Below are positions 1-64,000 of a DNA stretch of 64,000 bases, one piece after another; positions within the stretch are counted from its first letter, which is position 1; each line of letters opens with the position of its first letter. The DNA comes from Acetobacter tropicalis. GTDB taxonomy: Bacteria > Pseudomonadota > Alphaproteobacteria > Acetobacterales > Acetobacteraceae. Location of the stretch: assembly GCF_001580915.1 (NCBI RefSeq), contig NZ_LHZQ01000213.1:1-64000 (forward strand), read 5' to 3'. The notes beneath the pieces were generated by a model that was not told the origin of the DNA, searched no databases, and saw only the letters and a program-made list of their open reading frames with translations. The position numbers and the translations under genes were made by a program.

Positions 1-375
1 TGGGTACCCCCATGAGTCAGGTCAAATAGCGCTTGGTATAAGTAGTTTACAGATCTATGCGCACATTAGAACGTGCAGACTGAAGAGCGCGATAGATGTG
101 TGGGGAGCACACAATTGCGGGCAGACACGGAGAGGGCAGAAAACTTCTGTTGCGGCTTTTCTGTCAGCATCAATGCGTTATGGTTTGGGTATGATTAGGA
201 AAGGATTTTTTGAAAATCCTTTACATCCTATTCGGGAAAAGTGGTGATGCTCTGAGTGAAAGAGGGGCTTGCCTATGTAGGGCTTCTATTTTCACCCGAG
301 CCGAAAAAGCTGCTCTGTATGGTTCAGTTCAGTTCAGTTCTGATCGTAAGAACTTTAGGGGAAAGTATTTACGGC
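1..375. other. Intergenic region at the window edge, no gene recognised
   Basis: No coding sequence with family resemblance is visible. A 60-codon open frame at 210-392 on the plus strand runs through a short tandem repeat and into the terminator of the neighbouring operon, so it is not called. At 322-340 there are nearly four head-to-tail copies of the pentamer GTTCA. The stretch probably separates the RND operon from a gene lying off the left edge. Confidence 0.5.
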
Positions 376-426
376 AAAAAATAGCCTCTTGAGGAACCCA
401 TTTTCACGAGGAGGTTCTCAAGAGGC
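376..426 (-). terminator. Rho-independent terminator of the RND efflux operon
   Basis: Arms at 384-398 and 413-426 pair over about 14 bp with a single bulged base. Read on the minus strand they are followed directly by six T (376-381). The hairpin starts ten bases beyond the stop of the outer-membrane factor gene, as expected for the end of the operon. Confidence 0.8.
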
Positions 427-435
427 TTGATGTTC

Positions 436-2013
436 TTACTTATGATCGTTCGGTAAAAAGTTTTTATCTTTTTGGATGAAAGAGGGCAGGAAGGGGTTGT
501 CTTTCTGCATGGAGTTTTTGCTTGGTAGTTCGGAAACATTCCAGCCGCCACCCAGATTTTGGATCAGGCTGACAGAATCAAGAATACGGTTCTGCTGAAT
601 TTGCAGTGCCGTTTCGGCATTGGAGAGGGCTGTCACTTCCGATGTGATGACGGTGGTGTAAATCTGGGTGCCTGCCAGATACTGGTTCAGGGCGACAGTC
701 ACGGCCCGGTTGGCGGCTTCCAGCGCAACCTGTTGCTGATCAGCCTGCTGCGCCAGTATGTGCAGATTGGAGAGTTGATCTTCCACATTCTGCAGAGCTG
801 TCAAAACAGTTTGCCGATAGGTGGCTACATAGTTGTCATATGTTGCATCGGCTTCATGCACGGCGGCAGTTCGGCTGCCACCCGCAAAAAGTGTTTCCGT
901 AGCGGAGGCGCCAAGGGACCAGATACGGTTTGCCACCTGTACAAGAGTGCCAACAGGGTCCCCGCTATAGGAATAGGATGCGCTCAGCTTCACCTCTGGG
1001 TAGAAGGCGGCAATGGCGGCGCCTATCTGGGCGTTATATTCTTCCATGCGGCGTTCTGCAGCGGCCACATCAGGCCGCCGTTCTAAAAGCTGGGCTGGCA
1101 CGGAAACAGGAATGGTGGGAATGGCGCGGGGTAGTGCGCCCGGAGCAATGGAGACCTCAGCGGGCGGTTTGCCAATCAGCACCGCAATGGCGTGCTCATA
1201 CTGTGCCCGGCTCGCCTGAGTAGCCGTGGCCTGAGCGCGCGTCTGTTCCAACTGGGTTTGAGCCTGAAGCACACTGGTGGGGTCTGCTGTGCCTGCTTCG
1301 TACTGGTTACGGGTAATCTGATAGGAGCGTTCATAAAACTTTACGTTTCGCTGGAGCAGATCATAAAGACTATCCTGATACCGCATGTTGAAATAGGCCG
1401 TGGCAAGCTGTGCCTGGTAGGAAAGTTTGGCATTGGCCAAATCTGCAGCGCTGGCCTGTGTTTCTGTCACCTGAGCCTGAATCTGCCGGCGGATCTTGCC
1501 CCACAAATCCAGATCCCAAGAGGCCGTTGGTCCCATACCGTAAGTATTTTCAGTGGTGTTCGAAGGCGTATAGCCAGTGCCGGAAGAACCATCCCCACCG
1601 TAATTGATGATGGTGCCACTGGAACGGGAACCACGGCCTGAACTCTGGCGGTTGAAGGAAAGAGAGCCGCTCAGGGTAGGATAAAGTTGCGCCCGAACGG
1701 AATTGATGGTTGCGCGTGCACTGCGGTAACGTGCCTCGTATTCCTTCACGTTCTGGTTGTTGATTTCAACCTGCGCCTCAAGCTGGTTCAGGATGGGATC
1801 ATTGTAAATGGTCCACCATGTGCCTTTGGGAAGCTCCGCCAGCGCAGGGTTGGCGTAGTTCCAGCCAGGGGCGGGGCGCAGTTCCTTGAATTTGGGAGAA
1901 ATAATGGCGGTAGGCCGCTTGTAAGAGGGGCCTACCATGCAGCTGGTCAGGACAAGAGGCGCCAGCAGGATACCCAAGCGGCGTGAAAGCGGACGGGAAG
2001 AGAAGGGCTTCAT
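436..2013 (-). CDS. RND efflux outer-membrane factor lipoprotein (NodT/OprM type)
   Basis: A 525-residue outer-membrane channel that would connect the RND pumps encoded upstream to the outside. The N-terminus is a lipoprotein signal with lipobox LTSC and lipidation at Cys25, followed by the GPSYKRP motif usual for this family. Two outer-membrane efflux (OEP) repeats with long coiled-coil helices follow at roughly residues 85-275 and 295-480. A Gly/Ser-rich segment near residues 125-150 lies in the first repeat. It is the last gene of a four-gene operon, starting 10 bases after the stop of the second pump. The family assignment is secure; the substrate cannot be told. Confidence 0.93.
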   Translation of the reverse strand: MKPFSSRPLSRRLGILLAPLVLTSCMVGPSYKRPTAIISPKFKELRPAPGWNYANPALAELPKGTWWTIYNDPILNQLEAQVEINNQNVKEYEARYRSARATINSVRAQLYPTLSGSLSFNRQSSGRGSRSSGTIINYGGDGSSGTGYTPSNTTENTYGMGPTASWDLDLWGKIRRQIQAQVTETQASAADLANAKLSYQAQLATAYFNMRYQDSLYDLLQRNVKFYERSYQITRNQYEAGTADPTSVLQAQTQLEQTRAQATATQASRAQYEHAIAVLIGKPPAEVSIAPGALPRAIPTIPVSVPAQLLERRPDVAAAERRMEEYNAQIGAAIAAFYPEVKLSASYSYSGDPVGTLVQVANRIWSLGASATETLFAGGSRTAAVHEADATYDNYVATYRQTVLTALQNVEDQLSNLHILAQQADQQQVALEAANRAVTVALNQYLAGTQIYTTVITSEVTALSNAETALQIQQNRILDSVSLIQNLGGGWNVSELPSKNSMQKDNPFLPSFIQKDKNFLPNDHK

Positions 2014-2023
2014 GGGTAAAACT

Positions 2024-5000
2024 TCAGGTATCTTGCGGGTTGCGGGAGAAGAAAAAGGGCCGGATCTTTACGTGTTTAAAGCGCAGACGCAGGGTGTCCA
2101 GCATCAGATAAACAACCGGCGTTGTATAGAGGGTGAGTGCCTGACTGACGATCAAGCCGCCCACGATGGCAATACCCAGGGGCCGACGTAGCTCCGCCCC
2201 ATAGCCGTTGGCGATGATTAGCGGAAAGGCCCCCAGAGCTGCCGCGATGGATGTCATCATGATCGGGCGGAAGCGTAGCAGGCAGGCCGTATGGATGGCT
2301 TCAAGTGGCGAAAGATTATGTTCACGCTCTGCGGCGATTGCAAAATCGACAAGCATAATGGCATTTTTTTTCACAATGCCGATCAGGAGAATAACCCCGA
2401 TCATGGCGATCAAGGAGAACTCTTCCCCTGCCAGTTGCAGCGCTAGCAGTGCGCCCACACCGGCGGATGGCAGGGTGGATAGAATGGTGAGGGGATGGAC
2501 GTAGCTTTCATACAACACGCCCAGAGTGACATACACAGCCGCTAGTGCTGCCAGGATCAGAATGGGTTCGTTATTGACGGTTTTCTGAAACTGCGCGGCA
2601 TTACCAGCAAAACTGCCATGAATGGTGGGTGGCATATGCAGTTCAACCTGTGCTGTCTGAATAATGTGTGTTGCAACCCCGAGAGAGACCCCTTTGGCCA
2701 GATTGAAGGAAATGGTTGAGGCAACCGATTGGCCTTGATGATTGACGGACAGGGGTGTTTGAGAGGCCCGGAGTTTTGAAACCAGAGTCAAGGGTACCAT
2801 GGCGGAAGAGGAAGTGGAAACAGCGGAGCCATTGGAGGCACTGTTGCCGCCCGCCAGAGAATTGGCAATCTGGTTTCTGAAAGACTGGCTGCTTAATGTT
2901 GAGGCGCTGCTGTTGCCTGAAGAATCCCGACCTGTTGTGTTACGTACGCGGACTGTGTTGGACGCAGTGCCGCCCCCCGCACTGCCGCCCGATACACTGA
3001 TCCATACCTGCATCAGGCTGTTGGGGTTTGACCAATACGTAGGATCGGCTTCCATAACCACGCGGTACTGGTTCAGGGGGTTATAGATAACGGATGCGGC
3101 ACGCTGTCCGAACGCATCATATAACGTGTTGGACAGCAGTTGTGGGGTAATGCTGACACGTGAAGATGTGTCTCGGTCAATGTCTACATCAATGGCGGAA
3201 CCGCCCTGCTGAACATCGGAAGACACTTCAGTTAGTTCCGGATATTTGCGGAGAGCAGCAAGGAGTTTATCGGTCCACTGGTAAACTTCGGAGGCATCTT
3301 CTCCATCCAGAGTATATTGGTAGGAGGCGTTGCCCTGGCGTGCCCCTGCGCGCACGGCACCGGGTTGCATCAGGAAAAACTGAGCGCCTACCAGTTTGCT
3401 GAGCTTTTTTTCGATGCGCGCAATCAGTTCTGTTGGCGTGTCGCTGCGTTCGCTTTTGTCTTTAAGTTGCAGGAACATGTTGGCAGAGTTGGACGAACCA
3501 CGGCTGCCCATAAAACTGGCAACGCTTTGTACATCAGGATCAGATTTGATAACCTTCTGAACATCTGTCAGCTTTTTAGAAAGGGCCTGGAACGAGATAT
3601 TCTGGTCGCCCTGCAAATGGCCCATCAGGAGGCCCGTATCTTCGGTGGGGAAAAACCCCTTCTGCATGCTGATGAAAAGCGCAACAATGATAACAAGCGT
3701 GAATGGCAAAGAGAGAATAACAATCTTGCGGTATCTCAGTGCAGTATTCAGAGAGCGTTCATAGCCTTTTTGCAGACCATCAAGCAGGCGTGTAATCTGG
3801 AAAATCAGAAATTGTGTGATGCGGTTGGATGTTTTGTTGGGATGTGTTGGTTTCAGAAGTTGTGCTGCCATCATTGGCGTGAGGGTGAGAGACAGCACCA
3901 TGGAGACAAGAATGGTAACGGAAACCGTCATGGCGAATTCATGAAACAGGCGTCCGGCTAAACCGCCCAGAAGCAGGATGGGCAGAAAAACGGCAATCAG
4001 GGAAATGGAAATTGAGATAACGGTAAACGCAACCTCGCTGCTGCCTTTCAGGGCGGCATCACGTGGGGAGAGGCCTTCTTCAATATAGCGGGCAATATTT
4101 TCCATCACCACAATGGCGTCATCCACCACAAAGCCGGTGGAGACCGTCAATGCCATCAGGGACATGTTGTCCAGCGAGTAATTCAGAAACCGCATGACGC
4201 CAAAAGTGGCGATAATGGACGTGGGCACCACAATGGCGGGAATAAGGGTCATGCGGAGGGAATGAAGAAACGCCAAAACCACAAGCACAACCAGCACGAT
4301 TGAAATGACCAAGGTGAGTTGTGTATCCGCCAGAGACGCGCGGATGGTAAGTGAACGGTCCAGCCCGATATGCAGATCAACCCCGCCGGGAAGGGCGGCG
4401 CGAAGCATGGGGAGCTTGGCGTTGATCTCATCCACCGTTTCAATAACGTTTGCACCTGCCTGCGGAAAAACAATGGCGATAACAGAATGAGCGCTGTTGA
4501 AGTAGCCGGCGTTGCGGCGGTCTTCAACGCTGTCTTCAACTGTTGCGACATCTGCCAGACGTACGGGGCGGCTGTTGCGCCATGCGATAATCAGATCACG
4601 GTAGGATTGCGCACTTCTGGCCTGATCATTCGTATCAAGTGTGAAGCGTGTGCCGTTCTGGTCAATAATGCCTTTGGGGCCATGCGCATTGGCGGAAGCC
4701 AGAGCAGCACGGATGTCTTCAAACCCGATCCCGTACCGGTAGAGGGGGAGGGGGTTGATTTCCACCCGTACGGCAGGGAGGGAACTACCGCCAATTTCCA
4801 CCTGCCCAACGCCACGAATTTGTGAAAGATGCTGCACCAGAACATTGGTTGCGTAATCGTAGAGTTGTGCCTGTGTATGGATGTCTGATGTCAGGGCCAG
4901 AATGAGAATGGGTGCGCCGTTGGGGTTGGCTTTGGAATAGCTGGGATTCTGGCGCAGGGAGGACGGCAGGTCCGCGTGGGCGGCCTGAAGGGCGGCCTCA

Positions 5001-5323
5001 ACATCCCGCGCAGCCCCATTGATATCCCGTGAAAGGGCAAACTGAAGGGTAATGCGCGTGGTGTTCTGGGAGGACTGAGACGTCATTTCCGTGAGGTCTG
5101 CAATCTGGCCCAGATGCCGCTCAAGCGGGGCAGCAACCGCGCTGGCAACTTCTTCGGGTGAACCGCCGGGCTGGCGGGCCTGTACCTGAATGACGGGAAA
5201 ATCGACATTCGGCAGGTCCGCCACCGGCAGACTTCTGTAGCCCAGCACTCCTGCAAGAAGAAGCGCCACAGTCATCAGAATGGTGGCTACAGGCCGATCA
5301 ATGAAGATCCGGCTGAAGTTCAC
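2024..5323 (-). CDS. mdtC: RND multidrug efflux pump, second permease (MdtC-like, HAE1 family)
   Basis: A 1099-residue inner-membrane proton/drug antiporter of the HAE1 RND family. It has the N-terminal [10 protein letters not shown] helix, two large periplasmic loops and twelve predicted membrane helices. The proton-relay motif [10 protein letters not shown] is in TM4 with adjacent Asp401-Asp402. The start is GTG, overlapping the stop of the preceding permease by 4 bases, so the two are translationally coupled. Two non-identical permeases in one operon is the MdtBC arrangement, where they form a heterotrimer. Unusually, the second periplasmic loop carries a Ser/Gly/Asn-rich insertion of about 60 residues (about 778-841), making the protein longer than the usual 1025-1050. 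The symbol rests on position in the operon and is tentative. Confidence 0.9.
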
Positions 5324-8300
5324 GGCGTGGTTTGCTCAGAAGGCGGAAGAGAGTGGTTGCCCTGCCGCCAGGTGTTCCAGCGGTGTGCCCAGGTATCCAG
5401 CGTGTAATAGATAACTGGTGTGGTGAAGAGCGTGAGCAACTGAGACAGCGCAAGCCCCCCGATAATGGCCAGACCAAGCGGAAAGCGCAGCTCAGAGCCC
5501 GTACCCTGTGAAATGACCATAGGAACGGCGCCTAACATGGCGGCCAGAGTTGTCATGAGGATGGGGCGGAAACGCAGGGTGGCTGCCTGCCGAATGGATT
5601 GCAGGGAGTCCATGCCATGTTCCCTCTCGGCTTCCAGTGCGAAGTCGATCATCATGATGGCGTTTTTCTTCACAATGCCAATCAGCAGCACAATGCCGAT
5701 GATACCCATGACATCCAGTCCGGCTCCTGCCACCCACAATGTGAGCAGTGCGCCAATAGCAGCGGAGGGCAGGGTGGAGAGAATGGTGATGGGATGAATG
5801 AAGCTTTCGTAGAGAATGCCCAGCACGATATAAACGGCAATCAGCGCTGCCCCTACAAGGAACAGTTCATTGCTGAGCGAGCCCTGAAACGCGGCAGCCG
5901 TTCCCTGGAAGGAGGTCTGGAAAGACGCGGGTAAGTTGATTTCCTTTTCCACCTTCTGGATGGCGGCGGTGGCGTCACCCAGAGAATATCCCTTGGCCAG
6001 ATTGAAGGAGATGGTGGTGGCCGGAAATTGCCCGAAATGGGTAATCAGCAGGGGCGCGGTTTCATGCGTAACCGTGGTGACTGCGGCTAACGGTACCAAT
6101 CCGGATGTGGGGGACCGGGTGGGACCGGAGGCGCTTTCTCCTGAATTGCCGCTGATACCGGGCAGGTAAAGCTGGTTCAGGGAGTACAGGCTACCCTGGA
6201 AACGAGGATCAGCTTCCAGAATGACACGGTATTGGTTGGACTGCGTGTAGATGGTAGAAATCTGCCGCTGACCAAAGGAGTCATACAGCACGTTATCAAT
6301 GGTTTGCGGTGTGATGGAGTAGCGTGCGCCCGTTGTCCGGTCCAGCGTGACTTTTGCCACCAGCCCCTGCGCCTGAAGGTCGGACGTGACATCGGCAAGA
6401 GAAGGCTCGGCCCGCAGCTTTTCCAGCAGCTTTGGAATCCACGTCTTGAAGGCGTCGTAATCCGGGTTTTCCAGCAGGAACTGGTATTGGGTAGCGGTGA
6501 CGGTTGTATCGAGTGAAAGGTCCTGAATGGGCTGCATGTAGAGCTTGATACCCGTAACCTGCGCCGTCTCCTGTGAAAGGCGACGGGCAACTTCCGCCGC
6601 ACTGCTGGAGCGGGAATCATGGTCTTTCAGGTTAATCAGAAAGCGCCCCTGATTCAGAGTGGCGTTCTGCCCATCCACTCCGATGAAGGAGGAAAGGGAG
6701 ACCACATCCGGGTCTTTTAGAATAACTTTTGCCAGATCCTGCTGGTGCGCCTTCATGCTCTCAAAGGAAATGGACTGGGCTGCAACGGAAATACCCTGAA
6801 TAACGCCCGTATCCTGCTCAGGGAAAAATCCTTTGGGGATGACAAGCGCAAGAACGCCGGTCAGCACCAGCGTGCCCACAGCGACCATCAGTGTCAGCAC
6901 GCGGTGGGCGAGCACAACATCCAGTGCGCGGTCATAGGCGGCAATCAGTTTTTCCGTAGCGACTTCAACGCGGGCTGACCAACGCTGGAACGCCGTTGTG
7001 GCACTGGATTCATCATGTGGGCGCTCCGTGAGGATGCGTGCGCACATCATGGGCACCAAGGTAAGGGACACCACGGCGGACAGAATGATGGTGATGGCCA
7101 GTGTCATGGCGAATTCGTGGAACAGGCGTCCCACAACATCGCCCATGAATAGCAGCGGGATGAGAACCGCAATCAGGGAGATGGTCAGGGAGATAATGGT
7201 GAACCCGATTTCTCCCGCCCCCTTGATGGAGGCGCTCATGCGGTCTTCCCCGGCTTCCACATAGCGGGAAATATTCTCGATCATGACAATGGCATCATCC
7301 ACCACGAAGCCGGTGGCGATGGTCAGCGCCATGAGCGAGAGGTTATCCAGCGAGAACCCAAGCAGATACATGATGGCCAGCGTGCCGATGATGGAAAGCG
7401 GCACGGACAGGCTGGGGATGATGGTGGCCGGTATATTGCGCAGGAACACAAAAATAACGGCCACAACCAGAACCAGCGCCAGAAACAGCTCGAACTCCAC
7501 ATCCGCAACGGAAGCGCGGATGGTGGTGGTGCGGTCCGTTAGGGGCACAATATCAATACCGGGCGGCAGAGATTTGCGCAGGATGGGCAGGGCGGTCTTG
7601 ATATTGTCCACCACCGAGATCACGTTCGCGCCCGGTTGCCGCTGCACGTTCATGATAAGGGCGGGGGTGAGGTTAGACCACGCGGCAAGCTGCGTGTTTT
7701 CCGCGCCGATCACAACAGATGCAACATCCCGGATCCGAATGGGGCCACTGTTCTGATACGCGATAACCTGGTTGAGCAGCGTATCAATGGACGTGATCTG
7801 TCCATCCACACGGAGGGTCGCGGCGCGGGTTGCGCCATCAAACGTGCCGGTGGGAGAGTTGACGTTAACGTTGCCAATAGTGGTACGTAGCGTATCCAGA
7901 TCAATCCCGTAGGAGGTGAGCTTGGGGATGTTCACCCGAACGCGGATAGCCTTGCGGTTGCCACCAGACAGCGTCACCAACCCCACGCCTGAAATCTGGC
8001 TGATTTTCTGCGCAAGGCGGGTGTCCACATAGTCTTCCACCTCAGGCAGGGGGACGGTGGCGGAGGTAATGCCCAGTGTGAGCACGGGTGTGTCCGCCGG
8101 ATTGACCTTGGCGTAGATGGGCGGAGCGGGCAGGTCCGTTGGCAGCAGGGAGTTGGCCTGATTGATGGCCGCCTGCACTTCCTGTTCCGCCACGTCCATG
8201 GACATGGTCAGGTTGAACCGCAGCGTAATGACAGAGGCCCCGCCAGAGGAGCGGGAGGTCATCTGGTCCAGCCCCGGCATCTGGCCGAACTGGGTTTCCA

Positions 8301-8499
8301 GCGGTGCAGTGACGGAGGTTGCCATCACATCCGGCCCTGCGCCCGGGTAGAAAGTTTCTACCGTGATGGTGGGGTAATCAACCTGCGGCAGGGCGGAGAT
8401 AGGCAGAAAATGGTAGCCAAGCAGCCCCGCCATCAGAATGGCGAGCATCAGCAGCGTGGTGGCGACCGGCCTGCGGATAAAGAGACCTGAGGGGTTCAC
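5320..8499 (-). CDS. mdtB: RND multidrug efflux pump, first permease (MdtB-like, HAE1 family)
   Basis: A 1059-residue RND permease with the family's duplicated topology. TM1 includes [10 protein letters not shown], and the TM4 proton relay is [14 protein letters not shown] with Asp401-Asp402. The conserved GKGFFP-like segment appears as [12 protein letters not shown] after TM7. It starts at GTG, whose last two bases form part of the TGA stop of the adaptor gene (a GTGA overlap). It overlaps the second permease by 4 bases. By analogy with MdtABC it should form a mixed trimer with that protein and be fed by the adaptor encoded upstream. Substrate range cannot be deduced. Confidence 0.92.
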
Positions 8500-9758
8500 G
8501 GGGCTGGGGTACCTGAAGGGGTGTCAGATTTCTCGGTGTCGGGGGTAGCGGCCGGGATAGTTACTTTGATGCCGGCGCGCAGATGATCCGTACCATCTGT
8601 TACCACGCGGTCTCCCGTTTTCAGCCCGCCGCTGACCACCGTGCGATTGCCGTCTGAAATACCAACCGTGACAGGCCGTACTTCAACCGTGTTGTCCGCT
8701 TTGACCACATAGACAAACTGGCCGGAGGGGCCGGTCTGAAGAGATGTCGCTGGAACGAGGATGACATCTTCCAGTGTCTTGACCAGCAGGCGCGCGTTCA
8801 CGAACTGGTTGGGAAAGAGATGTTCATCCGTATTGGGATAGATGGCGCGCAGGCGCACGGTGCCGGTTGCCGTATCAATCTGACTATCCAGCGTACTGAC
8901 TGTGCCATCAGCAATCTTGTGGGTGTTGGAACTGTCCCATGCCTCAACTGGCAGAGAGCCTCTGGCACGCAGTTGCTCTGCCACTTCCGGCAACTGATCC
9001 TGAGGGAGGGTGAAAATAACGGAAATAGGCTGCATCTGCGTCAGGATGGCGAGGCCGCCCGACTGCCCCGCAGCGATGTAGTTCCCTTGGTCAACCGCAC
9101 GAATACCAATTCGTCCATCCACCGGGGCGATGATGTGACAGTAAACAAGCTGGAGCTTCTGGTTATCAACCAAGGCCTGGTCGGATTTGACCGTGCCCTC
9201 CATCTGCTCGACGGTAAATTCCTGATCCCGTGCCGTTTTGGCGTCGATACTGTCCTGCTTGATCAGGCGCTGATAACGCGCGTTGTCCACGCGGGCCTGA
9301 GCAAGCTGCGCTTTGTCCCGTTCAAGCTGGCCTTCATACTGTGCCAGTTGCACCTCGTATGGACGGGTATCAATCAGGGCGAGAAGATCACCCTTGTGAA
9401 CATGCTGACCTTCCGTGAAGAGCACTTTGGTCAGATAGCCTTCCACGCGGGTCTGGACCGTCACGTTGGTGATGGGCACCACTGTGCCAAGTTCGGTCAG
9501 CACAACAGGCATGGAGCCGGTTTTAACGGCTTCAACGGCCACGGGTTGGGCATCACCCCCATCGGCGGTCTGCTGCACGGCGTGGCGGCGGTGCTTGCCT
9601 GTTCCCGTGTTTTCCCCGCCATGGGGCCGGAAGAGCGCAAAAGCTAGCACGCAAACGCCAGCAACGGCAACGCCGCTCCAGATAAGACGTTTTTTTCTGC
9701 TGGAAGAGCGGGGGGGCGTGGGTGAATCGGATCGGGGGTCCGTGGTCTGGTTATCCAT
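8496..9758 (-). CDS. mdtA: RND efflux periplasmic adaptor (membrane fusion protein, MdtA-like)
   Basis: A 420-residue periplasmic adaptor linking the two RND permeases to the outer-membrane channel. A basic cytosolic tail (SSRKKR) and one membrane helix ([14 protein letters not shown]) anchor the N-terminus. Biotinyl-lipoyl-like, alpha-hairpin and beta-barrel regions follow ([34 protein letters not shown]). The frame is open up to 9902, but the ATG at 9758 places the anchor helix normally and is chosen; the longer version adds 48 residues unlike the family. It is the first gene of the operon. A weak promoter candidate (TTGGAC, 16 bases, TATAGG; minus strand 9960-9933) lies upstream. Confidence 0.9.
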
Positions 9759-10045
9759 GGGGCGCGCGGGTCGTTCACCTAATTGAATGTTGAAAAAACA
9801 GATCCGGTGGCTCATCCCACCGTCTGTCAGAGAACATGAATGGCCTAGGCGGTTGTCTATGCCAGATTCAATGCCATTAAGAAACAAGTATAAGGCAGGC
9901 ATACCTCCGGCAGCCCATGAGAATGTGTCGAGCCTATACCAGAATGCGGGGCTGGTCCAAGGGGAAGGCTGGAAAAGAAAAACTATAAATAAAAACTTAA
10001 AAAAAGAGGCCTTTTTTACGCCTTAAAGTGGCGATGGCCTGCGCT
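9759..10045. other. Intergenic region between the MFS gene and the RND operon
   Basis: This stretch must hold the promoter of the RND operon, read on the minus strand. The best match I see is TTGGAC (9960-9955) and TATAGG (9938-9933) with a 16-base spacer, which is a poor fit. An AT-rich tract with a weak A-run/AGGCCT/T-run hairpin at 9999-10018 may terminate the MFS transcript. No regulator gene is adjacent. Confidence 0.4.
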
Positions 10046-11440
10046 TTACTCCTTTTTGCCGCTGAGCGCTGCGCCAGCGTTGGCGGAAAGGCAGGCTGCG
10101 GCAGGCACGGCCAGTAACGAGATGAGACCCACGGCAATAAACGCGGTTGAAAAATCGTGTGATGTGGGCTCAGCGCGTCCGTGGAGGAGGCAGGTGAGTG
10201 TCAGCGTTCCTGCGGCGATGCAAATGCCAAGGGAGAGCATAAGCTGCTGCATGGTGGCGTAAAAGCTGGTTGCGGCGCTCATACGGCTGGCGGGAATATC
10301 CGCGTAAGCAATGGTGTTATAAGCCGAAAACTGCGTGGCCTGTGCCATGCCGGCGGCCAGCAGAATGGGATAGAGCGGCCAGAGAGTCAGCCCCTGATGA
10401 AAGCTGGAGATCAGGCCGCACAGAATGCCCGCTGAAAATCCGTTGAACATGAGCACCCGGCGAAACCCCCACCGTTTTAACACTGCTGGCACCCAAGGCC
10501 GCATGACCAACGCCCCCACGGGGGCGATGAACGTGACCATTCCGCTTTGGGCGGCTGTCAGCCCGGACCCGATTTGCAGAAACGCAGGCAGAAGAAAGGG
10601 AAGGGCCCCCACAGCAATACGGGAGGCTGCGCCACCCAGAACCGAGATGCGGAATGTGGGGATGGCCAGCAGCTTGAAGTCCAGCAGAGGAGAACTCAGG
10701 CGCGCTGCGTGAAAACCATAGCCCCCCATAAAACCGAGCCCACCGAGAAACAGCGAGAGAAGAAGAGTGGTAGATCCCTGATTATGGGTGAAGAGTTCGG
10801 TGCCGACGGACAATGCGGCCAAGCCGCCCCCGGCAAGGAACATCCCCGTCAGATCGAAAGGGGGAGGAGTGTCCTCCTTTACCTCCGGAATGAAGCGGCG
10901 GGTGAGGATAAACCCCAGAATACCGACGGGGATATTGAGGTAAAAATTCCAGCGCCAGGACAGGTAGGTGGTTACAAACCCGCCCACCACTGGCCCCAGC
11001 AGCGGACCCAGTGTTGCGGGGAGCATCATCCACGTCATGGTGCGCACCAACTCCTCCCGCGGCGTACTGCGCAGCACGACAAGTCGCCCGACCGGGACCA
11101 TGAGCGCGCCCCCAATGCCCTGCAAAGTGCGCATACAAGCCAGAAACAGGAGGCTGTGCGCCGAGCCGCAGGCCACCGAGCACAGAACGAAAATAACGAT
11201 GGCGCAACTGAGAACGGTGCGGCTGCCCAGTCTGTCCGCCAGAGCGCCGGAAGCGGGAATAAAGATGGCTAACCCTATGATGTAGGAGGTTAGCGCAACC
11301 GATGTTGCAACCGTATCCACATGCAAACTGTTAGCAATGGATGGCAACGCGGTTGAGAGGATGGTCCCATCAAGCTGCTCCATGAACAGCATGGATGCGA
11401 CGATAAGGGCGGTAAGATGAACGCGACTGACAGACAGCAT
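10046..11440 (-). CDS. MFS transporter, DHA2 (EmrB/QacA) drug:proton antiporter family
   Basis: A 464-residue, very hydrophobic membrane protein. Motif D1 is seen in TM1 (LDGTILSTALPSIA), and motif A in the first cytoplasmic loop (GALADRLGSR). A GPLLGPVVGGF motif, the antiporter signature of TM5, follows near residue 140, so it should export drugs or metabolites against a proton gradient. About fourteen membrane helices are expected; the length is slightly below the DHA2 norm of about 500. It is a single gene, transcribed away from the csbD-like gene, with no adaptor subunit beside it. Substrate unknown. Confidence 0.88.
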   Translation of the reverse strand: MLSVSRVHLTALIVASMLFMEQLDGTILSTALPSIANSLHVDTVATSVALTSYIIGLAIFIPASGALADRLGSRTVLSCAIVIFVLCSVACGSAHSLLFLACMRTLQGIGGALMVPVGRLVVLRSTPREELVRTMTWMMLPATLGPLLGPVVGGFVTTYLSWRWNFYLNIPVGILGFILTRRFIPEVKEDTPPPFDLTGMFLAGGGLAALSVGTELFTHNQGSTTLLLSLFLGGLGFMGGYGFHAARLSSPLLDFKLLAIPTFRISVLGGAASRIAVGALPFLLPAFLQIGSGLTAAQSGMVTFIAPVGALVMRPWVPAVLKRWGFRRVLMFNGFSAGILCGLISSFHQGLTLWPLYPILLAAGMAQATQFSAYNTIAYADIPASRMSAATSFYATMQQLMLSLGICIAAGTLTLTCLLHGRAEPTSHDFSTAFIAVGLISLLAVPAAACLSANAGAALSGKKE

Positions 11441-11551
11441 GCTAGTCAGAGACGAGTTTTTGCGTTCTGATGCAACAGAAGACCGCGGTCTGGATAAACC
11501 CTAAAGGGCCGCCGGGCGGAAGAATGCGGTCACAAAACAAGGAGAAAGCCG

Positions 11552-11857
11552 ATGGCTGACGATAAACTCAAGACGGTCGCAAACAAGGTTGAAGGGATTG
11601 CTGATGAAGCCAAGGGTCGCCTCAAGGATGCGGCTGGCGGTCTGACGGGAGATCTGGGCCTGCAGGCGGAAGGCAAGTTCGATCAGTTTTCCGGCATGGC
11701 GCAGCAGGAATTTGCTGACCTGTATGAGGAAGGGGAAGGCGTAGTAGAAAAAGCTGTCACGTTTGTACGTGATAAGCCTTTGCTTTCATTGGGAATTGTT
11801 TCCGTGGTGGGCCTGCTGATTGGCTGGCTGGTGTTCCCGCGCGGCAAGCGTTCCTGA
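11552..11857 (+). CDS. CsbD-like / YqjD-like stress-response membrane protein
   Basis: A 101-residue protein. The N-terminal half matches CsbD-type repeats (NKVEGIADEAKGRLKDAAG, then LQAEGKFDQFSG), a small helical domain linked to general stress responses. The C-terminal half has a short acidic linker and one membrane helix (LSLGIVSVVGLLIGWLVF) ending in basic residues, like the membrane-anchored YqjD/ElaB proteins. A good ribosome-binding site (AAGGAG) sits 7 bases before the ATG. The molecular role is not established for the family. It may share a transcript with rnhB-ccrM, but the hairpins in between suggest a boundary. Confidence 0.8.
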   Translation: MADDKLKTVANKVEGIADEAKGRLKDAAGGLTGDLGLQAEGKFDQFSGMAQQEFADLYEEGEGVVEKAVTFVRDKPLLSLGIVSVVGLLIGWLVFPRGKRS

Positions 11858-11873
11858 AAATTTCCTGCACCGC

Positions 11874-11961
11874 GACTCTTGCGCTGAGCGGTGAAAAGTG
11901 ATTCTCCTTGCCTCACGGAGTCGCAGTTGGTGCGACTCGGTATTTTTTACCGAGTCGCACC
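11874..11961 (+). promoter_or_regulatory. Leader of rnhB-ccrM: five GANTC sites and two competing hairpins
   Basis: GANTC, the predicted target of the methylase encoded two genes on, occurs at 11874, 11900, 11918, 11934 and 11952: five sites in 83 bp, where about 0.3 are expected by chance. Three lie inside inverted repeats. Arm 11918-11925 pairs with 11931-11938 (8 bp). Arm 11929-11942 pairs perfectly with 11948-11961 (14 bp, five-T loop). The segment 11931-11938 belongs to both, so the hairpins exclude each other. In Caulobacter the ccrM promoter is known to be affected by methylation of GANTC sites in its leader; a similar role here is inference. The large hairpin could also be a terminator for the csbD-like gene, but lacks a T-tail. 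Confidence 0.7.
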
Positions 11962-11982
11962 AAATCGATGGAAAGAGGGGCA

Positions 11983-12612
11983 ATGCCGGATTTTACGCGG
12001 GAACAGCAACATGGCGGACGTGTCGCCGGAGTGGATGAAGTGGGCCGTGGCCCGCTGGCTGGTCCCGTAGTCGCCGCCGCCGTGGTCTTTGCCGCAGGCG
12101 TGCCCGCTGATCTGGCGGCCATTATTGATGATTCCAAAAAACTGAAACCGGCAGTGCGTGAGGCCATCGCGGCCCGCCTGCCTGATGTGCCCGGTATTGA
12201 AATCGGGCTTGGTGCAGCCTCGACTGCCGAAATTGATGATCTGAACATCCATCATGCCGCCCATCTGGCCATGCAGCGCGCCGTTGCCCGGCTTCCGCGC
12301 TTGCCGGATCATGTGCTGGTGGATGGCAATAAAGCGCCCGATTTTGGATGCAGCACGCAAACTGTGGTTGGGGGTGATCGCCTGAGCCTGTCCATTGCCG
12401 CAGCCTCCATTGTGGCCAAGGTTGTGCGGGACCGCATCATGGCCCGCCTTGATACGCGCTGGCCCGCTTATGGGTGGGAGAGAAATGCGGGCTACGGCAC
12501 CGCAGCCCACCGGCTGGCGCTGACCACAACGGGGATCACCCCGCATCATCGTAGAACCTTCGGCACTGTGCGCCGGCAAATTGAACATTTTTATACGGAG
12601 GGCCGGGCATGA
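11983..12612 (+). CDS. rnhB: Ribonuclease HII
   Basis: Cleaves the RNA strand of RNA-DNA hybrids and incises at single ribonucleotides in DNA. The 209-residue form contains the RNase HII signature [13 protein letters not shown] (catalytic Asp18 and Glu19). Further acidic residues appear in [11 protein letters not shown] and VRDRIM, as does the AGYGT motif that reads the ribose 2'-OH. The frame is open from 11908, but that segment would translate the hairpin leader. The ATG at 11968 directly abuts the hairpin without a ribosome-binding site. ATG 11983 has an AGAGG just upstream and fits the family. The stop overlaps the start of ccrM by 4 bases (ATGA), a pairing conserved in alphaproteobacteria. 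Confidence 0.93.
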
Positions 12613-13742
12613 GCGGCGCAAAATCAATGAGCATGGAACTGCCTCTGGACCAGATTCTGCGTGGCGAATGTGTTGAAACCATGCGCACGTTGCCCTCCGG
12701 CTCTGTTGATTGCGTGTTTGCTGATCCGCCGTATAACCTGCAACTTCGTGGTGAACTGCGCCGCCCCGATGATTCCCTGGTGGATGGTGTGGATGATGAT
12801 TGGGACAAATTTTCCGATCTTCAGGAATATGACCGCTTTACGCGGGCCTGGCTGACGGAAGCCCGCCGTGTGCTGCACAAGGACGGCACCATCTGGGTGA
12901 TCGGTTCCTATCATAACATTTTCCGCATCGGTGCGATTTTGCAGGAACTGGGGTTCTGGATCCTGAATGATATTGTGTGGCGCAAATCCAACCCCATGCC
13001 GAATTTTCGGGGGCGTCGTTTTACCAACGCGCATGAAACCCTGATCTGGGCGGCCCGGAGCGAGGATAGCCGTTACCGGTTCAATTATCAGGCCATGAAG
13101 GCGCTGAATGATGATGTGCAGATGCGGTCTGACTGGTATCTGCCACTCTGCACCGGCAATGAACGTCTGCGGAATGAACACGGGCTGAAGCTGCACCCCA
13201 CGCAGAAGCCGGAAAGCCTGTTGCACCGGGTGCTGCTGGCGTCCACCACGGTTGATGACGTGGTGCTGGACCCCTTTACCGGCACAGGCACAACGCCCGC
13301 CATGGCCCGCCGGTTGCGTCGCCGTTTTATCGGCATTGAGCGCCACCCGGACTATGTGGAAGCAGCCATGAGCCGTGTGGCGCGGGAAACGCCGCTGGCT
13401 GATGATGCGGTTGTCACCACGCAGGATAAGCGTGAAGCGCCGCGTGTGCCTTTTGGTAGTCTTGTGGAGCAGGGTTTGCTGCCGGTTGGCACAGTACTGT
13501 GTGATAAAAAGCAACGGGTGAATGCCACGGTTTCGCTTGACGGCACATTGGTGAGCGGTACCAAGCGTGGGTCCATTCACAAGCTGGGCGCGCAGTTAAC
13601 CAACGCACCATCCTGCAATGGATGGACCTTCTGGCATTTTGAACGCAATGGCGAGTTTCTGCCGCTGGATGTGTTGCGTCAGGAAAGTCTGGATCTGGCA
13701 AAAACTGCTGCCGCTACCGCCAAGGCAGCCGCCGCAGGCTGA
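12609..13742 (+). CDS. ccrM: CcrM-type adenine-N6 DNA methyltransferase (GANTC)
   Basis: A beta-class N6-adenine methyltransferase of 377 residues: the catalytic motif DPPY (residues 39-42, [10 protein letters not shown]) precedes the SAM-binding motif ([10 protein letters not shown], near 218-227). The extended C-terminal domain (about 290-360, [15 protein letters not shown] onward) is the RAMA domain that CcrM proteins use for site recognition. Family knowledge: CcrM methylates the adenine of GANTC and controls cell-cycle transcription in alphaproteobacteria. It is coupled to rnhB by a 4-base overlap. A second ATG at 12633 ([10 protein letters not shown]) is an alternative start. A run of GANTC sites in the operon leader suggests autoregulation. 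The C-terminus ends in an Ala/Lys-rich tail. Confidence 0.94.
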
Positions 13743-13762
13743 GAGGGCAAAACGTAGATAGG

Positions 13763-13792
13763 AAAAAGCCGCCTCAACAGGGCGGCTTTTTT
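13763..13792. terminator. Bidirectional rho-independent terminator
   Basis: An 11-bp stem (13763-13773 with 13781-13791) encloses a 7-base loop, GC-rich in its upper half, with A-run on the left and T-run on the right. It lies between the convergent ccrM and ankyrin-like genes and can serve both strands. Confidence 0.85.
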
Positions 13793-13831
13793 ATTGGGCA
13801 GAACATTTCCGTACGAAAAAACAGAACAGGG

Positions 13832-14437
13832 TCAGCCGCCGCTAAACCCGAGGAACCCGACATCCGGCTGAGGTCTGCCGCCAGTGGTGTCGTAACGGCT
13901 TTCATGTGGCTGAGCGTTATGCCGCCCTGCGCTGCCGCCAATGGTCAGGTGTCCGCTACCATTTTCCATTTTCATGCTGCGTGTTTCCGCCGCAATATCC
14001 GTGCGGGGACGATCATCATTGCCACGCAGGGAGAGCAGCAGGAAGGTGATGGGGTTGCGGTTCAGGTCAATGGACATATCAAGGGGCGTCTGACCCAGCA
14101 CGTTCCTGCTGTGAAGATCCGCTCCACGGTTGATGGATTCCTTGGCGGCACTGATGCTGCCACGGTTGATGGCTTCAAACAGCGCGGCCGTAGGCTCCAT
14201 ATCCGTATTGGAATGATCCCCGTCATCGTCTTCCTCACCAGCGGCACCCGGAATGGATGCGGGAGGAGCTGCGCGCTTTGCAGCCTTGGCTGCTTCAGCC
14301 TTCTGAGCGGCTTCTTCCGCCGCAGCCTGCGCTTCCTGCTCGCGGGCGGACTGGGCCCAGCCGGTGGCGGGGAGGGCAAGAGCCAGAAAACTGCTGCAGG
14401 CCAGAGCAGCCGGAATAATGCGGAACGAGCGGGTCAT
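13832..14437 (-). CDS. Secreted ankyrin-repeat-like protein of unknown function
   Basis: A 201-residue protein with a clear signal peptide (AALACSSFLALALPATGWAQ, cleavage after WAQ near residue 29). Next comes an Ala/Glu/Lys-rich helical stretch (about 30-60) and an acidic patch. A short ankyrin-like segment then occupies about 82-135 (ALFEAINRGSISAAKESIN, GADLHSRNVLGQTPLDMSI). The C-terminal 60 residues are Gly/Asn-rich and probably disordered, ending FLGFSGG. The ankyrin motif suggests a periplasmic protein-protein contact; nothing points to a partner. It stands alone, downstream of but separate from the MoxR-type operon, and shares a terminator with ccrM. Confidence 0.65.
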   Translation of the reverse strand: MTRSFRIIPAALACSSFLALALPATGWAQSAREQEAQAAAEEAAQKAEAAKAAKRAAPPASIPGAAGEEDDDGDHSNTDMEPTAALFEAINRGSISAAKESINRGADLHSRNVLGQTPLDMSIDLNRNPITFLLLSLRGNDDRPRTDIAAETRSMKMENGSGHLTIGGSAGRHNAQPHESRYDTTGGRPQPDVGFLGFSGG

Positions 14438-14506
14438 GGTCTGTCCATACAGGAAACGTCACATATAAATTACCACAATGGTGAGATTGCGGAAAGGATC
14501 TGCGGT

Positions 14507-16708
14507 TCAGCTTCGGCCTTCCCGCCACCAGCCAGCAAACAGCAGCAGAAGGGACAGGCTCAGCATAACCCATGCAGGCAGCAGGGGCGTGGCGCTTCTG
14601 CCCGTTACCACATGGGCATTTCGGTGCGGAAACGCAAACCAGTTCTCGCCATGCAGGCTGCCGCTATCAGCTAGCTGAAGCCTGGGGACCGTCGGGGCGG
14701 TGGCGTTATCCCCTGTCCAGAGAATGCCGCCACCCGTGGCCGAGACAATGTTTTGCAGCTTGCTAGCTGTGGCGCGAAGGTCTGCAAACTCCTGCGGATC
14801 AGGTGGTATGGGCGCTGCAAACGCCTTGTGCGTACCATCGTCCACCTGCCAGATGCCCGGTTGCTCCGCCGCCAGATGACCGATGCTCAGACCGCTCTGG
14901 TTTTCTTCCGGTCGAGTGTGAGAGGCTCCGTTCTCTTTCTGATTCTGCGGCGCAGAGGAAGCTGCATGGAGTGTTAGCGTGACAGGTTTTCCGTCTGGCG
15001 GTGTCACGGTTACATCATGCTGTGCCTCGCCCGTTGTGCTACGGCGGCTGACGGTCAGTTCCCCTCCGGCAATGGACGCGTTTAGCTGTTCTTCTTCCAG
15101 TTCCGGCTCTTTCATCAGCCAGTGGGAAATACGGCGCAGCAGTTCAGCCTGTGGGCCGCCACCGCCTTCTCCACGGGACCATAACCAGATCTGATCAGAC
15201 AGCAGAAGGGCCACACGGCCTTGATCCACATGATCCAGCACCAGCAGGGGGGCGTTGTCTGGCCCGCTCATCAGGGCTTGGCCGTGGGTGGTGTCCGGCT
15301 TTAGCGCTCGGTACCACGGTCCCCACTGGCCCGGAATGGTCTGAGCCGCAGAGTCCGCGTTGGTGGGCGGCGCGCCGGGGAGCGCGGCCGTTACCGGGTG
15401 TCTGCGGCCTTCCGGCGTCAGATGGGGGCGGAAGCGTTGTTCCACCATGCCATTTTCCAGCGGCACGTGTGCGGGCAGGATGTCACCCACAGGCGTATCC
15501 TGAAGGGTGCCGGGGCCGACAAACTCCGGCCCGGCCGTCAGCAACAAACCGCCTCCTTTGCGTACAAAGTTGGCAATATTATTCAGGTAGGCGTGGGGCA
15601 GAATGTTCTGGTTTTCAAACCCATCCAGAATGATGAGGTCAAACTGGTTGATCTTTTCCTGAAACAGTTCCCGCACCGGGAAGGCAATCAGTGCCAGATC
15701 GGACAGCGGGGTGCCATCATCCTTATCCGGTGGGCGCAGAATGGTGAAGTGGATCAGATCAACAGAGGGATCAGCCTTGAGTAGCCGCCGCCAGACCCGC
15801 TCCCCCTGATTCGGGGTGCCGGAAATCAGCAGCACGCGCAGACGGTCACGGATGCCCGTCATGCGCGTGATGGTCTGATTGTTGATTTGCGAGACTTCGC
15901 CCGCCAGAGGCGAGACCGCCAGACTGATCAGCATCTGCCCGGGATGAGATACCGGCAGGGAGATATCCTGCGGCGTACCTGTTGTTACGGGTATGGAGAG
16001 TGGTTCTTCTCCATTCACGCGCAAGGTGAGTTCCGCCTGTGTACCCGGTGTGGTTCCGGGGCCTGCATCATCCACCTGCACGCGTAGTTTAGCGGGTTGG
16101 CCTACAATCCCGTAAGGCGGGGCTTGAAGAATACGCAGTTGCCGGTCCGTTTCCTCCCCTTTTGCCGGGATCAGGACATGCAGGGGCAGGTGCGCTTTTG
16201 CGCCAGTTTGGTTAACGGGAGTGAGCCGTTCCGGCACGGAACCGGGAGTGTCAGACACCTGACCGTCCGTCAGCATGACAGCGCCAGCAAGCTGATCCGG
16301 TGGAATATCGGCAGCAGCCTGATCCAGTGCGTCAAACAGGCGTGTGCCGTTATGCCCGGAATTGCGGACAGTCACGGTCCGGAGGGAGAGCCCCTGCGTA
16401 TGAGCCTGTGCCATGGCCTGTGCAGCCTGCCGGGCCAGAGCCGAGCGTTGACCGATGGACATGGAGGGAGACTGATCCACCAGCAGCAGGGCAGTTTCGG
16501 GCAGAACGTGCCAGCTTTCATGCAGCCGCTGTGGGCCGGACAACCACAACAGAAGGGAGGCAATGGCGGCCAGACGAAGCACGGCGCCCTTGGTGCGTCT
16601 GCTTATGGCGTAGGCACAGAGCAATACCGCCAGCACGGCAATCGCGGCCAGCAGCCAGAGCGGAACAAGAGGGGCAAACCCATAGGATTGCGCAAGATGG
16701 TTCAGCAT
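14507..16708 (-). CDS. Membrane-anchored VWA-like / glutamine-amidotransferase-like protein
   Basis: A 733-residue protein with two N-terminal membrane helices (LLAAIAVLAVLLCAYAIS; LRLAAIASLLLWLSG). A VWA-like stretch follows, whose ALLLVDQSPSMSIGQ carries a DxSxS metal-binding motif near residues 78-82. The central region (about 285-400) resembles the glutamine-amidotransferase-like domains of such proteins (IILDGFENQN, GGGLLLTAGPEFVGPG). A final helix near the C-terminus (AWVMLSLSLLLLFAGWW) anchors the other end, so most of the protein should lie in the periplasm. It is the last gene of a MoxR/DUF58/BatA-like operon, 6 bases behind the previous stop. Function unknown; MoxR-linked VWA proteins usually act in assembly or envelope stress. 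Confidence 0.75.
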   Translation of the reverse strand: MLNHLAQSYGFAPLVPLWLLAAIAVLAVLLCAYAISRRTKGAVLRLAAIASLLLWLSGPQRLHESWHVLPETALLLVDQSPSMSIGQRSALARQAAQAMAQAHTQGLSLRTVTVRNSGHNGTRLFDALDQAAADIPPDQLAGAVMLTDGQVSDTPGSVPERLTPVNQTGAKAHLPLHVLIPAKGEETDRQLRILQAPPYGIVGQPAKLRVQVDDAGPGTTPGTQAELTLRVNGEEPLSIPVTTGTPQDISLPVSHPGQMLISLAVSPLAGEVSQINNQTITRMTGIRDRLRVLLISGTPNQGERVWRRLLKADPSVDLIHFTILRPPDKDDGTPLSDLALIAFPVRELFQEKINQFDLIILDGFENQNILPHAYLNNIANFVRKGGGLLLTAGPEFVGPGTLQDTPVGDILPAHVPLENGMVEQRFRPHLTPEGRRHPVTAALPGAPPTNADSAAQTIPGQWGPWYRALKPDTTHGQALMSGPDNAPLLVLDHVDQGRVALLLSDQIWLWSRGEGGGGPQAELLRRISHWLMKEPELEEEQLNASIAGGELTVSRRSTTGEAQHDVTVTPPDGKPVTLTLHAASSAPQNQKENGASHTRPEENQSGLSIGHLAAEQPGIWQVDDGTHKAFAAPIPPDPQEFADLRATASKLQNIVSATGGGILWTGDNATAPTVPRLQLADSGSLHGENWFAFPHRNAHVVTGRSATPLLPAWVMLSLSLLLLFAGWWREGRS

Positions 16709-16714
16709 GGGCGG

Positions 16715-19699
16715 TTATTCTCCCAGCCGTTGCAGCAGCATGGGCACATGCACCTGATCTGCCTTGTAGTTGCCGGTGAGGGCGTAAATCACGGCATTAA
16801 CGCCAAACCTGTAGGCAAGCTGGCGCTGGTCCGCTCCGTCCGGGATGACCGCATAGGGTGTATTGCCATTTTCATCCACGGCCCACGCATGCGCCCAGTC
16901 TGCTGAACCAATAATAACGGGGCTGACATCATCGTTCTCAGCCTGTCCTTCACGTGCAACCCAGATAGGTTGACCTGCATAGCGACCGGGAAAGTCATGC
17001 AGCATGTAGAAAGTGTGGGCCAGAAGATGATGGTCGGTAATGGTGGCCAGAGGCGGAATGGGGAGGCCACTGGTCACGCGCCGCAAGGCAGAGCGTGTGC
17101 CGGGTGCGTCTCCCGCAAAGCTGCCAGAGGTGTCTCCTTCATTCTGGCTGCTGACGTCCTGCCCCTGGGTATCAATCAGCAAAATGCCGCCATGCGCCAT
17201 GAAGGTGGTGAGGGCAGCCGTTTGGGCCGGGGTTGTACGTGCATCGGGTGTGATGGGCCAGTAAAGTAGGGGGTAATAGCTGAGATCATCCTGCCCCGGC
17301 CGCACGCCATCCGGATGACCAAGTTTGGCGGATGTGCGGGCATTTGTGTAGTCTGAAAGCCCCTGTAACCCTTGGCGGGAGACCGTATCCACATCCTCAT
17401 GGCCCGTCAGAACATAGGCGAGGCGCGTTTCCAGTGCAGCGCCAGGCACCGAAGGCGTGCCCTGTTGAGGAGAGGCCAGCGAGGCGGTGGCTGGCTGTGG
17501 AGCGGGGAGGGTTGGAGAATCGGCCTCTGCTGGTGGAGGCGTTGCCGTATGGTCCGCGTTCTGATTTCCGGCCAGCGTCGGGCTCTGCACGGATTGCGCC
17601 GGCGTAGCTGAGGCCGCAGGAGCCTCTGCTGCCCGCGCGTTTATGGGCACTCCAATGGCGAGAAGAAGAGCCAGAGAAAGAGTCGAGCTCCTTGTGGGAT
17701 TTTTTTTGCCAAATGAAACGCCTGCGCGCATGAGCAGAACCATGACCGCATCCAGTAACAGAAGCAGGGCAGCGGCAAGGAGGCAATAGCGGCCCAAAGG
17801 TGTGTCAGGTCTACGGCCTGCGGGAGTGGTGACAGTGCCCACAGGCTGAGCAGGTACAAGGTTGACCAGATGCGTGCCAGCGTTCAGGGCGCGCCGTGCG
17901 GCACGCGGCCCATATAGCCCTGGCGGATGAGCCGGGGAAACAGCGGTATCGGCAAAGGCGTTGGCTTTTAACCCGCGCGCAGAAGGGGGCGGGGGGGTAA
18001 GCACGCCTTCACCATCCAGTGTCATGACCGGGGCAAGAAGGCTATCATCCGCGGGGATGCTGACACCGTTGGCGTGATCTGTCAGCCGTTGCAGCATGGC
18101 CACAAACAGGCCAGAGAGCGGCAGGTTGGACCAGTCCGCCGTGCTGCTGATGTGAAACAGCACGATTTCTCCTTTGCCCAGAGCCGCGTGGGTGACCAGT
18201 GGCGTGCCATCTGTCAAACGGGCCCAGCTATGAGCGGCCAGATCCGCCACAGGGCTGGCCAGAACCTGCTGCGAGATTGTGACATCTGCCGGAATATCAA
18301 GCCCGTGAAATGGGGAGGCGGCGTCAAAAGGCGCGAGTTTCTGCGGGGCACCCCATGTCATGGTGCCACCAAGTTGGCGAGATCCATCCAGCAGAGCGAC
18401 GGGCAGGAGATCAGTCGTGGGGGCTGTTGATGTCTGCGCGGAGGGTTGCTGTGGAGCGGTATCGTCCTCTCCCTCACCGGCGGGAGCGGGCTGACCTGCC
18501 TCGTGGTGTTCGCCTGCCAGCGCAGGGCCTGCAAAACGGACAAGCGTGCCGCCATTTTTTACCCAGTCAGTCACCTTCTGGCGTGTGGCTGGGTCTGCCA
18601 GCGTGCCGTCGGGCGCAATAATCACGGAAAGCGGCTGTGTCAGAAGGGCAGCATCGTTGCCTTCATGCAGGTCTGCCGTAGGAGCAAGTGCTCGGCGCAG
18701 ATAGAAAAGTGGCCCGATCAGAGGCGTATCAGCAGCGCCTGACGTCATTAACCCTACAGGGCGCAGGCGGTCCCCTTCATCAAAGAGCACTGTTGCCGCC
18801 GCACTGGCCTGACCAGCAAGTGCAATCTGATCAATCCGGTTGCGAACGGTATTGGGAAGTTCGACTGGCACATCCGCACTGGAGGCCCCTGCCGGCAGGG
18901 TCACGGGCACAACGGCCAGCGTGCCACCATCCTGTGTATGCACGCGCACGGTGAAGGAACGAGGGGCTGAGGCATCGGGCAGGGCCAGAATGCGGGCAAT
19001 AATGGGCCCATTGCGTGCGGAGGCAGGCGCAAGAGCCAAAGGTGGCGCATCCGGGAACCGGACTTCCTGCACCGGGCCGAGTGCCTTCAAAGCCTTGCTG
19101 AAGGCCGCATCTCCTGTAGAGGCGACACCGTTGGCTAGATAGACCACGTTGCCGACATCACCCGGAGGGTGGGTTTCCAGCATATGGGCCAGTGCTGCCC
19201 GATCCGTGCCCCACGGGGCTGGGTGCAGGCTGTTGAGTTCCTGCTGCACGATGGTGGCTGGACGAGCGTGGGGCGTATCCTGTGCGCCAAGGGAGTCCAC
19301 TGTGGCGGCGGTACGCAGCAGGAGGACCGGACGGTTTGCATGGGCTGCGTCATCCACAAACCCTTGGGCGGTGGCAATGCGCTGCGACCATCCTGAAGCG
19401 GAAAGCATGTCATCATCCAGCACCAGCAACAGGGGGCCGTGGCCGGAGGTTGGCACATGTTCGCCTGGCAGCACGGGGTGAGCCAGACCCAGAACCAGAA
19501 GGATGACGGCTGCCAGCCGCACCAGAAGAAGCCACAGAGGCGACCGTGCGACATCTGCTTCACGTGGGCGCAGGCGGCGTAGAATCTGGATAGGCGGGAA
19601 GCTCTGTCGGCGGGGCGTGGGGGGAGTTGCCTTCAGCAACCACCACACCAGAGGAAGGGTTAGCAGGCCTAGTAAGGCAAAAGGCGTAAGAAAAATCAT
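16715..19699 (-). CDS. BatA-type aerotolerance-like membrane protein with DUF4159 domain
   Basis: A 994-residue protein. The N-terminus has the BatA (aerotolerance regulator) pattern: helix FALLGLLTLPLVWWLLKATP, then PRRQSFPPIQILRRL, then a second helix. A VWA-like region follows (LLLVLDDDMLSASGWSQR near residue 95). Membrane helices recur around 635-690. The last 220 residues match DUF4159 (LAYVLTGHEDVDTVSRQG, YYPLLYWPITPDA, GGILLIDTQGQD). An ATG at 19699 is chosen because it begins just before the first membrane helix; the frame is open to 19789. It overlaps the DUF58 gene by 4 bases. The Pro/Ala/Thr-rich linker near 700-770 is likely unstructured. Role unproven. Confidence 0.78.
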   Translation of the reverse strand: MIFLTPFALLGLLTLPLVWWLLKATPPTPRRQSFPPIQILRRLRPREADVARSPLWLLLVRLAAVILLVLGLAHPVLPGEHVPTSGHGPLLLVLDDDMLSASGWSQRIATAQGFVDDAAHANRPVLLLRTAATVDSLGAQDTPHARPATIVQQELNSLHPAPWGTDRAALAHMLETHPPGDVGNVVYLANGVASTGDAAFSKALKALGPVQEVRFPDAPPLALAPASARNGPIIARILALPDASAPRSFTVRVHTQDGGTLAVVPVTLPAGASSADVPVELPNTVRNRIDQIALAGQASAAATVLFDEGDRLRPVGLMTSGAADTPLIGPLFYLRRALAPTADLHEGNDAALLTQPLSVIIAPDGTLADPATRQKVTDWVKNGGTLVRFAGPALAGEHHEAGQPAPAGEGEDDTAPQQPSAQTSTAPTTDLLPVALLDGSRQLGGTMTWGAPQKLAPFDAASPFHGLDIPADVTISQQVLASPVADLAAHSWARLTDGTPLVTHAALGKGEIVLFHISSTADWSNLPLSGLFVAMLQRLTDHANGVSIPADDSLLAPVMTLDGEGVLTPPPPSARGLKANAFADTAVSPAHPPGLYGPRAARRALNAGTHLVNLVPAQPVGTVTTPAGRRPDTPLGRYCLLAAALLLLLDAVMVLLMRAGVSFGKKNPTRSSTLSLALLLAIGVPINARAAEAPAASATPAQSVQSPTLAGNQNADHTATPPPAEADSPTLPAPQPATASLASPQQGTPSVPGAALETRLAYVLTGHEDVDTVSRQGLQGLSDYTNARTSAKLGHPDGVRPGQDDLSYYPLLYWPITPDARTTPAQTAALTTFMAHGGILLIDTQGQDVSSQNEGDTSGSFAGDAPGTRSALRRVTSGLPIPPLATITDHHLLAHTFYMLHDFPGRYAGQPIWVAREGQAENDDVSPVIIGSADWAHAWAVDENGNTPYAVIPDGADQRQLAYRFGVNAVIYALTGNYKADQVHVPMLLQRLGE

Positions 19700-20781
19700 A
19701 TGTGCCGGCCCTCCCGGTGGCTGCCGGGTCTGCCGCTGATCAGCCCATGAAGCGCCAGCAGTGTGGGAAGTGCCGCATCCTGCGTGCAATGCAGCACGAG
19801 GTCATGTCCATACGTTGCTGCCTGCGCTGCCAAAGCGGTATTGCGGGCGGTAACGAGGCTTTCATAGTCCTGTCGCAGAGTCTGTACATGGGGCAGGTCA
19901 ACAGGGGCTTCCTGTTCCAGCCCTTCAAATTCCACACGCCCCTGATACGGAAGGCTGAGTTCGGCTGGATCTGCAATCTGGATGAGGTGCGCACGGGCGG
20001 GCAACCCCGCCATATGGCGCAGACAGGGGACGAGAGCCTCATCCGCGCACAGAAAATCACTGGCAATCAGAATGTGGGCATGACGAGGCACCAGCGTGAC
20101 AGGAGGAAGAGCGCCCGCAGGATGTGTGACGGAAGAAGCTTCCATATGCGCCAGCCCAAGGGCCAGCCGTTCCAGCGGTGTGCCACTGGCAGGCAAGGGA
20201 GCCATGCCGGAGGGAGCCAGCAGCCTGACCCGTTCCCCATTGCGCAGCAACAGGGCGGCCATGGCCAGTTGCAGCAGGACCGCGCGATCCCGCTTTTCGG
20301 GCAGGGAGGATGCGGAACGCCACTGCATGGAGGGAGAGAGATCACACCACAGGAGGATGGTCTGGGCGGATTCCGCTTCCGTTTCGCGCACATAAGCGTG
20401 GGTGCTGCGGGCGGATTGTCGCCAGTCTATATGCGTTGCCGGCTCACCCGGTTGCGCCTGACGATACTGCCAGAACGTATCTCCCCACCCCGCGCGGCGC
20501 TGGCCGTGTTGGCCTGCATAAAGCGTGGCGGCAATGTGGTCTGCCTGAAGCACCAGATCCGGCAGGCGAGCCGCAAGGGAAGACGCCTGATTGGCGATTC
20601 CCGAGGCGTGCCCCTGCAAGGTTGCTCCCGCGGGGGCGTCTGGTTGCAGGCCGGAGGGAGACGTAAAAGCGGCAGTCGGCCCCGAGTGGTGCCGTTCCGC
20701 TGACCGGCCCAGCACCTTGCGCAGGAAAAATGTGGGTGAAAAGGCAGACTGTGCCAAGGCGTCAGCCCAGCCGGTTAACAA
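19696..20781 (-). CDS. DUF58 domain protein of a MoxR operon
   Basis: Up to 361 residues. The DUF58 core is visible as GWGDTFWQYRQAQPGEPATHID (split here as GWGDTFWQYRQ and HIDWRQSARS) near residues 100-125. The VWA-like continuation is LLWCDLSPSMQW near 145-156, with the DxSxS metal-site pattern. DUF58 proteins are the usual partners of MoxR ATPases. The start is uncertain: the 5'-most candidate is TTG at 20781, overlapping the moxR stop by 20 bases; another TTG lies at 20757 and no ATG precedes the conserved core. It overlaps the BatA-like gene by 4 bases. No membrane helix is obvious, so it is probably cytoplasmic. Confidence 0.82.
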   Translation of the reverse strand: MLTGWADALAQSAFSPTFFLRKVLGRSAERHHSGPTAAFTSPSGLQPDAPAGATLQGHASGIANQASSLAARLPDLVLQADHIAATLYAGQHGQRRAGWGDTFWQYRQAQPGEPATHIDWRQSARSTHAYVRETEAESAQTILLWCDLSPSMQWRSASSLPEKRDRAVLLQLAMAALLLRNGERVRLLAPSGMAPLPASGTPLERLALGLAHMEASSVTHPAGALPPVTLVPRHAHILIASDFLCADEALVPCLRHMAGLPARAHLIQIADPAELSLPYQGRVEFEGLEQEAPVDLPHVQTLRQDYESLVTARNTALAAQAATYGHDLVLHCTQDAALPTLLALHGLISGRPGSHREGRHI

Positions 20782-21775
20782 GCCGGGTGATCACATCATC
20801 CAGATGCACGCCTTCTGCCCGTGCGGCAAACGTGAGCGCCATACGGTGCGCCAGAATGGGGCGGGCAAGGGCAATGACATCATCCAGACTGGGGGAGAGG
20901 CGGCCATCCAGCAGGGCGCGAGCACGGGTGGCGAGCATGAGTGCCTGTGCGGCACGGGGGCCGGGGCCCCAGGCAATCTGGGTGCGCAGGGTTTCATCCT
21001 GCGTGGTTTCCGGGCGCGCGGCACGCACCAGCGCCAGAATAGCATCCACAATTTTTTCGCCTACAGGCAGGGCGCGCACCAGAGCCTGCGCTGCGATCAG
21101 GCTTTCCGCACTCATGATCTGCTGAGGAGGTGTCTGTTCTGCGCCTGTGGTGGCCAGTAGCATGGCGCGTTCAGAGTCCGCATCGGGGAAAGTGAGCGGA
21201 ATTTGTAGCATGAAGCGGTCAAGCTGGGCTTCTGGCAGGGGGTAGGTGCCTTCCTGCTCCAGAGGGTTCTGGGTTGCCAGCACATGGAAGGGTTGGGGCA
21301 GCTTGTGCTCAGCGCCGGCCACGGCCACGCGACGTTCCTGCATGGCTTGGAGCAACGCGGACTGGGTGCGCGGACTGGCACGGTTGATTTCATCAGCCAT
21401 CAGCAACTGGCAGAAAACCGGACCAGGCACAAAACGGAAGCTGCGGTGGCCGGCGGAGTCTTCATCCAGAATTTCGCTGCCTGTGATGTCGGAGGGCATC
21501 AGGTCAGGCGTAAACTGCACGCGCCGGGCATCCAGCCCCAGTACCGTGCCAAGAGTAGTGACCAGAAGGGTCTTGCCTAGGCCAGGTGCACCAACCAGCA
21601 AAGCGTGCCCTCCGGCCAATATGGCGGTAAGCGTCTGGCTGATAACCTTGTCTTGCCCGAAAATTACACGGGATGTTTCCTGCTGCACGGCCTGCAGGTG
21701 AGCGCAAAGGCGGTCAGCCTCTCGCACATCGGGTTGGGTCGGGGCGGGCTGGGGCTGTGTGTCTGATGCGGTCAT
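20762..21775 (-). CDS. MoxR family AAA+ ATPase
   Basis: A 337-residue AAA+ ATPase of the MoxR clade. It has Walker A GAPGLGKT (near residues 77-84), Walker B LLMADEIN with the sensor stretch NRASPRTQSALLQAMQE, and the lid domain with sensor 2 (WGPGPRAAQALMLATRAR). MoxR proteins are chaperone-like ATPases that mature or activate proteins together with VWA-domain partners; in this operon the three genes behind it all carry VWA-like or BatA-like modules. It is the first gene of the operon, divergent from the DUF1285 gene. The protein or complex acted on cannot be named from sequence. Confidence 0.9.
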   Translation of the reverse strand: MTASDTQPQPAPTQPDVREADRLCAHLQAVQQETSRVIFGQDKVISQTLTAILAGGHALLVGAPGLGKTLLVTTLGTVLGLDARRVQFTPDLMPSDITGSEILDEDSAGHRSFRFVPGPVFCQLLMADEINRASPRTQSALLQAMQERRVAVAGAEHKLPQPFHVLATQNPLEQEGTYPLPEAQLDRFMLQIPLTFPDADSERAMLLATTGAEQTPPQQIMSAESLIAAQALVRALPVGEKIVDAILALVRAARPETTQDETLRTQIAWGPGPRAAQALMLATRARALLDGRLSPSLDDVIALARPILAHRMALTFAARAEGVHLDDVITRLVNRLG

Positions 21776-21873
21776 GGGTCCAGTCTGTGCAGATACAGGG
21801 CTTACATCAAGCGGGGTATGATCCCTATATCATTCTCCACGCAGTGAAACAGTCATAACAGGATTATCTGTCA

Positions 21874-22476
21874 GTGCATGATGAAGGCCCATTCCCTGAG
21901 CGCGGGACCCCCTGCCATATTGCAGGACTGGATCCGGCAAAAGCAGGCGCAGAGCCCAGAAAACTGCCGTTTCTGATCCGTCGGGATGGAGTGTGGCTGT
22001 ACCGGGGCACGCCCATAGAGCGCAAGACCATGGTGTGTCTGTTCGGCTCCATGCTGACCAGGGACGAAAATGGCGAATATCTGCTGCGTACCCCTTTTGA
22101 ATCCGGGTCTATTGAGGTGGAAGACGTGCCTTTTCTGGCGGTAGAGCTGGAATGGAAGGGGTGTGGCCGCATGCAGCGCCTGTGTTTTCGCACCAATGTG
22201 GATGAACCTGTGGTGGCCAGCCGTGAGCACCCGATTCGCGCTGTGTGGGATGTACCACCGGATGCGTGCGGAGATGGAGGGTGCCCGCCTTATCTCCTTG
22301 TGCGAGCCGGGGATGGGCGCTTTCCGGTAGAAGCGCGGCTAACCCGCTCCGTGTGGTATGAACTGGCCGCTTTGGCGGAACCAGGCACGTGCAATGGCGT
22401 GCCCTGCATGGGTGTATGGAGTTGCGACTGCTTTTTCCCGCTGGCCCGCTTATGTGCAGAGAGCAAAACGGCGTGA
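21874..22476 (+). CDS. DUF1285 domain protein
   Basis: A 200-residue protein of the DUF1285 family, found beside housekeeping genes in alphaproteobacteria. Recognisable stretches are LPFLIRRDGVWLYRGTPIER near residue 31, followed by LFGSMLTRDENGEYLLRTP, and VDEPVVASREHPIR. It starts at GTG with AGGA 11 bases upstream; no ATG is available before the conserved part. Cys is enriched in the last third, including GDGGCPP and GVWSCDCF. Its 3' end overlaps the cca gene, so the two are probably cotranscribed and coupled. The biochemical role is unknown. Confidence 0.78.
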   Translation: MHDEGPFPERGTPCHIAGLDPAKAGAEPRKLPFLIRRDGVWLYRGTPIERKTMVCLFGSMLTRDENGEYLLRTPFESGSIEVEDVPFLAVELEWKGCGRMQRLCFRTNVDEPVVASREHPIRAVWDVPPDACGDGGCPPYLLVRAGDGRFPVEARLTRSVWYELAALAEPGTCNGVPCMGVWSCDCFFPLARLCAESKTA

Positions 22477-23720
22477 GGGCTGCTGCCCCGAAAACTCTGG
22501 ACGCAGGCAGTGAAGGACTGACACCCGCCCAGCGTCAGGCACTGGTGCAGATATGGGCCGTATTGCCACAGGCCCGTTTGGTGGGTGGTGTGGTGCGGGA
22601 CCTGTTGATCGGTCGGCCCGTGGCGGATGTGGACATAGCAACCCCGGAAACACCGGAGCAGGTACAGGAGACATTAACGGCAGCAGGCATCAAGACGGTG
22701 CCTACCGGCCTGGCACACGGGACAGTCACGGCCGTAATCGCTTCTGCGCCTTATGAAATCACCACCCTGCGGCGGGATCTGGAAACGGATGGCCGTCACG
22801 CTGTAGTGTCTTGGACCACGGACTGGCGGGAGGATGCTGCCCGGCGTGATTTTACCATCAACGCCATGTCACGCAGTCGGGATGGCGCTCTGTATGATTA
22901 TTTTGGCGGCCAGGCTGATCTTGCGCGCGGGCTTGTGCGGTTTGTGGGAGATGCGGGTACCCGCATAGAGGAAGATGCCCTCCGGATTCTGCGCTTTTTT
23001 CGCTTTCAGGGCCGTTATGGCGTAGGGCAGCCCGATGCAGATGCCATGCAGGCCATTATGCAGCGGGTGGAACTGATAACCCGGCTTTCTGTGGAGCGGG
23101 TATGGTCTGAATTGCAACGGATTCTGACTGGCCCCAATGCAGATGGACTGGTGACGATGATGGCACAGGCCGGAGTGCTGTCCGTAATCCTACCGGAAGG
23201 TTTTACGCTTGGCCGGTTTACGGGCCTTGTGCAGGTGGGCGCACCGGCTGATGCGGTGTTGCGTTTGGCTGCTTTGCTGGAGAAGGGCAGAGAGGGGGCG
23301 GCGCAACGCCTCAAACTCTCGCGCGCTGATACGGCGTTTCTGCTGGCTGTGTCCCACGGGCCCGTGCCGGAGGCAGATGCGTCAGATGCAACCCTTCGGC
23401 GCTTTCTGGCCGATGAACCGGCACGCCATCTGGTTGGCCGGACATGGTTGCGGCAGGCCACTCTTCTGGCTGAGGCGCAGGCCAATACGGAAGCAACATC
23501 TTTGCCAGACGCGCAGGCTTTTGCCGCGTTGCGGAAGCGTCTTGAGGCCATGCCGCGCCCTGTTTTTCCGGTAGCCGGACGAGATATTCTGGCCGCAGGC
23601 CATGCGCCCGGCCCTGCGGTGGGGCAGGTGCTTGCACATTTGCGAAACTGGTGGATGGCAGAGGGGTGCACGCCATCCCGCGAGGCCTGTCTGGCGCAGT
23701 TGCAGCATGGTTTTCGGTAA
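22452..23720 (+). CDS. cca: CCA tRNA nucleotidyltransferase / poly(A) polymerase family
   Basis: Adds the 3'-terminal CCA to tRNAs; class II nucleotidyltransferase. The head domain contains the GGxVR motif (LVGGVVRDLLIGRP) with catalytic aspartates in ADVDIATPE, then the RRDFTINAM motif. The neck follows with RIEEDALRILRFFRFQGRYG. The C-terminal half is helical and typical for alphaproteobacterial members. The start is ambiguous. ATG 22452 gives 422 residues and overlaps the DUF1285 gene by 25 bases; GTG 22473 overlaps its stop (GTGA) and would start VRAAAPK. The frame is open to 22389, but the added residues only mirror the DUF1285 coding sequence. Confidence 0.92.
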   Translation: MCREQNGVRAAAPKTLDAGSEGLTPAQRQALVQIWAVLPQARLVGGVVRDLLIGRPVADVDIATPETPEQVQETLTAAGIKTVPTGLAHGTVTAVIASAPYEITTLRRDLETDGRHAVVSWTTDWREDAARRDFTINAMSRSRDGALYDYFGGQADLARGLVRFVGDAGTRIEEDALRILRFFRFQGRYGVGQPDADAMQAIMQRVELITRLSVERVWSELQRILTGPNADGLVTMMAQAGVLSVILPEGFTLGRFTGLVQVGAPADAVLRLAALLEKGREGAAQRLKLSRADTAFLLAVSHGPVPEADASDATLRRFLADEPARHLVGRTWLRQATLLAEAQANTEATSLPDAQAFAALRKRLEAMPRPVFPVAGRDILAAGHAPGPAVGQVLAHLRNWWMAEGCTPSREACLAQLQHGFR

Positions 23721-23786
23721 CAATCGGGAAGGAAAAGATCGCCCCTCTCTTTTACGTGGCGGCAGGAGGCTGGTAGAGGGACGAGC

Positions 23787-25661
23787 ATGACGTCATCTCA
23801 TCCGGTTCCAGTCCAGCCTGTTCAGGCTTCCATTACCGCAGATCCTCCCACGTCCACGGTTCCTGTTGCCATGCAAGGGGAGGCGCAGAAAGCGGGTGGC
23901 AAGACGCCACGCGGCGGCGGACTGGTGCCAGATGATACACGCGTGTTGCTGAAACGCCTGTGGCGGGAGCAGGTGCGCAAACATCCGGGCCGGATTGTTG
24001 CGGTTATTGGGCTGACGGTGCTGACAGCGGCGTTGACGGCCCTTTACCCGCTGGTGATCCAGCGTGCTCTGGACATGTTCTCGGCCCATGATTCGCGCAT
24101 TCTGTATCAGGTGCCATTGCTTGTGGTGATGATTACGGTCTCCAAGGCGTTGGCTCAGTATGCGCAGACACTGGCCGCGCAGGGGCTGGTTCTAGTCGTG
24201 ATTCGCGGCTTGCAGGGCGAGATGTTTGACCATCTGGTGCAAACGGACATCACCCGGATAGAGCGAGAGCCCCCAGCCAAACTCGCAGCTCGCTTCACGA
24301 CGGATGCTGTCTCTATTCGGGAAGCCATGATCCGCGCCGTGAACTCGCTGGGGGATGTGGTGACCGTGGTGGGGCTGATTGCCTCCATGTTCTATATGGA
24401 TTGGGAACTCAGCCTGATTGCTGGCCTGCTGTATCCCATTGCTGCGGTTCCTATCCAGAAACTGGGCAAGCGGGTGCGCCGTGCTTCAGGCGGTATGCAG
24501 GAGAGAATCGGCGAGACCGCCGCTTTCCTGACAGAAAGCTTTGCGCAGGCGCGCACCGTGCGGGTGTATCGGATGGAGCAGCGCGAAAAAGCACGTGCCG
24601 CTTTGTCCTTTGATCATCTGTATCAGGCCATGCTGCGCATTACCCGTGGCCGGGCGCGTGTTGATCCGTTGCTGGAGGCTCTCGGCGGATCTGCAGTGGC
24701 GGCGGTGTTGGGGTTTGCCGGCTGGCGTGCCGCTATGGGGGGCGCAACGCTGGGTGATTTTTCAGGCTTTGTGGCGGCTCTTTTGCTGGCAGCCCGGCCA
24801 TTGCGGGCGTTGGGCGCGCTGAATGCGGCCTTGCAGGAAGGTCTGGCAGGGCTTGTGCGCGTCTTTGACGTTATTGATGAAAAACCCGCTGTGACGGAAC
24901 AGCCCAATGCCGTTCCTCTCCCGCCCGGCCGTGGAGAGCTGGTATTTGAAAATGTGGGTTTTGTGTACCCAGATGGCCGCGTTGGGTTGGACGGGCTGAG
25001 CTTCAAGGTAAAGCCCGGGCAGACGGTTGCGCTGGTAGGGCTTTCCGGGGCGGGTAAATCCACAGCACTTTCTCTTATCCCTCGGCTGCATGATGTCACA
25101 TCAGGCCGTATTCTGCTGGATGGTGAAGATTTGCGGGCCTTGACGCTGGAGAGCCTGCGGGATGCCATAGCGTATGTTAGTCAGGACCCTCTGCTGTTTG
25201 ATTTCTCCGTGCGGGACAACATTCAGATTGGAAAACCCGGAGCGCGGGAAGAAGCTGTGGAAGAAGCAGCCCGTGCAGCAGCAGCAGAACCCTTTATTCT
25301 CGCATTGCCCAACGGTTACAGCACCAGTGTAGGGCCAGGCGGGCAGCGGCTTTCCGGTGGGCAGAGGCAGCGTGTGGCATTGGCGCGCGCCTTGCTGCGT
25401 GATCCCCGCCTGCTGCTGCTGGATGAAGCCACAAGTGCTCTGGACAGTGAGAATGAAGCTGCGGTGCAGGATGCGCTGGCCCGGATGCGGCAGGCCCGCA
25501 CAACCATTATTGTGGCGCATCGCCTCTCTACCGTGCGGTCTGCTGATCTTGTGATCGTCATGAAGGAAGGGCGGGCCGTGGAGTGCGGCACGCATGATGA
25601 GCTGATTGAGCAGGATGGGTTGTATGCGCGGCTGGTGCGGACCCAGGGGCTTGAGCGCTGA
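23787..25661 (+). CDS. ABC exporter, fused permease and ATPase (MsbA-like)
   Basis: A 624-residue half-transporter that should dimerise in the inner membrane and export a lipid, drug or peptide. A long N-terminal tail (about 75 residues, Pro/Gln-rich, then basic) precedes six membrane helices. The nucleotide-binding domain has Walker A GLSGAGKST (about residue 417), the Q-loop YVSQDPLLF, signature LSGGQRQRVALARALL, Walker B LLLLDEATSALDSE and the H-loop IIVAHRLSTV. Complete and intact. It begins 66 bases after cca and may be expressed with it. Members of this type are often annotated as lipid A or multidrug exporters; the substrate is not deducible. Confidence 0.9.
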   Translation: MTSSHPVPVQPVQASITADPPTSTVPVAMQGEAQKAGGKTPRGGGLVPDDTRVLLKRLWREQVRKHPGRIVAVIGLTVLTAALTALYPLVIQRALDMFSAHDSRILYQVPLLVVMITVSKALAQYAQTLAAQGLVLVVIRGLQGEMFDHLVQTDITRIEREPPAKLAARFTTDAVSIREAMIRAVNSLGDVVTVVGLIASMFYMDWELSLIAGLLYPIAAVPIQKLGKRVRRASGGMQERIGETAAFLTESFAQARTVRVYRMEQREKARAALSFDHLYQAMLRITRGRARVDPLLEALGGSAVAAVLGFAGWRAAMGGATLGDFSGFVAALLLAARPLRALGALNAALQEGLAGLVRVFDVIDEKPAVTEQPNAVPLPPGRGELVFENVGFVYPDGRVGLDGLSFKVKPGQTVALVGLSGAGKSTALSLIPRLHDVTSGRILLDGEDLRALTLESLRDAIAYVSQDPLLFDFSVRDNIQIGKPGAREEAVEEAARAAAAEPFILALPNGYSTSVGPGGQRLSGGQRQRVALARALLRDPRLLLLDEATSALDSENEAAVQDALARMRQARTTIIVAHRLSTVRSADLVIVMKEGRAVECGTHDELIEQDGLYARLVRTQGLER

Positions 25662-25702
25662 GGCCGCGTCATCAGCCTTCTGGAAAGTATAAAAGCAGTT
25701 TT

Positions 25703-25772
25703 AAAGAGGCTTTGAGAGCTGGCGGCTAGGCGGTGGCCAGCCTTACCGGGCGGCCTTAAGTCTCTTTTTCTT
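25703..25772 (+). terminator. Possible terminator after the ABC exporter gene
   Basis: Arms 25703-25712 and 25758-25767 pair with one G.U, enclosing a GC-rich inner region, and the right arm runs into a T-rich tract. The large loop makes this weaker than a textbook terminator. Confidence 0.45.
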
Positions 25773-25857
25773 TTCCACCGTGGTCCTCGGTTTTTTGCTC
25801 AAACGTATGCCCACGGCATGAAGTCCGCTTGATGCTGTCTCATGATCGTGTCACATA

Positions 25858-25878
25858 CTGACCGAACCGATCGGTCAG
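25858..25878. promoter_or_regulatory. TetR-type operator ahead of emrAB
   Basis: CTGACCGA and TCGGTCAG form a perfect 8-bp inverted repeat with a 5-base spacer, and the core ACCGATCGGT is itself a 10-bp palindrome. Such ACCG/CGGT palindromes are typical targets of TetR-family repressors. It lies 62 bases before the emrA start, where it could block transcription. No TetR gene is next to it, so the regulator must be encoded elsewhere. Confidence 0.7.
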
Positions 25879-25940
25879 CCGATACCCCTGCGGGTGAAGT
25901 GGCTGCTGAATGAGTATGCGTTTGATGGACAGGGAACAGG

Positions 25941-27116
25941 ATGGCCGACGACCATAACGAACAGGCTGAAGCCGCATCTGAAACCGGCGCCAAGCCATCC
26001 GAAAAAAAGAAAAGCGCGCGCGGCAAGATTATTCTGACAATCGTAATCGTGGTGTTGGCGATTGCCGCTGGTGTTTACTGGTTTCTGACCCGCAATGAGG
26101 TGGAAACGGATGATGCCTTTACCGCAGGCCGCTCCATTTCCGTGGCGCCCCATGTAGCCGGCTACGTGACCGAACTGCTGGTGAACGATAACCAGTTTGT
26201 TCGCAAAGGGCAGTTGCTGGCCCGTATTGACCCGCGTGACTGGAAAGCCGCACGGGACAAGGCTGCCGCCTCCCTCATCCGGGCGCAGGCTGCCAGGCAA
26301 GGTGCGGACATGCTGCATCAGGTAGCGGCTCTGGAGTTCCCCGGTAGGCTGACCCAGGCACAGGGGAACCTTGCAGCGGCCAAGGCGCAAGTGTTCAAGG
26401 CGGAAGCCGATTACAAGCGGCAGCGCTCCGTAGAACGGGCAGCTACGTCCCAGCAGGATATTGATTACGCCCGCGCGGCGCTGGATGCGGCCAAGGCGCA
26501 GGTTATGGAAGCGCAGGGTGCGGTGCAGACCGCCATGCCGGTTCTGCCAAACATTGAAAACACCAAAATTCAGGTCAGCCAGCAGGAAGGGCAGGTGCGC
26601 TACGCTCAGGCCGAACTGGACAGCGCTGACCTGAACCTTGAATGGACGGAAATTCGCGCGCCGCATGATGGCTGGATCTCCCAGCGTAATGTGGAGCAGG
26701 GAAATTACGTTTCAGCCGGTCAGCACATTTTCTCCATTGTGGAGCCGGAAGTGTGGGTGGTGGCCAACTACAAGGAAACGCAGATCACCCGCATGCGCCC
26801 TGGCCAGAAGGTGGATATCAAGGTGGACGCCTATTCCTCCATCAAGCTGCATGGTCATATTGATTCTTTGCAAAAGGGAACCGGTGCCACGTTCAGCGCC
26901 TTTCCGCCTGAAAACGCGACGGGTAACTACGTGAAAATTGTGCAGCGCGTGCCGGTGAAGATCGTGATTGATGAAGGGCTGGACCCCAACCATCAGCTTG
27001 CTCTGGGGCTTTCCGTTGTGCCTGTTGTGCATGTGGATACTCCCGGACAGCCGGACGGTGTGCCGCAGAACAACACAGACGCACGCACACCAGAGCATGA
27101 GCCCGCCGCGCAATGA
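25941..27116 (+). CDS. emrA: HlyD/EmrA-type membrane fusion protein of an efflux pump
   Basis: A 391-residue periplasmic adaptor for the MFS exporter encoded next. A charged, Lys-rich cytosolic tail (about residues 1-30) precedes one membrane helix (IILTIVIVVLAIAAGVYWFL). The motif NEVETDDAFTAGR is characteristic of EmrA-type adaptors. A lipoyl half-motif (VAPHVAGYVTELLV, NQFVRKGQLLARID), an Ala-rich coiled-coil hairpin (about 110-215) and the closing half (IRAPHDGWISQRNVEQGNYV) follow. Its TGA overlaps the emrB ATG (ATGA). A palindromic operator upstream suggests TetR-type repression. No outer-membrane channel gene is adjacent, so a shared one is likely used. Confidence 0.9.
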   Translation: MADDHNEQAEAASETGAKPSEKKKSARGKIILTIVIVVLAIAAGVYWFLTRNEVETDDAFTAGRSISVAPHVAGYVTELLVNDNQFVRKGQLLARIDPRDWKAARDKAAASLIRAQAARQGADMLHQVAALEFPGRLTQAQGNLAAAKAQVFKAEADYKRQRSVERAATSQQDIDYARAALDAAKAQVMEAQGAVQTAMPVLPNIENTKIQVSQQEGQVRYAQAELDSADLNLEWTEIRAPHDGWISQRNVEQGNYVSAGQHIFSIVEPEVWVVANYKETQITRMRPGQKVDIKVDAYSSIKLHGHIDSLQKGTGATFSAFPPENATGNYVKIVQRVPVKIVIDEGLDPNHQLALGLSVVPVVHVDTPGQPDGVPQNNTDARTPEHEPAAQ

Positions 27117-28690
27117 GCGGGCAGGCCGACGCCGCAGCTGCGGGGTGGAAGCCCCGCCATAATCCATGGACAGTCGCTTTTGTGGTGACAATGGCGGCGT
27201 TCATGGAAATTCTGGATACGACCATCGTCAACGTCTCGCTGCCGCATATCGCGGGTAGCCTGTCCAGCACGTATGATGATGCAACGTGGACGCTGACGGC
27301 CTATCTTGTTGCCAATGGCATTGTGCTCACCATTTCCGGGTGGTTGGGAAAAGTCTTCGGGCGCAAGCGCTACTTCATGATCTGTATCGTGATGTTCACG
27401 GTCTCCTCCTTCCTGTGCGGCATGGCGACGAGTCTGGTGGAACTGATCCTGTTCCGCATGATGCAGGGCTTTTTTGGGGGCGGCCTTCAGCCCAATCAGC
27501 AGTCCATCATTCTGGACAGTTTCCCGCCTGAAAAACGGGCGGCTGCGTTTGGCCTGACCGCCATTGCCGCCGTGGTGGGGCCGGTTATCGGTCCGACGCT
27601 GGGTGGCTGGATTACGGATAATTTCTCCTGGCGCTGGATTTTCTTTATCAACGTACCCTTCGGTTTTCTGACAACAGTTGGGGTTGCGACCGTTGTGGAA
27701 GATCCTCCCTGGGCACAAAAGCGCAATGCGCCGATTGATATTATCGGTATTGGTCTGATTACGCTGGGCTTCAGTTGCCTTGAAGTGATGGTGGACCGTG
27801 GTGAGGATGCTGACTGGTTTGGCTCCAATTTCATTCGTGTCATGGGCGTTCTGGCGGTTATCGGGCTGGTGGGTGCGGTCTTGTGGCTTTTGCATACGGA
27901 TCGTCCCGCGGTGGATCTGCGCGTGTTCAAGGATCGCAATTTTGCAGTCGGCACGGCGTTGATGGGGGCCATGGGGGCATTGCTTTATGCCTCCGCCATT
28001 ATTGTTCCGCAGTTTGCTCAGCAGGTGATGGGGTACACAGCCACGCTCTCCGGCCTGATTCTCTCGCCCGGTGGTATTGCGGTGATCATTCTGATTCCCA
28101 TTGTCGGCAAGCTCATGACGCTGATGAGCGTGCGTAGTGTGATTGCCCTGGGGTTTGGCTTGATGGGGCTGGCGCTGTTCAGTTCCGCCAATCTGGTGCC
28201 CTTGCTGGACTTCAAGCATCTTGTGCTGTTCCGCATGAGCCAGACGGCCTGCCTGGCTTTTCTGTTCGTGCCGCTTTCAACTATTGCGTATTCGACCATT
28301 CCGGAACGCCTGAATGCGGATGCATCGGCTCTTTTCAGTATGTCCCGAAACGTGTTGGGGTCTCTGGCTATTTCGGGCGCCACAGCCTTGCTGATGGAGC
28401 GGAAACAGGCGCATCAGGCGCATATGGTGCATTGGATGACCCCGTATCATCAACCTTATAATGATTACTTTGATCAGGCCAAAACCGTGGCGCAGGCGCG
28501 TGGTGCAACCGAGCATGCGGCAGAAGGCATTGCCCAGCATGTGCAGTATCTGGAATTTACCCGGCAGGTCGCTATGCTGACCTACAATGAAGTGTTCATG
28601 ATTCTAGGGATTGGCGCGTTCTTGTGCATCCCTTTCTGCTTCCTGTTCACCCCGATCAGGGGCGGAGGAAAGCCCGGAGCGGCGCACTAA
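27113..28690 (+). CDS. emrB: DHA2-family MFS drug exporter (EmrB-like)
   Basis: A 525-residue proton-coupled exporter with fourteen predicted membrane helices. TM1 carries motif D1 as FMEILDTTIVNVSLPHIAG (residues about 30-48), the loop after TM2 has GWLGKVFGRKRYF, and TM5 has the antiporter motif (VVGPVIGPTLGGW). A long periplasmic loop before the last helix contains the residues around HQAHMVHWMTPYHQPYND, as usual for EmrB. It is coupled to emrA by a 4-base overlap, and together they should form an EmrAB-type pump with an outer-membrane channel made elsewhere. A terminator follows at once. Confidence 0.92.
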   Translation: MSGQADAAAAGWKPRHNPWTVAFVVTMAAFMEILDTTIVNVSLPHIAGSLSSTYDDATWTLTAYLVANGIVLTISGWLGKVFGRKRYFMICIVMFTVSSFLCGMATSLVELILFRMMQGFFGGGLQPNQQSIILDSFPPEKRAAAFGLTAIAAVVGPVIGPTLGGWITDNFSWRWIFFINVPFGFLTTVGVATVVEDPPWAQKRNAPIDIIGIGLITLGFSCLEVMVDRGEDADWFGSNFIRVMGVLAVIGLVGAVLWLLHTDRPAVDLRVFKDRNFAVGTALMGAMGALLYASAIIVPQFAQQVMGYTATLSGLILSPGGIAVIILIPIVGKLMTLMSVRSVIALGFGLMGLALFSSANLVPLLDFKHLVLFRMSQTACLAFLFVPLSTIAYSTIPERLNADASALFSMSRNVLGSLAISGATALLMERKQAHQAHMVHWMTPYHQPYNDYFDQAKTVAQARGATEHAAEGIAQHVQYLEFTRQVAMLTYNEVFMILGIGAFLCIPFCFLFTPIRGGGKPGAAH

Positions 28691-28702
28691 GTCCTGTATT
28701 GA

Positions 28703-28734
28703 AAAGCCCGTCAGACCAGTCTGGCGGGTTTTTT
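28703..28734 (+). terminator. Rho-independent terminator of emrAB
   Basis: A 9-bp GC-rich stem (one G.U pair) with a 4-base loop at about 28707-28728 is followed by a run of T. It starts 17 bases beyond the emrB stop. Confidence 0.85.
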
Positions 28735-29184
28735 ATATGCCCATGGGTGGAAGGGGCGCAGCGGTATGAGGTCGATCTTTATGTCGGCCAGCCAGAGTGT
28801 GGGGCGTAATCAGAGCAATGGCTATGCGGTTTGACTATAGGGCTTTCATCTCGGCGCATACCCAGAGGTAGAGAAAGGCCATGGTTCCAGTGGGCACTCT
28901 ATGTCACCCCCATTAACCCTTGGTATCATCTGAAAAATAGAAGGGGGATGTTCTTATTGCAGCGGGGGATGGCTGCTGTTGAACGTGAGATCATGCCGAG
29001 GCACGGAGGCTGTTTGAAAGGCGGGGCTGGCAGGACAACTTGTGGTGGTGATCGAAGGGGTATTTACCCCACGATGAATCAACATCCGGCCTCTCTGGGC
29101 GCTTTTCCGGCCTTCACGCTTTCTCGCCAGCCTCACACGGCTGCGCTTTCAAAAAGCGTCAAAGCCCGATGGAAGGGGAGTGGC
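28735..29184. other. Intergenic region between emrB and rppH (convergent)
   Basis: About 450 bases with no recognisable gene. A longer plus-strand open frame enters it at 28831 but continues as the antisense of rppH and is not credible. A small perfect hairpin (6-bp arms 29057-29062 and 29065-29070, TT loop) and a weak one at 29143-29159 that could end the rppH transcript on the minus strand are the only structures I see. The region could hide a small RNA, but nothing in it supports one. Confidence 0.45.
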
Positions 29185-29694
29185 TTAGCTTGCGTGGGTG
29201 AAAGGCTCGAAGTCCTGCACCAGCTTTTCGTAAATGGGCTTTTTGAAGCCCACGTTCCGTTGGGGCAGGGACGCGAGGTCTACCCACTGGAAGGCATCAA
29301 ATTCCGGCGGGTTTTGCAGGTTCAGATTGATGTCCTGATCTGTGCCGGTGAAGGCAAGCGCAAACCATTTCTGTGTTTGCCCGCGATACTTGCCGCCCAA
29401 TGCCTTGCCAATCAGATTTTCAGGCAGATCATAGGCAATCCATTCTGGATGCTCTTTCAGAATGTGCAGTGTGTCCGTGCCAATTTCTTCCTGCACTTCA
29501 CGCAGCACGGCAGCTTCAGGTGTTTCGCCTTCGTCTATGCCGCCCTGCGGGCATTGCCATACGCCTTCTGAAAGGGGACCGCCCACGCCGGGCATATCCG
29601 TGCGGCGGGCGATAAAGACTTTGCCGTCTGCACGGAAAATAAGGGCTCCTACATTTGGACGGTAGGGCAGACTATTAGGAGAAAGAACTGTCAT
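29185..29694 (-). CDS. rppH: RNA 5'-pyrophosphohydrolase (Nudix)
   Basis: Removes pyrophosphate from the 5' end of mRNAs, which starts their decay. The 169-residue protein begins LPYRPNVGALIFRADGKVFIA and contains the Nudix box GGIDEGETPEAAVLREVQEE with the catalytic glutamates. The family motif WQCPQGGIDEGE precedes it, and WFALAFTG and FDAFQWVDL are typical of RppH. It is the last gene of the gpmI-envC-ctpA-deacetylase-rppH cluster, 3 bases after the stop of the deacetylase-like gene. The name is secure on domain layout and length. Confidence 0.93.
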   Translation of the reverse strand: MTVLSPNSLPYRPNVGALIFRADGKVFIARRTDMPGVGGPLSEGVWQCPQGGIDEGETPEAAVLREVQEEIGTDTLHILKEHPEWIAYDLPENLIGKALGGKYRGQTQKWFALAFTGTDQDINLNLQNPPEFDAFQWVDLASLPQRNVGFKKPIYEKLVQDFEPFTHAS

Positions 29695-29697
29695 GGC

Positions 29698-30837
29698 TCA
29701 GAATCGGGGCTGCTGGGAGTTCTGCTGGTTCCAGTTGGGCGCGGACAGGTGAACATGCATGCCACCATCGGCCTGAGCAGGACCTTTAGAGGATGCTGGC
29801 GTGGTTGAGGATGATGCCGCAGCCGGTTGGGGCGCAACAAGCATGCTGACAGGCACCAGTGTAATGCCCACATCTTTCAGGTGCGGAATCCACGCACGCA
29901 GGCAGGCCAGAGCCACAGGGCGCAAAGGCCCCATCACCCCAATGGCGCGGCCATTCCGGCGTGCTGCCTGCTGAAGTTTCAGCAACTGGATATCAATATT
30001 GACGATATCTGTATCGGTATTGATGCTGACATCCGCTGTGCCAATGGCGCCCGGCCCCTGCGCGGCTGTTCCCGGTGTTGCGTTCAGGTAGAGAAGGCCG
30101 CGCTTATCAATATCAGTCAGAATAGGCGTGAAAGCAGGAGAGTGAGGAAACGCGCCGCCATTCTGGCCGGAAAAGGCGTTGGTTACACCTGCATAGCCCG
30201 CAAGGCTTGAAAGCGCCCAGCTATAGTTTTCCATATTTTTAGATGCGGAAAGCCCAGCCCCCAAGGCTCTGGGGCCAGCATTGTTCGCAGCCTTGGCGTC
30301 TGCTCCGCCTGCGGCTTTATCGTCCTGAACCGGCAGGGACAACAAGGTTTCATGCTTGTGGGCACGCGCCTGCTGGATAATGTCATCCGCATCAGAGACA
30401 TAGGGAGAAATGGCCAGAGAAACCGGACCGGGCAGGGAGGTCATGGCTTCCTGCGTCAACGCCTCAGAATCCCCCACGCCGTCAATCAGCAGTGCCACCT
30501 GGGCGGAGCCTGCGGGCACATCTACCACAGGGGCGGCATAGACCTGGCGTGCCATACGCCCATGCTGGCCGCGCTTGGGCAGTGCGTAGCCATTCGGGCC
30601 ACTATGGTTTTCAAGCAGGTCCGCCTGTAGGCCGGGAATATCGATTTTGGCCGCCTGCGGCTGCGCAGAGTCTGCTGAGGGTAGATCAATGTCCTGACCG
30701 CCAATTTCCGGACGCGGCGGCCCCATGATCTGCAAGGTGATTGCCAGCACGCCAGCCACAGCGGCAGTGCCCCCCCAGAAGCGAACAAAGGCCCGGCCAG
30801 AAGGTGGCATCTGCTGCCACAGGGACGTGCTGTGCAT
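29698..30837 (-). CDS. Divergent polysaccharide deacetylase family protein
   Basis: A 379-residue protein. One N-terminal membrane helix (AAVAGVLAITLQIMGPP) is followed by a Pro/Ala-rich linker. A divergent NodB-like deacetylase domain then spans about residues 120-340 (VALLIDGVGDSEALTQEA, LPGPVSLAISPYVSDAD, HETLLSLPVQ). Usual metal ligands are only partly visible, as in this family. A Ser/Pro-rich tail ends it. ATG 30837 has an AGGA 9 bases upstream and is preferred over GTG 30855. Its place after envC and ctpA suggests a role in peptidoglycan or envelope metabolism. Catalytic activity is not established for the family. Confidence 0.82.
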   Translation of the reverse strand: MHSTSLWQQMPPSGRAFVRFWGGTAAVAGVLAITLQIMGPPRPEIGGQDIDLPSADSAQPQAAKIDIPGLQADLLENHSGPNGYALPKRGQHGRMARQVYAAPVVDVPAGSAQVALLIDGVGDSEALTQEAMTSLPGPVSLAISPYVSDADDIIQQARAHKHETLLSLPVQDDKAAGGADAKAANNAGPRALGAGLSASKNMENYSWALSSLAGYAGVTNAFSGQNGGAFPHSPAFTPILTDIDKRGLLYLNATPGTAAQGPGAIGTADVSINTDTDIVNIDIQLLKLQQAARRNGRAIGVMGPLRPVALACLRAWIPHLKDVGITLVPVSMLVAPQPAAASSSTTPASSKGPAQADGGMHVHLSAPNWNQQNSQQPRF

Positions 30838-30858
30838 GATGGCTGTTCCTGTCACGGA

Positions 30859-32301
30859 TTAATGGTGCGGGGCTTCGTCCTTGGTCACCACTTTTGCAGG
30901 CGGCAGGGCGGCAGCCGGATCAGGCGCAGGCAATCCTGCCATGGAGCGCACAACTCGCAATCCCTGCTGAAGCTGGAAATCCGTTTTGGGTTTGGTGTAG
31001 TCAAATTCAGGCCAGTTGGCCGGAGGCTCAGCCGGAATATCCTTGGCAATGGCCGGCAGATCCGTGCGGGGCACGGCTTTGGTCTGGTTGCCACCCTGAT
31101 TTTTCAGAATATGTTCAAGATCTGCTTCATGCAGGCTGAAGCCGGGGTCTTCGCGCGTTTCCCGAACGGCAATATCGGGCGTAATGCCCAGCGCCTGAAT
31201 GGATCGACCGGAAGGCGTATAGTAGCGCGCCGTGGTCAGGCGGATGGCACCGTTGCCCGGAATGGGCATGATGGACTGCACGGACCCCTTGCCGAAGGAT
31301 TTTGTACCCACCAGCACGGCACGATGATGGTCCTGCAATGCGCCGGAGACAATTTCAGATGCCGAGGCTGACCCACCGTTGATCAGCACCACAACGGGCA
31401 GACCATCGGTAATATCTGTACCGTGGGCATCCCAGCGCTGGCTGTCCTTGGGGTGGCGGGCGCGGGTGGAGACAATCTCGCCAGACCGGATGAAGCTGGA
31501 AGACACATCAATGGCCTGATTCAGCAGGCCGCCGGGGTCATTCCGTAGGTCCAGCACCAGCCCGGCCAGCTTGCCGCCGGCCTGCTGCTTCAACTGGTTG
31601 TAGGCTTTGAGCAGCCCTTTTTCCGTTTCCTCATTGAACTGGGCAATGCGGATATAGCCGATGCGATCATACAGTGCGGATTTGATCACTTCGATATGAA
31701 TGATCTCACGCGTCAGCGTCAGGACGATGGGCTTGGGTGTTTTTTCACGCACCAGCGTCAGGGTGATCTTGGTGTTGGGTTTGCCGCGCATTTTCTTCAC
31801 GGCTTCATCCAGCGGCGTGCCATCAACGGGGTGGCCATCCACGGCGATGATATAATCACCCGGCTTGATGCCAGCGCGGAAGCCCGGCGTGCCATCCACA
31901 GGCGAGACAACGCGGATATGGCCGTCCTGCTGCTGAAGCTCCAGCCCAAGCCCGCCGAACTCGCCTTTCATCTGCACCATCATGTCTTCGTACTGCTTTT
32001 CAGTCATGTACGAACTATGGGGGTCTAGCCCGGTGAGCATGCCGTTCAGGGCGTTGGTGATCAGATCCTTGTCAGAAACAGGTTCAACATAGTCTGCACG
32101 GACAAGGTCAAGCACGGTGCCAAACAGGGTCAGCAGCCGGTAGGTTTCCGCATGGTTGGCGGTAGGGGAGGCATCGGGCGCCTTCTCAGCCAGCGCGGGG
32201 GAGGCGAGCATGCCTGCGCCAGAAAGCACTCCTGAGTGGGAGGCCACGGCAAGGCCTGCCAGAAAGGTAGCGCCGAGCATCAGACCTGTGCGGAACTTCA
32301 T
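30859..32301 (-). CDS. ctpA: S41-family carboxy-terminal processing protease
   Basis: A 480-residue exported serine protease. A signal sequence (LMLGATFLAGLAVASHSG) precedes the N-terminal helical part, a PDZ domain (GLGLELQQQDGHIRVV, GIKPGDYIIAVDG) and the S41 core. The catalytic Ser lies in NGGSASASEIVSGAL and the general-base Lys in GTKSFGKGSVQ. Family members trim periplasmic proteins and control cell-wall hydrolases. Start at ATG 32301, which has AGGAG 11 bases upstream and puts the signal peptide first; the frame is open to 32418. The gene follows envC at a 167-base distance, so it may have its own promoter. Confidence 0.92.
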   Translation of the reverse strand: MKFRTGLMLGATFLAGLAVASHSGVLSGAGMLASPALAEKAPDASPTANHAETYRLLTLFGTVLDLVRADYVEPVSDKDLITNALNGMLTGLDPHSSYMTEKQYEDMMVQMKGEFGGLGLELQQQDGHIRVVSPVDGTPGFRAGIKPGDYIIAVDGHPVDGTPLDEAVKKMRGKPNTKITLTLVREKTPKPIVLTLTREIIHIEVIKSALYDRIGYIRIAQFNEETEKGLLKAYNQLKQQAGGKLAGLVLDLRNDPGGLLNQAIDVSSSFIRSGEIVSTRARHPKDSQRWDAHGTDITDGLPVVVLINGGSASASEIVSGALQDHHRAVLVGTKSFGKGSVQSIMPIPGNGAIRLTTARYYTPSGRSIQALGITPDIAVRETREDPGFSLHEADLEHILKNQGGNQTKAVPRTDLPAIAKDIPAEPPANWPEFDYTKPKTDFQLQQGLRVVRSMAGLPAPDPAAALPPAKVVTKDEAPHH

Positions 32302-32468
32302 GCGATCTCGTCTCCTGTCGCCGGGCGTGGCCCGTGCGGTCGTATCCTGTACTGTTGTATTGCACATCGTGCGGCCAAACCGGAGCAGTGTCTGCTTCTT
32401 GCCACCACTCTGCGGCAACGGAGAGTAGCGGCTTCTGCCGCTCAGGAAAACTGCCTGTGCGCTTTTCC

Positions 32469-33977
32469 TTACAGGAATGGCGCAGGGTTGACAGCCTTCT
32501 GACCATGGCGAAGCTGAATAAACAAGGTGCCGGAGCCCCCCATATGCCCAACGGGTGCGCCTTTTGTGAGGCTTTGCCCGGTTTCAACATCTAGTCCACC
32601 CAGTCCCGCCATGACAAAACGGTAATGCTGCCCGCAGTTGAGGATGATCATCTGGCCATAAGTTCTGAACGGGCCTGCAAAATCAACGCGCCCCGAACAG
32701 GGGGTGCGTACGCTGGCACCCGGCGGGGTGCGGTAGGTCACACCCGTTGCCGGACCAGATTCGGTGGCGGAACCCCATGTTGTTACCAGTGCGCCCGCCA
32801 CGGGGCGCGTGCCGCCACCCGTTGGCGCACGCTCACTCAGGCCCGGACCTGCTGATGTCTGAATAGCCTGCATCTTCCGGCGTGCTGCATCGGCCTGCTC
32901 CTGCGCGCGGCGGCGGGCGGCCTCATCCTTTGCCGCCTGATGGGCGCGCTCGGCTGCGGCAATTTCCTTTTGCAGGGCGGCTTCCGCATTGGCTTGCAGC
33001 GCATCCAGACGGGAGACGGCATCCTGAAGGGTGGAGGCTTTTTTTGTGGCGTCTTCCAACCGTTGAGAAGCTGCGCGGGCGGCGGCGTTGGCCTGCCGCT
33101 GGGCATCACGCGCTTTGAGGGCCTGCTGCTTTACCGTGTCACGCTGCCGGGTCTGGGTCTGTTGCAGGGTGGCAAGCTGGGTAAGGTGGGTTGAGAGTTC
33201 GGTATCAAGGGCTGTCAGTTTTTCCTGTCTGGCCCGCATATCCTCGGCCTGATGCTCCAACTCCCGTGAGAGGCCACGCAGAACCAGAAACCCTGTTACA
33301 GCTTCCCCCTGTGGTACGGGGGCAGCCAGAAGGGTATCTGAGGGGTAAAGGGACAGGCGTTCGGCCAACGGAAGCACGGGGGAGAGCGCTTTTGCATCTT
33401 CCTCCAACGCGGCATGAAGGCTGGTCTGTTCTTTCCGGATATCTGCAATACGGGAATCGAGATCAGCAATCTGCTGTTCCGTGGTTTGCAACTGCGTGGT
33501 GGCGCTAACGGTCGCGGCGGAAAGCGCAGTGGCTTTGGCGGCACTTTGAACGGCCAGCGCCTGAGCCGCCGCATTCCGTGCGCGGGAGGCTTCCACCGCC
33601 GCAGCTTGTGCCGCTTTTTGCCGGTTTATGGCATCCCGTTGGGCCTGCGTGGTTTGCAGCGCCTGCCGCGCCTGCAGCACAGATTGCTCGGCCTGCTGTT
33701 CCGCTTTTGTTGTTGGAGTGCTGCTGCCGGAGGCTTTGGAGTTTCTGGTGTGGCTGCGTGAGGACGCGGTGTGATGGTGGCTGGCAGAGGACTGGTTGCT
33801 GGCATGCCCAGCGCTATGGCTGCTTTTGGCCGCTCTGGTTTTTTGCGAAGCAGCTAGCGCCGTGCCGGGGGATATTCCAGCCCCTACAGTCAGAAGCACG
33901 GCGGCAAGGCCACACACTCCCCCCGCCAGAAGGCGGCGCTGGGCAGAGGGGGGAGAGGGTGGCAGCGTAAAGAGCAT
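32469..33977 (-). CDS. envC: EnvC-like murein hydrolase activator (degenerate LytM/M23 domain)
   Basis: A 502-residue exported protein. A signal peptide (LLAGGVCGLAAVLLTVGAG) is followed by a Ser/His-rich linker (about residues 45-90), a very long coiled coil (about 90-370; repeated Gln/Ala/Arg heptads) and a C-terminal M23 (LytM) fold (about 390-502). The zinc ligands of active M23 enzymes are missing: the usual HxxxD is replaced in the ATGVTYRTPPGA region, and HxH by LFIQLRHG. It therefore should not cut peptidoglycan but activate amidases, as EnvC does in division. The start codon is adjacent to the stop of gpmI. Confidence 0.85.
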   Translation of the reverse strand: MLFTLPPSPPSAQRRLLAGGVCGLAAVLLTVGAGISPGTALAASQKTRAAKSSHSAGHASNQSSASHHHTASSRSHTRNSKASGSSTPTTKAEQQAEQSVLQARQALQTTQAQRDAINRQKAAQAAAVEASRARNAAAQALAVQSAAKATALSAATVSATTQLQTTEQQIADLDSRIADIRKEQTSLHAALEEDAKALSPVLPLAERLSLYPSDTLLAAPVPQGEAVTGFLVLRGLSRELEHQAEDMRARQEKLTALDTELSTHLTQLATLQQTQTRQRDTVKQQALKARDAQRQANAAARAASQRLEDATKKASTLQDAVSRLDALQANAEAALQKEIAAAERAHQAAKDEAARRRAQEQADAARRKMQAIQTSAGPGLSERAPTGGGTRPVAGALVTTWGSATESGPATGVTYRTPPGASVRTPCSGRVDFAGPFRTYGQMIILNCGQHYRFVMAGLGGLDVETGQSLTKGAPVGHMGGSGTLFIQLRHGQKAVNPAPFL

Positions 33978-35516
33978 TCAGTCCGTTAACAGGGATACGC
34001 CGGTCATGTCATCCGGTTTGGGCAGGCCCATCATATCCAGCAGGGTTGGGGCCAGATCTGCCAGCCTGCCATCTTTCAGTTTTCGGTCGCCTACATTGAA
34101 GGCCACCAGCGGAACAACATTAAGCGTGTGGGCCGTGTGAGGCACCCCGGTATCCGGGTCTCTCATGGTTTCGCAGTTGCCATGATCCGCTGTAACCAGC
34201 AATGCACCATTCTGCTTTTTCAAAGCCTCCAGAATACGGCCTACGCCCGTATCAACCGTCTCAACCGCTTTGATGGCTGCTTTCAGAACCCCCGTATGTC
34301 CCACCATGTCCGGATTGGCGAAGTTCAGCACAATCAGATCATACGTGCCGCTTTCAATGGCATGCACGGCTTTATCCGTCAGTTCCGGCGCGGACATTTC
34401 GGGCTGGAGATCATAGGTGGCGACTTTGGGGGAAGGGACCATGATACGGTCTTCTCCCTCAAACAGCGTTTCCCGGCCACCATTCAGAAAATAGGTGACA
34501 TGCGGGTATTTTTCGGTCTCCGCCATGCGCAACTGTTTGCGGCCTGCGCGGGAGACAACTTCACCCAGAATATTGGTGAGTGTTTCCGGCGGGAACAGGA
34601 TGGAAATACGTTCCACCAACGTATCGCTGTAATGGGTCATACCCAGTACGGCCGCGAAGGAAACCACCTTATGGCGTGCAAAGCCGTCAAAATCAGGCTC
34701 CACCAGCGCATCAAGAAGTTGCCGGATACGGTCTGCACGGAAATTGAAGGAGAGAATAGCATCTCCATCCTTCATGCCGGTGTAGCCTTCAAGCACCGTG
34801 GGGAGAATGAATTCGTCCGTGGTATTGGCCTTGTAGGCGTCTGCAATCACATCCTGCGCGGTTGCGGCTTTCGGCCCTTCGGCAGTGACAATGGCGTTGT
34901 AGGCTTTTTCAACCCGCTCCCAACGCTTGTCGCGGTCCATGGCGTAATACCGGCCGCTGACAGTTGCGAGGGTGACACCTTCGGGTAGCTCAGCCTGCAA
35001 CTTTTCCAGATACCCCTGAGCAGATTGCGGTGGTGTGTCTCGCCCGTCTGTAAAGACATGAAACGCGACGGGAATACCCGCTTCCGCCACAATACGGGCG
35101 AGTGAAACCGCATGATCCTGATGCGCATGCACCCCACCGGGGGAGACAAGGCCCATCAGATGACAGGTGCCTCCGGTTTTTTTCAGCGTAGCAAGAAAAG
35201 CCTGCATCACAGGGCTACGGGCAACAGACCCGTCCCGCAGGGCGGTAAAGATCCGGGGCAGTTCCTGCATGACCACACGACCGGCCCCGATATTCAGATG
35301 CCCGACTTCCGAATTACCCATCTGGCCTTCCGGCAGGCCCACATCCTCGCCGCAGGTGCGCAGAAAGCTGCGCGGCGCATTGGCCCAAAGCGCATCAAAA
35401 ACGGGCGTGTTGGCAAGCTGGACGGCGTTATCTGAGGAGTCTTCTCTCCAGCCGAACCCATCAAGAATAACCAGCATGACGGGACGTTTGTGCTGCTGCG
35501 GCGCGGAGGTGCTCAT
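33978..35516 (-). CDS. gpmI: 2,3-bisphosphoglycerate-independent phosphoglycerate mutase
   Basis: Interconverts 3- and 2-phosphoglycerate in glycolysis, with two metal ions and a phosphoserine intermediate. The 512-residue form starts at ATG 35516 (MSTSAPQQHKRPVMLVILDG) and has the usual length. The metal ligand Asp is in VILDGFGWRED, and the catalytic Ser in GQMGNSEVGHLNIGAGR. LVTADHGNCE near residue 440 supplies further ligands. The frame is open to 35651, but the upstream 45 residues are Lys-rich and unlike the family. It heads the envelope cluster envC-ctpA-deacetylase-rppH. Confidence 0.95.
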   Translation of the reverse strand: MSTSAPQQHKRPVMLVILDGFGWREDSSDNAVQLANTPVFDALWANAPRSFLRTCGEDVGLPEGQMGNSEVGHLNIGAGRVVMQELPRIFTALRDGSVARSPVMQAFLATLKKTGGTCHLMGLVSPGGVHAHQDHAVSLARIVAEAGIPVAFHVFTDGRDTPPQSAQGYLEKLQAELPEGVTLATVSGRYYAMDRDKRWERVEKAYNAIVTAEGPKAATAQDVIADAYKANTTDEFILPTVLEGYTGMKDGDAILSFNFRADRIRQLLDALVEPDFDGFARHKVVSFAAVLGMTHYSDTLVERISILFPPETLTNILGEVVSRAGRKQLRMAETEKYPHVTYFLNGGRETLFEGEDRIMVPSPKVATYDLQPEMSAPELTDKAVHAIESGTYDLIVLNFANPDMVGHTGVLKAAIKAVETVDTGVGRILEALKKQNGALLVTADHGNCETMRDPDTGVPHTAHTLNVVPLVAFNVGDRKLKDGRLADLAPTLLDMMGLPKPDDMTGVSLLTD

Positions 35517-35898
35517 GGGGGCATGCCTTCTTATGTTTTTGTTGGAAAGATCATGCCACCAAATGCCTTTTTTCACAAAGGGGACAGACGTTTTCTTCCT
35601 GGAAAGCTCGCAGGGCTTCTTGTAGCGGATTTTCAGGACAACCTGACGCAAGCGATGTTTCAGGCCGAGATGGGGCCTGACAATACCGGCTCAGAATGCC
35701 GTGGAGGGTTTCCGGCGAAAAATTCTGCTCGGAAGGAAATTTTTTTCGTCAGGACAAACTATGTCAGGAAACATCCTCAAAAGCAGCGTGCCACACTTTA
35801 ATGGGGACGCGCCTTATGCGGAGAATGAGAAGGACGAAATAAGGGAGTGTTGAGAAAAAAGACGGGGAGGCAGCGTGCCTCACCCGTCGGAAAGTGTC
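35517..35898. other. Intergenic region between ilvA and gpmI
   Basis: About 380 bases read on the minus strand from the end of ilvA into gpmI. It contains the ilvA terminator at 35855-35888 and must hold the gpmI promoter. A GTCAGGA sequence is repeated at 35749-35755 and 35764-35770, and an A/T-rich near-palindrome lies around 35717-35747. No gene is recognisable. Confidence 0.5.
35855..35888 (-). terminator. Rho-independent terminator of the carA-carB-greA-ilvA cluster
   Basis: On the minus strand GACGGG and GAGGCA-type arms (35861-35871 with 35875-35888, one bulged base) form a stable stem with a short loop. It is followed by six T (35855-35860), ten bases beyond the ilvA stop. Confidence 0.85.
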
Positions 35899-37095
35899 TT
35901 AGGCGCGGCGCACAATATAGGAGTGGCCGAGCGCTTTGGTAATCAGTGCTGCGTGTTCGGGGTCGCGCGCTTCGATCATGACTTCCAGCTCCGCTGCCTG
36001 AACGGAGGGAGCCGCAAACAGGCGCTGGTGAGATACTTCTATTATGTTGCCACCAGCTTCCCCAATGGTCTTGGAAATATCGGCCAGAACGCCAGGGCGA
36101 TCTGGAATTTCCATGATCAGGCGGAGAATGCGCCCATCGCGCAGCATGGCGCGCAGAAGGGTATTGGCCAGAATACGGCTATCAATGTTGCCGCCAGAAA
36201 TAGGCAGCGCCACCTTTTTACCCCGGAACACGTCCGGGTAAGTCAGCACCGCCGCCAGTGCCGCAGCACCAGCACCTTCACTGATCTGCTTTGCCCCTTC
36301 TGCTAGCAGAGTGATGGCGGTTTCTACCGCACATTCGGGCACGACCAGAACTTTGGAGACCAGCTTGCGGATGACTTCATCCGGGGCTTTGCCAATCTGC
36401 AGAACCGCAATGCCTTCTGCAATGGTCGAGCCGCCATTGGGATGGGTCGCAGGGCCGGGGAAGGCTGAGAGGGAATCATACCCTTCCACTTCCACACCAA
36501 TCAGTTCCATGTCCGGGCGCATGGCGCGCGTGGCGACAGCACACCCGCTGAGCAGACCGCCGCCGCCAATGGGGGCGACCAGCATATCCAGCGGACCGGC
36601 ATCTTCCAGCAGTTCCAGCGCGCATGTGCCCTGGCCTGCCATAATGGCAGGATCATCATACGGATGGATGAAGGTGCGGCCTTCCCGTGCCTGAAGATCC
36701 TGTGCGAACAGCAGGGCTTCTGCAAAGCTTTCGCCTTCCAGAACCACGCGGGCACCCCAGTTACGGGTACGCACCACCTTACCGGCAGGCGTGAATTTGG
36801 GCATGACGATTACGGCATCAATACCCAGCAGGCTGGCATGACGTGCCACGCCCTGCGCATGGTTGCCGGCCGAAACGGCAATCACCCCGCGCTGGCGTTC
36901 TTCAGGTGTCAGCAGGGCCAGCTTGTTGGCGGCCCCCCGTTCCTTGAAGGAGCCAACGGCCTGAAGGTTTTCAAGCTTCAGGGTAATGTCCGCGCCCGTG
37001 GCCTTGGACAGCGCGTGAGAGGAAATCGTGGGCGTGCGGAGAACATTGCCCTTGATTCGCCCCGCCGCTGCGGTGACGTCCTCAAACGAGATCAT
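35899..37095 (-). CDS. ilvA: Threonine ammonia-lyase (threonine dehydratase)
   Basis: Converts L-threonine to 2-oxobutanoate and ammonia, the first step of isoleucine synthesis. A 398-residue fold type II PLP enzyme: the PLP lysine lies in QAVGSFKERGAANK (near residue 51). The phosphate-binding Gly loop appears as IGGGGLLSG, and SAGNHAQGVARHA is also typical. A single C-terminal ACT-like domain (about 325-398, IMEIPDRPGVLADISKTI) provides amino-acid control, as in the shorter biosynthetic/TdcB-like type. The start lies just 1 base after the greA stop, so it is the end of that cluster. Confidence 0.93.
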   Translation of the reverse strand: MISFEDVTAAAGRIKGNVLRTPTISSHALSKATGADITLKLENLQAVGSFKERGAANKLALLTPEERQRGVIAVSAGNHAQGVARHASLLGIDAVIVMPKFTPAGKVVRTRNWGARVVLEGESFAEALLFAQDLQAREGRTFIHPYDDPAIMAGQGTCALELLEDAGPLDMLVAPIGGGGLLSGCAVATRAMRPDMELIGVEVEGYDSLSAFPGPATHPNGGSTIAEGIAVLQIGKAPDEVIRKLVSKVLVVPECAVETAITLLAEGAKQISEGAGAAALAAVLTYPDVFRGKKVALPISGGNIDSRILANTLLRAMLRDGRILRLIMEIPDRPGVLADISKTIGEAGGNIIEVSHQRLFAAPSVQAAELEVMIEARDPEHAALITKALGHSYIVRRA

Positions 37096-37096
37096 G

Positions 37097-37570
37097 TCAG
37101 ATGAATTTCACGGAAAGGATTTCATACGTCCGGTCACCGCCCGGAGCAGGCACGGAAATGCTGTCTCCTTCATGCTTGCCGATCAGAGCCTTGGCCAGCG
37201 GGGAGGAAATGGACAGCAGGTTCTGTTTGATGTCGGCTTCATACACGCCAACAATCTGGTAAGTGGCTTCCTTGTCCGTGTCTTCATCAACCACGGTTAC
37301 GGTTGCGCCAAACTTCACCTGATCGCCAGAAAGGCTGGTGGGGTCGATCACCTCGGCGGTGGAGACAATTTCTTCCAGCTCAAGGATACGGCCTTCGGTA
37401 AAAGACTGCCGTTCACGGGCTGCATGATATTCCGCGTTTTCGGACAGATCCCCATGGCTTCGGGCTTCCGCAATGGCGCGGATAATGGCCGGACGTTCCT
37501 CGGACTTGAGCCTGCGGAGTTCGTCTTCAAGACGCTTCAAGCCTTTGCCCGTCATTGGAGTTTTCTGCAA
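37097..37570 (-). CDS. greA: Transcription elongation factor GreA
   Basis: Rescues backtracked RNA polymerase by stimulating transcript cleavage. The 157-residue form begins [20 protein letters not shown], like other GreA proteins. The acidic tip of the N-terminal coiled coil is in [16 protein letters not shown], and the C-terminal FKBP-like domain ends with [17 protein letters not shown] choose TTG at 37570 because the codons after it match the canonical GreA start and a GGGGA lies 6 bases upstream. ATG 37555 would drop five residues; ATG 37612 adds an unlikely extension. Read after carB, separated from it by hairpins. Confidence 0.9.
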
Positions 37571-37650
37571 GGCGTATCCCCAAAGTGATTTTGCCAGCAC
37601 ACTGGCTGGCATTAAAGTGACACAGATAAGCGGGCACGCACCGCGCCGCT

Positions 37651-37706
37651 AAAAAAGCGGGCAGCCACCCGTCCGGAACAGCCGGGCAGGCTGTAACGCC
37701 TGCCCG
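37651..37706 (-). terminator. Terminator or attenuator hairpins between carB and greA
   Basis: On the minus strand, segment 37698-37706 can pair perfectly with 37683-37691 (9 bp). It can also pair with 37658-37666 (7 bp plus one after a mismatch), which is followed directly by six T (37656-37651). The two foldings exclude each other, a terminator/antiterminator-like layout. It could end most carAB transcripts or simply be a terminator with a stabilising second hairpin. Confidence 0.5.
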
Positions 37707-37712
37707 TTCTGA

Positions 37713-40700
37713 TCAGAATGTTCCGCTAAAGTATGACTGAAGCGGCGCAACATCAAGCGGTCCTTCCCGCATTGCCGCAATCGCGTGGATTGCAGCGCGG
37801 GCTCCGGCCATGGTTGTGTAGTGCGGAATGCCCAACACCAGAGCTGAACGGCGGATGTCAAAGCTGTCCGCTACAGACTGTGCGCCCTGTGCCGTGTTGA
37901 TGACCATCTGCACCTCACCGGATCGAATGGCGTCCACACAATGCGGGCGGCCTTCCAGCACCTTGTTCACCACGGAAACCTCTATTCCGGCATCCCGCAG
38001 TTTTTTGGCTGTGCCGCGTGTGGCCAGAATTTTCAGGCCCATCTTGGCTAGCTGGCGGCCCAGTGCAGGCAGGTGTGGCTTGTCGCTTTCTCGCACGGAG
38101 AGGAACACCGTGCCTTCAGTCGGCAGGCGCACGCCAGCCCCAAGCTGGGATTTGGCAAAGGCCCGTTCAAAGGACGTATCAAGCCCCATCACTTCACCCG
38201 TGGAGCGCATTTCCGGGCCAAGGATGGTGTCCACTTCCGCAAAGCGGTTGAAGGGGAACACAGCTTCCTTCACTGCCACGTGCGGTGTGACGGCACGGTC
38301 ATCCAGATTGAAGGCGGTCAGCTTTTCACCGGCCATCACGCGGGCGCCAATCTTGGCGACCGGAACGCCAGTGGCCTTGGCCACAAACGGGACTGTGCGG
38401 GAAGCGCGAGGATTGACCTCCAGCACGAAGATTTCCTGATCCTTGATGGCGTATTGCACGTTCATCAGGCCCACAATGCCCAACTCGCGCGCCATGGCTT
38501 CGGTCTGGGCCTTCAGTTCCGTCACAATGGCGGGGGAGAGCGTGTAGGGCGGCAGGGCGCAGGCGCTGTCACCCGAATGGATGCCCGCTTCCTCAATGTG
38601 CTCCATAACACCGGCCACATACACTTCCTCGCCATCGGAAATGCAGTCCACATCGGCTTCAATGGCTTCGTTCAGGTAGCGGTCAATCAGCACGGGGCCG
38701 GAGGCAATTTCGTGCCCGGCCAGTTGCAGGGCCACGCGCATGTAGCGTTGCAGGGAGGCGCGGTCATACACGATTTCCATGGCGCGGCCGCCCAGCACGT
38801 AGGACGGGCGAACAACCACGGGGTAGCCAATCCGTTCCGCCACATCTTCCGCTTCCTGCGGGGATCGGGCAATGCCGTTGGCGGGCTGGCGCAGGCCAAG
38901 CGTGTGCAGCATGGTCTGGAAGCGTTCGCGGTCTTCCGCACGGTCAATGGCGTCTGCCGGGGTGCCCAGCAGCGGAATGCCAGCCTTTTCAAGCGCATGA
39001 GACAGTTTGAGCGGAGTCTGCCCGCCATACTGCACAATGCAGCCTTTGATTTTGCCTTTCTGCTGCTCACACCGGATGAGGGCGATAACATCTTCCGCCG
39101 TCAGGGGCTCGAAATACAGGCGGTCAGACGTATCATAATCGGTGGAGACGGTTTCCGGGTTGCAGTTGACCATAATGGTCTCAAACCCGGCTTCACGCAG
39201 CGCATAGGCTGCATGCACGCAGCAGTAATCGAACTCGATCCCTTGCCCGATCCGGTTGGGGCCACCGCCCAGAATGATAATCTTTTCACGGTCCGTCGGG
39301 TCGGACTCGCACACCGGCGGCGCAAACATGCCTTCATAGGTGGAATACATATATGGCGTGCTGGAAGCGAACTCGCCCGCGCAGGTATCAATGCGTTTGT
39401 AAACGGGGGTTACGCCTGCTTCTGTGCGGAGTGCGGCCACTTCGTCCGCCTGCACACCGGAGAGGCGGGCAAGCTGCACATCCGAAAAGCCAAGCGCTTT
39501 CAGGCGGCGCAGGCTCTGGGCGTCACGCGGCAGACCATGGTTTTCTACCTGCCGTTCTGCATGAACGATCGTTTCAAGCTGACGCAGGAACCACGGTTCA
39601 AAGCGGCAGGCTTCATTGATCTCTTCAACGGACAGGCCAGCACGCAGCGCCTGAGCCGCCATAAGGATGCGTTCCGGGCGTGGCTGGGAAAGAGCAGCGC
39701 GGAAGGCATCCACGCCGCCATCGCCGGGTACGTCCACAGGGTCCAGTCCATGCAGGCCGGTTTCCATGGACCGCAGGCCCTTCTGCAAGGCTTCCGGGAA
39801 GGAGCGGCCAATGGCCATGGCTTCCCCCACGGATTTCATGGAGGTGGAGAGCAGGGCAGGCGCACCGGGGAATTTTTCAAACGTGAAGCGGGGGATCTTC
39901 ACCACAACGTAGTCAATGGTCGGCTCGAAGGAGGCCGGGGTGGTTGTGGTGATGTCGTTCTTCAGTTCGTCCAGCGTGTAGCCCACAGCCAGCTTGGCCG
40001 CGATCTTGGCGATCGGGAAGCCGGTAGCCTTGGAGGCCAGTGCGGAGGAGCGGGACACACGGGGGTTCATTTCAATCACCACCATGCGGCCATCTGCCGG
40101 GTTCACGCCGAACTGCACGTTCGAGCCCCCGGTTTCCACGCCAATGGCGCGCAGGCACGCAAGGGACGCATCACGCATGCGCTGATATTCCTTGTCGGTC
40201 AGCGTCAGTGCGGGAGCCACGGTTATGGAGTCACCCGTATGGATGCCCATGGGGTCAATGTTTTCAATGGAGCAGACGATAATGCAGTTGTCCGCCTTAT
40301 CGCGCACAACTTCCATTTCGTATTCTTTCCAGCCCAGAAGGGATTCTTCAATCAGCACTTCCGTGGTGGGGGAGGCATCCAGACCGGAGGCCACAATCTG
40401 CTCAAATTCCTCACGGTTGTAAGCAATGCCGCCGCCAGAACCGCCCATGGTGAAGGAGGGGCGGATAATGGTGGGGAAGCCGATGTTTTTCAGCGCTTCC
40501 CGTGCTTCATCCATGGTGTGGGCAATGAAGCTGCGCGGGCTTTCAATGCCAATGGCGTCCATGGCTTCACGGAATTTCTGACGGTCTTCCGCACGGTCGA
40601 TTACTTCCGCATCAGCGCCAATCAGTTCCACGCCATGTTTTTTCAGGAATCCGGAGGCATCCAGCGCCATGGCGGTGTTCAGCGCGGTCTGGCCACCCAT

Positions 40701-40967
40701 GGTGGGCAGCACGGCATCCGGCTTTTCCTTCAGAATGATGCGTTCAACACACTCTGGGGTGATGGGCTCCACATAGGTGGCGTCCGCCAGACCGGGGTCG
40801 GTCATGATGGTGGCGGGGTTGGAGTTGACCAGAATGACCCGGTAGCCTTCTTCCCGCAGGGCCTTACAGGCCTGTGCGCCGGAATAGTCGAACTCGCAGG
40901 CCTGCCCGATCACGATGGGACCAGCGCCAATAATGAGGATGGAGCGAATATCTGTCCGTTTGGGCAT
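37713..40967 (-). CDS. carB: Carbamoyl-phosphate synthase large subunit
   Basis: Makes carbamoyl phosphate from bicarbonate, ammonia (delivered by CarA) and two ATP, for pyrimidine and arginine synthesis. At 1084 residues it is full length. Two homologous ATP-grasp halves are visible (start [20 protein letters not shown]; second half [20 protein letters not shown] near residue 560), with ATP-grasp motifs in each ([25 protein letters not shown]). The C-terminal MGS-like regulatory domain (about 940-1084) reads [14 protein letters not shown] and [21 protein letters not shown]. It follows carA by 107 bases. Confidence 0.96.
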
Positions 40968-41074
40968 GATGCGTTCAGTCCTGACAGGCAGCCCGCAGGG
41001 GGCTGAAAAAGCGGGAAAAAGAAGGATGGATGCGGGGCGTTGCCGTGCAGAGGCGCACGGCGGGCCGGGGCAGA

Positions 41075-42481
41075 TCAGTTCTTGCTGGCATGAGCATCAA
41101 TCAGCGCCACAAAGCGTTCAAACAGGTAATAGCTGTCAGACGGGCCGGGGCTGGCTTCCGGGTGATACTGCACGGAGAAGGCAGCATAACGGTCAGAGGC
41201 CAGACCTTCGTTGGAGCCATCGAACAGGCTGACATGCGTGACGTGCGCATCGGCGGGCAGGCTGTCCGCATCCACGGCAAAGCCATGGTTCTGGCTGGTA
41301 ATTTCCACGCGGCCGGTTGAGAGATCTTTCACCGGCTGGTTTGCCCCACGGTGGCCACGGGCCAGCTTGTAGGTCTTGCCGCCGAGCGCCTGCGCCAGAA
41401 GCTGGTGGCCAAGGCAGATGCCAAACAGCGGGATACCCGCATCCAGCACATCCTTGATGGCAGGCACGGCGTAGCTGGCGGTGGCTGCCGGATCACCCGG
41501 ACCATTGGAGAGGAAAACGCCTTCAGGTTTCAGGTCCAGAATTTCTTTCGCCGTGGTGGTGGCTGGCACGACCGTTACGTCACACCCGGCGGCGACAAGG
41601 CAGCGCAGGATGTTGCGCTTGGCACCGTAATCAACGGCTACAACCTTGCGGCGCTTGCCGGATACCGCGCGAGTGCCTGCGGGCCATTCCCACACGCTTT
41701 TGTCCCAGGTGTAGGGGGCTTTGCAGGTGACTTCCTTTGCCAGATCCATGCCTTCCAGACCCGGCCATGCCTTGGTGGCGGCCTGAAGGGCATCCAGATC
41801 GAACTTGCCGTTTTCAGGGTAGAACAGGGCGGCGCTCTGCGCACCCTTGTCACGGATTTTCAGGGTGAGGGAGCGTGTGTCCACGCCCGCAATGCCGGGC
41901 ACGTTGCGTTTTTTCAGCCACGCATCAAGGCTGGCTGTGGACCGCCAGTTTGTGGGTTCGGTCACATCTTCCTTGACCACAAGCCCACGGGCGGCCACCT
42001 GATCGGCCTCGTCATCTTCCGCATTGGTGCCCACATTGCCGATATGCGGGAAAGTGAAGGTAATGATCTGCCCGGCAAAGGAAGGGTCTGTGAGCGTTTC
42101 CTGATAACCCGTCATGCCAGTGGAGAAGCAGATTTCCCCGATGCTGGGCTGCTGGGTGAAGGCGCCAAAGCCCTTGCCCCACAAAATGGTTCCATCTGCA
42201 AGAACAAGGGCGGCTGTTGCGCCATCCGGGCGGGCATCGGGCATGGATGATCCTGTTGTGCTGCCTCCCGTAGGGGAGGATTTGTCCTGAAGCGTGGGGT
42301 CTGCGGGCTGGAGATCAGCCAGGGAAAGGCCGGTGGCCTGTGCAATGACAGGCCAGTGACGGGAGGGGATGGCCTGCGCCTGCCGCCATTTGCGAATGGC
42401 CTCCGTGCCAACGCCGGTAAGCCGGGCTGTTGCTTCGGGGCCGCCTAATCGGGCAATTATGGTATCGATTGACATGGGCAT
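41075..42481 (-). CDS. carA: Carbamoyl-phosphate synthase small subunit with N-terminal HTH extension
   Basis: The glutaminase subunit that supplies ammonia to CarB. Residues 80-468 are a complete CarA: the small-subunit domain ([35 protein letters not shown]) and the class I amidotransferase with the nucleophile Cys in [16 protein letters not shown]. The His/Glu part lies near NHGFAVD and YHPEASPGP. The frame continues upstream with no stop for 79 codons: residues 3-58 form a small HTH of YdaS/Cro type ([34 protein letters not shown]). A Ser/Thr/Gly linker joins it. GGGAGGA lies 12 bases before ATG 42481, while AGGA lies 6 bases before the internal ATG 42244. A fusion protein, an internally started CarA, or both, are possible. 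Confidence 0.9.
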
Positions 42482-42531
42482 GGCTTACGTTGTTCCTCCC
42501 GTGGCGTCCCTTCTAGCAGTCCGTGAGAGAG

Positions 42532-42550
42532 GTGGGAAGAAATTTCCCAC
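42532..42550. promoter_or_regulatory. Palindromic site 1 in the carA/yqeY divergent region
   Basis: Nineteen bases with perfect 7-bp arms GTGGGAA/TTCCCAC around GAAAT. It is the reverse complement of the site at 42576-42594. It is 51 bases upstream of the longest carA start, in the space shared with the yqeY promoter. It looks like an operator; the binding protein is unknown, with the HTH domain at the CarA N-terminus an obvious candidate. Confidence 0.65.
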
Positions 42551-42575
42551 ATGCCGGATTGGGTTTAGTGGGTGA

Positions 42576-42594
42576 GTGGGAAATTTCTTCCCAC
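42576..42594. promoter_or_regulatory. Palindromic site 2 in the carA/yqeY divergent region
   Basis: GTGGGAA/TTCCCAC arms around ATTTC: exactly the reverse complement of site 1, with centres 44 bp apart, about four turns of the helix. The pair could bind a dimer at each site and loop or cooperate, or fold into a long hairpin if transcribed. Confidence 0.65.
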
Positions 42595-42661
42595 AGGATG
42601 ACTGTCCGTCACGCGTCCTCAGGGAACCGTGCGCGGCATGATAAAGGAAGTATGAGGGATC

Positions 42662-43117
42662 ATGTCTTTACGTGAACGCCTGATGGCTGATCTGAAAACG
42701 GCAATGAAGGCCGGAGAAAGCGCGCGTGTGGCTGCTATCCGCATGATCACCGCCAAGCTGAAGGATGTGGAAATTGCTGGCCGTGCCAAAGGGGCGGAAG
42801 GCCTGAATGAGGATGAAGCCATTTCCGCCCTGCGCGGCATGGTGAAGTCCCGCACCGAATCCGCCACCATGTATCGCGATGCCGGGCGACCGGAACTGGC
42901 CGAGAAGGAAGAGGGTGAAATTGCCGTTATCCGTTCCTATCTGCCTGCCGAGATGGATGATGCCGCACTTGAAGCTGCCGTGAAGGAGGCTATTGCCGCA
43001 ACCGGGGCCGCTGCCATGAAAGACATGGGCAAGGTGATGGGTGCGCTAAAAGCCAAATTTGGTGCAGGGCTGGATATGGGCCGCGCCAATGCGGTGGTGA
43101 AGACGCACCTGAGCTAA
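42662..43117 (+). CDS. GatB/YqeY domain protein
   Basis: A 151-residue protein consisting of the YqeY (GatB C-terminal-like) helical domain: LRERLMADLKTAMKAGES at the start, then RVAAIRMITAKLKDVEI. YRDAGRPELAEKEEGEIAVI, YLPAEMDD and MGKVMGALKAKFGAGLDMG follow. In GatB this domain recognises tRNA; the stand-alone YqeY protein has no proven role. It sits directly in front of dnaG and rpoD, the usual place in alphaproteobacteria, so it is probably cotranscribed with them. It is transcribed away from carA. Confidence 0.88.
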   Translation: MSLRERLMADLKTAMKAGESARVAAIRMITAKLKDVEIAGRAKGAEGLNEDEAISALRGMVKSRTESATMYRDAGRPELAEKEEGEIAVIRSYLPAEMDDAALEAAVKEAIAATGAAAMKDMGKVMGALKAKFGAGLDMGRANAVVKTHLS

Positions 43118-43179
43118 CGGGAGCAGGCAGGAATACGGGGCGCGCAGCGTGACTCAACAGGCAGGAGGGCTGGCATAAT

Positions 43180-45012
43180 ATGGCGATCGAGCCGGGCTTT
43201 CTGGACGAACTACGTGCGCGTACCCCTCTGACATCTGTTATCGGGCGGCGGGTCAAACTTGTTCGCTCCGGCAAGAACTGGAAGGGCTGCTGCCCCTTCC
43301 ATGGTGAAAAAACGCCATCGTTCTACGTGTATGATGATCACTTCCACTGCTTTGGCTGTGGCGTGCATGGAGATGTGATCTCCTTTGTCATGCAGATGGA
43401 GGGCAAGAACTTTCCCGAAGCGGTTGAGGAGCTTGCGACCTCGGCCGGGATGGAAGTGCCCAAAGATACCCGCCGTTCTCACGAGGAGGTGGCGCGCAGC
43501 CAGTCTCTGGAAGATGTGCTGGCGCAGACGCAGGCGATCTGGTCCAGCGCATTATATGCTCCTGCGGGCAAGGCGGGGCTGGACTATCTGCTGGGGCGCG
43601 GCCTGACACGCCAGACCATTGAGGATTTCGGGCTGGGCTGGGCGGGTGATGGTCGTGGCGGCCTGAGTGCGGCGCTGGCGGCCAAAAACATCACCCCCCA
43701 GATGATGGCGGAAGCCGGCCTGATGCGGCTGGATGATGAGGGGCGACCAAAGGGCGAACTGTTCTGGGGGCGGGTGACCTTTCCCATTCGGGACAGGAAG
43801 GGGCGGCTTGTTTCCTTCGGGGGGCGTATTCTTGGCGATGGTCAGCCCAAATATCTGAATGGGCCGGAAACAGCCCTGTTTTCCAAGCGGCGTCTGCTGT
43901 TTGGTCTGGACAAGGCGCGGGCCGCCGTCAGGGCGCCTCATCCCAAAGGCACACCTCCCACTGATCTGATTGTGGTGGAAGGGTATATGGACGTGATCGG
44001 CCTCCATCAGGCCGGATTCAGGGGAGCCGTCGCGCCGTTGGGAACCGCCCTGACCCCCGAACAGTTAGAGGTTTTATGGCAGGTCGATCGGGCACCCATC
44101 CTATGTTTTGATGGGGATGCGGCGGGGCGGCGCGCAGCAGCGCGCGCGGCTGAGGTGGCGCTGCCTTTGCTGAAAGCCGATCACACCCTCCGGGTATGCC
44201 TGTTGCCAGAGGGAGAAGACCCGGACAGTCTGGTGCGTAGCCGGGGCCAGCAGGTGGTGGGTGAAATGTTCGCCACGGCCGCGCCTCTGGCGGATGTGCT
44301 GTTTGATCTTCTTGCCGGGGGTATCAGCAACCCGGGGCCGGAAGAGCGGGCGGCTCTGCGCCACAAATTGGTTGAGGCGGCTGGCCTTATACCGGACAAG
44401 GCTCTGGCGTCCGAATACCGTTCGACTCTGTTGGACCGTTTTTTCGAGACGTTCCGGCGCAGGAAGGGCAAGGGTGGAGGCGGGGCATTTACCCCGGCGG
44501 CGCGGCCAAGTATCGGTGATGGCAAGCCGGTGGTGCTGGATGCCATGCAGGAGCGGCAGCGTATCCTGCTGGCGTTGCTTCTCCGTTATCCGGAAGTTGT
44601 GCCGGAGGTGGAAGATGCTCTATGCCGCCTGAGCCTCCCTGATGCCTTCTCCGAGGTGCGGGGACTCCTGCTTGATCTCTCGGCCGAGGGAGCATTGCCG
44701 GAGACAGGCGAGGCTCTTCTTTCAGCCCTTGAGGGGGAGGAGGAAGAAGAGATGGTGCAGCAGGTGTTGAGGGGAGGTCCGCTTCCGTTTTCATTTGAGG
44801 AAAAGGACTCTTCTCTGGCTGTGGCGGTGAGAACACAGTGGTGGCATTTTTACGGTTTGCTGAATTTTTCTCAATTCCAGCAGGAGGTTGAGCAGGAAGT
44901 GGCCCGCTTCTGGCAGAAGGGCGGAGATTCGGCGGAATGGAAACGATTACAGCCCCGTCTTGAGGCGCTGGCACGCCTCAAACGAGGCGAAATGGAAGAG
45001 CATGGGCTCTAG
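43180..45012 (+). CDS. dnaG: DNA primase
   Basis: Makes RNA primers at the replication fork. The 610-residue protein has the three expected parts. The N-terminal CHC2 zinc finger has Cys38, His41, Cys57 and Cys60 (GCCPFHGEKTPSF, HCFGCGVHGD). The RNA polymerase core with its TOPRIM fold has VVEGYMDVIGLH (catalytic Glu) and CFDGDAAGRRAA (Asp-x-Asp). The C-terminal helicase-binding region, after about residue 440, is less conserved. ATG 43180 has AGGAGGG upstream. It lies between yqeY and rpoD, the macromolecular-synthesis arrangement in which primer synthesis and sigma factor are transcribed together. Confidence 0.95.
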   Translation: MAIEPGFLDELRARTPLTSVIGRRVKLVRSGKNWKGCCPFHGEKTPSFYVYDDHFHCFGCGVHGDVISFVMQMEGKNFPEAVEELATSAGMEVPKDTRRSHEEVARSQSLEDVLAQTQAIWSSALYAPAGKAGLDYLLGRGLTRQTIEDFGLGWAGDGRGGLSAALAAKNITPQMMAEAGLMRLDDEGRPKGELFWGRVTFPIRDRKGRLVSFGGRILGDGQPKYLNGPETALFSKRRLLFGLDKARAAVRAPHPKGTPPTDLIVVEGYMDVIGLHQAGFRGAVAPLGTALTPEQLEVLWQVDRAPILCFDGDAAGRRAAARAAEVALPLLKADHTLRVCLLPEGEDPDSLVRSRGQQVVGEMFATAAPLADVLFDLLAGGISNPGPEERAALRHKLVEAAGLIPDKALASEYRSTLLDRFFETFRRRKGKGGGGAFTPAARPSIGDGKPVVLDAMQERQRILLALLLRYPEVVPEVEDALCRLSLPDAFSEVRGLLLDLSAEGALPETGEALLSALEGEEEEEMVQQVLRGGPLPFSFEEKDSSLAVAVRTQWWHFYGLLNFSQFQQEVEQEVARFWQKGGDSAEWKRLQPRLEALARLKRGEMEEHGL

Positions 45013-45018
45013 GGCGCA

Positions 45019-45039
45019 GGAACATTCAGGGAGTGTTCC
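45019..45039. promoter_or_regulatory. Inverted repeat in the dnaG-rpoD intergenic region
   Basis: GGAACA and TGTTCC, a perfect 6-bp inverted repeat with 9 bases between, sits seven bases after the dnaG stop and about 120 before rpoD. It may be an operator for an internal rpoD promoter or a small processing hairpin. It does not match the direct-repeat GTTC-N7-GTTC LexA box of alphaproteobacteria. Confidence 0.35.
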
Positions 45040-45161
45040 CCTTGACTTCGGAGGCAGGATATCCCACGTCCTGCCCGCCCTGGAAAACTGAACAGTATGT
45101 ATGGTGAGCTGGTCGTTCTGCATTCCTGTCAGAATGCAGGCGGGGAGGGAGCAGGTCTGGC

Positions 45162-47132
45162 ATGGCGACAAAAACGGCATCAGGTAACGTAGCGCAGGCA
45201 GAGCAGGATGGTGACACCACCCTGCTTGATACGCAGTCTGCCGCGGTCAAGAAACTGATCGCGAAAGGGCGCGAGCACGGGTGCATCACGTTTGATGAAC
45301 TGAATGCTGTCCTACCGCAGGACAAGATGTCTTCAGAGCAGATTGAAGATATCATGGCCATGCTCTCCGAAATGGGCATTCAGGTGGTGGAAAGCGAGGA
45401 AGGCGAAGACGCTGAAACCGCCAAGGCAAATACGGCCGAAGGCGAGGAAGCGGCTGAAGAAGACGCCGAAGAAGCGGAAACCCCGACAGGGAACGTCAAC
45501 GCCGAGAATCTGGGCCGTACGGATGATCCTGTGCGGATGTATCTGCGCGAGATGGGCACCGTTGAGCTGCTCTCCCGCGAAGGCGAAATTGCGATTGCCA
45601 AACGGATTGAGGCAGGCCGCGATGAAATGATTGGTGGGCTGTGCGAAAGCCCGCTGACGTTCCGCGCCATCATCTCCTGGCATGAGATGATCCGTAACAA
45701 TGAAATGCTCCTGCGTGACATTGTGGATCTTGAAGCCATGCAGTCTGGCGGCAACCCGCCCGGCGAAGGTGAGGAAGGTTTCGAGAGCGACGACTCGGAA
45801 GAGTCTGACGAGGCGGAAGCAGAAACTGAAACCGAAGGCGAAGTGGAAGGTGAGGGCAGCGGTCTCTCCCTTTCTGCGCTGGAAGAAAAACTGAAGCCCG
45901 AAATCCTCGCGCATTTCGAAGAAATTGAACCGCTTTACGAAAAACTGCGTCAGTTGCAGGTGCAGCGCATTGAAGCGCTGACCGCAGGTGAAGCTGTGGA
46001 AGACCAGTCCGAGCTGGTTTATGCCCAGTTGCGTGATGAACTGGTGGGCAAGGTGGAGCAGGTTCATCTGCACAACAACCGGATTGAAGATCTGGTGATG
46101 CAGTTGAAAGAGATGTTCCGGAGCCTGAATGTTCTGGAAGGCCGTATGCTGCGTCTGGCAGAAAGCTGCCGCGTCTCCCGTGAGGACTTCCTGCTCAAGT
46201 ATCGCGGCCGGGAGCTTGATCCCTCATGGATGGATATGGTCTCTGCGCTGCCGGGAAAATCCTGGAAAAACTTTGTCGCTAAGCATAGCGATACCGTGGT
46301 GGACCTGCGTAATCAGGTTGCCCAGCTTGCGCAGGATACGGGCCTGCCTATTGGCGAGTTCCGTCGCGTCTATGCAACGGTGGCTCGTGGTGAACGTGAT
46401 TCTGCGCGCGCCAAGAAGGAAATGATTGAAGCCAACCTGCGGTTGGTGATCTCCATTGCCAAGAAATACACCAATCGCGGCTTGCAGTTCCTTGACCTGA
46501 TTCAGGAAGGCAATATCGGCCTGATGAAGGCGGTGGATAAATTTGAATACCGCCGTGGCTATAAGTTCTCCACCTATGCCACATGGTGGATTCGTCAGGC
46601 CATCACCCGTTCCATTGCTGATCAGGCGCGCACCATCCGTATTCCGGTGCATATGATCGAAACCATCAACAAGCTGGTGCGGACGTCCCGCCAGATGCTG
46701 CATGAGATTGGTCGGGAACCTGCGCCGGAAGAACTGGCTGAAAAGCTGGGTATGCCGCTTGAAAAAGTGCGCAAGGTGCTGAAGATCGCCAAGGAGCCGA
46801 TCTCTCTTGAAACCCCGATCGGGGACGAAGAAGATAGCCATCTGGGTGACTTCATTGAGGATAAAACGGCTGTTATTCCGCTGGATGCAGCTATTCAGAC
46901 CAACCTGCGTGAAGCCACAACCCGCGTTCTGGCCTCCCTTACCCCGCGTGAGGAGCGTGTGCTGCGCATGCGCTTCGGGATTGGCATGAACACGGACCAC
47001 ACGCTGGAAGAAGTTGGCCAGCAGTTCAACGTGACGCGTGAACGTATTCGTCAGATTGAAGCCAAGGCCCTGCGTAAACTCAAACACCCGAGCCGCAGCC
47101 GCAAGCTGCGTTCCTTCCTGGATGATAACTAA
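45162..47132 (+). CDS. rpoD: RNA polymerase primary sigma factor RpoD (sigma-70)
   Basis: Directs RNA polymerase to housekeeping promoters. The 656-residue protein has region 1.1 (about residues 25-85), then region 1.2 ([20 protein letters not shown]). A long non-conserved region with an Asp/Glu-rich stretch near 195-240 follows. Regions 2.1-2.4 read [40 protein letters not shown] and [16 protein letters not shown]. Region 3 is present, and region 4 ends it with [14 protein letters not shown] and the [20 protein letters not shown]. It is preceded by a good GGAGGGAG site and follows dnaG by 149 bases. Confidence 0.96.
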
Positions 47133-47166
47133 GATCAAAATTACGCCGCTTGAATCCGTAACCCGC

Positions 47167-47706
47167 ATGAAGGTGACCGTCACCTTCATGCAGATGACCA
47201 GCCCTCCGCGTGGGACGTCCCTTTCCCTGCCGGAGGGTTGGTTCATTGAGGACGATGTAAAGCCCACCATTGCAGAATACCGCATGCTTCAGGACCGTGT
47301 GGGGCGGGACTATTGCTGGTGGATGCGGCAGGCGGCTTCTGATGCCACCTTGGGCACATTTCTGGCGACGGCTCCTGTGCAGATCGGTCTTTTGCGCCAG
47401 GGCGAGGTCGTTCGGGGTTTTTTTGAACTCGATCTGACCAACCCGCTTGATATCAACCTTGCCTATTTCGGCCTGTTTCCCGATGCGGTCGGCCACGGGG
47501 TAGGGCGAGCCTTTCTGGATTCCGTCGTGCGGAAGGCCTGGGGGCAAGGGACGCTCACGTTGCGGGTGAATACCTGCACGGCAGACCATCCACGCGCTTT
47601 GCCACTGTATCAACAGGCTGGCTTTGTGATTGTGCGGGCGGTGGAAGAAGTGTGGGATGTGCCGCAACGTCTTGGCCTGACTATTCCGGAAAAATTTCTG
47701 GTCTGA
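47167..47706 (+). CDS. GNAT family N-acetyltransferase
   Basis: A 179-residue protein with the GNAT fold. The acetyl-CoA-binding beta-4/alpha-3 motif is visible as FGLFPDAVGHGVGRAFLDSVVRKA (here FPDAVGHGVGRAFLD, the Q/RxxGxG/A loop). The last part reads TCTADHPRALPLYQQAGFVI, the usual DNxRA-like segment and substrate-side Tyr. ATG 47167 (MKVTVTFMQM) is chosen; ATG 47122 inside the end of rpoD and an earlier start at 47038 are also open but would add rpoD-overlapping residues. What it acetylates is unknown. It may be expressed by read-through from rpoD. Confidence 0.83.
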   Translation: MKVTVTFMQMTSPPRGTSLSLPEGWFIEDDVKPTIAEYRMLQDRVGRDYCWWMRQAASDATLGTFLATAPVQIGLLRQGEVVRGFFELDLTNPLDINLAYFGLFPDAVGHGVGRAFLDSVVRKAWGQGTLTLRVNTCTADHPRALPLYQQAGFVIVRAVEEVWDVPQRLGLTIPEKFLV

Positions 47707-47862
47707 ATTCCTTGCTATTTTGCGTAGAATGTGGTTAGCACGCCATCTTCCCTGCCGGATGCGTGGCATCGCACCGGCTATACCCGTGCTTTTGTAAAAG
47801 GAAGCGCTGCCTGCCGGAATGGTTCGGCGCAGTCGGGTTGACCTTATCCGAAGGGAGACACA

Positions 47863-48336
47863 ATGCCGCTTTATGAAACCGTGCTGATTGCGCGGAATGA
47901 CATTTCCCAGCAGCAGGTTGATGCCATTGTTGATGGCATCGTCGCTCAGATTGAAACCGACGGTGGTAGCGTTCAGAAGCGCGAATACTGGGGTCTGCGT
48001 ACTCTGGCTTACCGTATCAAGAAGAACCGTAAGGGCCATTACGTGCTGCTCGGTCTGGATACGAAGTCTGAAACGCTCAAGGAAGTCGAGCGCCAGCTTT
48101 CCATCAATGAAGACATTCTGCGTCTGCTGACGCTGCGTGTTGAAGAAATTGACGAAGCACCGTCCCCGATCCTGTCCCGCAAGGGTGATGATCGTGGCGA
48201 ACGCGGTGGCTTCCGTGGGCCCAAGCCCGCCGGACGCTTTGAAAGCGGCCGTGGCCGTCGTTCTTCCGAAGACCGTGAAGAATACCGTGCCCGTGATGAA
48301 AAAGCAGCCGATACGGCTGGCAACGAAGCGGAGTGA
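47863..48336 (+). CDS. rpsF: 30S ribosomal protein bS6
   Basis: A 157-residue small-subunit protein that binds 16S rRNA with bS18. The typical ferredoxin-like core is seen at the start (MPLYETVLIARNDISQQQVD) and in GLRTLAYRIKKNRKGHYVLL. ERQLSINEDILRLLTLRVEE also belongs to the core. The C-terminal 50 residues are an Arg/Gly/Glu-rich tail (GERGGFRGPKPAGRFESGRG), longer than in E. coli and probably flexible. It is the first gene of rpsF-rpsR-rplI, 6 bases before rpsR, with a GGGAG ribosome-binding site. Confidence 0.97.
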   Translation: MPLYETVLIARNDISQQQVDAIVDGIVAQIETDGGSVQKREYWGLRTLAYRIKKNRKGHYVLLGLDTKSETLKEVERQLSINEDILRLLTLRVEEIDEAPSPILSRKGDDRGERGGFRGPKPAGRFESGRGRRSSEDREEYRARDEKAADTAGNEAE

Positions 48337-48342
48337 TGCAGC

Positions 48343-48618
48343 ATGTCTGACACGATGGAAATCAATCCCGCCGCCCGCCGCCCGGCTGTAGGCGCCCGTC
48401 GCCCGTTCTACCGTCGCCGCAAGTCCTGCCCGTTCTCCGGCCCGAATGCGCCGAAGATCGACTACAAGGACGTGCGTCTGCTGAGCCGTTTCCTGTCCGA
48501 ACGTGGCAAGATCGTGCCCAGCCGTATTACGGCCGTTTCCGCAAAGAAGCAGCGTGAGCTGGCACAGGCTATCAAGCGTGCCCGTTTCCTGGCCCTGCTT
48601 CCCTACGTGATGAGCTGA
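48343..48618 (+). CDS. rpsR: 30S ribosomal protein bS18
   Basis: A 91-residue small-subunit protein next to bS6 on the platform. The core [20 protein letters not shown] is followed by [20 protein letters not shown] and the helix [19 protein letters not shown]. An N-terminal stretch of basic residues ([20 protein letters not shown]) contacts rRNA. It follows rpsF by 6 bases and precedes rplI by 13. Nothing unusual. Confidence 0.97.
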
Positions 48619-48631
48619 GAGGGACGAGATC

Positions 48632-49228
48632 ATGGCTGCTACAGAAGTGATCCTGCTTCAGCGCGTTGAACATCTGGGACAGATGGGCGATGTGGTGAAG
48701 GTTCGTCCGGGTTATGCCCGTAATTTCCTGCTGCCGCAGGGCAAGGCCATTCGTGCAAACGAAGCCAACCGCTCACGCTTCGACCGTGAACGCGCCCAGC
48801 TTGAAGCACAGAACATCAAACGTCGTGAAGAAGCTGAGCGTCTTTCCGAACGTATGGATGGTCTGGCAGTGATCCTGATCCGTCAGGCTGGTGACAGCGG
48901 CAGCCTGTATGGCTCCGTTTCTCCGCGTGATGTGGCTGAAGCTGTTACGGAAGCTGGTTTCACCATCTCCCGTCAGCAGGTTTCCCTGGCTCATCCGATC
49001 AAGTCTCTTGGTCTGTATGAAGTGAAGGTTTCCCTGCATCCGGAAGTCACCGTGCCGGTTATCGTCAACGTTGCCCGTTCTACTGAAGAAGCTGAACGTC
49101 AGGCACGTGGCGAAGCGACCAGCGTGGAAGAAGAAGCCGAACTGGCTGGCGATGAAGCCGTTATTGAAGGCGAAATCGTCACTGACGAAGCTGAAGTTGC
49201 TGCAGAAGAAAAAGATACGGTTGCTTAA
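48632..49228 (+). CDS. rplI: 50S ribosomal protein bL9 with acidic C-terminal tail
   Basis: Large-subunit protein with two globular domains joined by a long helix. The N-terminal domain is clear ([34 protein letters not shown]), as is the C-terminal domain ([35 protein letters not shown]). The 198 residues exceed the usual 150 because of an Ala/Glu-rich tail from about residue 149 ([18 protein letters not shown]). Such tails occur in some alphaproteobacteria and are likely disordered. It is the last gene of the operon and is followed by a strong terminator. Confidence 0.96.
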
Positions 49229-49259
49229 TCGTTTTTTTTCTTGTTGCTGACAGGAAAGA

Positions 49260-49292
49260 GGGTCCGGAAGTAATTTCCGGACCCTTTTTTTT
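49260..49292 (+). terminator. Rho-independent terminator of rpsF-rpsR-rplI
   Basis: A perfect 10-bp stem (49260-49269 with 49275-49284), GTAAT loop, and eight T immediately after. A textbook terminator. Confidence 0.95.
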
Positions 49293-49336
49293 GGCTTATG
49301 GTGCCCCGAAAATTGGGCATGAAGGAGCCAGCACGG

Positions 49337-50551
49337 ATGAACCGACTTCTTGACCGGATCTTGCGGCATTTTATCTCGTCCGGCCGCCTGCACGTGGCGT
49401 GGCCAGATGGGGCGCAGACTGTGTATGAAGGCAGCAAACCAGGGCCGGAAGCCGGTATGGAGCTACTTGATTCGGCCAGTGCAAGGGCTTTGGCGCTCAA
49501 CCCAGGGCTTGCCTTTGGCGAGGGGTATATGAATGGCGGCATTCGCCCAAAGGGATGCACGCTGTATCAGCTTCTTGATCTGCTGATGCTCAACGCCATG
49601 TCTCCCGGCCATCTGCCGGAGCAGATTGCAGCCAGCTTCCGCTATGCCTGCCGTGGCTGGATTCAGTTCAATCCCGTCAAGCGCGCCCGCCAGAATGTTG
49701 CCCATCATTATGACCTTGATAGCCGGTTGTATGATCTGTTTCTGGATAAGGATAAGCAGTACTCCTGCGCCTATTTCCGCCGTGGGGACGAGACGCTGGA
49801 TGAAGCGCAGGAAGCCAAGAAGCGGCATATTGCGTCCAAGCTACTGCTAAAGCCCGGCATGGAAGTGCTGGATATCGGGTGCGGCTGGGGCGGCATGGGT
49901 CTTACGCTTGCGCGGGATTACGGTGCCATTGTCACCGGCATCACGCTTTCCGAGGAGCAGTTGACCATTGCCCGCCAGCGTGCGCGCGATGAAGGGCTGG
50001 AAGGGCGCGTGCGCTTTGAGATGCTGGATTACCGTAATCTGCATCGCCGGTTTGACCGTATTGTCTCCGTAGGCATGTTTGAGCACGTGGGCGTGCGTCA
50101 CTACGGCGAATTTTTTGATATTCTGAAAAACAGCCTTGTGGATGATGGGGTGGCCCTTGTGCATTCCATTGGGCGGAATGACGGACCGGGCACGACAAAC
50201 CCCTGGATCAACAAATACATTTTCCCCGGTGGCTATTCTCCGTCCCTAAGCGAAGTGTTTGCCGCCGTTGAGAAATCAGGCTTGTGGGTCACGGATTGTG
50301 AAATCCTGCGCCTGCATTATGCAAAAACCATTGCCATCTGGCGGGAGCGGTTTGCGGCCAACCGGGCGCGGGCCGTGGCACTGTATGATGAGCGTTTTGC
50401 GCGGATGTTTGAATTCTATCTGGATGCGGCGGAACTTTCCTTCCGTGTTCAGGGGCATATGAATTTCCAGCTCCAGATTTCACCGGGCATTGATGCCGTG
50501 CCTCTGACACGAGATTACATGGCCGAAGCCGAAGGGCCTGTGTCCCAATAG
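49337..50551 (+). CDS. cfa: Cyclopropane-fatty-acyl-phospholipid synthase
   Basis: Transfers a methylene group from S-adenosylmethionine to unsaturated acyl chains of membrane phospholipids, an adaptation to acid and stress. The 404-residue protein has an N-terminal lipid-binding region and a C-terminal Rossmann methyltransferase. SAM motif I is VLDIGCGWGGMGLTLARDYG (near residue 182), followed by GITLSEEQLTIARQRA. The bicarbonate-site segment is VGMFEHVGVRHYGEFF, and WINKYIFPGGYSPSL is also characteristic. I choose ATG 49337, with GAAGGAG upstream. It is a single gene following the rplI terminator. Confidence 0.92.
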   Translation: MNRLLDRILRHFISSGRLHVAWPDGAQTVYEGSKPGPEAGMELLDSASARALALNPGLAFGEGYMNGGIRPKGCTLYQLLDLLMLNAMSPGHLPEQIAASFRYACRGWIQFNPVKRARQNVAHHYDLDSRLYDLFLDKDKQYSCAYFRRGDETLDEAQEAKKRHIASKLLLKPGMEVLDIGCGWGGMGLTLARDYGAIVTGITLSEEQLTIARQRARDEGLEGRVRFEMLDYRNLHRRFDRIVSVGMFEHVGVRHYGEFFDILKNSLVDDGVALVHSIGRNDGPGTTNPWINKYIFPGGYSPSLSEVFAAVEKSGLWVTDCEILRLHYAKTIAIWRERFAANRARAVALYDERFARMFEFYLDAAELSFRVQGHMNFQLQISPGIDAVPLTRDYMAEAEGPVSQ

Positions 50552-51006
50552 GGCGCTCTTCTTCTCCTAAAGGCGGATTGGGGATGTCTCTTATCCGCCT
50601 CATGGGAGTGGTCAGAGGAAAAGCACCTGAGTGGAGGCTTTTGAAACAACGTCTGGATATCTAGGTCACGCCTCTCACGCTCTGCATGATGGACGAATTC
50701 CTGTTGATACCGGCTGGTATCAACCGACCAAATATTTTCTGCCTTCCACGAGATGGCCTTCCGCGCCTTGCCTTAATAGGTTTCTAAAATTTTGAGGCGA
50801 GAGAATGAGGGTGGCGCGGCAAGGCAGGTTCGCCCTGTGTGGGGCAAGGATGCAGACAACTCTGTTTCGCTTTTGAAACGCTGCTTTCAGGTCCAAGGGC
50901 AGTGCTCAGGAACCCTTCGTGCCTAAATAGATGAGCCCTGCGGTATATCAGAGCTCTCTAAGTGACTTTTTTTAACACCAGCTTTTTGAGATGCAGCAAG
51001 GCAGCG
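50552..51006. other. Intergenic region between convergent cfa and rsmA
   Basis: About 455 bases without a recognised gene. An 8-bp hairpin at 50571-50600 after the cfa stop may end that transcript, though it lacks a T-tail. A perfect 9-bp inverted repeat with 4-base spacer lies at 50703-50724. Segments 50765-50772 and 50818-50825 are complementary over 8 bases. Seven T at 50967-50973 and five more near 50985 could serve transcripts from either side. Confidence 0.5.
50703..50724. promoter_or_regulatory. Orphan perfect palindrome in the cfa-rsmA gap
   Basis: GTTGATACC and GGTATCAAC flank GGCT: a perfect 22-bp operator-like palindrome, reminiscent of GntR-family targets. No gene starts nearby on either strand, so it may be a relic, the operator of an unseen small RNA or simply a hairpin. 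Confidence 0.4.
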
Positions 51007-51873
51007 TCAGACTTGGCGGGACAGGGCCAGGTGCGCTTTGGCTAGGTGATCGAATTCAGCCACGCTCAGCGTTTCAGCCCGACGGGTGCCATCAATGCCT
51101 GTTTCGGCTAGAAGTCGTTCCCCTTGCAGGCTTTTCAGGGAACCACGCAGCATTTTTCGGCGCTGTCCGAATGCTGCGGCTGTTACCCGTTCCATCGCCT
51201 TGAACAAGGCGGGCTCAGGCTGTTCTGGATGAGGAATAATGCTGGCCACGGCAGACCATACGGCTGGGGGCGGGGAAAACGCGCCCGGCGGCAGCTTCAT
51301 GACAATGGCGCATTGTGCGCACCATTGGGCCAGCACTCCCAGACGACCATAATGCTCGCTGCCCGGAAGGGCGCAGATGCGTTCTGCCACTTCCAACTGG
51401 AACATCAGTGTCAGACGTTCCCACGCTGTTCCCTGACGCAGCCAGCCAATAAGTAAAGGGGTCGCAACATTGTAGGGCAGGTTGGCGACAATATGGCGGG
51501 GTGCCGGGCACAGGCGTGTCAGATCCTGCTTCAGGGCGTCCGCTTCCACAACGGTGAGCCGATCGGGGAAGTGAGTGGCGAGTTCCGTGATGACCTTTAC
51601 GGCACGGGTATCAAGTTCCACCGCGGTGACAGATGCTGCAGGCGTGGCCAGCAGAGCGCGGGTCAGGCCACCGGGGCCGGGGCCAACTTCCACCACATGC
51701 CGCCCATCTAGCTTGCCAGCCAGAGAGGCGATACGGGTTGTGATATCGGGATCAAGCAGAAAGTGCTGGCCAAGAGCCTTGCGCGCATCCAGTCCGTGCC
51801 TGCTGATAACATCACGCAGGCTTTCAAGGGCAGGAAACAGGGCCTTAAACTCCCCTGGGCTTGCCGTGCACAT
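51007..51873 (-). CDS. rsmA: 16S rRNA (adenine1518/1519-N6) dimethyltransferase
   Basis: Dimethylates two adjacent adenines of the 16S rRNA 3' hairpin late in 30S assembly. The 288-residue protein has DARKALGQHFLLDPDITTRI, SAM motif I VVEVGPGPGGLTRALLA, the acidic SAM residue in VTAVELDTRAV, and the catalytic NLPYN (IVANLPYNVATPLLIGWL). ATG 51873 is the only ATG ahead of the conserved region; a TTG lies at 51879. It overlaps the surA stop by 29 bases and has no good ribosome-binding site, so translation is likely coupled to surA. It is the last gene of the lptF-lptG-lptD-surA cluster. Confidence 0.94.
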   Translation of the reverse strand: MCTASPGEFKALFPALESLRDVISRHGLDARKALGQHFLLDPDITTRIASLAGKLDGRHVVEVGPGPGGLTRALLATPAASVTAVELDTRAVKVITELATHFPDRLTVVEADALKQDLTRLCPAPRHIVANLPYNVATPLLIGWLRQGTAWERLTLMFQLEVAERICALPGSEHYGRLGVLAQWCAQCAIVMKLPPGAFSPPPAVWSAVASIIPHPEQPEPALFKAMERVTAAAFGQRRKMLRGSLKSLQGERLLAETGIDGTRRAETLSVAEFDHLAKAHLALSRQV

Positions 51874-53206
51874 CCACAATCATGGCACGACGGTGCAGAT
51901 CACTATCAAGCTGGCGGGCTGTCTGCTCCACACGTTCGTTCATGAGCTGATCCGCAATTTCACTGGGGGGACGGTCAGCAAAGTTTTTTTCTTTTTTGGA
52001 ACACACCATGATCATGTCGATCCCGTCCGTTGACACCAGAGGACGGGAGAGCTTGTTCAAGGGCAGGGAAAGCATCAGATCCCGCATCTGAGGGTTCAGG
52101 CGTTCAAGCTGAAGTTCGCCGGGGTCTGTTGGGCGTTTTTCACCATACTGCTTGTTGATGGCTTCAACTTCGGCGCAGGAGGAGGCCGTCTGCATATAGT
52201 GCATGGCCTTTTGCAGGGTCTGCTGCTGCTGGGGCGTAACCTGTGCGGGGTTGAGGGGAGTGTCAAACGGCAGGAAAGCCTGCCGGATAGTGGCTACATG
52301 GCCGGGCTGATGCCCGATAACGCGCTTGCCGTTTACGCTGATAATCACAAAGCCACCGGGTACCGTAATGGGGTTGGAAATAGCTCCTACGCCAACCGGC
52401 ATCTGCTTGACCATGGCCACCACGGAAGGATCAAGCTCATCTTCCTGCACCCAGCCCATGGAGCCGCCATCCAGTGCTGTCTGGCTTTCAGAGAACTGTG
52501 CGGCCACAATCGGGAAAGGCGCACCTTTGCGCAGTTCCTGAATAACGGTGTTGGTAAATGCCAGTTCTTCTTCCGCGTGCCGGGGGTCTTCCACGCGGAC
52601 AAAGATTTCGCTCAGATTGTATTCAATCCGGCCATCTTCGCGTTTCAGGGCTTCTTCACGCTGGGCAATTTCGCGCGCAGAAACACGGCCTCGGCCTCCC
52701 AGTTCCTGCCGCAGCACCTGAACCCAGCCAATCTGCACCCGGATCTGATCAATCAAGGTGGTTAGAGAAACACCGTCTTCCGCCAGTTTGTTCCGTAGGG
52801 CGTTTTCCGGCATGCCATTGCGCCGCTCAATACCAGCAATGGCTGCGGCAATCTGTTCTGGCGCCACGTTGATATGGCGGCTGAGAATTTCCTGCGTGCG
52901 CAGGCGCTCATCAATCAACTGGCGGATAATCTGGGGCCGGAGACGGTCCATCAGCTCCGCATTGACCGGCAGGCCCGTGGAAAGCGCAAACAGTTTGCCA
53001 CGGTTATCAACATCCCGCTTGGTAAGGGGAATGCCGTTGATAACCCTGATGATCATGTCGTCAGGCTCAGGGGCAGCAGGCTGTTTTGCAACAGCTTTCT
53101 CTTGCGTGGCAGCGTGGTGGTGCGTGGCTGCCTGGGCAGCGCCACCAAAAACAGGAACAGTCAGCGCGGCAAGAGAGCACGCCAAGGTGAGAGAGCGCAG
53201 ACGCAT
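51845..53206 (-). CDS. surA: Periplasmic chaperone and peptidyl-prolyl isomerase SurA
   Basis: Escorts outer-membrane proteins, including LptD, to the BAM complex. The 453-residue form has a signal peptide (LACSLAALTVPVFGGAAQAA), a His/Ala linker, and the SurA N-terminal chaperone domain (IIRVINGIPLTKRDVDNR, LRPQIIRQLIDERLRTQEI). One parvulin PPIase domain is then seen in the part with RKGAPFPIVAAQFSES and GGSMGWVQEDELDP. ATG 53206 is favoured because it opens the signal peptide; the frame is open to a GTG at 53269. It follows lptD by about 80 bases and overlaps rsmA. Confidence 0.9.
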   Translation of the reverse strand: MRLRSLTLACSLAALTVPVFGGAAQAATHHHAATQEKAVAKQPAAPEPDDMIIRVINGIPLTKRDVDNRGKLFALSTGLPVNAELMDRLRPQIIRQLIDERLRTQEILSRHINVAPEQIAAAIAGIERRNGMPENALRNKLAEDGVSLTTLIDQIRVQIGWVQVLRQELGGRGRVSAREIAQREEALKREDGRIEYNLSEIFVRVEDPRHAEEELAFTNTVIQELRKGAPFPIVAAQFSESQTALDGGSMGWVQEDELDPSVVAMVKQMPVGVGAISNPITVPGGFVIISVNGKRVIGHQPGHVATIRQAFLPFDTPLNPAQVTPQQQQTLQKAMHYMQTASSCAEVEAINKQYGEKRPTDPGELQLERLNPQMRDLMLSLPLNKLSRPLVSTDGIDMIMVCSKKEKNFADRPPSEIADQLMNERVEQTARQLDSDLHRRAMIVDVHGKPRGV

Positions 53207-53286
53207 GCGGAACAGTCTTTCAGCTTTCTGCCGGAAAAGGAACACAGTTTCTGATAGCGGAGAGAGCACGGTTTTTGAAGCAGTTC

Positions 53287-55620
53287 TTATTTCAGGCCGA
53301 ACGCCCCAAGCGTTTTGAGGCTGACTGTAAACAGATAGGTGGAGTTACGCTGCTGGCCGCCAATGGAGGTGTATTGTTTGAGATACATGAAATCAATGCC
53401 GAAGCAGTCATTATTGTATCCAATATCTCCGCCCAGAGAAACAAACTCTTTCCGGGAGAGGCTGCGCCGCGCAAAGCCGGACAGATGCCAGTTTGCCCAG
53501 TCGGAAGAGAAGCCGCCGCTCAGTTCGCTGGTTTTGACGTAGTAGAGTGAGGGCGGATTATATTCGCGGTAATTGGTGGCGTAGTAGTAATAGGGCGTAA
53601 CCGGCTCATACACATAGCCACCGCGAATACGGAAATGCGGCACGCCAGCGCTGAATAATGCATCACCAAAGTTGATTTTGGTGGTGTAGGGATCAAGACG
53701 CATACGGGCGTTGAAATCAAAATACTGGTTGGGTGAGACACGCGCCCGCATCACGAGATCAGACGCATGGTGCTCCAGGCCCGAGTAGGGAATGCGGTCA
53801 TGCGTGATGTGCTCCTGAAAGCTCTCTCCGGCCAACAGATCCACTTCATGGCCGTCCCATGTCCAGTTGGCGTGGATACCCACATTGCCGCGCAGGCCGC
53901 CATCCAGCCGGTCCGTGCCCTGATAGCGGTTGAGCGCGAACAGGGTGGAATCCGTGAATTCGTAAGCCATACTGTCTTCGTTGGGGATGAGATCATTCGC
54001 GCCAGCCCCCGTGTTAGGCGCGTAAATCCCTTGCACGATAGGTTCGATAATCTGAGAGCCTCGTCCATGTTCAAAGGTGCGGACAAACGGCCAGTTGGTC
54101 TTGAGGGCGATGGTCGGCAGAACCTGCCCGCTGGTGAGGCTTTTATTGTGCTGGTAATAGTTGGGCTGCTGGTAGAGCTTGCGGGCCCGATAGACCATGG
54201 AATCCACATGCAGCGTGAGGAGGAACTGCTGGCCCAGCCGGTTACGGAAGGGGCGGTCCCAATTAAGCGCCATTTGGCCACGGATGTCCGACGTGCCGTT
54301 GTCACGCTTCACGTTGAAGTCCGTGGTGGACATGCCAAAGCGGCCACCCCATGCATCGGGCTGGCTCAGGAAACTGTAGGTATAACGGGGCAGCACGAAC
54401 GGTAGATCGGTGTTGCGGATAACACCCTGGTTCAGGCCCTGATAGAACTGGGCATCCACACGGCTGTAGGAGCCGGTGCCAAAACCTTCAAGATAGGCGT
54501 TGGAATTCAGGGTATCAGACCCATACCCCTGAATACGGTAATCGCGCATGTAGTCGGCTGACGTGGACACGTTTATGTTGGCCCCGGCACGCCAGTATTT
54601 GTTGATGGCAAACTGCGCATTGGCAAACAGATAGCCCTGTATGCCGTGGCCACCGCCGCCTTCAACATCGTGCCCGAAATCGTTGGTGTAAGAATCGGCG
54701 CGATGGGTGTCATACGCCAGACCGCCCTGAATGTTCAGGGAGCCAAAGTTGAAACGGTTACGATACTGCGCGCTGATCTGCGGGCCGGTTCTGGTAGAGA
54801 ACAGCCCCTGCACCGTGACATCGGATTGATCATCAAGCACCCAGTAATAGGGGATGGTGAAATATGTGCCCAAATAACGGTCATGCGGGGTGATGCCCGG
54901 CATGAGGAAGCCGCTGTGCCGTTTGGCGGAGGGGTCCGTCATGGAGAAATAAGGCAGATACAGAACCGGAATGCCCAGAATATCCAGATAGGCATCCCGG
55001 AAATCAATTTTCTGGTGTTCCAGATCCTGCGTGGCGTCAAAGGCTCGGAACTGCCAGAACGGCGCGCGTGTCTTGTCTTTTTCGCAGATTTCACAGGCCG
55101 TATAGACAGCGCGACTCATGTCATTGAGCTTGCCGCCCGTGCGGCGCATGCCGTTGGCGGCCAGCTTGGCGTTTTCCGGCAGAACGGCGTGGACATGCTG
55201 CATGATACCATCGCGCATGTTGCCGCTGAGTTCGGCATAATGGGCGTACAGCACGGAGCCATCCGGCTGCACTGTCGCAACGTTACCGCGTGCGGCCACA
55301 ACGCCTGTATCACGGTCAAAGACAATCTTGTCCGCCCGCATTACATGATCGCCCTGCCAAACCTGCACGTTGCCGGTCCAAGTTACGGTGTGCTCGTTAT
55401 CATCATAATCCACCTTGTCGGCCTGAAAGGTGGCGGGATCATTAGAGGATGTTGTGCGGCCCGTGTTCAGATGCATGGGCTGGGGCCGGAACTGGGCGTG
55501 CGCCGCCCGCGGCGGTTCGAGCACCGCGTATGCAGCCACGCTGCCCAGTGCCGTAGCGGCAGCCAGAGCATGCCTGCGGCGTAGCCGCCGGTTGCGGGAA
55601 GGCCGATAGGCCACGGTCAA
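53287..55620 (-). CDS. lptD: LPS-assembly protein LptD
   Basis: Inserts lipopolysaccharide in the outer leaflet of the outer membrane. The 777-residue protein has a signal peptide (HALAAATALGSVAAYAVL), an N-terminal OstA/LptA-like beta-taco (about residues 65-180, FQADKVDYDDNEHTVTWTGN and VWQGDHVMRADKIVFDRDTG) and a 26-stranded barrel. Barrel landmarks include LPYFSMTDPSAKRHSGFLMP and the conserved EPIVQGIYAPN. No ATG precedes the signal sequence; TTG 55620 is chosen because GGAGG at the lptG end is 8 bases away, with GTG 55614 the alternative. It begins directly at the lptG stop. Two Cys (ACEICEK) are seen, where E. coli LptD has four. Confidence 0.93.
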   Translation of the reverse strand: MTVAYRPSRNRRLRRRHALAAATALGSVAAYAVLEPPRAAHAQFRPQPMHLNTGRTTSSNDPATFQADKVDYDDNEHTVTWTGNVQVWQGDHVMRADKIVFDRDTGVVAARGNVATVQPDGSVLYAHYAELSGNMRDGIMQHVHAVLPENAKLAANGMRRTGGKLNDMSRAVYTACEICEKDKTRAPFWQFRAFDATQDLEHQKIDFRDAYLDILGIPVLYLPYFSMTDPSAKRHSGFLMPGITPHDRYLGTYFTIPYYWVLDDQSDVTVQGLFSTRTGPQISAQYRNRFNFGSLNIQGGLAYDTHRADSYTNDFGHDVEGGGGHGIQGYLFANAQFAINKYWRAGANINVSTSADYMRDYRIQGYGSDTLNSNAYLEGFGTGSYSRVDAQFYQGLNQGVIRNTDLPFVLPRYTYSFLSQPDAWGGRFGMSTTDFNVKRDNGTSDIRGQMALNWDRPFRNRLGQQFLLTLHVDSMVYRARKLYQQPNYYQHNKSLTSGQVLPTIALKTNWPFVRTFEHGRGSQIIEPIVQGIYAPNTGAGANDLIPNEDSMAYEFTDSTLFALNRYQGTDRLDGGLRGNVGIHANWTWDGHEVDLLAGESFQEHITHDRIPYSGLEHHASDLVMRARVSPNQYFDFNARMRLDPYTTKINFGDALFSAGVPHFRIRGGYVYEPVTPYYYYATNYREYNPPSLYYVKTSELSGGFSSDWANWHLSGFARRSLSRKEFVSLGGDIGYNNDCFGIDFMYLKQYTSIGGQQRNSTYLFTVSLKTLGAFGLK

Positions 55621-56736
55621 TCAGCCATCCTCCAGATGAAGTAACAACGAAATAGCAAGACACAACCCGGCGACTGTGGGGGCCCAGGCCGCAAGAACGG
55701 GGGGAAGGGCGCCGGAGTTACCAAACTGCTCTGCAACTTTTGATACTGTGAAAAGCAGAAATCCTGCCGCAACGCCAGACCCGATCATTTGCGCAACGCC
55801 ACCTCGGCGGGTGGGCCGCATGGAAAAACCGGCGGCAACCAGCGCCATTGTGCCTGCCAGCATGGGCAGCGCCAGGAGGGACTGGAAGTGAATTCTATGT
55901 CGGATTGAGGAAAAACCTGAGCGGTCCAGCAGCTTGATAAAGCTGGGGAGCGCCCAGATGGAGAGGGTCTCGGGTGAGGAGAAACTTTCCTGCACGCGGC
56001 TTACGGTCAGATCCGTGGGCAGATTAAATTGCCCGACAGAGCGGAGAATATCGTAAGGGCGCACGGTCTGGGCGTTCTGAAGCACCCAAGCGCGATCTCC
56101 CAGATAGCCTTCCGGAGATTCGATTCGCAGCATCAGTTTGTCATTATGATCCAGCCGGAACACGCTGATCTCACGAATGCGGATAATGTTGTCCTTGCCT
56201 AACTGCACGCCACGCGCATGGAGAATGGCCACGCCATGGGGATCATACTGCGTATCGGACTGACGCAGCCACAGGGAACCACTGGACAGGCTGAGGGGGC
56301 CGCCGCCGGTGCGCAGATATTGCTGATCCAACTCCTCCGCGCGCCGATACATGGTCGAGGAGACAGGGGAAATAATGCCGGTGGCTGTAGCCCCAATCAG
56401 CATGGCGCAGGCCAGTGGACCTGCCAGAAACTGCCAGGCCGAAATGCCCGCCGCACGGGCCACAATCAGTTCGGAAGAGCGGGTCAAGCGCCAGAAACAC
56501 ACAATACCGCCAAGCAGGATACCAAAGGGCAGAATTTCAATGGCGAAGTAAGGAACGTGCAGAGCCGCAATTTCCGTCACCACATTGGTGGAGACATCCG
56601 GCTTTGTTGCCACGCGGCGCAGCAGGTCAATGAAGTCAAAAAGGCACACAATGCCTGTAAGCGAGGCGATCATGGCCAGCACAGAAAAGACGAACTGGCG
56701 CGCGATGTAGAGAGAGAGCGTAACGGAAACAACCAT
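55621..56736 (-). CDS. lptG: LPS export ABC transporter permease LptG
   Basis: A 371-residue inner-membrane subunit that, with LptF and the LptB ATPase, extracts lipopolysaccharide from the membrane. Six helices are expected: N-terminal LSLYIARQFVFSVLAMIASL and FAIEILPFGILLGGIVCF, and a C-terminal trio ending AAGFLLFTVSKVAEQFGNSG and WAPTVAGLCLAISLLLHLED. The LptB-contact segment is LTRSSELIVARAAGISAWQF, with the coupling helix EL(I/T)VARAAG shared with LptF. A large periplasmic beta-jellyroll lies between. ATG 56736 is chosen; the frame is open to 57045 but that part overlaps lptF antisense-like and is not related to the family. Confidence 0.92.
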   Translation of the reverse strand: MVVSVTLSLYIARQFVFSVLAMIASLTGIVCLFDFIDLLRRVATKPDVSTNVVTEIAALHVPYFAIEILPFGILLGGIVCFWRLTRSSELIVARAAGISAWQFLAGPLACAMLIGATATGIISPVSSTMYRRAEELDQQYLRTGGGPLSLSSGSLWLRQSDTQYDPHGVAILHARGVQLGKDNIIRIREISVFRLDHNDKLMLRIESPEGYLGDRAWVLQNAQTVRPYDILRSVGQFNLPTDLTVSRVQESFSSPETLSIWALPSFIKLLDRSGFSSIRHRIHFQSLLALPMLAGTMALVAAGFSMRPTRRGGVAQMIGSGVAAGFLLFTVSKVAEQFGNSGALPPVLAAWAPTVAGLCLAISLLLHLEDG

Positions 56737-56753
56737 GATGGCGCTTTTTTCCC

Positions 56754-57902
56754 TCAGGCCGAACGGGTCTGGGTGCGACCAGACCGGAATTCCGCCCCGA
56801 ACAGGATAGCCGAACAGACAAGTCCGGGCAGAAGGGCAACGAGGGGAATGAGCGGAATAAGCGCCATATTCCGGCTGGCAAGGTTTTGCAGCAGCAGATT
56901 GGTGGCCAGAAGCCCCACTACACTCAGCACAGCGGCAAGTGGGCGCTTGATATTTCCGTGGCGGGAGAACACGCCACGCAGCACGGCAAACAGCCCGACC
57001 ATGGCAAAGGAGAAGCAGGTAAGGGGGGATGTCAGCCTGCGCCACCCTTCCACCTTGAACTTGCCTGTATCTCGTGCGGAGACTTCCTGGGGGTTGGGGT
57101 GGAGCAGTTCGTGCAGGGACATTTCGGCGGCGTCGCGGAAACGGGCGTCTTCCTGATGCGTGGAAGACAGATCCATGGAATCCTGTTGGAACACCAGCAT
57201 GTCGAGCCGCCCCGTTTTATGGTCAATCACCTGACGTGAGCCGTCATACAGCACAACACGCGGTGTGTCGTTGACGATCATCATGGTGCCGTGATTGGCC
57301 AGAATGGTGGCGCGGCGGTCAGGTTGGCGGTCATCCTGCACCACAATGCCGTGCAGCGTACCATCATGCGTGCGGGACCGGATATAGACCGTCATGACAT
57401 CCGAAACCTTGGTGAACACCCCTTCCTGCAACATGAAGGCAGCCATCTTGTTGCGGATCTGGAATTCATACTGCCGGAAGGCATGATAGGAATGCGGAAC
57501 AATCCACAGGTTGAGCATGAACCCTGCCAGAGTGGCCATGATGGCGCAGGCCAGCCCCGGTCGTGCCAGCGCAAAGGGGGAAAGACCGGCAGCCCGCATA
57601 ACCGTTAGTTCTCGGTCTCCTGCCAGCCGCTGATACACAAACAGACTGACCACAAAGGTGGTGATGGGCAGAACGACCGCGACAAAGGAGGGGATGAGCA
57701 GGCTGGTAAGCTCGATAAACACCCGCAGAGATAACCCACGGTCCACCACCAGAGAAACAAAGCGGAGGGATTGCATGAGCCAGATAAGGGCCGCCAGCCC
57801 GCCTGTTGTTGCCAGCAGTGCGACCAGAAGCTGATGAAACACGTAGCGGTCCAGAGTAGGAACGCGGGCTTTCAGCCAGGATGAAAATGAACGGGCGGTC
57901 AT
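56754..57902 (-). CDS. lptF: LPS export ABC transporter permease LptF
   Basis: A 382-residue partner of LptG. The first helices (YVFHQLLVALLATTGGLAAL; SLLIPSFVAVVLPITTFVVS) are followed by the LptB-binding segment RELTVMRAAGLSPFALARP and a third helix. A periplasmic jellyroll (about residues 135-260, LQEGVFTKVSDVMTVYIRSR onward) lies in the middle, and three C-terminal helices end it. The length is a little over the usual 360. It heads the lptF-lptG-lptD-surA-rsmA run and starts 17 bases before lptG. LptB and the LptC/A bridge are not in this window. Confidence 0.92.
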   Translation of the reverse strand: MTARSFSSWLKARVPTLDRYVFHQLLVALLATTGGLAALIWLMQSLRFVSLVVDRGLSLRVFIELTSLLIPSFVAVVLPITTFVVSLFVYQRLAGDRELTVMRAAGLSPFALARPGLACAIMATLAGFMLNLWIVPHSYHAFRQYEFQIRNKMAAFMLQEGVFTKVSDVMTVYIRSRTHDGTLHGIVVQDDRQPDRRATILANHGTMMIVNDTPRVVLYDGSRQVIDHKTGRLDMLVFQQDSMDLSSTHQEDARFRDAAEMSLHELLHPNPQEVSARDTGKFKVEGWRRLTSPLTCFSFAMVGLFAVLRGVFSRHGNIKRPLAAVLSVVGLLATNLLLQNLASRNMALIPLIPLVALLPGLVCSAILFGAEFRSGRTQTRSA

Positions 57903-58101
57903 GTGCCTTATCTAGCCCCTCCGGTGGCAAGGGCAACACCCCCTGACCAGGAAGATGTGCAAGGAAGGGAGGCTTTTAGAAGCGAGATAAGGCTTTAGCG
58001 TGGCGGCAGGCTGACAAAAGACCAAAAAATTATTTTCACCCTCACCACAGGACCCCTGAGCGAGACTCTGCCGTGGGGGCGAAAAAGGCGTTTTTCAGAA
58101 A

Positions 58102-58929
58102 TCAGAACTCTTCATACGTATCCGGATTTCCACCCAGCCGATTATTGGTGTTGAGTGTCGCAATCTCGGCCAGATCGGTGTCATCCAGAGTGAAATCGAA
58201 TATTTCCAGATTGGCGCGCATGCGGTCCGGGTTACTGGATTTGGGGATCGGGATGATGTCCGACTGCGTAGCCCAGCGCAGCATGATCTGGGCCGGGTTG
58301 CGGTTATGTTTTTCGGAAATCTGGCCGATCACGGGGTTTTCCAGCAGGTCTTTACCTAAGGGGCGCCAGCCTTCTGTCTGGATATTATGGCGGGTATTGA
58401 AAGCCACCAGGTCAGGCTGTGGGAAATCAACATGGATTTCAATCTGATTGACCGCGGGAGTAACGCCGGTTGCCTGAATGATGCGTTCCAGATGAGCCGG
58501 CTGGAAATTGGAAACACCAATAGAGCGTACCTTGCCATCCTTCTGGGCGGCAATCAGGGCTTTCCAGCTTTCTACGTATAGATCCTTTGCCGGGAGCGGC
58601 CAGTGGATGATGTAGAGGTCAACATACTCCATGTTCAGCCGTTGCAGGCTGGCGTCCAACCCGCGGAGCGCTTCGTCATATCCCTGCTCAGATCCTCGCA
58701 GTTTGGTTGTCAGGAAAATATCCTTGCGATCAATCTCTGAGGCCTGGATGGCATTGCCAACACCAGTCTCGTTCTCATAACGGGCGGCTGTATCAATCAA
58801 CCGATATCCCGTCAGCAATGCCGCCTGCACGGCGGTTTCTACTTCCTGATCCTTCATGGGGTAGGTGCCAAAACCCAAGGCAGGAATTTTGTGGCTGTCA
58901 TTCAATGTCAAAAGGGGTGCGGTGGGCAT
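58102..58929 (-). CDS. Aldo/keto reductase (AKR5-like)
   Basis: A 275-residue NADPH-dependent TIM-barrel oxidoreductase. The catalytic tetrad is complete: Asp and Tyr in RLIDTAARYENE, Lys in FLTTKLRG, and His in YIIHWPLP. The signature GFGTYPM near residue 19 is present, and the coenzyme site includes IPIPKSSNPDRMRANLE. It resembles the 2,5-diketo-D-gluconate reductase (DkgA/B) group, which would suit the sugar-acid metabolism of acetic acid bacteria, but sequence alone does not fix the substrate. A single gene, separated from the porin by a long inverted repeat. Confidence 0.9.
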   Translation of the reverse strand: MPTAPLLTLNDSHKIPALGFGTYPMKDQEVETAVQAALLTGYRLIDTAARYENETGVGNAIQASEIDRKDIFLTTKLRGSEQGYDEALRGLDASLQRLNMEYVDLYIIHWPLPAKDLYVESWKALIAAQKDGKVRSIGVSNFQPAHLERIIQATGVTPAVNQIEIHVDFPQPDLVAFNTRHNIQTEGWRPLGKDLLENPVIGQISEKHNRNPAQIMLRWATQSDIIPIPKSSNPDRMRANLEIFDFTLDDTDLAEIATLNTNNRLGGNPDTYEEF

Positions 58930-59033
58930 TACGTCTCAAACCTTTCCGAGCATGCAAAGGCTGCCCGTGCCTCAGAAAAATAAGTTCTGGGGCAAGGGGA
59001 GCATTGTTCTTGCAAACGTATATGCAGGCGTAA

Positions 59034-59079
59034 CGTTCCAGATCAGCACTTTCCGCGAAGGGAGTGCTGATCTGGAACG
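59034..59079 (-). terminator. Long hairpin downstream of the porin gene
   Basis: A perfect 17-bp inverted repeat (59034-59050 with 59063-59079) that can extend by three further pairs including two G.U. On the minus strand it begins 26 bases beyond the porin stop. There is no T-tail, so it is either a stabilising 3' hairpin, a factor-dependent stop, or an operator. Confidence 0.5.
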
Positions 59080-59104
59080 CGAGAAGACCAGCCTCTTCGA
59101 TGGA

Positions 59105-60763
59105 TCAGAACAGCAGGATCACCCCAGCGGAGCCGGAATTGTCACTGTTGCGGTTGGGGCCGTGGGCAGCGGATTCCGTATGGGCGAATTCACCCACCAG
59201 ATTCAGCCAGTCTGTCAGGCTGTAATAAGCGGCCCCAACTTCAGACTGGTTGCGGCGCACCAGTTCCGTGCTGTTTTCGCCGGGTGCCTGATACAGGTTA
59301 CTGACACCGTAGCTGCCAACCAGCTTGAATTTCTTGGTAAAGTTATACATGGCCTGCACGTAATAGCCTTCTGACGCACGCTTGCGCCCATTGGCTGCAA
59401 TCCCATCAAAGAACAGGCCGGTCGTGCCCAGCCCGCTCCCCCGATAGTAATAGGCAACGCCCTGAAACCCATGATAGGTGAATTTGGTGCCAATTTCGCC
59501 TGCTTCAGCCATGGCGCCACGGCGACCGCTTCCTTCTTCTTCCAGATAAGCGCTAGTGAGGGCTTGCTGATGCTGCACCAGAAAGCTGGCCCAGATTCGG
59601 GTTTGAACGCCACCAATCTTGAAATCATACGTGCCTTTGCCTTGCACCATGGGCGACGAATGCTGCGTGGATTCCGCAGAATACCCCCCGCCGGCAAAGT
59701 TGAATTCATCCAGAGGCTGGAATACGCCCACGGAGCCCTGAAAGCCGTGATAGGTGGGGGAGACGTAGGAAATCTGCGGTATCCAGTCCGCATAGACATA
59801 ACCTACGCCAATGCGCCCCAGTGATGTATTGCCCGGTGCGGCGTTGCTGCCGGTGGAACCTACGCTGAGCAGGGTCGCATCGTTCAGGATGGCGTCGCTG
59901 CCAAAAATAGCGAGGTCTCGGCCAACCTTGAATGTGCCAACGTCCTTGTTGCCGAAGGTGACGTAAACCTGTCGCAGATCGATCCCGGCCGTGCCAAGCC
60001 CAACCGGGCTACCGCCAGTATTGGCGTTGAACGCACCGTTCTTGGCGTTGTTGATGCCCGGATACATGCCCACCACGGCAGACATATCAATGCCAGACTG
60101 CGTGGTGCTCAGCTTCAGGATGAAGCCTGCGGGCAGGAGGCCGTTACGCACAGCGGAAGAGTCAAAGCCGCTGGAGCCGGTGGAGACACCACCCGCCACG
60201 GGTCTGCCACCGGCAGGGCTGTTGTACGTGTAGAAACCGTTGATAAACCCGGAGAGATTGATGTCCACCGGGCCAGCCTTGAAAGTCAGCCCCTTGCCGG
60301 GCACGTATTTTGCCACGCGCACGATACTGTTGCTGTTGAGCGCATCCTGCGTGGAGAGCATGGCCTGCTGTGCGGAGCGGGCACTGGCTTCCGCACGGTC
60401 TGCTGCCTGCTGGGCGCGCAGGCTGGCGTTGTCTTCCGCACCCGGATCAAAGCGGATGCCATCTTCATATCCCGCCTGAACCGAGTGTGTGACATGTGGC
60501 GTAACGTGATGGGCACCGCCAGAGGAGGCTGAGGTATGCACGGCATGGGCCGGACCGCTGCTCCGCTGGGCGGGGGCAGCCGTGTGGCGCAGATGCTTTG
60601 AGAGCAGCGTATCGTATTCGTGCTGGGTCAGGCTGCCTTTGGCGCGCAAAATATCCAGCAGATCGCTGTAATCATCGGCCAGAGCCGCAGGAGCTTCAAA
60701 AAACGGCACGCAGGCGGAGGCAGCAAGTAAAAGAGTGTAAAAAGCGTGCTTCTTCGACGCCAT
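59105..60763 (-). CDS. Outer-membrane porin with SHOCT-like N-terminal segment
   Basis: A 552-residue predicted outer-membrane beta-barrel. A signal peptide (FYTLLLAASACVPFFEAPAA) is followed by SYSDLLDILRAKGSLTQHE-like residues (YSDLLDILRAKGSLTQHEYD), close to the SHOCT short oligomerisation motif. A His/Ala/Ser linker and a short coiled coil (about 115-140, RAEASARSAQQAMLSTQDAL) come next. The barrel starts near GPVDINLSGFINGFYTY and ends in GVILLF with the terminal Phe required for BAM insertion. ATG 60763 (AAGGAG 11 bases upstream) places the signal first; the frame is open to 60988. Substrate unknown. Strong upstream AT-rich DNA suggests high expression. Confidence 0.82.
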   Translation of the reverse strand: MASKKHAFYTLLLAASACVPFFEAPAALADDYSDLLDILRAKGSLTQHEYDTLLSKHLRHTAAPAQRSSGPAHAVHTSASSGGAHHVTPHVTHSVQAGYEDGIRFDPGAEDNASLRAQQAADRAEASARSAQQAMLSTQDALNSNSIVRVAKYVPGKGLTFKAGPVDINLSGFINGFYTYNSPAGGRPVAGGVSTGSSGFDSSAVRNGLLPAGFILKLSTTQSGIDMSAVVGMYPGINNAKNGAFNANTGGSPVGLGTAGIDLRQVYVTFGNKDVGTFKVGRDLAIFGSDAILNDATLLSVGSTGSNAAPGNTSLGRIGVGYVYADWIPQISYVSPTYHGFQGSVGVFQPLDEFNFAGGGYSAESTQHSSPMVQGKGTYDFKIGGVQTRIWASFLVQHQQALTSAYLEEEGSGRRGAMAEAGEIGTKFTYHGFQGVAYYYRGSGLGTTGLFFDGIAANGRKRASEGYYVQAMYNFTKKFKLVGSYGVSNLYQAPGENSTELVRRNQSEVGAAYYSLTDWLNLVGEFAHTESAAHGPNRNSDNSGSAGVILLF

Positions 60764-61191
60764 GAATATCCGCTCCTTGGAATGGAACTCTCTCTGTGGA
60801 AGAAGCGGGGGGCTGGCGTCAACACCTTCCTGAAGGGCGTTTTTTACGCAGGAGAGGGTTGTTTTTTCTGTATATTCAGGAGGATGGCGTTGCCCGCGCC
60901 GCATACCCGTCGGCGCTGAAGAGAAGCCCGGAGGGATGCGGACTGAGTGGTATAAAAGTGAGATGAAATAAAAAATGTTTAAAAACAAGCGGTTGGACTC
61001 TTATTATTCCGACCAAAAAATGTTATAACAGAATTTGATGTTCTTTTTTATTTGGCATCCTCATTTGTAATAATGAGAGGAGATATGTGCAGATTATGGA
61101 TTGCCAATATCTGTAAAATTTGAATGCGTTCTCAAAATCCTTGTCAGAGGCGCTGGCGATACCAGACTATCACGGAATTTTTATCTCTCTT
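60764..61191. other. AT-rich intergenic region upstream of the porin
   Basis: About 430 bases between cysG and the porin, both on the minus strand. The stretch 60950-61130 is markedly AT-rich against its GC-rich surroundings and should contain the porin promoter. TGTTATAACA at 61021-61030 is a perfect 10-bp palindrome. CTCATT and AATGAG (61060-61065 and 61072-61077) form a small hairpin. I cannot place -35 and -10 boxes with confidence, and no gene is recognisable. Confidence 0.5.
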
Positions 61192-62589
61192 TTAGCCCGG
61201 AATAACGCGGTGACGCACGACTTCCCCAATAATGACCAGCGTCGGGCTGATCACATTATGGGTGGTTGCAAGGTCAGGCAGCGTATCCAGCGTGCCGGTG
61301 AAGACACGTTGTTGTGGGGTTGTGCCCCGTTCAACAAGAGCAGCGGGCCAGTCACCCGGCAGGCCGTGCGTTTTCAGTTGAGTGCACAAAAAGGGCAGCA
61401 TGTTCAGGCCCATGTAGATCACAACCGTCTGGCTACGCAGGGCAATGGTTTCCCACGCCAGTTCAAGTGTTCCGTCCGCGCGGGCATGGCCGGTAATGAA
61501 CAGGCAGGCCTGCGCGCAATCACGGTGGGTAAGCGGGATGCCTGCGTAGGCTGCACATCCATTGGCAGCGGAAATGCCCGGCACAATACGGAAGGGAATG
61601 CCCGCTTCCATTAGGGCTTCCATTTCTTCTCCACCACGCCCGAAAATGAACGGATCTCCGCCCTTCAGGCGCAGAACACGTTCACCAGCTTTGGCGCGGC
61701 GCACCAGTTCGTTATTGATCTCTGTCTGCGGTAAAGTGTGCCGGTTGCGGCGCTTGCCCACAAAAATGCGCTCGGCATCCCGCCTGACATAATTGAGAAT
61801 CTCGGGGCCGATGAGGTTGTCATACAGCACCGTATCGGCATCCTGCATCAGCCGGAGGGCTGCAAGGGTCAGCAGGTTCGGGTCACCGGGGCCAGCGCCA
61901 ACCAGCCAGACTTCGCCCTTGAGCGTATGGCCCTCAAGAAGGCGCTCCAGTTCCTGCTCGGCGCCAGCCATGTCACCATTGAGGGCAAGGTGGCTGCCGC
62001 GTCCGTCCAGAAAGCGCTCCCAGATTTGCCGTCTGTCTGATGAATTGGGGAGCTTGTCGCGCAAGGGCAGGCGCATGGCCTGCATGAAGTCCGCCAGTCT
62101 GTGCAGCCCCGCAGGAAGGATTTCTTCAATTTTTGCCCGGAGACGGCGGGCAAGCACAGGGGCCGCGCCCCCTGTTGAGACAGCAACCTGCACCGCGCCG
62201 CGGAGGGTAAGGGCAGGCGTAATGAAGCTGGAAACGCCGGGGTCATCCACTGCACAGACTGGCACATTGGCTTGCTGGCACAGTGCTGCCACTGCCCGGT
62301 TCAGCCCGGTATCATTGGTGGCGACATACACAAGCCGGCAACCGGGCAGGCGCCCGGCCATATCTGCTGGCGTAACATCCATCTGTATGTGCGTGATCGC
62401 GCCGTCTTCAGCCAGAGTCTGAAGTTCCGGGCTGAGGGTGGGGGAGAGGACTTCCACCTTTGCCCCGGTAGGAACAAGGAGCTGTACCTTGTTGGCCGCC
62501 ACATTCCCGCCGCCGACCACAAGCACGCGCGCGCCCTCCAGATGGAGGACAACAGGGAACCAGCCAGATTTCTGTGAGGGAGGTTGCAT
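61192..62589 (-). CDS. cysG: Siroheme synthase (SUMT / precorrin-2 dehydrogenase / ferrochelatase)
   Basis: A 465-residue fused enzyme making siroheme for sulfite and nitrite reductases. The N-terminal CysG-B half (about 1-210) has the NAD site VLVVGGGNVAANKVQLL and the catalytic region around CAVDDPGVSSFITPA. The C-terminal CysG-A half has the uroporphyrinogen-III methylase motifs VWLVGAGPGDPNLLTLAALR, VLYDNLIGPEIL, VLRLKGGDPFIFGRGGEE and the SAM pocket GISAANGCAAYAGIPLTHRD. Length and domain order match E. coli CysG. It is a single gene, divergent from the ABC exporter; no sulfate-assimilation genes are seen next to it. Confidence 0.95.
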   Translation of the reverse strand: MQPPSQKSGWFPVVLHLEGARVLVVGGGNVAANKVQLLVPTGAKVEVLSPTLSPELQTLAEDGAITHIQMDVTPADMAGRLPGCRLVYVATNDTGLNRAVAALCQQANVPVCAVDDPGVSSFITPALTLRGAVQVAVSTGGAAPVLARRLRAKIEEILPAGLHRLADFMQAMRLPLRDKLPNSSDRRQIWERFLDGRGSHLALNGDMAGAEQELERLLEGHTLKGEVWLVGAGPGDPNLLTLAALRLMQDADTVLYDNLIGPEILNYVRRDAERIFVGKRRNRHTLPQTEINNELVRRAKAGERVLRLKGGDPFIFGRGGEEMEALMEAGIPFRIVPGISAANGCAAYAGIPLTHRDCAQACLFITGHARADGTLELAWETIALRSQTVVIYMGLNMLPFLCTQLKTHGLPGDWPAALVERGTTPQQRVFTGTLDTLPDLATTHNVISPTLVIIGEVVRHRVIPG

Positions 62590-62627
62590 AAAATAAGGAG
62601 CAAGCAGTCTTCACGCCCGGATGCAAG

Positions 62628-62701
62628 AGTGCGTTTTCTCCGTAAGCGCACTTTTTTCATTTTTCTGCACGTCTGGAGGGCTCTTGCCATGATAGAGCCC
62701 T
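62628..62701. promoter_or_regulatory. Two hairpins in the cysG/ABC-exporter divergent region
   Basis: AGTGCG (62628-62633) and CGCACT (62647-62652) form a 6-bp stem followed by a T-run, terminator-like on the plus strand. AGGGCTC (62677-62683) and GAGCCCT (62695-62701) form a perfect 7-bp stem with an 11-base loop. Both lie in the 246 bases between the divergent starts, so they may be leader structures rather than gene ends. Confidence 0.4.
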
Positions 62702-62835
62702 GATAACAGACAAGAGAAAGCGCCGTGCGGGCCTGAGCGCCGCGAGAGTGGAGGAGCGTGAAGAATGTGCTGCCAGATGCCTTGGGGTGAGAAAACAGTC
62801 CCCACTACCTGTTTGCCGTGCAGGGTCTGAGGCGC

Positions 62836-64000
62836 ATGAAGGAACAGCTTGCCATTATGGTGCCAGACAAGGATCTGCCCAGTTATGCAGGGCATCCTGT
62901 CCGGTTTCTGCTGCGGTACATGCGGTGCAGGGGCTTTGCTCATTGCATGGTGTTTGGCGCAGTGGCGGCCGCTATTGGGTGTTCGGTCATGTCCTCCTAC
63001 GGCATCCGGCATCTGGTGGATATCATGACCAGCATTCCACACGGTGCGCCCACCAAAGCCGCGTGGGGAGCCGTTGGCCTGCTGATTGGCCTGATTGTGG
63101 CGGATAACCTTTCATGGCGTGTGGCAGGCTGGTTTGCATCTGGCACTTTTGTGGCGGTTACAGGTGATATCCGGCAGGATCTGTTTCGTTTTCTTACGGG
63201 GCATTCTCCCGCCTATTTTGCAGACCGTATGCCGACATCACTGGCAACCCGTATCGCCACGGCAGGCAATGTCAGCTTTATTATTGAAAACATGCTTGCG
63301 TGGAATGTGCTGCCTCCTGCGCTGAATGTGGTGCTGTCCGTTACGCTCATGCTGTCCGTCAGTTGGGTGATGGGGGCTGCTACCGTCATCACTGCCTCTG
63401 GTCTGTGTTTTCTCATGTTCCGGCTGGCGGTGCGGGGGCGATCCCTGCACGGGCTGTATGCTGAGGCCGCAGCCGGGCTGGAAGGCGAGACGTTGGACGT
63501 CATGGGCAACATCGCGCTTGTGCGGGCATTTGGTATGCGCTGGCGGGAACGCCAACGCTTCAACACGCTGGCTCAGCGGGAAATGGGGCAGCGGCTCAAG
63601 TCCCTGCGTTACATGGAACGCCTGCGGATGGTTCACGCTGCCCTGACTGCCGTTCTCACAACCGGGTTGCTGATCTGGGCCGTGTTGCTGTGGCAGTGGG
63701 GGCAGGCCACTGTGGGGCAGGTGGTCATGGTCATTACGCTGGGATTTGCCATTCTGCACGGCACGCGAGACCTCGCCATGTCTTTGGTAGAAACCATCCA
63801 GCATAACGCCCGGCTTTCTGAAGTGCTTTCCGCCCTGTTGGTGCCGCATGACATGCCTGATGCTGAAGACGCTACCGAGATGGAAGGGCCAGTGAAAGGC
63901 GATGTGGCCTTTCGGGATGTGGATTTTGCCTATCCAGGTGGGACGGCTGTGCTGTCGGATTTCAATCTGCACATCACGGCTGGCAGCCGCGTGGGGCTGG
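62836..64000 (+). CDS. ABC exporter, fused permease and ATPase (partial, cut by window end)
   Basis: At least 388 residues are visible, running off the right edge. A short N-terminal tail leads into an ABC exporter transmembrane domain with six expected helices (e.g. GAAVAAAIGCSVMSSY-like GAVAAAIGCSVMSS; AWGAVGLLIGLIVADNLS; VMVVITLGFAILHGTRDLA). Typical exporter residues such as FLTGHSPAYFADRMPTSLA and EAAAGLEGETLDVMGNIALV follow. The last residues (GDVAFRDVDFAYPGGTAVLS) begin the nucleotide-binding domain; the window ends just before Walker A. ATG 62836 is the first start before the tail. Substrate unknown. Confidence 0.88.
   Translation, partial: MKEQLAIMVPDKDLPSYAGHPVRFLLRYMRCRGFAHCMVFGAVAAAIGCSVMSSYGIRHLVDIMTSIPHGAPTKAAWGAVGLLIGLIVADNLSWRVAGWFASGTFVAVTGDIRQDLFRFLTGHSPAYFADRMPTSLATRIATAGNVSFIIENMLAWNVLPPALNVVLSVTLMLSVSWVMGAATVITASGLCFLMFRLAVRGRSLHGLYAEAAAGLEGETLDVMGNIALVRAFGMRWRERQRFNTLAQREMGQRLKSLRYMERLRMVHAALTAVLTTGLLIWAVLLWQWGQATVGQVVMVITLGFAILHGTRDLAMSLVETIQHNARLSEVLSALLVPHDMPDAEDATEMEGPVKGDVAFRDVDFAYPGGTAVLSDFNLHITAGSRVGL

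Follow-up and report, generated by a model that had tools for sequence, protein, structure and literature searches.

How the amount of the cell cycle methyltransferase CcrM is set is the question raised by a short leader ahead of the rnhB-ccrM gene pair, in which five GANTC sites, the predicted target of the enzyme, are crowded together. CcrM timing is at the heart of the cell cycle in alphaproteobacteria, and the Caulobacter ccrM leader contains GANTC sites; to our knowledge, little is known about how the amount of CcrM is set outside Caulobacter. In the excerpted text of two reports, Caulobacter ccrM is described as "most probably" regulated by its own methylation (PMC3973325) and as activated by CtrA (PMC3667746). 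A sequence-only reading of the leader studied here had proposed control both by methylation state and by attenuation.

In the window, by which we mean the whole 64-kb stretch of DNA that was analysed, the leader is bordered by the following genes:

11552..11857, + strand: csbD-like gene upstream of the leader (PF05532, E 7.1e-15), on the same strand as rnhB-ccrM
11983..12612, + strand: rnhB, ribonuclease HII (PF01351, E 5.9e-42)
12609..13742, + strand: ccrM, GANTC adenine methyltransferase (PF01555 and RAMA, PF18755), its ATG overlapping the rnhB stop

The best solved relative of the ccrM product is Caulobacter CcrM (6pbd, residues 13-359, E 2.8e-144), and the NCBI CcrM model NF050803 matches it over nearly the full model length (E 1.4e-190) with 632.7 bits, below the curated cut-off of 830. 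The downstream GANTC-type methylase postulated by the sequence-only reading is therefore a CcrM orthologue with both the methylase and the C-terminal RAMA domain, and methylation of GANTC by it is predicted from this orthology. By CcrM, the closest named genomes are those of Acetobacter (L001, L002).

The sites of the cluster are:

11874..11878, no strand: GANTC site 1 (GACTC), at a possible -35 element (xxGACT), with a conserved CTTGCGC directly after it
11900..11904, no strand: GANTC site 2 (GATTC), not conserved
11918..11922, no strand: GANTC site A (GAGTC), 5' partner of a non-covarying 8-bp stem
11934..11938 and 11952..11956: GANTC sites B and C, opposite each other within hairpin P2

The five exact motifs start at 11874, 11900, 11918, 11934 and 11952, with spacings of 26, 18, 16 and 18 bp, just as had been claimed, so that 83 bp (11874-11956) hold five sites where any other 83 bp of the window hold at most two. 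The motif is scarce in the window, with 97 occurrences against 205 +- 15 expected from shuffles. Random placement of the 97 sites gave a maximum of four GANTC per 83 bp in 2000 rounds, and five were reached by 1 of 200 first-order Markov simulations of 64 kb each, sequences that keep the dinucleotide make-up and hence should hold about twice as many GANTC as the window. The predicted fold of the leader is also more stable than that of shuffled sequences (z = -4.6). A dispersed repeat was considered and ruled out, the leader being single-copy in the genome; genome-wide, the pattern CGACTCG-N2-20-CGAGTCG is found once, as is a backwards control pattern.

Of 49 genomes in the genus, 48 gave a ccrM match (the remaining one is 68% complete), and conservation of the cluster was followed in their leaders and in a family search, for which 200 genomes were drawn, 189 matched and the leaders of 27 new loci were read. 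GANTC density, counted per 150 bp before rnhB and compared with that over whole loci (leader included), averages 4.54 against 0.58 in the 48 genus leaders, 3.81 against 0.34 in the 27 family loci (L116-L142), and 2.04 against 0.29 in 24 named loci of L001-L030, which mix acetic acid bacteria with other Rhodospirillales-type organisms; the excess is absent from 43 distant alphaproteobacterial leaders (L031-L080; 0.33 against 0.34). Named acetic acid bacteria (Acetobacter, Gluconacetobacter, Gluconobacter, Asaia and Bombella; L001-L007, L011) carry 4-7 GANTC per 200 bp of leader, and other Acetobacteraceae (e.g. L010, L019 and the Rhodopila loci) carry 1-2.

Within the genus, site 1 lies in a block, GA[CG]TCTTGC, present in 45/48 leaders, and GA[AG]TC stands at site A in all 44 aligned leaders. 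Loss of the cluster in close relatives, which the sequence-only reading had named as counting against it, was looked for, and sites 1, A, B and C are together kept in 44 of the 48 genus leaders; the expected conservation thus holds for four of the sites and fails for the one at 11900, found only in the 13/48 leaders that have a GTGATTC variant (TGATTCT was counted 13 times). The exceptions are L144, L145, L157 and L158. In the four genomes without P2 or the block (G038, G039, G040, G042) both ccrM and gcrA are retained, and across the genus genomes cluster loss and gcrA loss were not linked. Two of these genomes are small (G039, L158, 1.5 Mb; G040, L157, 1.7 Mb) and have no leader GANTC at all, yet keep ccrM and gcrA. 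Alignments A1 and A2 comprise 44 of the 48 leaders, leaving out L144, L157 and L158 (no GA[CG]TCTTGC block) and L145 (no B:C stem), and A3 is without L111, L114 and L160, which have a 12-nt insertion. The starts of L103 and L160 were extrapolated from a partial match and are off by 1-2 bases; one comparison omits L103 and L145, and L116 and L145 are one genome.

Three of the sites fall within predicted hairpins. The 8-bp stem of the sequence-only reading is present as given, at 11918-11925/11931-11938, and its second, perfect stem exists as well, its length being 16 perfect pairs (11927-11942/11948-11963, loop of 5) instead of 14:

11927..11963, + strand: hairpin P2, 16-bp stem TTGGTGCGACTCGGTA / TACCGAGTCGCACCAA, found in 44/48 genus leaders, with covariation

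The geometry of P2 is rigid, the two 7-mers being separated by exactly 11 nt in 44/44 leaders having both, with sites B and C 18 bp apart in 44/44 and sites A and B 16 bp apart in 43/44. In the covariation set (44 aligned leaders, 27 distinct rows), 85.2% of P2 cells are paired, against 29.1-40.3% in controls in which the arms were slid, and 44 cells have both partners changed, where the slid arms give no more than 13 and shuffles 18.2 +- 3.9; the covariation score of 0.228 compares with at most 0.093 in the slid controls and was reached by 0/500 shuffles. There is no excess over shuffles in the number of pairs with changes in both partners (7 against 6.0, 148/500) or in the number of pair types (17 against 17.1, 320/500). 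In columns 4-7 and 15-17 both arms have been altered outside the GcrA motif with pairing retained. On a tree of the 44 rnhB genes, P2 shows 10 direct changes from one Watson-Crick pair to another, at 9 pairs, and 20 changes from Watson-Crick pair to plain mismatch; G-U and A-C arose from Watson-Crick pairs in 7 and 6 events, and occupy 22 and 11 cells where 30.3 and 21.9 are expected, a balance that gives RNA no clear advantage over DNA as the level at which the stem is kept.

A stem of the same type is found in 16/19 leaders of g60, a second genus of the family, where GAATC stands opposite GATTC, giving the centre an A-T instead of a C-G pair. In L124 of this genus, GGTGCGAATCGG replaces the window's GGTGCGACTCGG and the other arm compensates, so that the stem TGGTGCGAATCGGG / CCCGATTCGCACCA is that of the window with the central pair of both GANTC exchanged together; outside the 16, L168 and L173 have one pair turned to G-U and L170 a mismatch (by eye). 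The two features can also occur apart. L145 has no GANTC downstream of the promoter block and nevertheless an 8-bp hairpin at the place of P2 (p 0.016, 60 shuffles), and L004, L005, L007 and L011 (Gluconobacter, Asaia, Bombella) have 4-5 GANTC in 200 bp and a best perfect inverted repeat of 5-7 bp that is not above shuffles (p 0.16-0.85). The L145 hairpin is GC-rich and lies some 60 bp before rnhB, a natural separation of structure from methylation sites. Of the two hairpins, it is the 3' one, P2, that is supported by covariation and conservation in the sequences compared.

A second, long-range pairing, P1, is predicted to enclose P2:

11898..11917, + strand: pyrimidine-rich tract, 5' strand of P1, predicted by folding to pair with the ribosome-binding region of rnhB
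11972..11985, + strand: rnhB ribosome-binding site and start codon, 3' strand of P1

Folds begun at the conserved [AG]TG (11898) in the 45 leaders with the block contain at least 6 P1 pairs in 42/45, with a mean of 12.3 pairs against 7.1 when the tracts are shuffled, and leave the rnhB ribosome-binding site with a mean unpaired probability of 0.20; P1 pairs are absent from the predicted fold in L099, L143 and L159. Because composition alone can make such a tract complementary to such a site, each tract was tested against its own partner and those of its relatives, and because the register of P1 shifts between lineages, this swap test took the place of RNAalifold, which does not return P1 on A1 or A3 and gives a local helix on A3. 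Among 40 distinct leaders, own partners pair at -16.97 kcal/mol against -13.57 +- 0.49 for permuted partners, a value reached in 0/5000 permutations; these and the Fisher values count related sequences as separate. A blind window (-115 to -60) gave z -5.3 in the genus, and six controls taken from these genomes, five positions within rnhB plus the start of ccrM, were all negative (z -0.7 to 1.4). With the tract fixed, the signal is found in clade A (n=27; z -5.0, 0/5000, own partner better than the mean in 20/27) and in clade B (n=13; z -2.2, 72/5000, 9/13). In 22 other family leaders it is weaker (z -2.8, 17/5000, own beating the mean in 15/22), in g60, where both strands are nearly invariant, the test gives z -1.7 and 0.4, and in 38 leaders of L012-L080 it is negative (z -0.5).

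The genus as a set has thus kept a pairing predicted to hide a ribosome-binding site, as a translation-controlling leader would; L089, L107 and L153 are of the types with a strong P1. In the window's own species P1 is weak, its tract pairing at -11.0 with its own site against a mean of -12.4 with the sites of others, and its ribosome-binding site is 0.62 unpaired. Were transcription to start just after the TATAAT-like element described below, part of the P1 tract would lie outside the RNA. All 45 block-containing leaders have an ATG or GTG at 11898-11900 (43 identified by pattern, and L145 and L148 by eye), and its conservation may reflect pairing with the start region of rnhB instead of use as a start codon. 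An upstream ORF beginning there was considered and rejected, since the start is kept while the frame runs from 8 residues to open and falls into the three frames relative to rnhB in 20, 18 and 5 of 43 leaders, which makes a leader peptide of more than about four residues unlikely. No Rfam family comes near its gathering score in this stretch of the window or in six relative loci. On A1 (44 leaders), RNAalifold pairs the TTGCG after site 1 (11879-11883) with the bases after site A (11922-11926), a pairing with one-sided changes only that may reflect chance or an alternative fold.

At the DNA level, the cluster can be compared with the sites of GcrA. The sequence YGAKTCG, taken here as the GcrA motif, fits sites B and C on opposite strands, that is, as an inverted pair; sites 1, 2 and A do not fit it, and site 2 (TGATTCT) would fit the looser YGAKTCK. 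The latter is the form of the motif given in the excerpted text of a study that describes no strong preference beyond GANTC in Brevundimonas (PMC7987155). In the genus, 102/218 leader GANTC have the YGAKTCG form against 18/179 elsewhere in the loci, and the corresponding shares are 54/100 against 2/45 in g60 and 46/85 against 22/131 in other family loci; there is no enrichment in L031-L080 (3/14 against 97/568). A gcrA gene is present in the window's genome (PF07750, 106.7 bits; NCBI GcrA model, 84.5 bits, under its cut-off of 280), and the Pfam model is over its cut-off in 48/49 genus genomes. That model is also over cut-off in Sulfolobus acidocaldarius, so a match alone is no proof of a cell cycle GcrA. 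The leader has in common with GcrA-dependent promoters an extended GANTC near a candidate promoter in a genome with gcrA. In Caulobacter, according to the excerpted text of one report, GcrA covers -35 to +7 of the fully methylated ctrA P1 promoter and binds hemimethylated DNA in a strand-specific manner (PMC3667746).

The candidate promoter lies at the GA[CG]TCTTGC block, probably with site 1 at the -35 element, as suggested by two relatives inspected by eye: Gluconobacter L005 has TTGACA-N17-AGTAAT at the place matching the block, and in A. fallax L006 a -35 element overlapping site 1 is followed, at the corresponding distance, by TATAAT. A promoter scan of the window returned no sigma-70-like site; the mapped promoters of Gluconobacter oxydans are described, in the excerpted text of their report, as having a lax consensus only (PMC5756330). 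A CtrA-driven ccrM promoter of the Caulobacter type was also considered and set aside, the full CtrA site TTAA-N6-8-TTAA being absent from 47/48 upstream regions of 276 bp each (it is present in L157). In L143, L146 and L147, strong terminator-like hairpins follow the csbD-like gene upstream of the leader (by eye), which suggests a separate promoter for rnhB-ccrM in that clade.

The preferred reading, to which we give roughly an even chance, is that the region is a methylation-responsive rnhB-ccrM promoter-leader of acetic acid bacteria that also folds as an RNA hiding the ribosome-binding site, so that feedback would act at two levels. Behind it stand, as read from the aligned genomes, the conservation of the cluster, the covariation of P2, the co-evolution of P1 in the genus, the match of B and C to the GcrA motif and the presence of gcrA, and we infer the transcription start, GcrA binding, dependence on methylation, an effect on translation and a trigger that opens P1. 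The methylation control proposed by the sequence-only reading appears likely from the conservation of the sites and the motif fit of two of them. On the DNA, one GANTC would lie at the probable -35 element and three conserved ones just downstream, B and C would present one GcrA-type site, CGAGTCG, in inverted orientation on the two strands, and the methylation state set by CcrM, as read by GcrA with sigma-70, would tune transcription of ccrM. After replication, such an inverted pair would make both hemimethylated sisters equivalent, which could account for its inverted orientation. In the RNA, P1 would form a closing helix around hairpin P2 in which the pyrimidine tract hides the rnhB ribosome-binding site, and would lower or gate translation of rnhB and, via the overlapping start, that of ccrM. 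If true, a leader joining methylation sites with a covarying RNA that hides a ribosome-binding site would add a translational layer to an epigenetic feedback loop.

The reading could be extended in a way to which we give little credence, in which the same letters serve in two roles: as DNA, the inverted GcrA/CcrM sites would give hemimethylated sisters one readout, and as mRNA the double-stranded GANUC of the stem would be bound by CcrM (or GcrA), clamping P1 shut and halting the enzyme's own translation once there is a surplus of free enzyme. CcrM is described as inactive on single-stranded RNA in the excerpted text of a study of the enzyme (PMC6787082).

Doubtful, though well short of negligible, is a reading confined to DNA, in which the leader is an array of GcrA/CcrM sites, its inverted repeat amounts to two protein sites in opposite orientation and its RNA folds are by-products. 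The fixed B-C and nearly fixed A-B distances agree with it, as does the inverted YGAKTCG fit of B and C, which in g60 switch together to K = T as a binding motif would ask. It would not, however, call for changes on both arms outside the motif with pairing kept, since a binding site needs none, nor does it offer a DNA-level reason for the co-evolution of the tract with the ribosome-binding site, and the L145 hairpin is present where the downstream GANTC are missing. The converse reading, in which a structured leader controls translation and the GANTC are carried along inside the stem, accommodates P1, P2 and the L145 hairpin, but it is unlikely, as L004, L005, L007 and L011 keep their GANTC without an inverted repeat above shuffles and the leader GANTC are strongly enriched for the GcrA motif.

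Quite unlikely, too, is upkeep by mutation, in which template switching at the quasi-palindrome copies one arm to the other and P2 covaries without selection. Template switching can use perfect stems of this length, 16 bp, with a short loop as its substrate; a further repeat, around site 1, speaks for it as well, with long perfect repeats among the leaders whose arms and geometry vary:

11868..11893, no strand: inverted repeat IR1 (CACCGC ... GCGGTG) around site 1, perfect 6 bp, p 0.044

Such upkeep fits poorly with the persistence of P2 at a constant gap in 44/48 genus genomes and in 16/19 of g60, and leaves P1 unexplained. A transcription attenuator, finally, in which the 8-bp stem and a T run end transcription unless the 16-bp stem forms, is very improbable: a terminator-like site at 11918-11938 is indeed followed by GGTATTTTTT in the window, but the covariation score of the 5' stem A:B (0.058) is about that of shuffles (0.053), the T6 run is found in 2/44 loops (L086, the window's own, and L087), and the scanned stretch holds three terminator-like sites where 1.6 are expected by chance. 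First-clade loops mostly have at most 4 consecutive T and the second clade has no such run; a conserved terminator stem with a U run and a competing stem is therefore not what the genus has, and without covariation of the 5' hairpin the mutually exclusive hairpins that the sequence-only reading took for an attenuator find no support. The likelier RNA-level effect is on translation, through the pairing of the ribosome-binding site, which that reading had not noticed.

Relative to known systems, the promoter-leader favoured here is close to that of Caulobacter crescentus ccrM in its probable control by the methylation of its own product, and differs from it in having four conserved sites, a covarying hairpin and a leader before rnhB that hides the ribosome-binding site, as well as in the absence of the full CtrA site from nearly all upstream regions where Caulobacter ccrM is activated by CtrA. 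With the methylation-dependent promoters of the GcrA/CcrM system (mipZ, ctrA P1) it shares GcrA-type GANTC around a probable promoter in a genome with gcrA; it differs in the number of sites and in the inverted pair placed in a covarying stem, and its dependence on methylation is putative. ROSE-like RNA thermometers and riboswitches hide ribosome-binding sites, and the leader resembles them in that its ribosome-binding site and start codon are predicted to be paired over a long range, whereas it has no Rfam family near gathering score and no known ligand or temperature response. In the literature, none of the best-ranked matches linked ccrM or GANTC with Acetobacter, the matches on ccrM mRNA leaders lacked the phrase "ccrM mRNA", and those on ccrM autoregulation were synthetic-circuit work only; in the excerpts of the matches listed, a covarying GANTC stem with a co-evolving ribosome-site pairing was not found. 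Methylation control of ccrM is known as probable in Caulobacter, and the covarying GANTC stem and co-evolving ribosome-site pairing appear to be new.

Some further features of the leaders may be recorded. IR1 is clear in part of the first clade with a geometry that is not constant, and in the second clade is found only in L146 (7 bp); it flanks the conserved CTTGC, and in L088, L091, L105, L112 and L115 is perfect over 8-11 bp with quite different arms. In L004, L005, L007, L128, L132 and L139, which belong to other genera, the leader has the string GATTCAAAAnCGANTCG instead of the P2 stem (by eye), and TGATTCA occurs 15 times in 23 leaders. The shared string could be a site for another factor.
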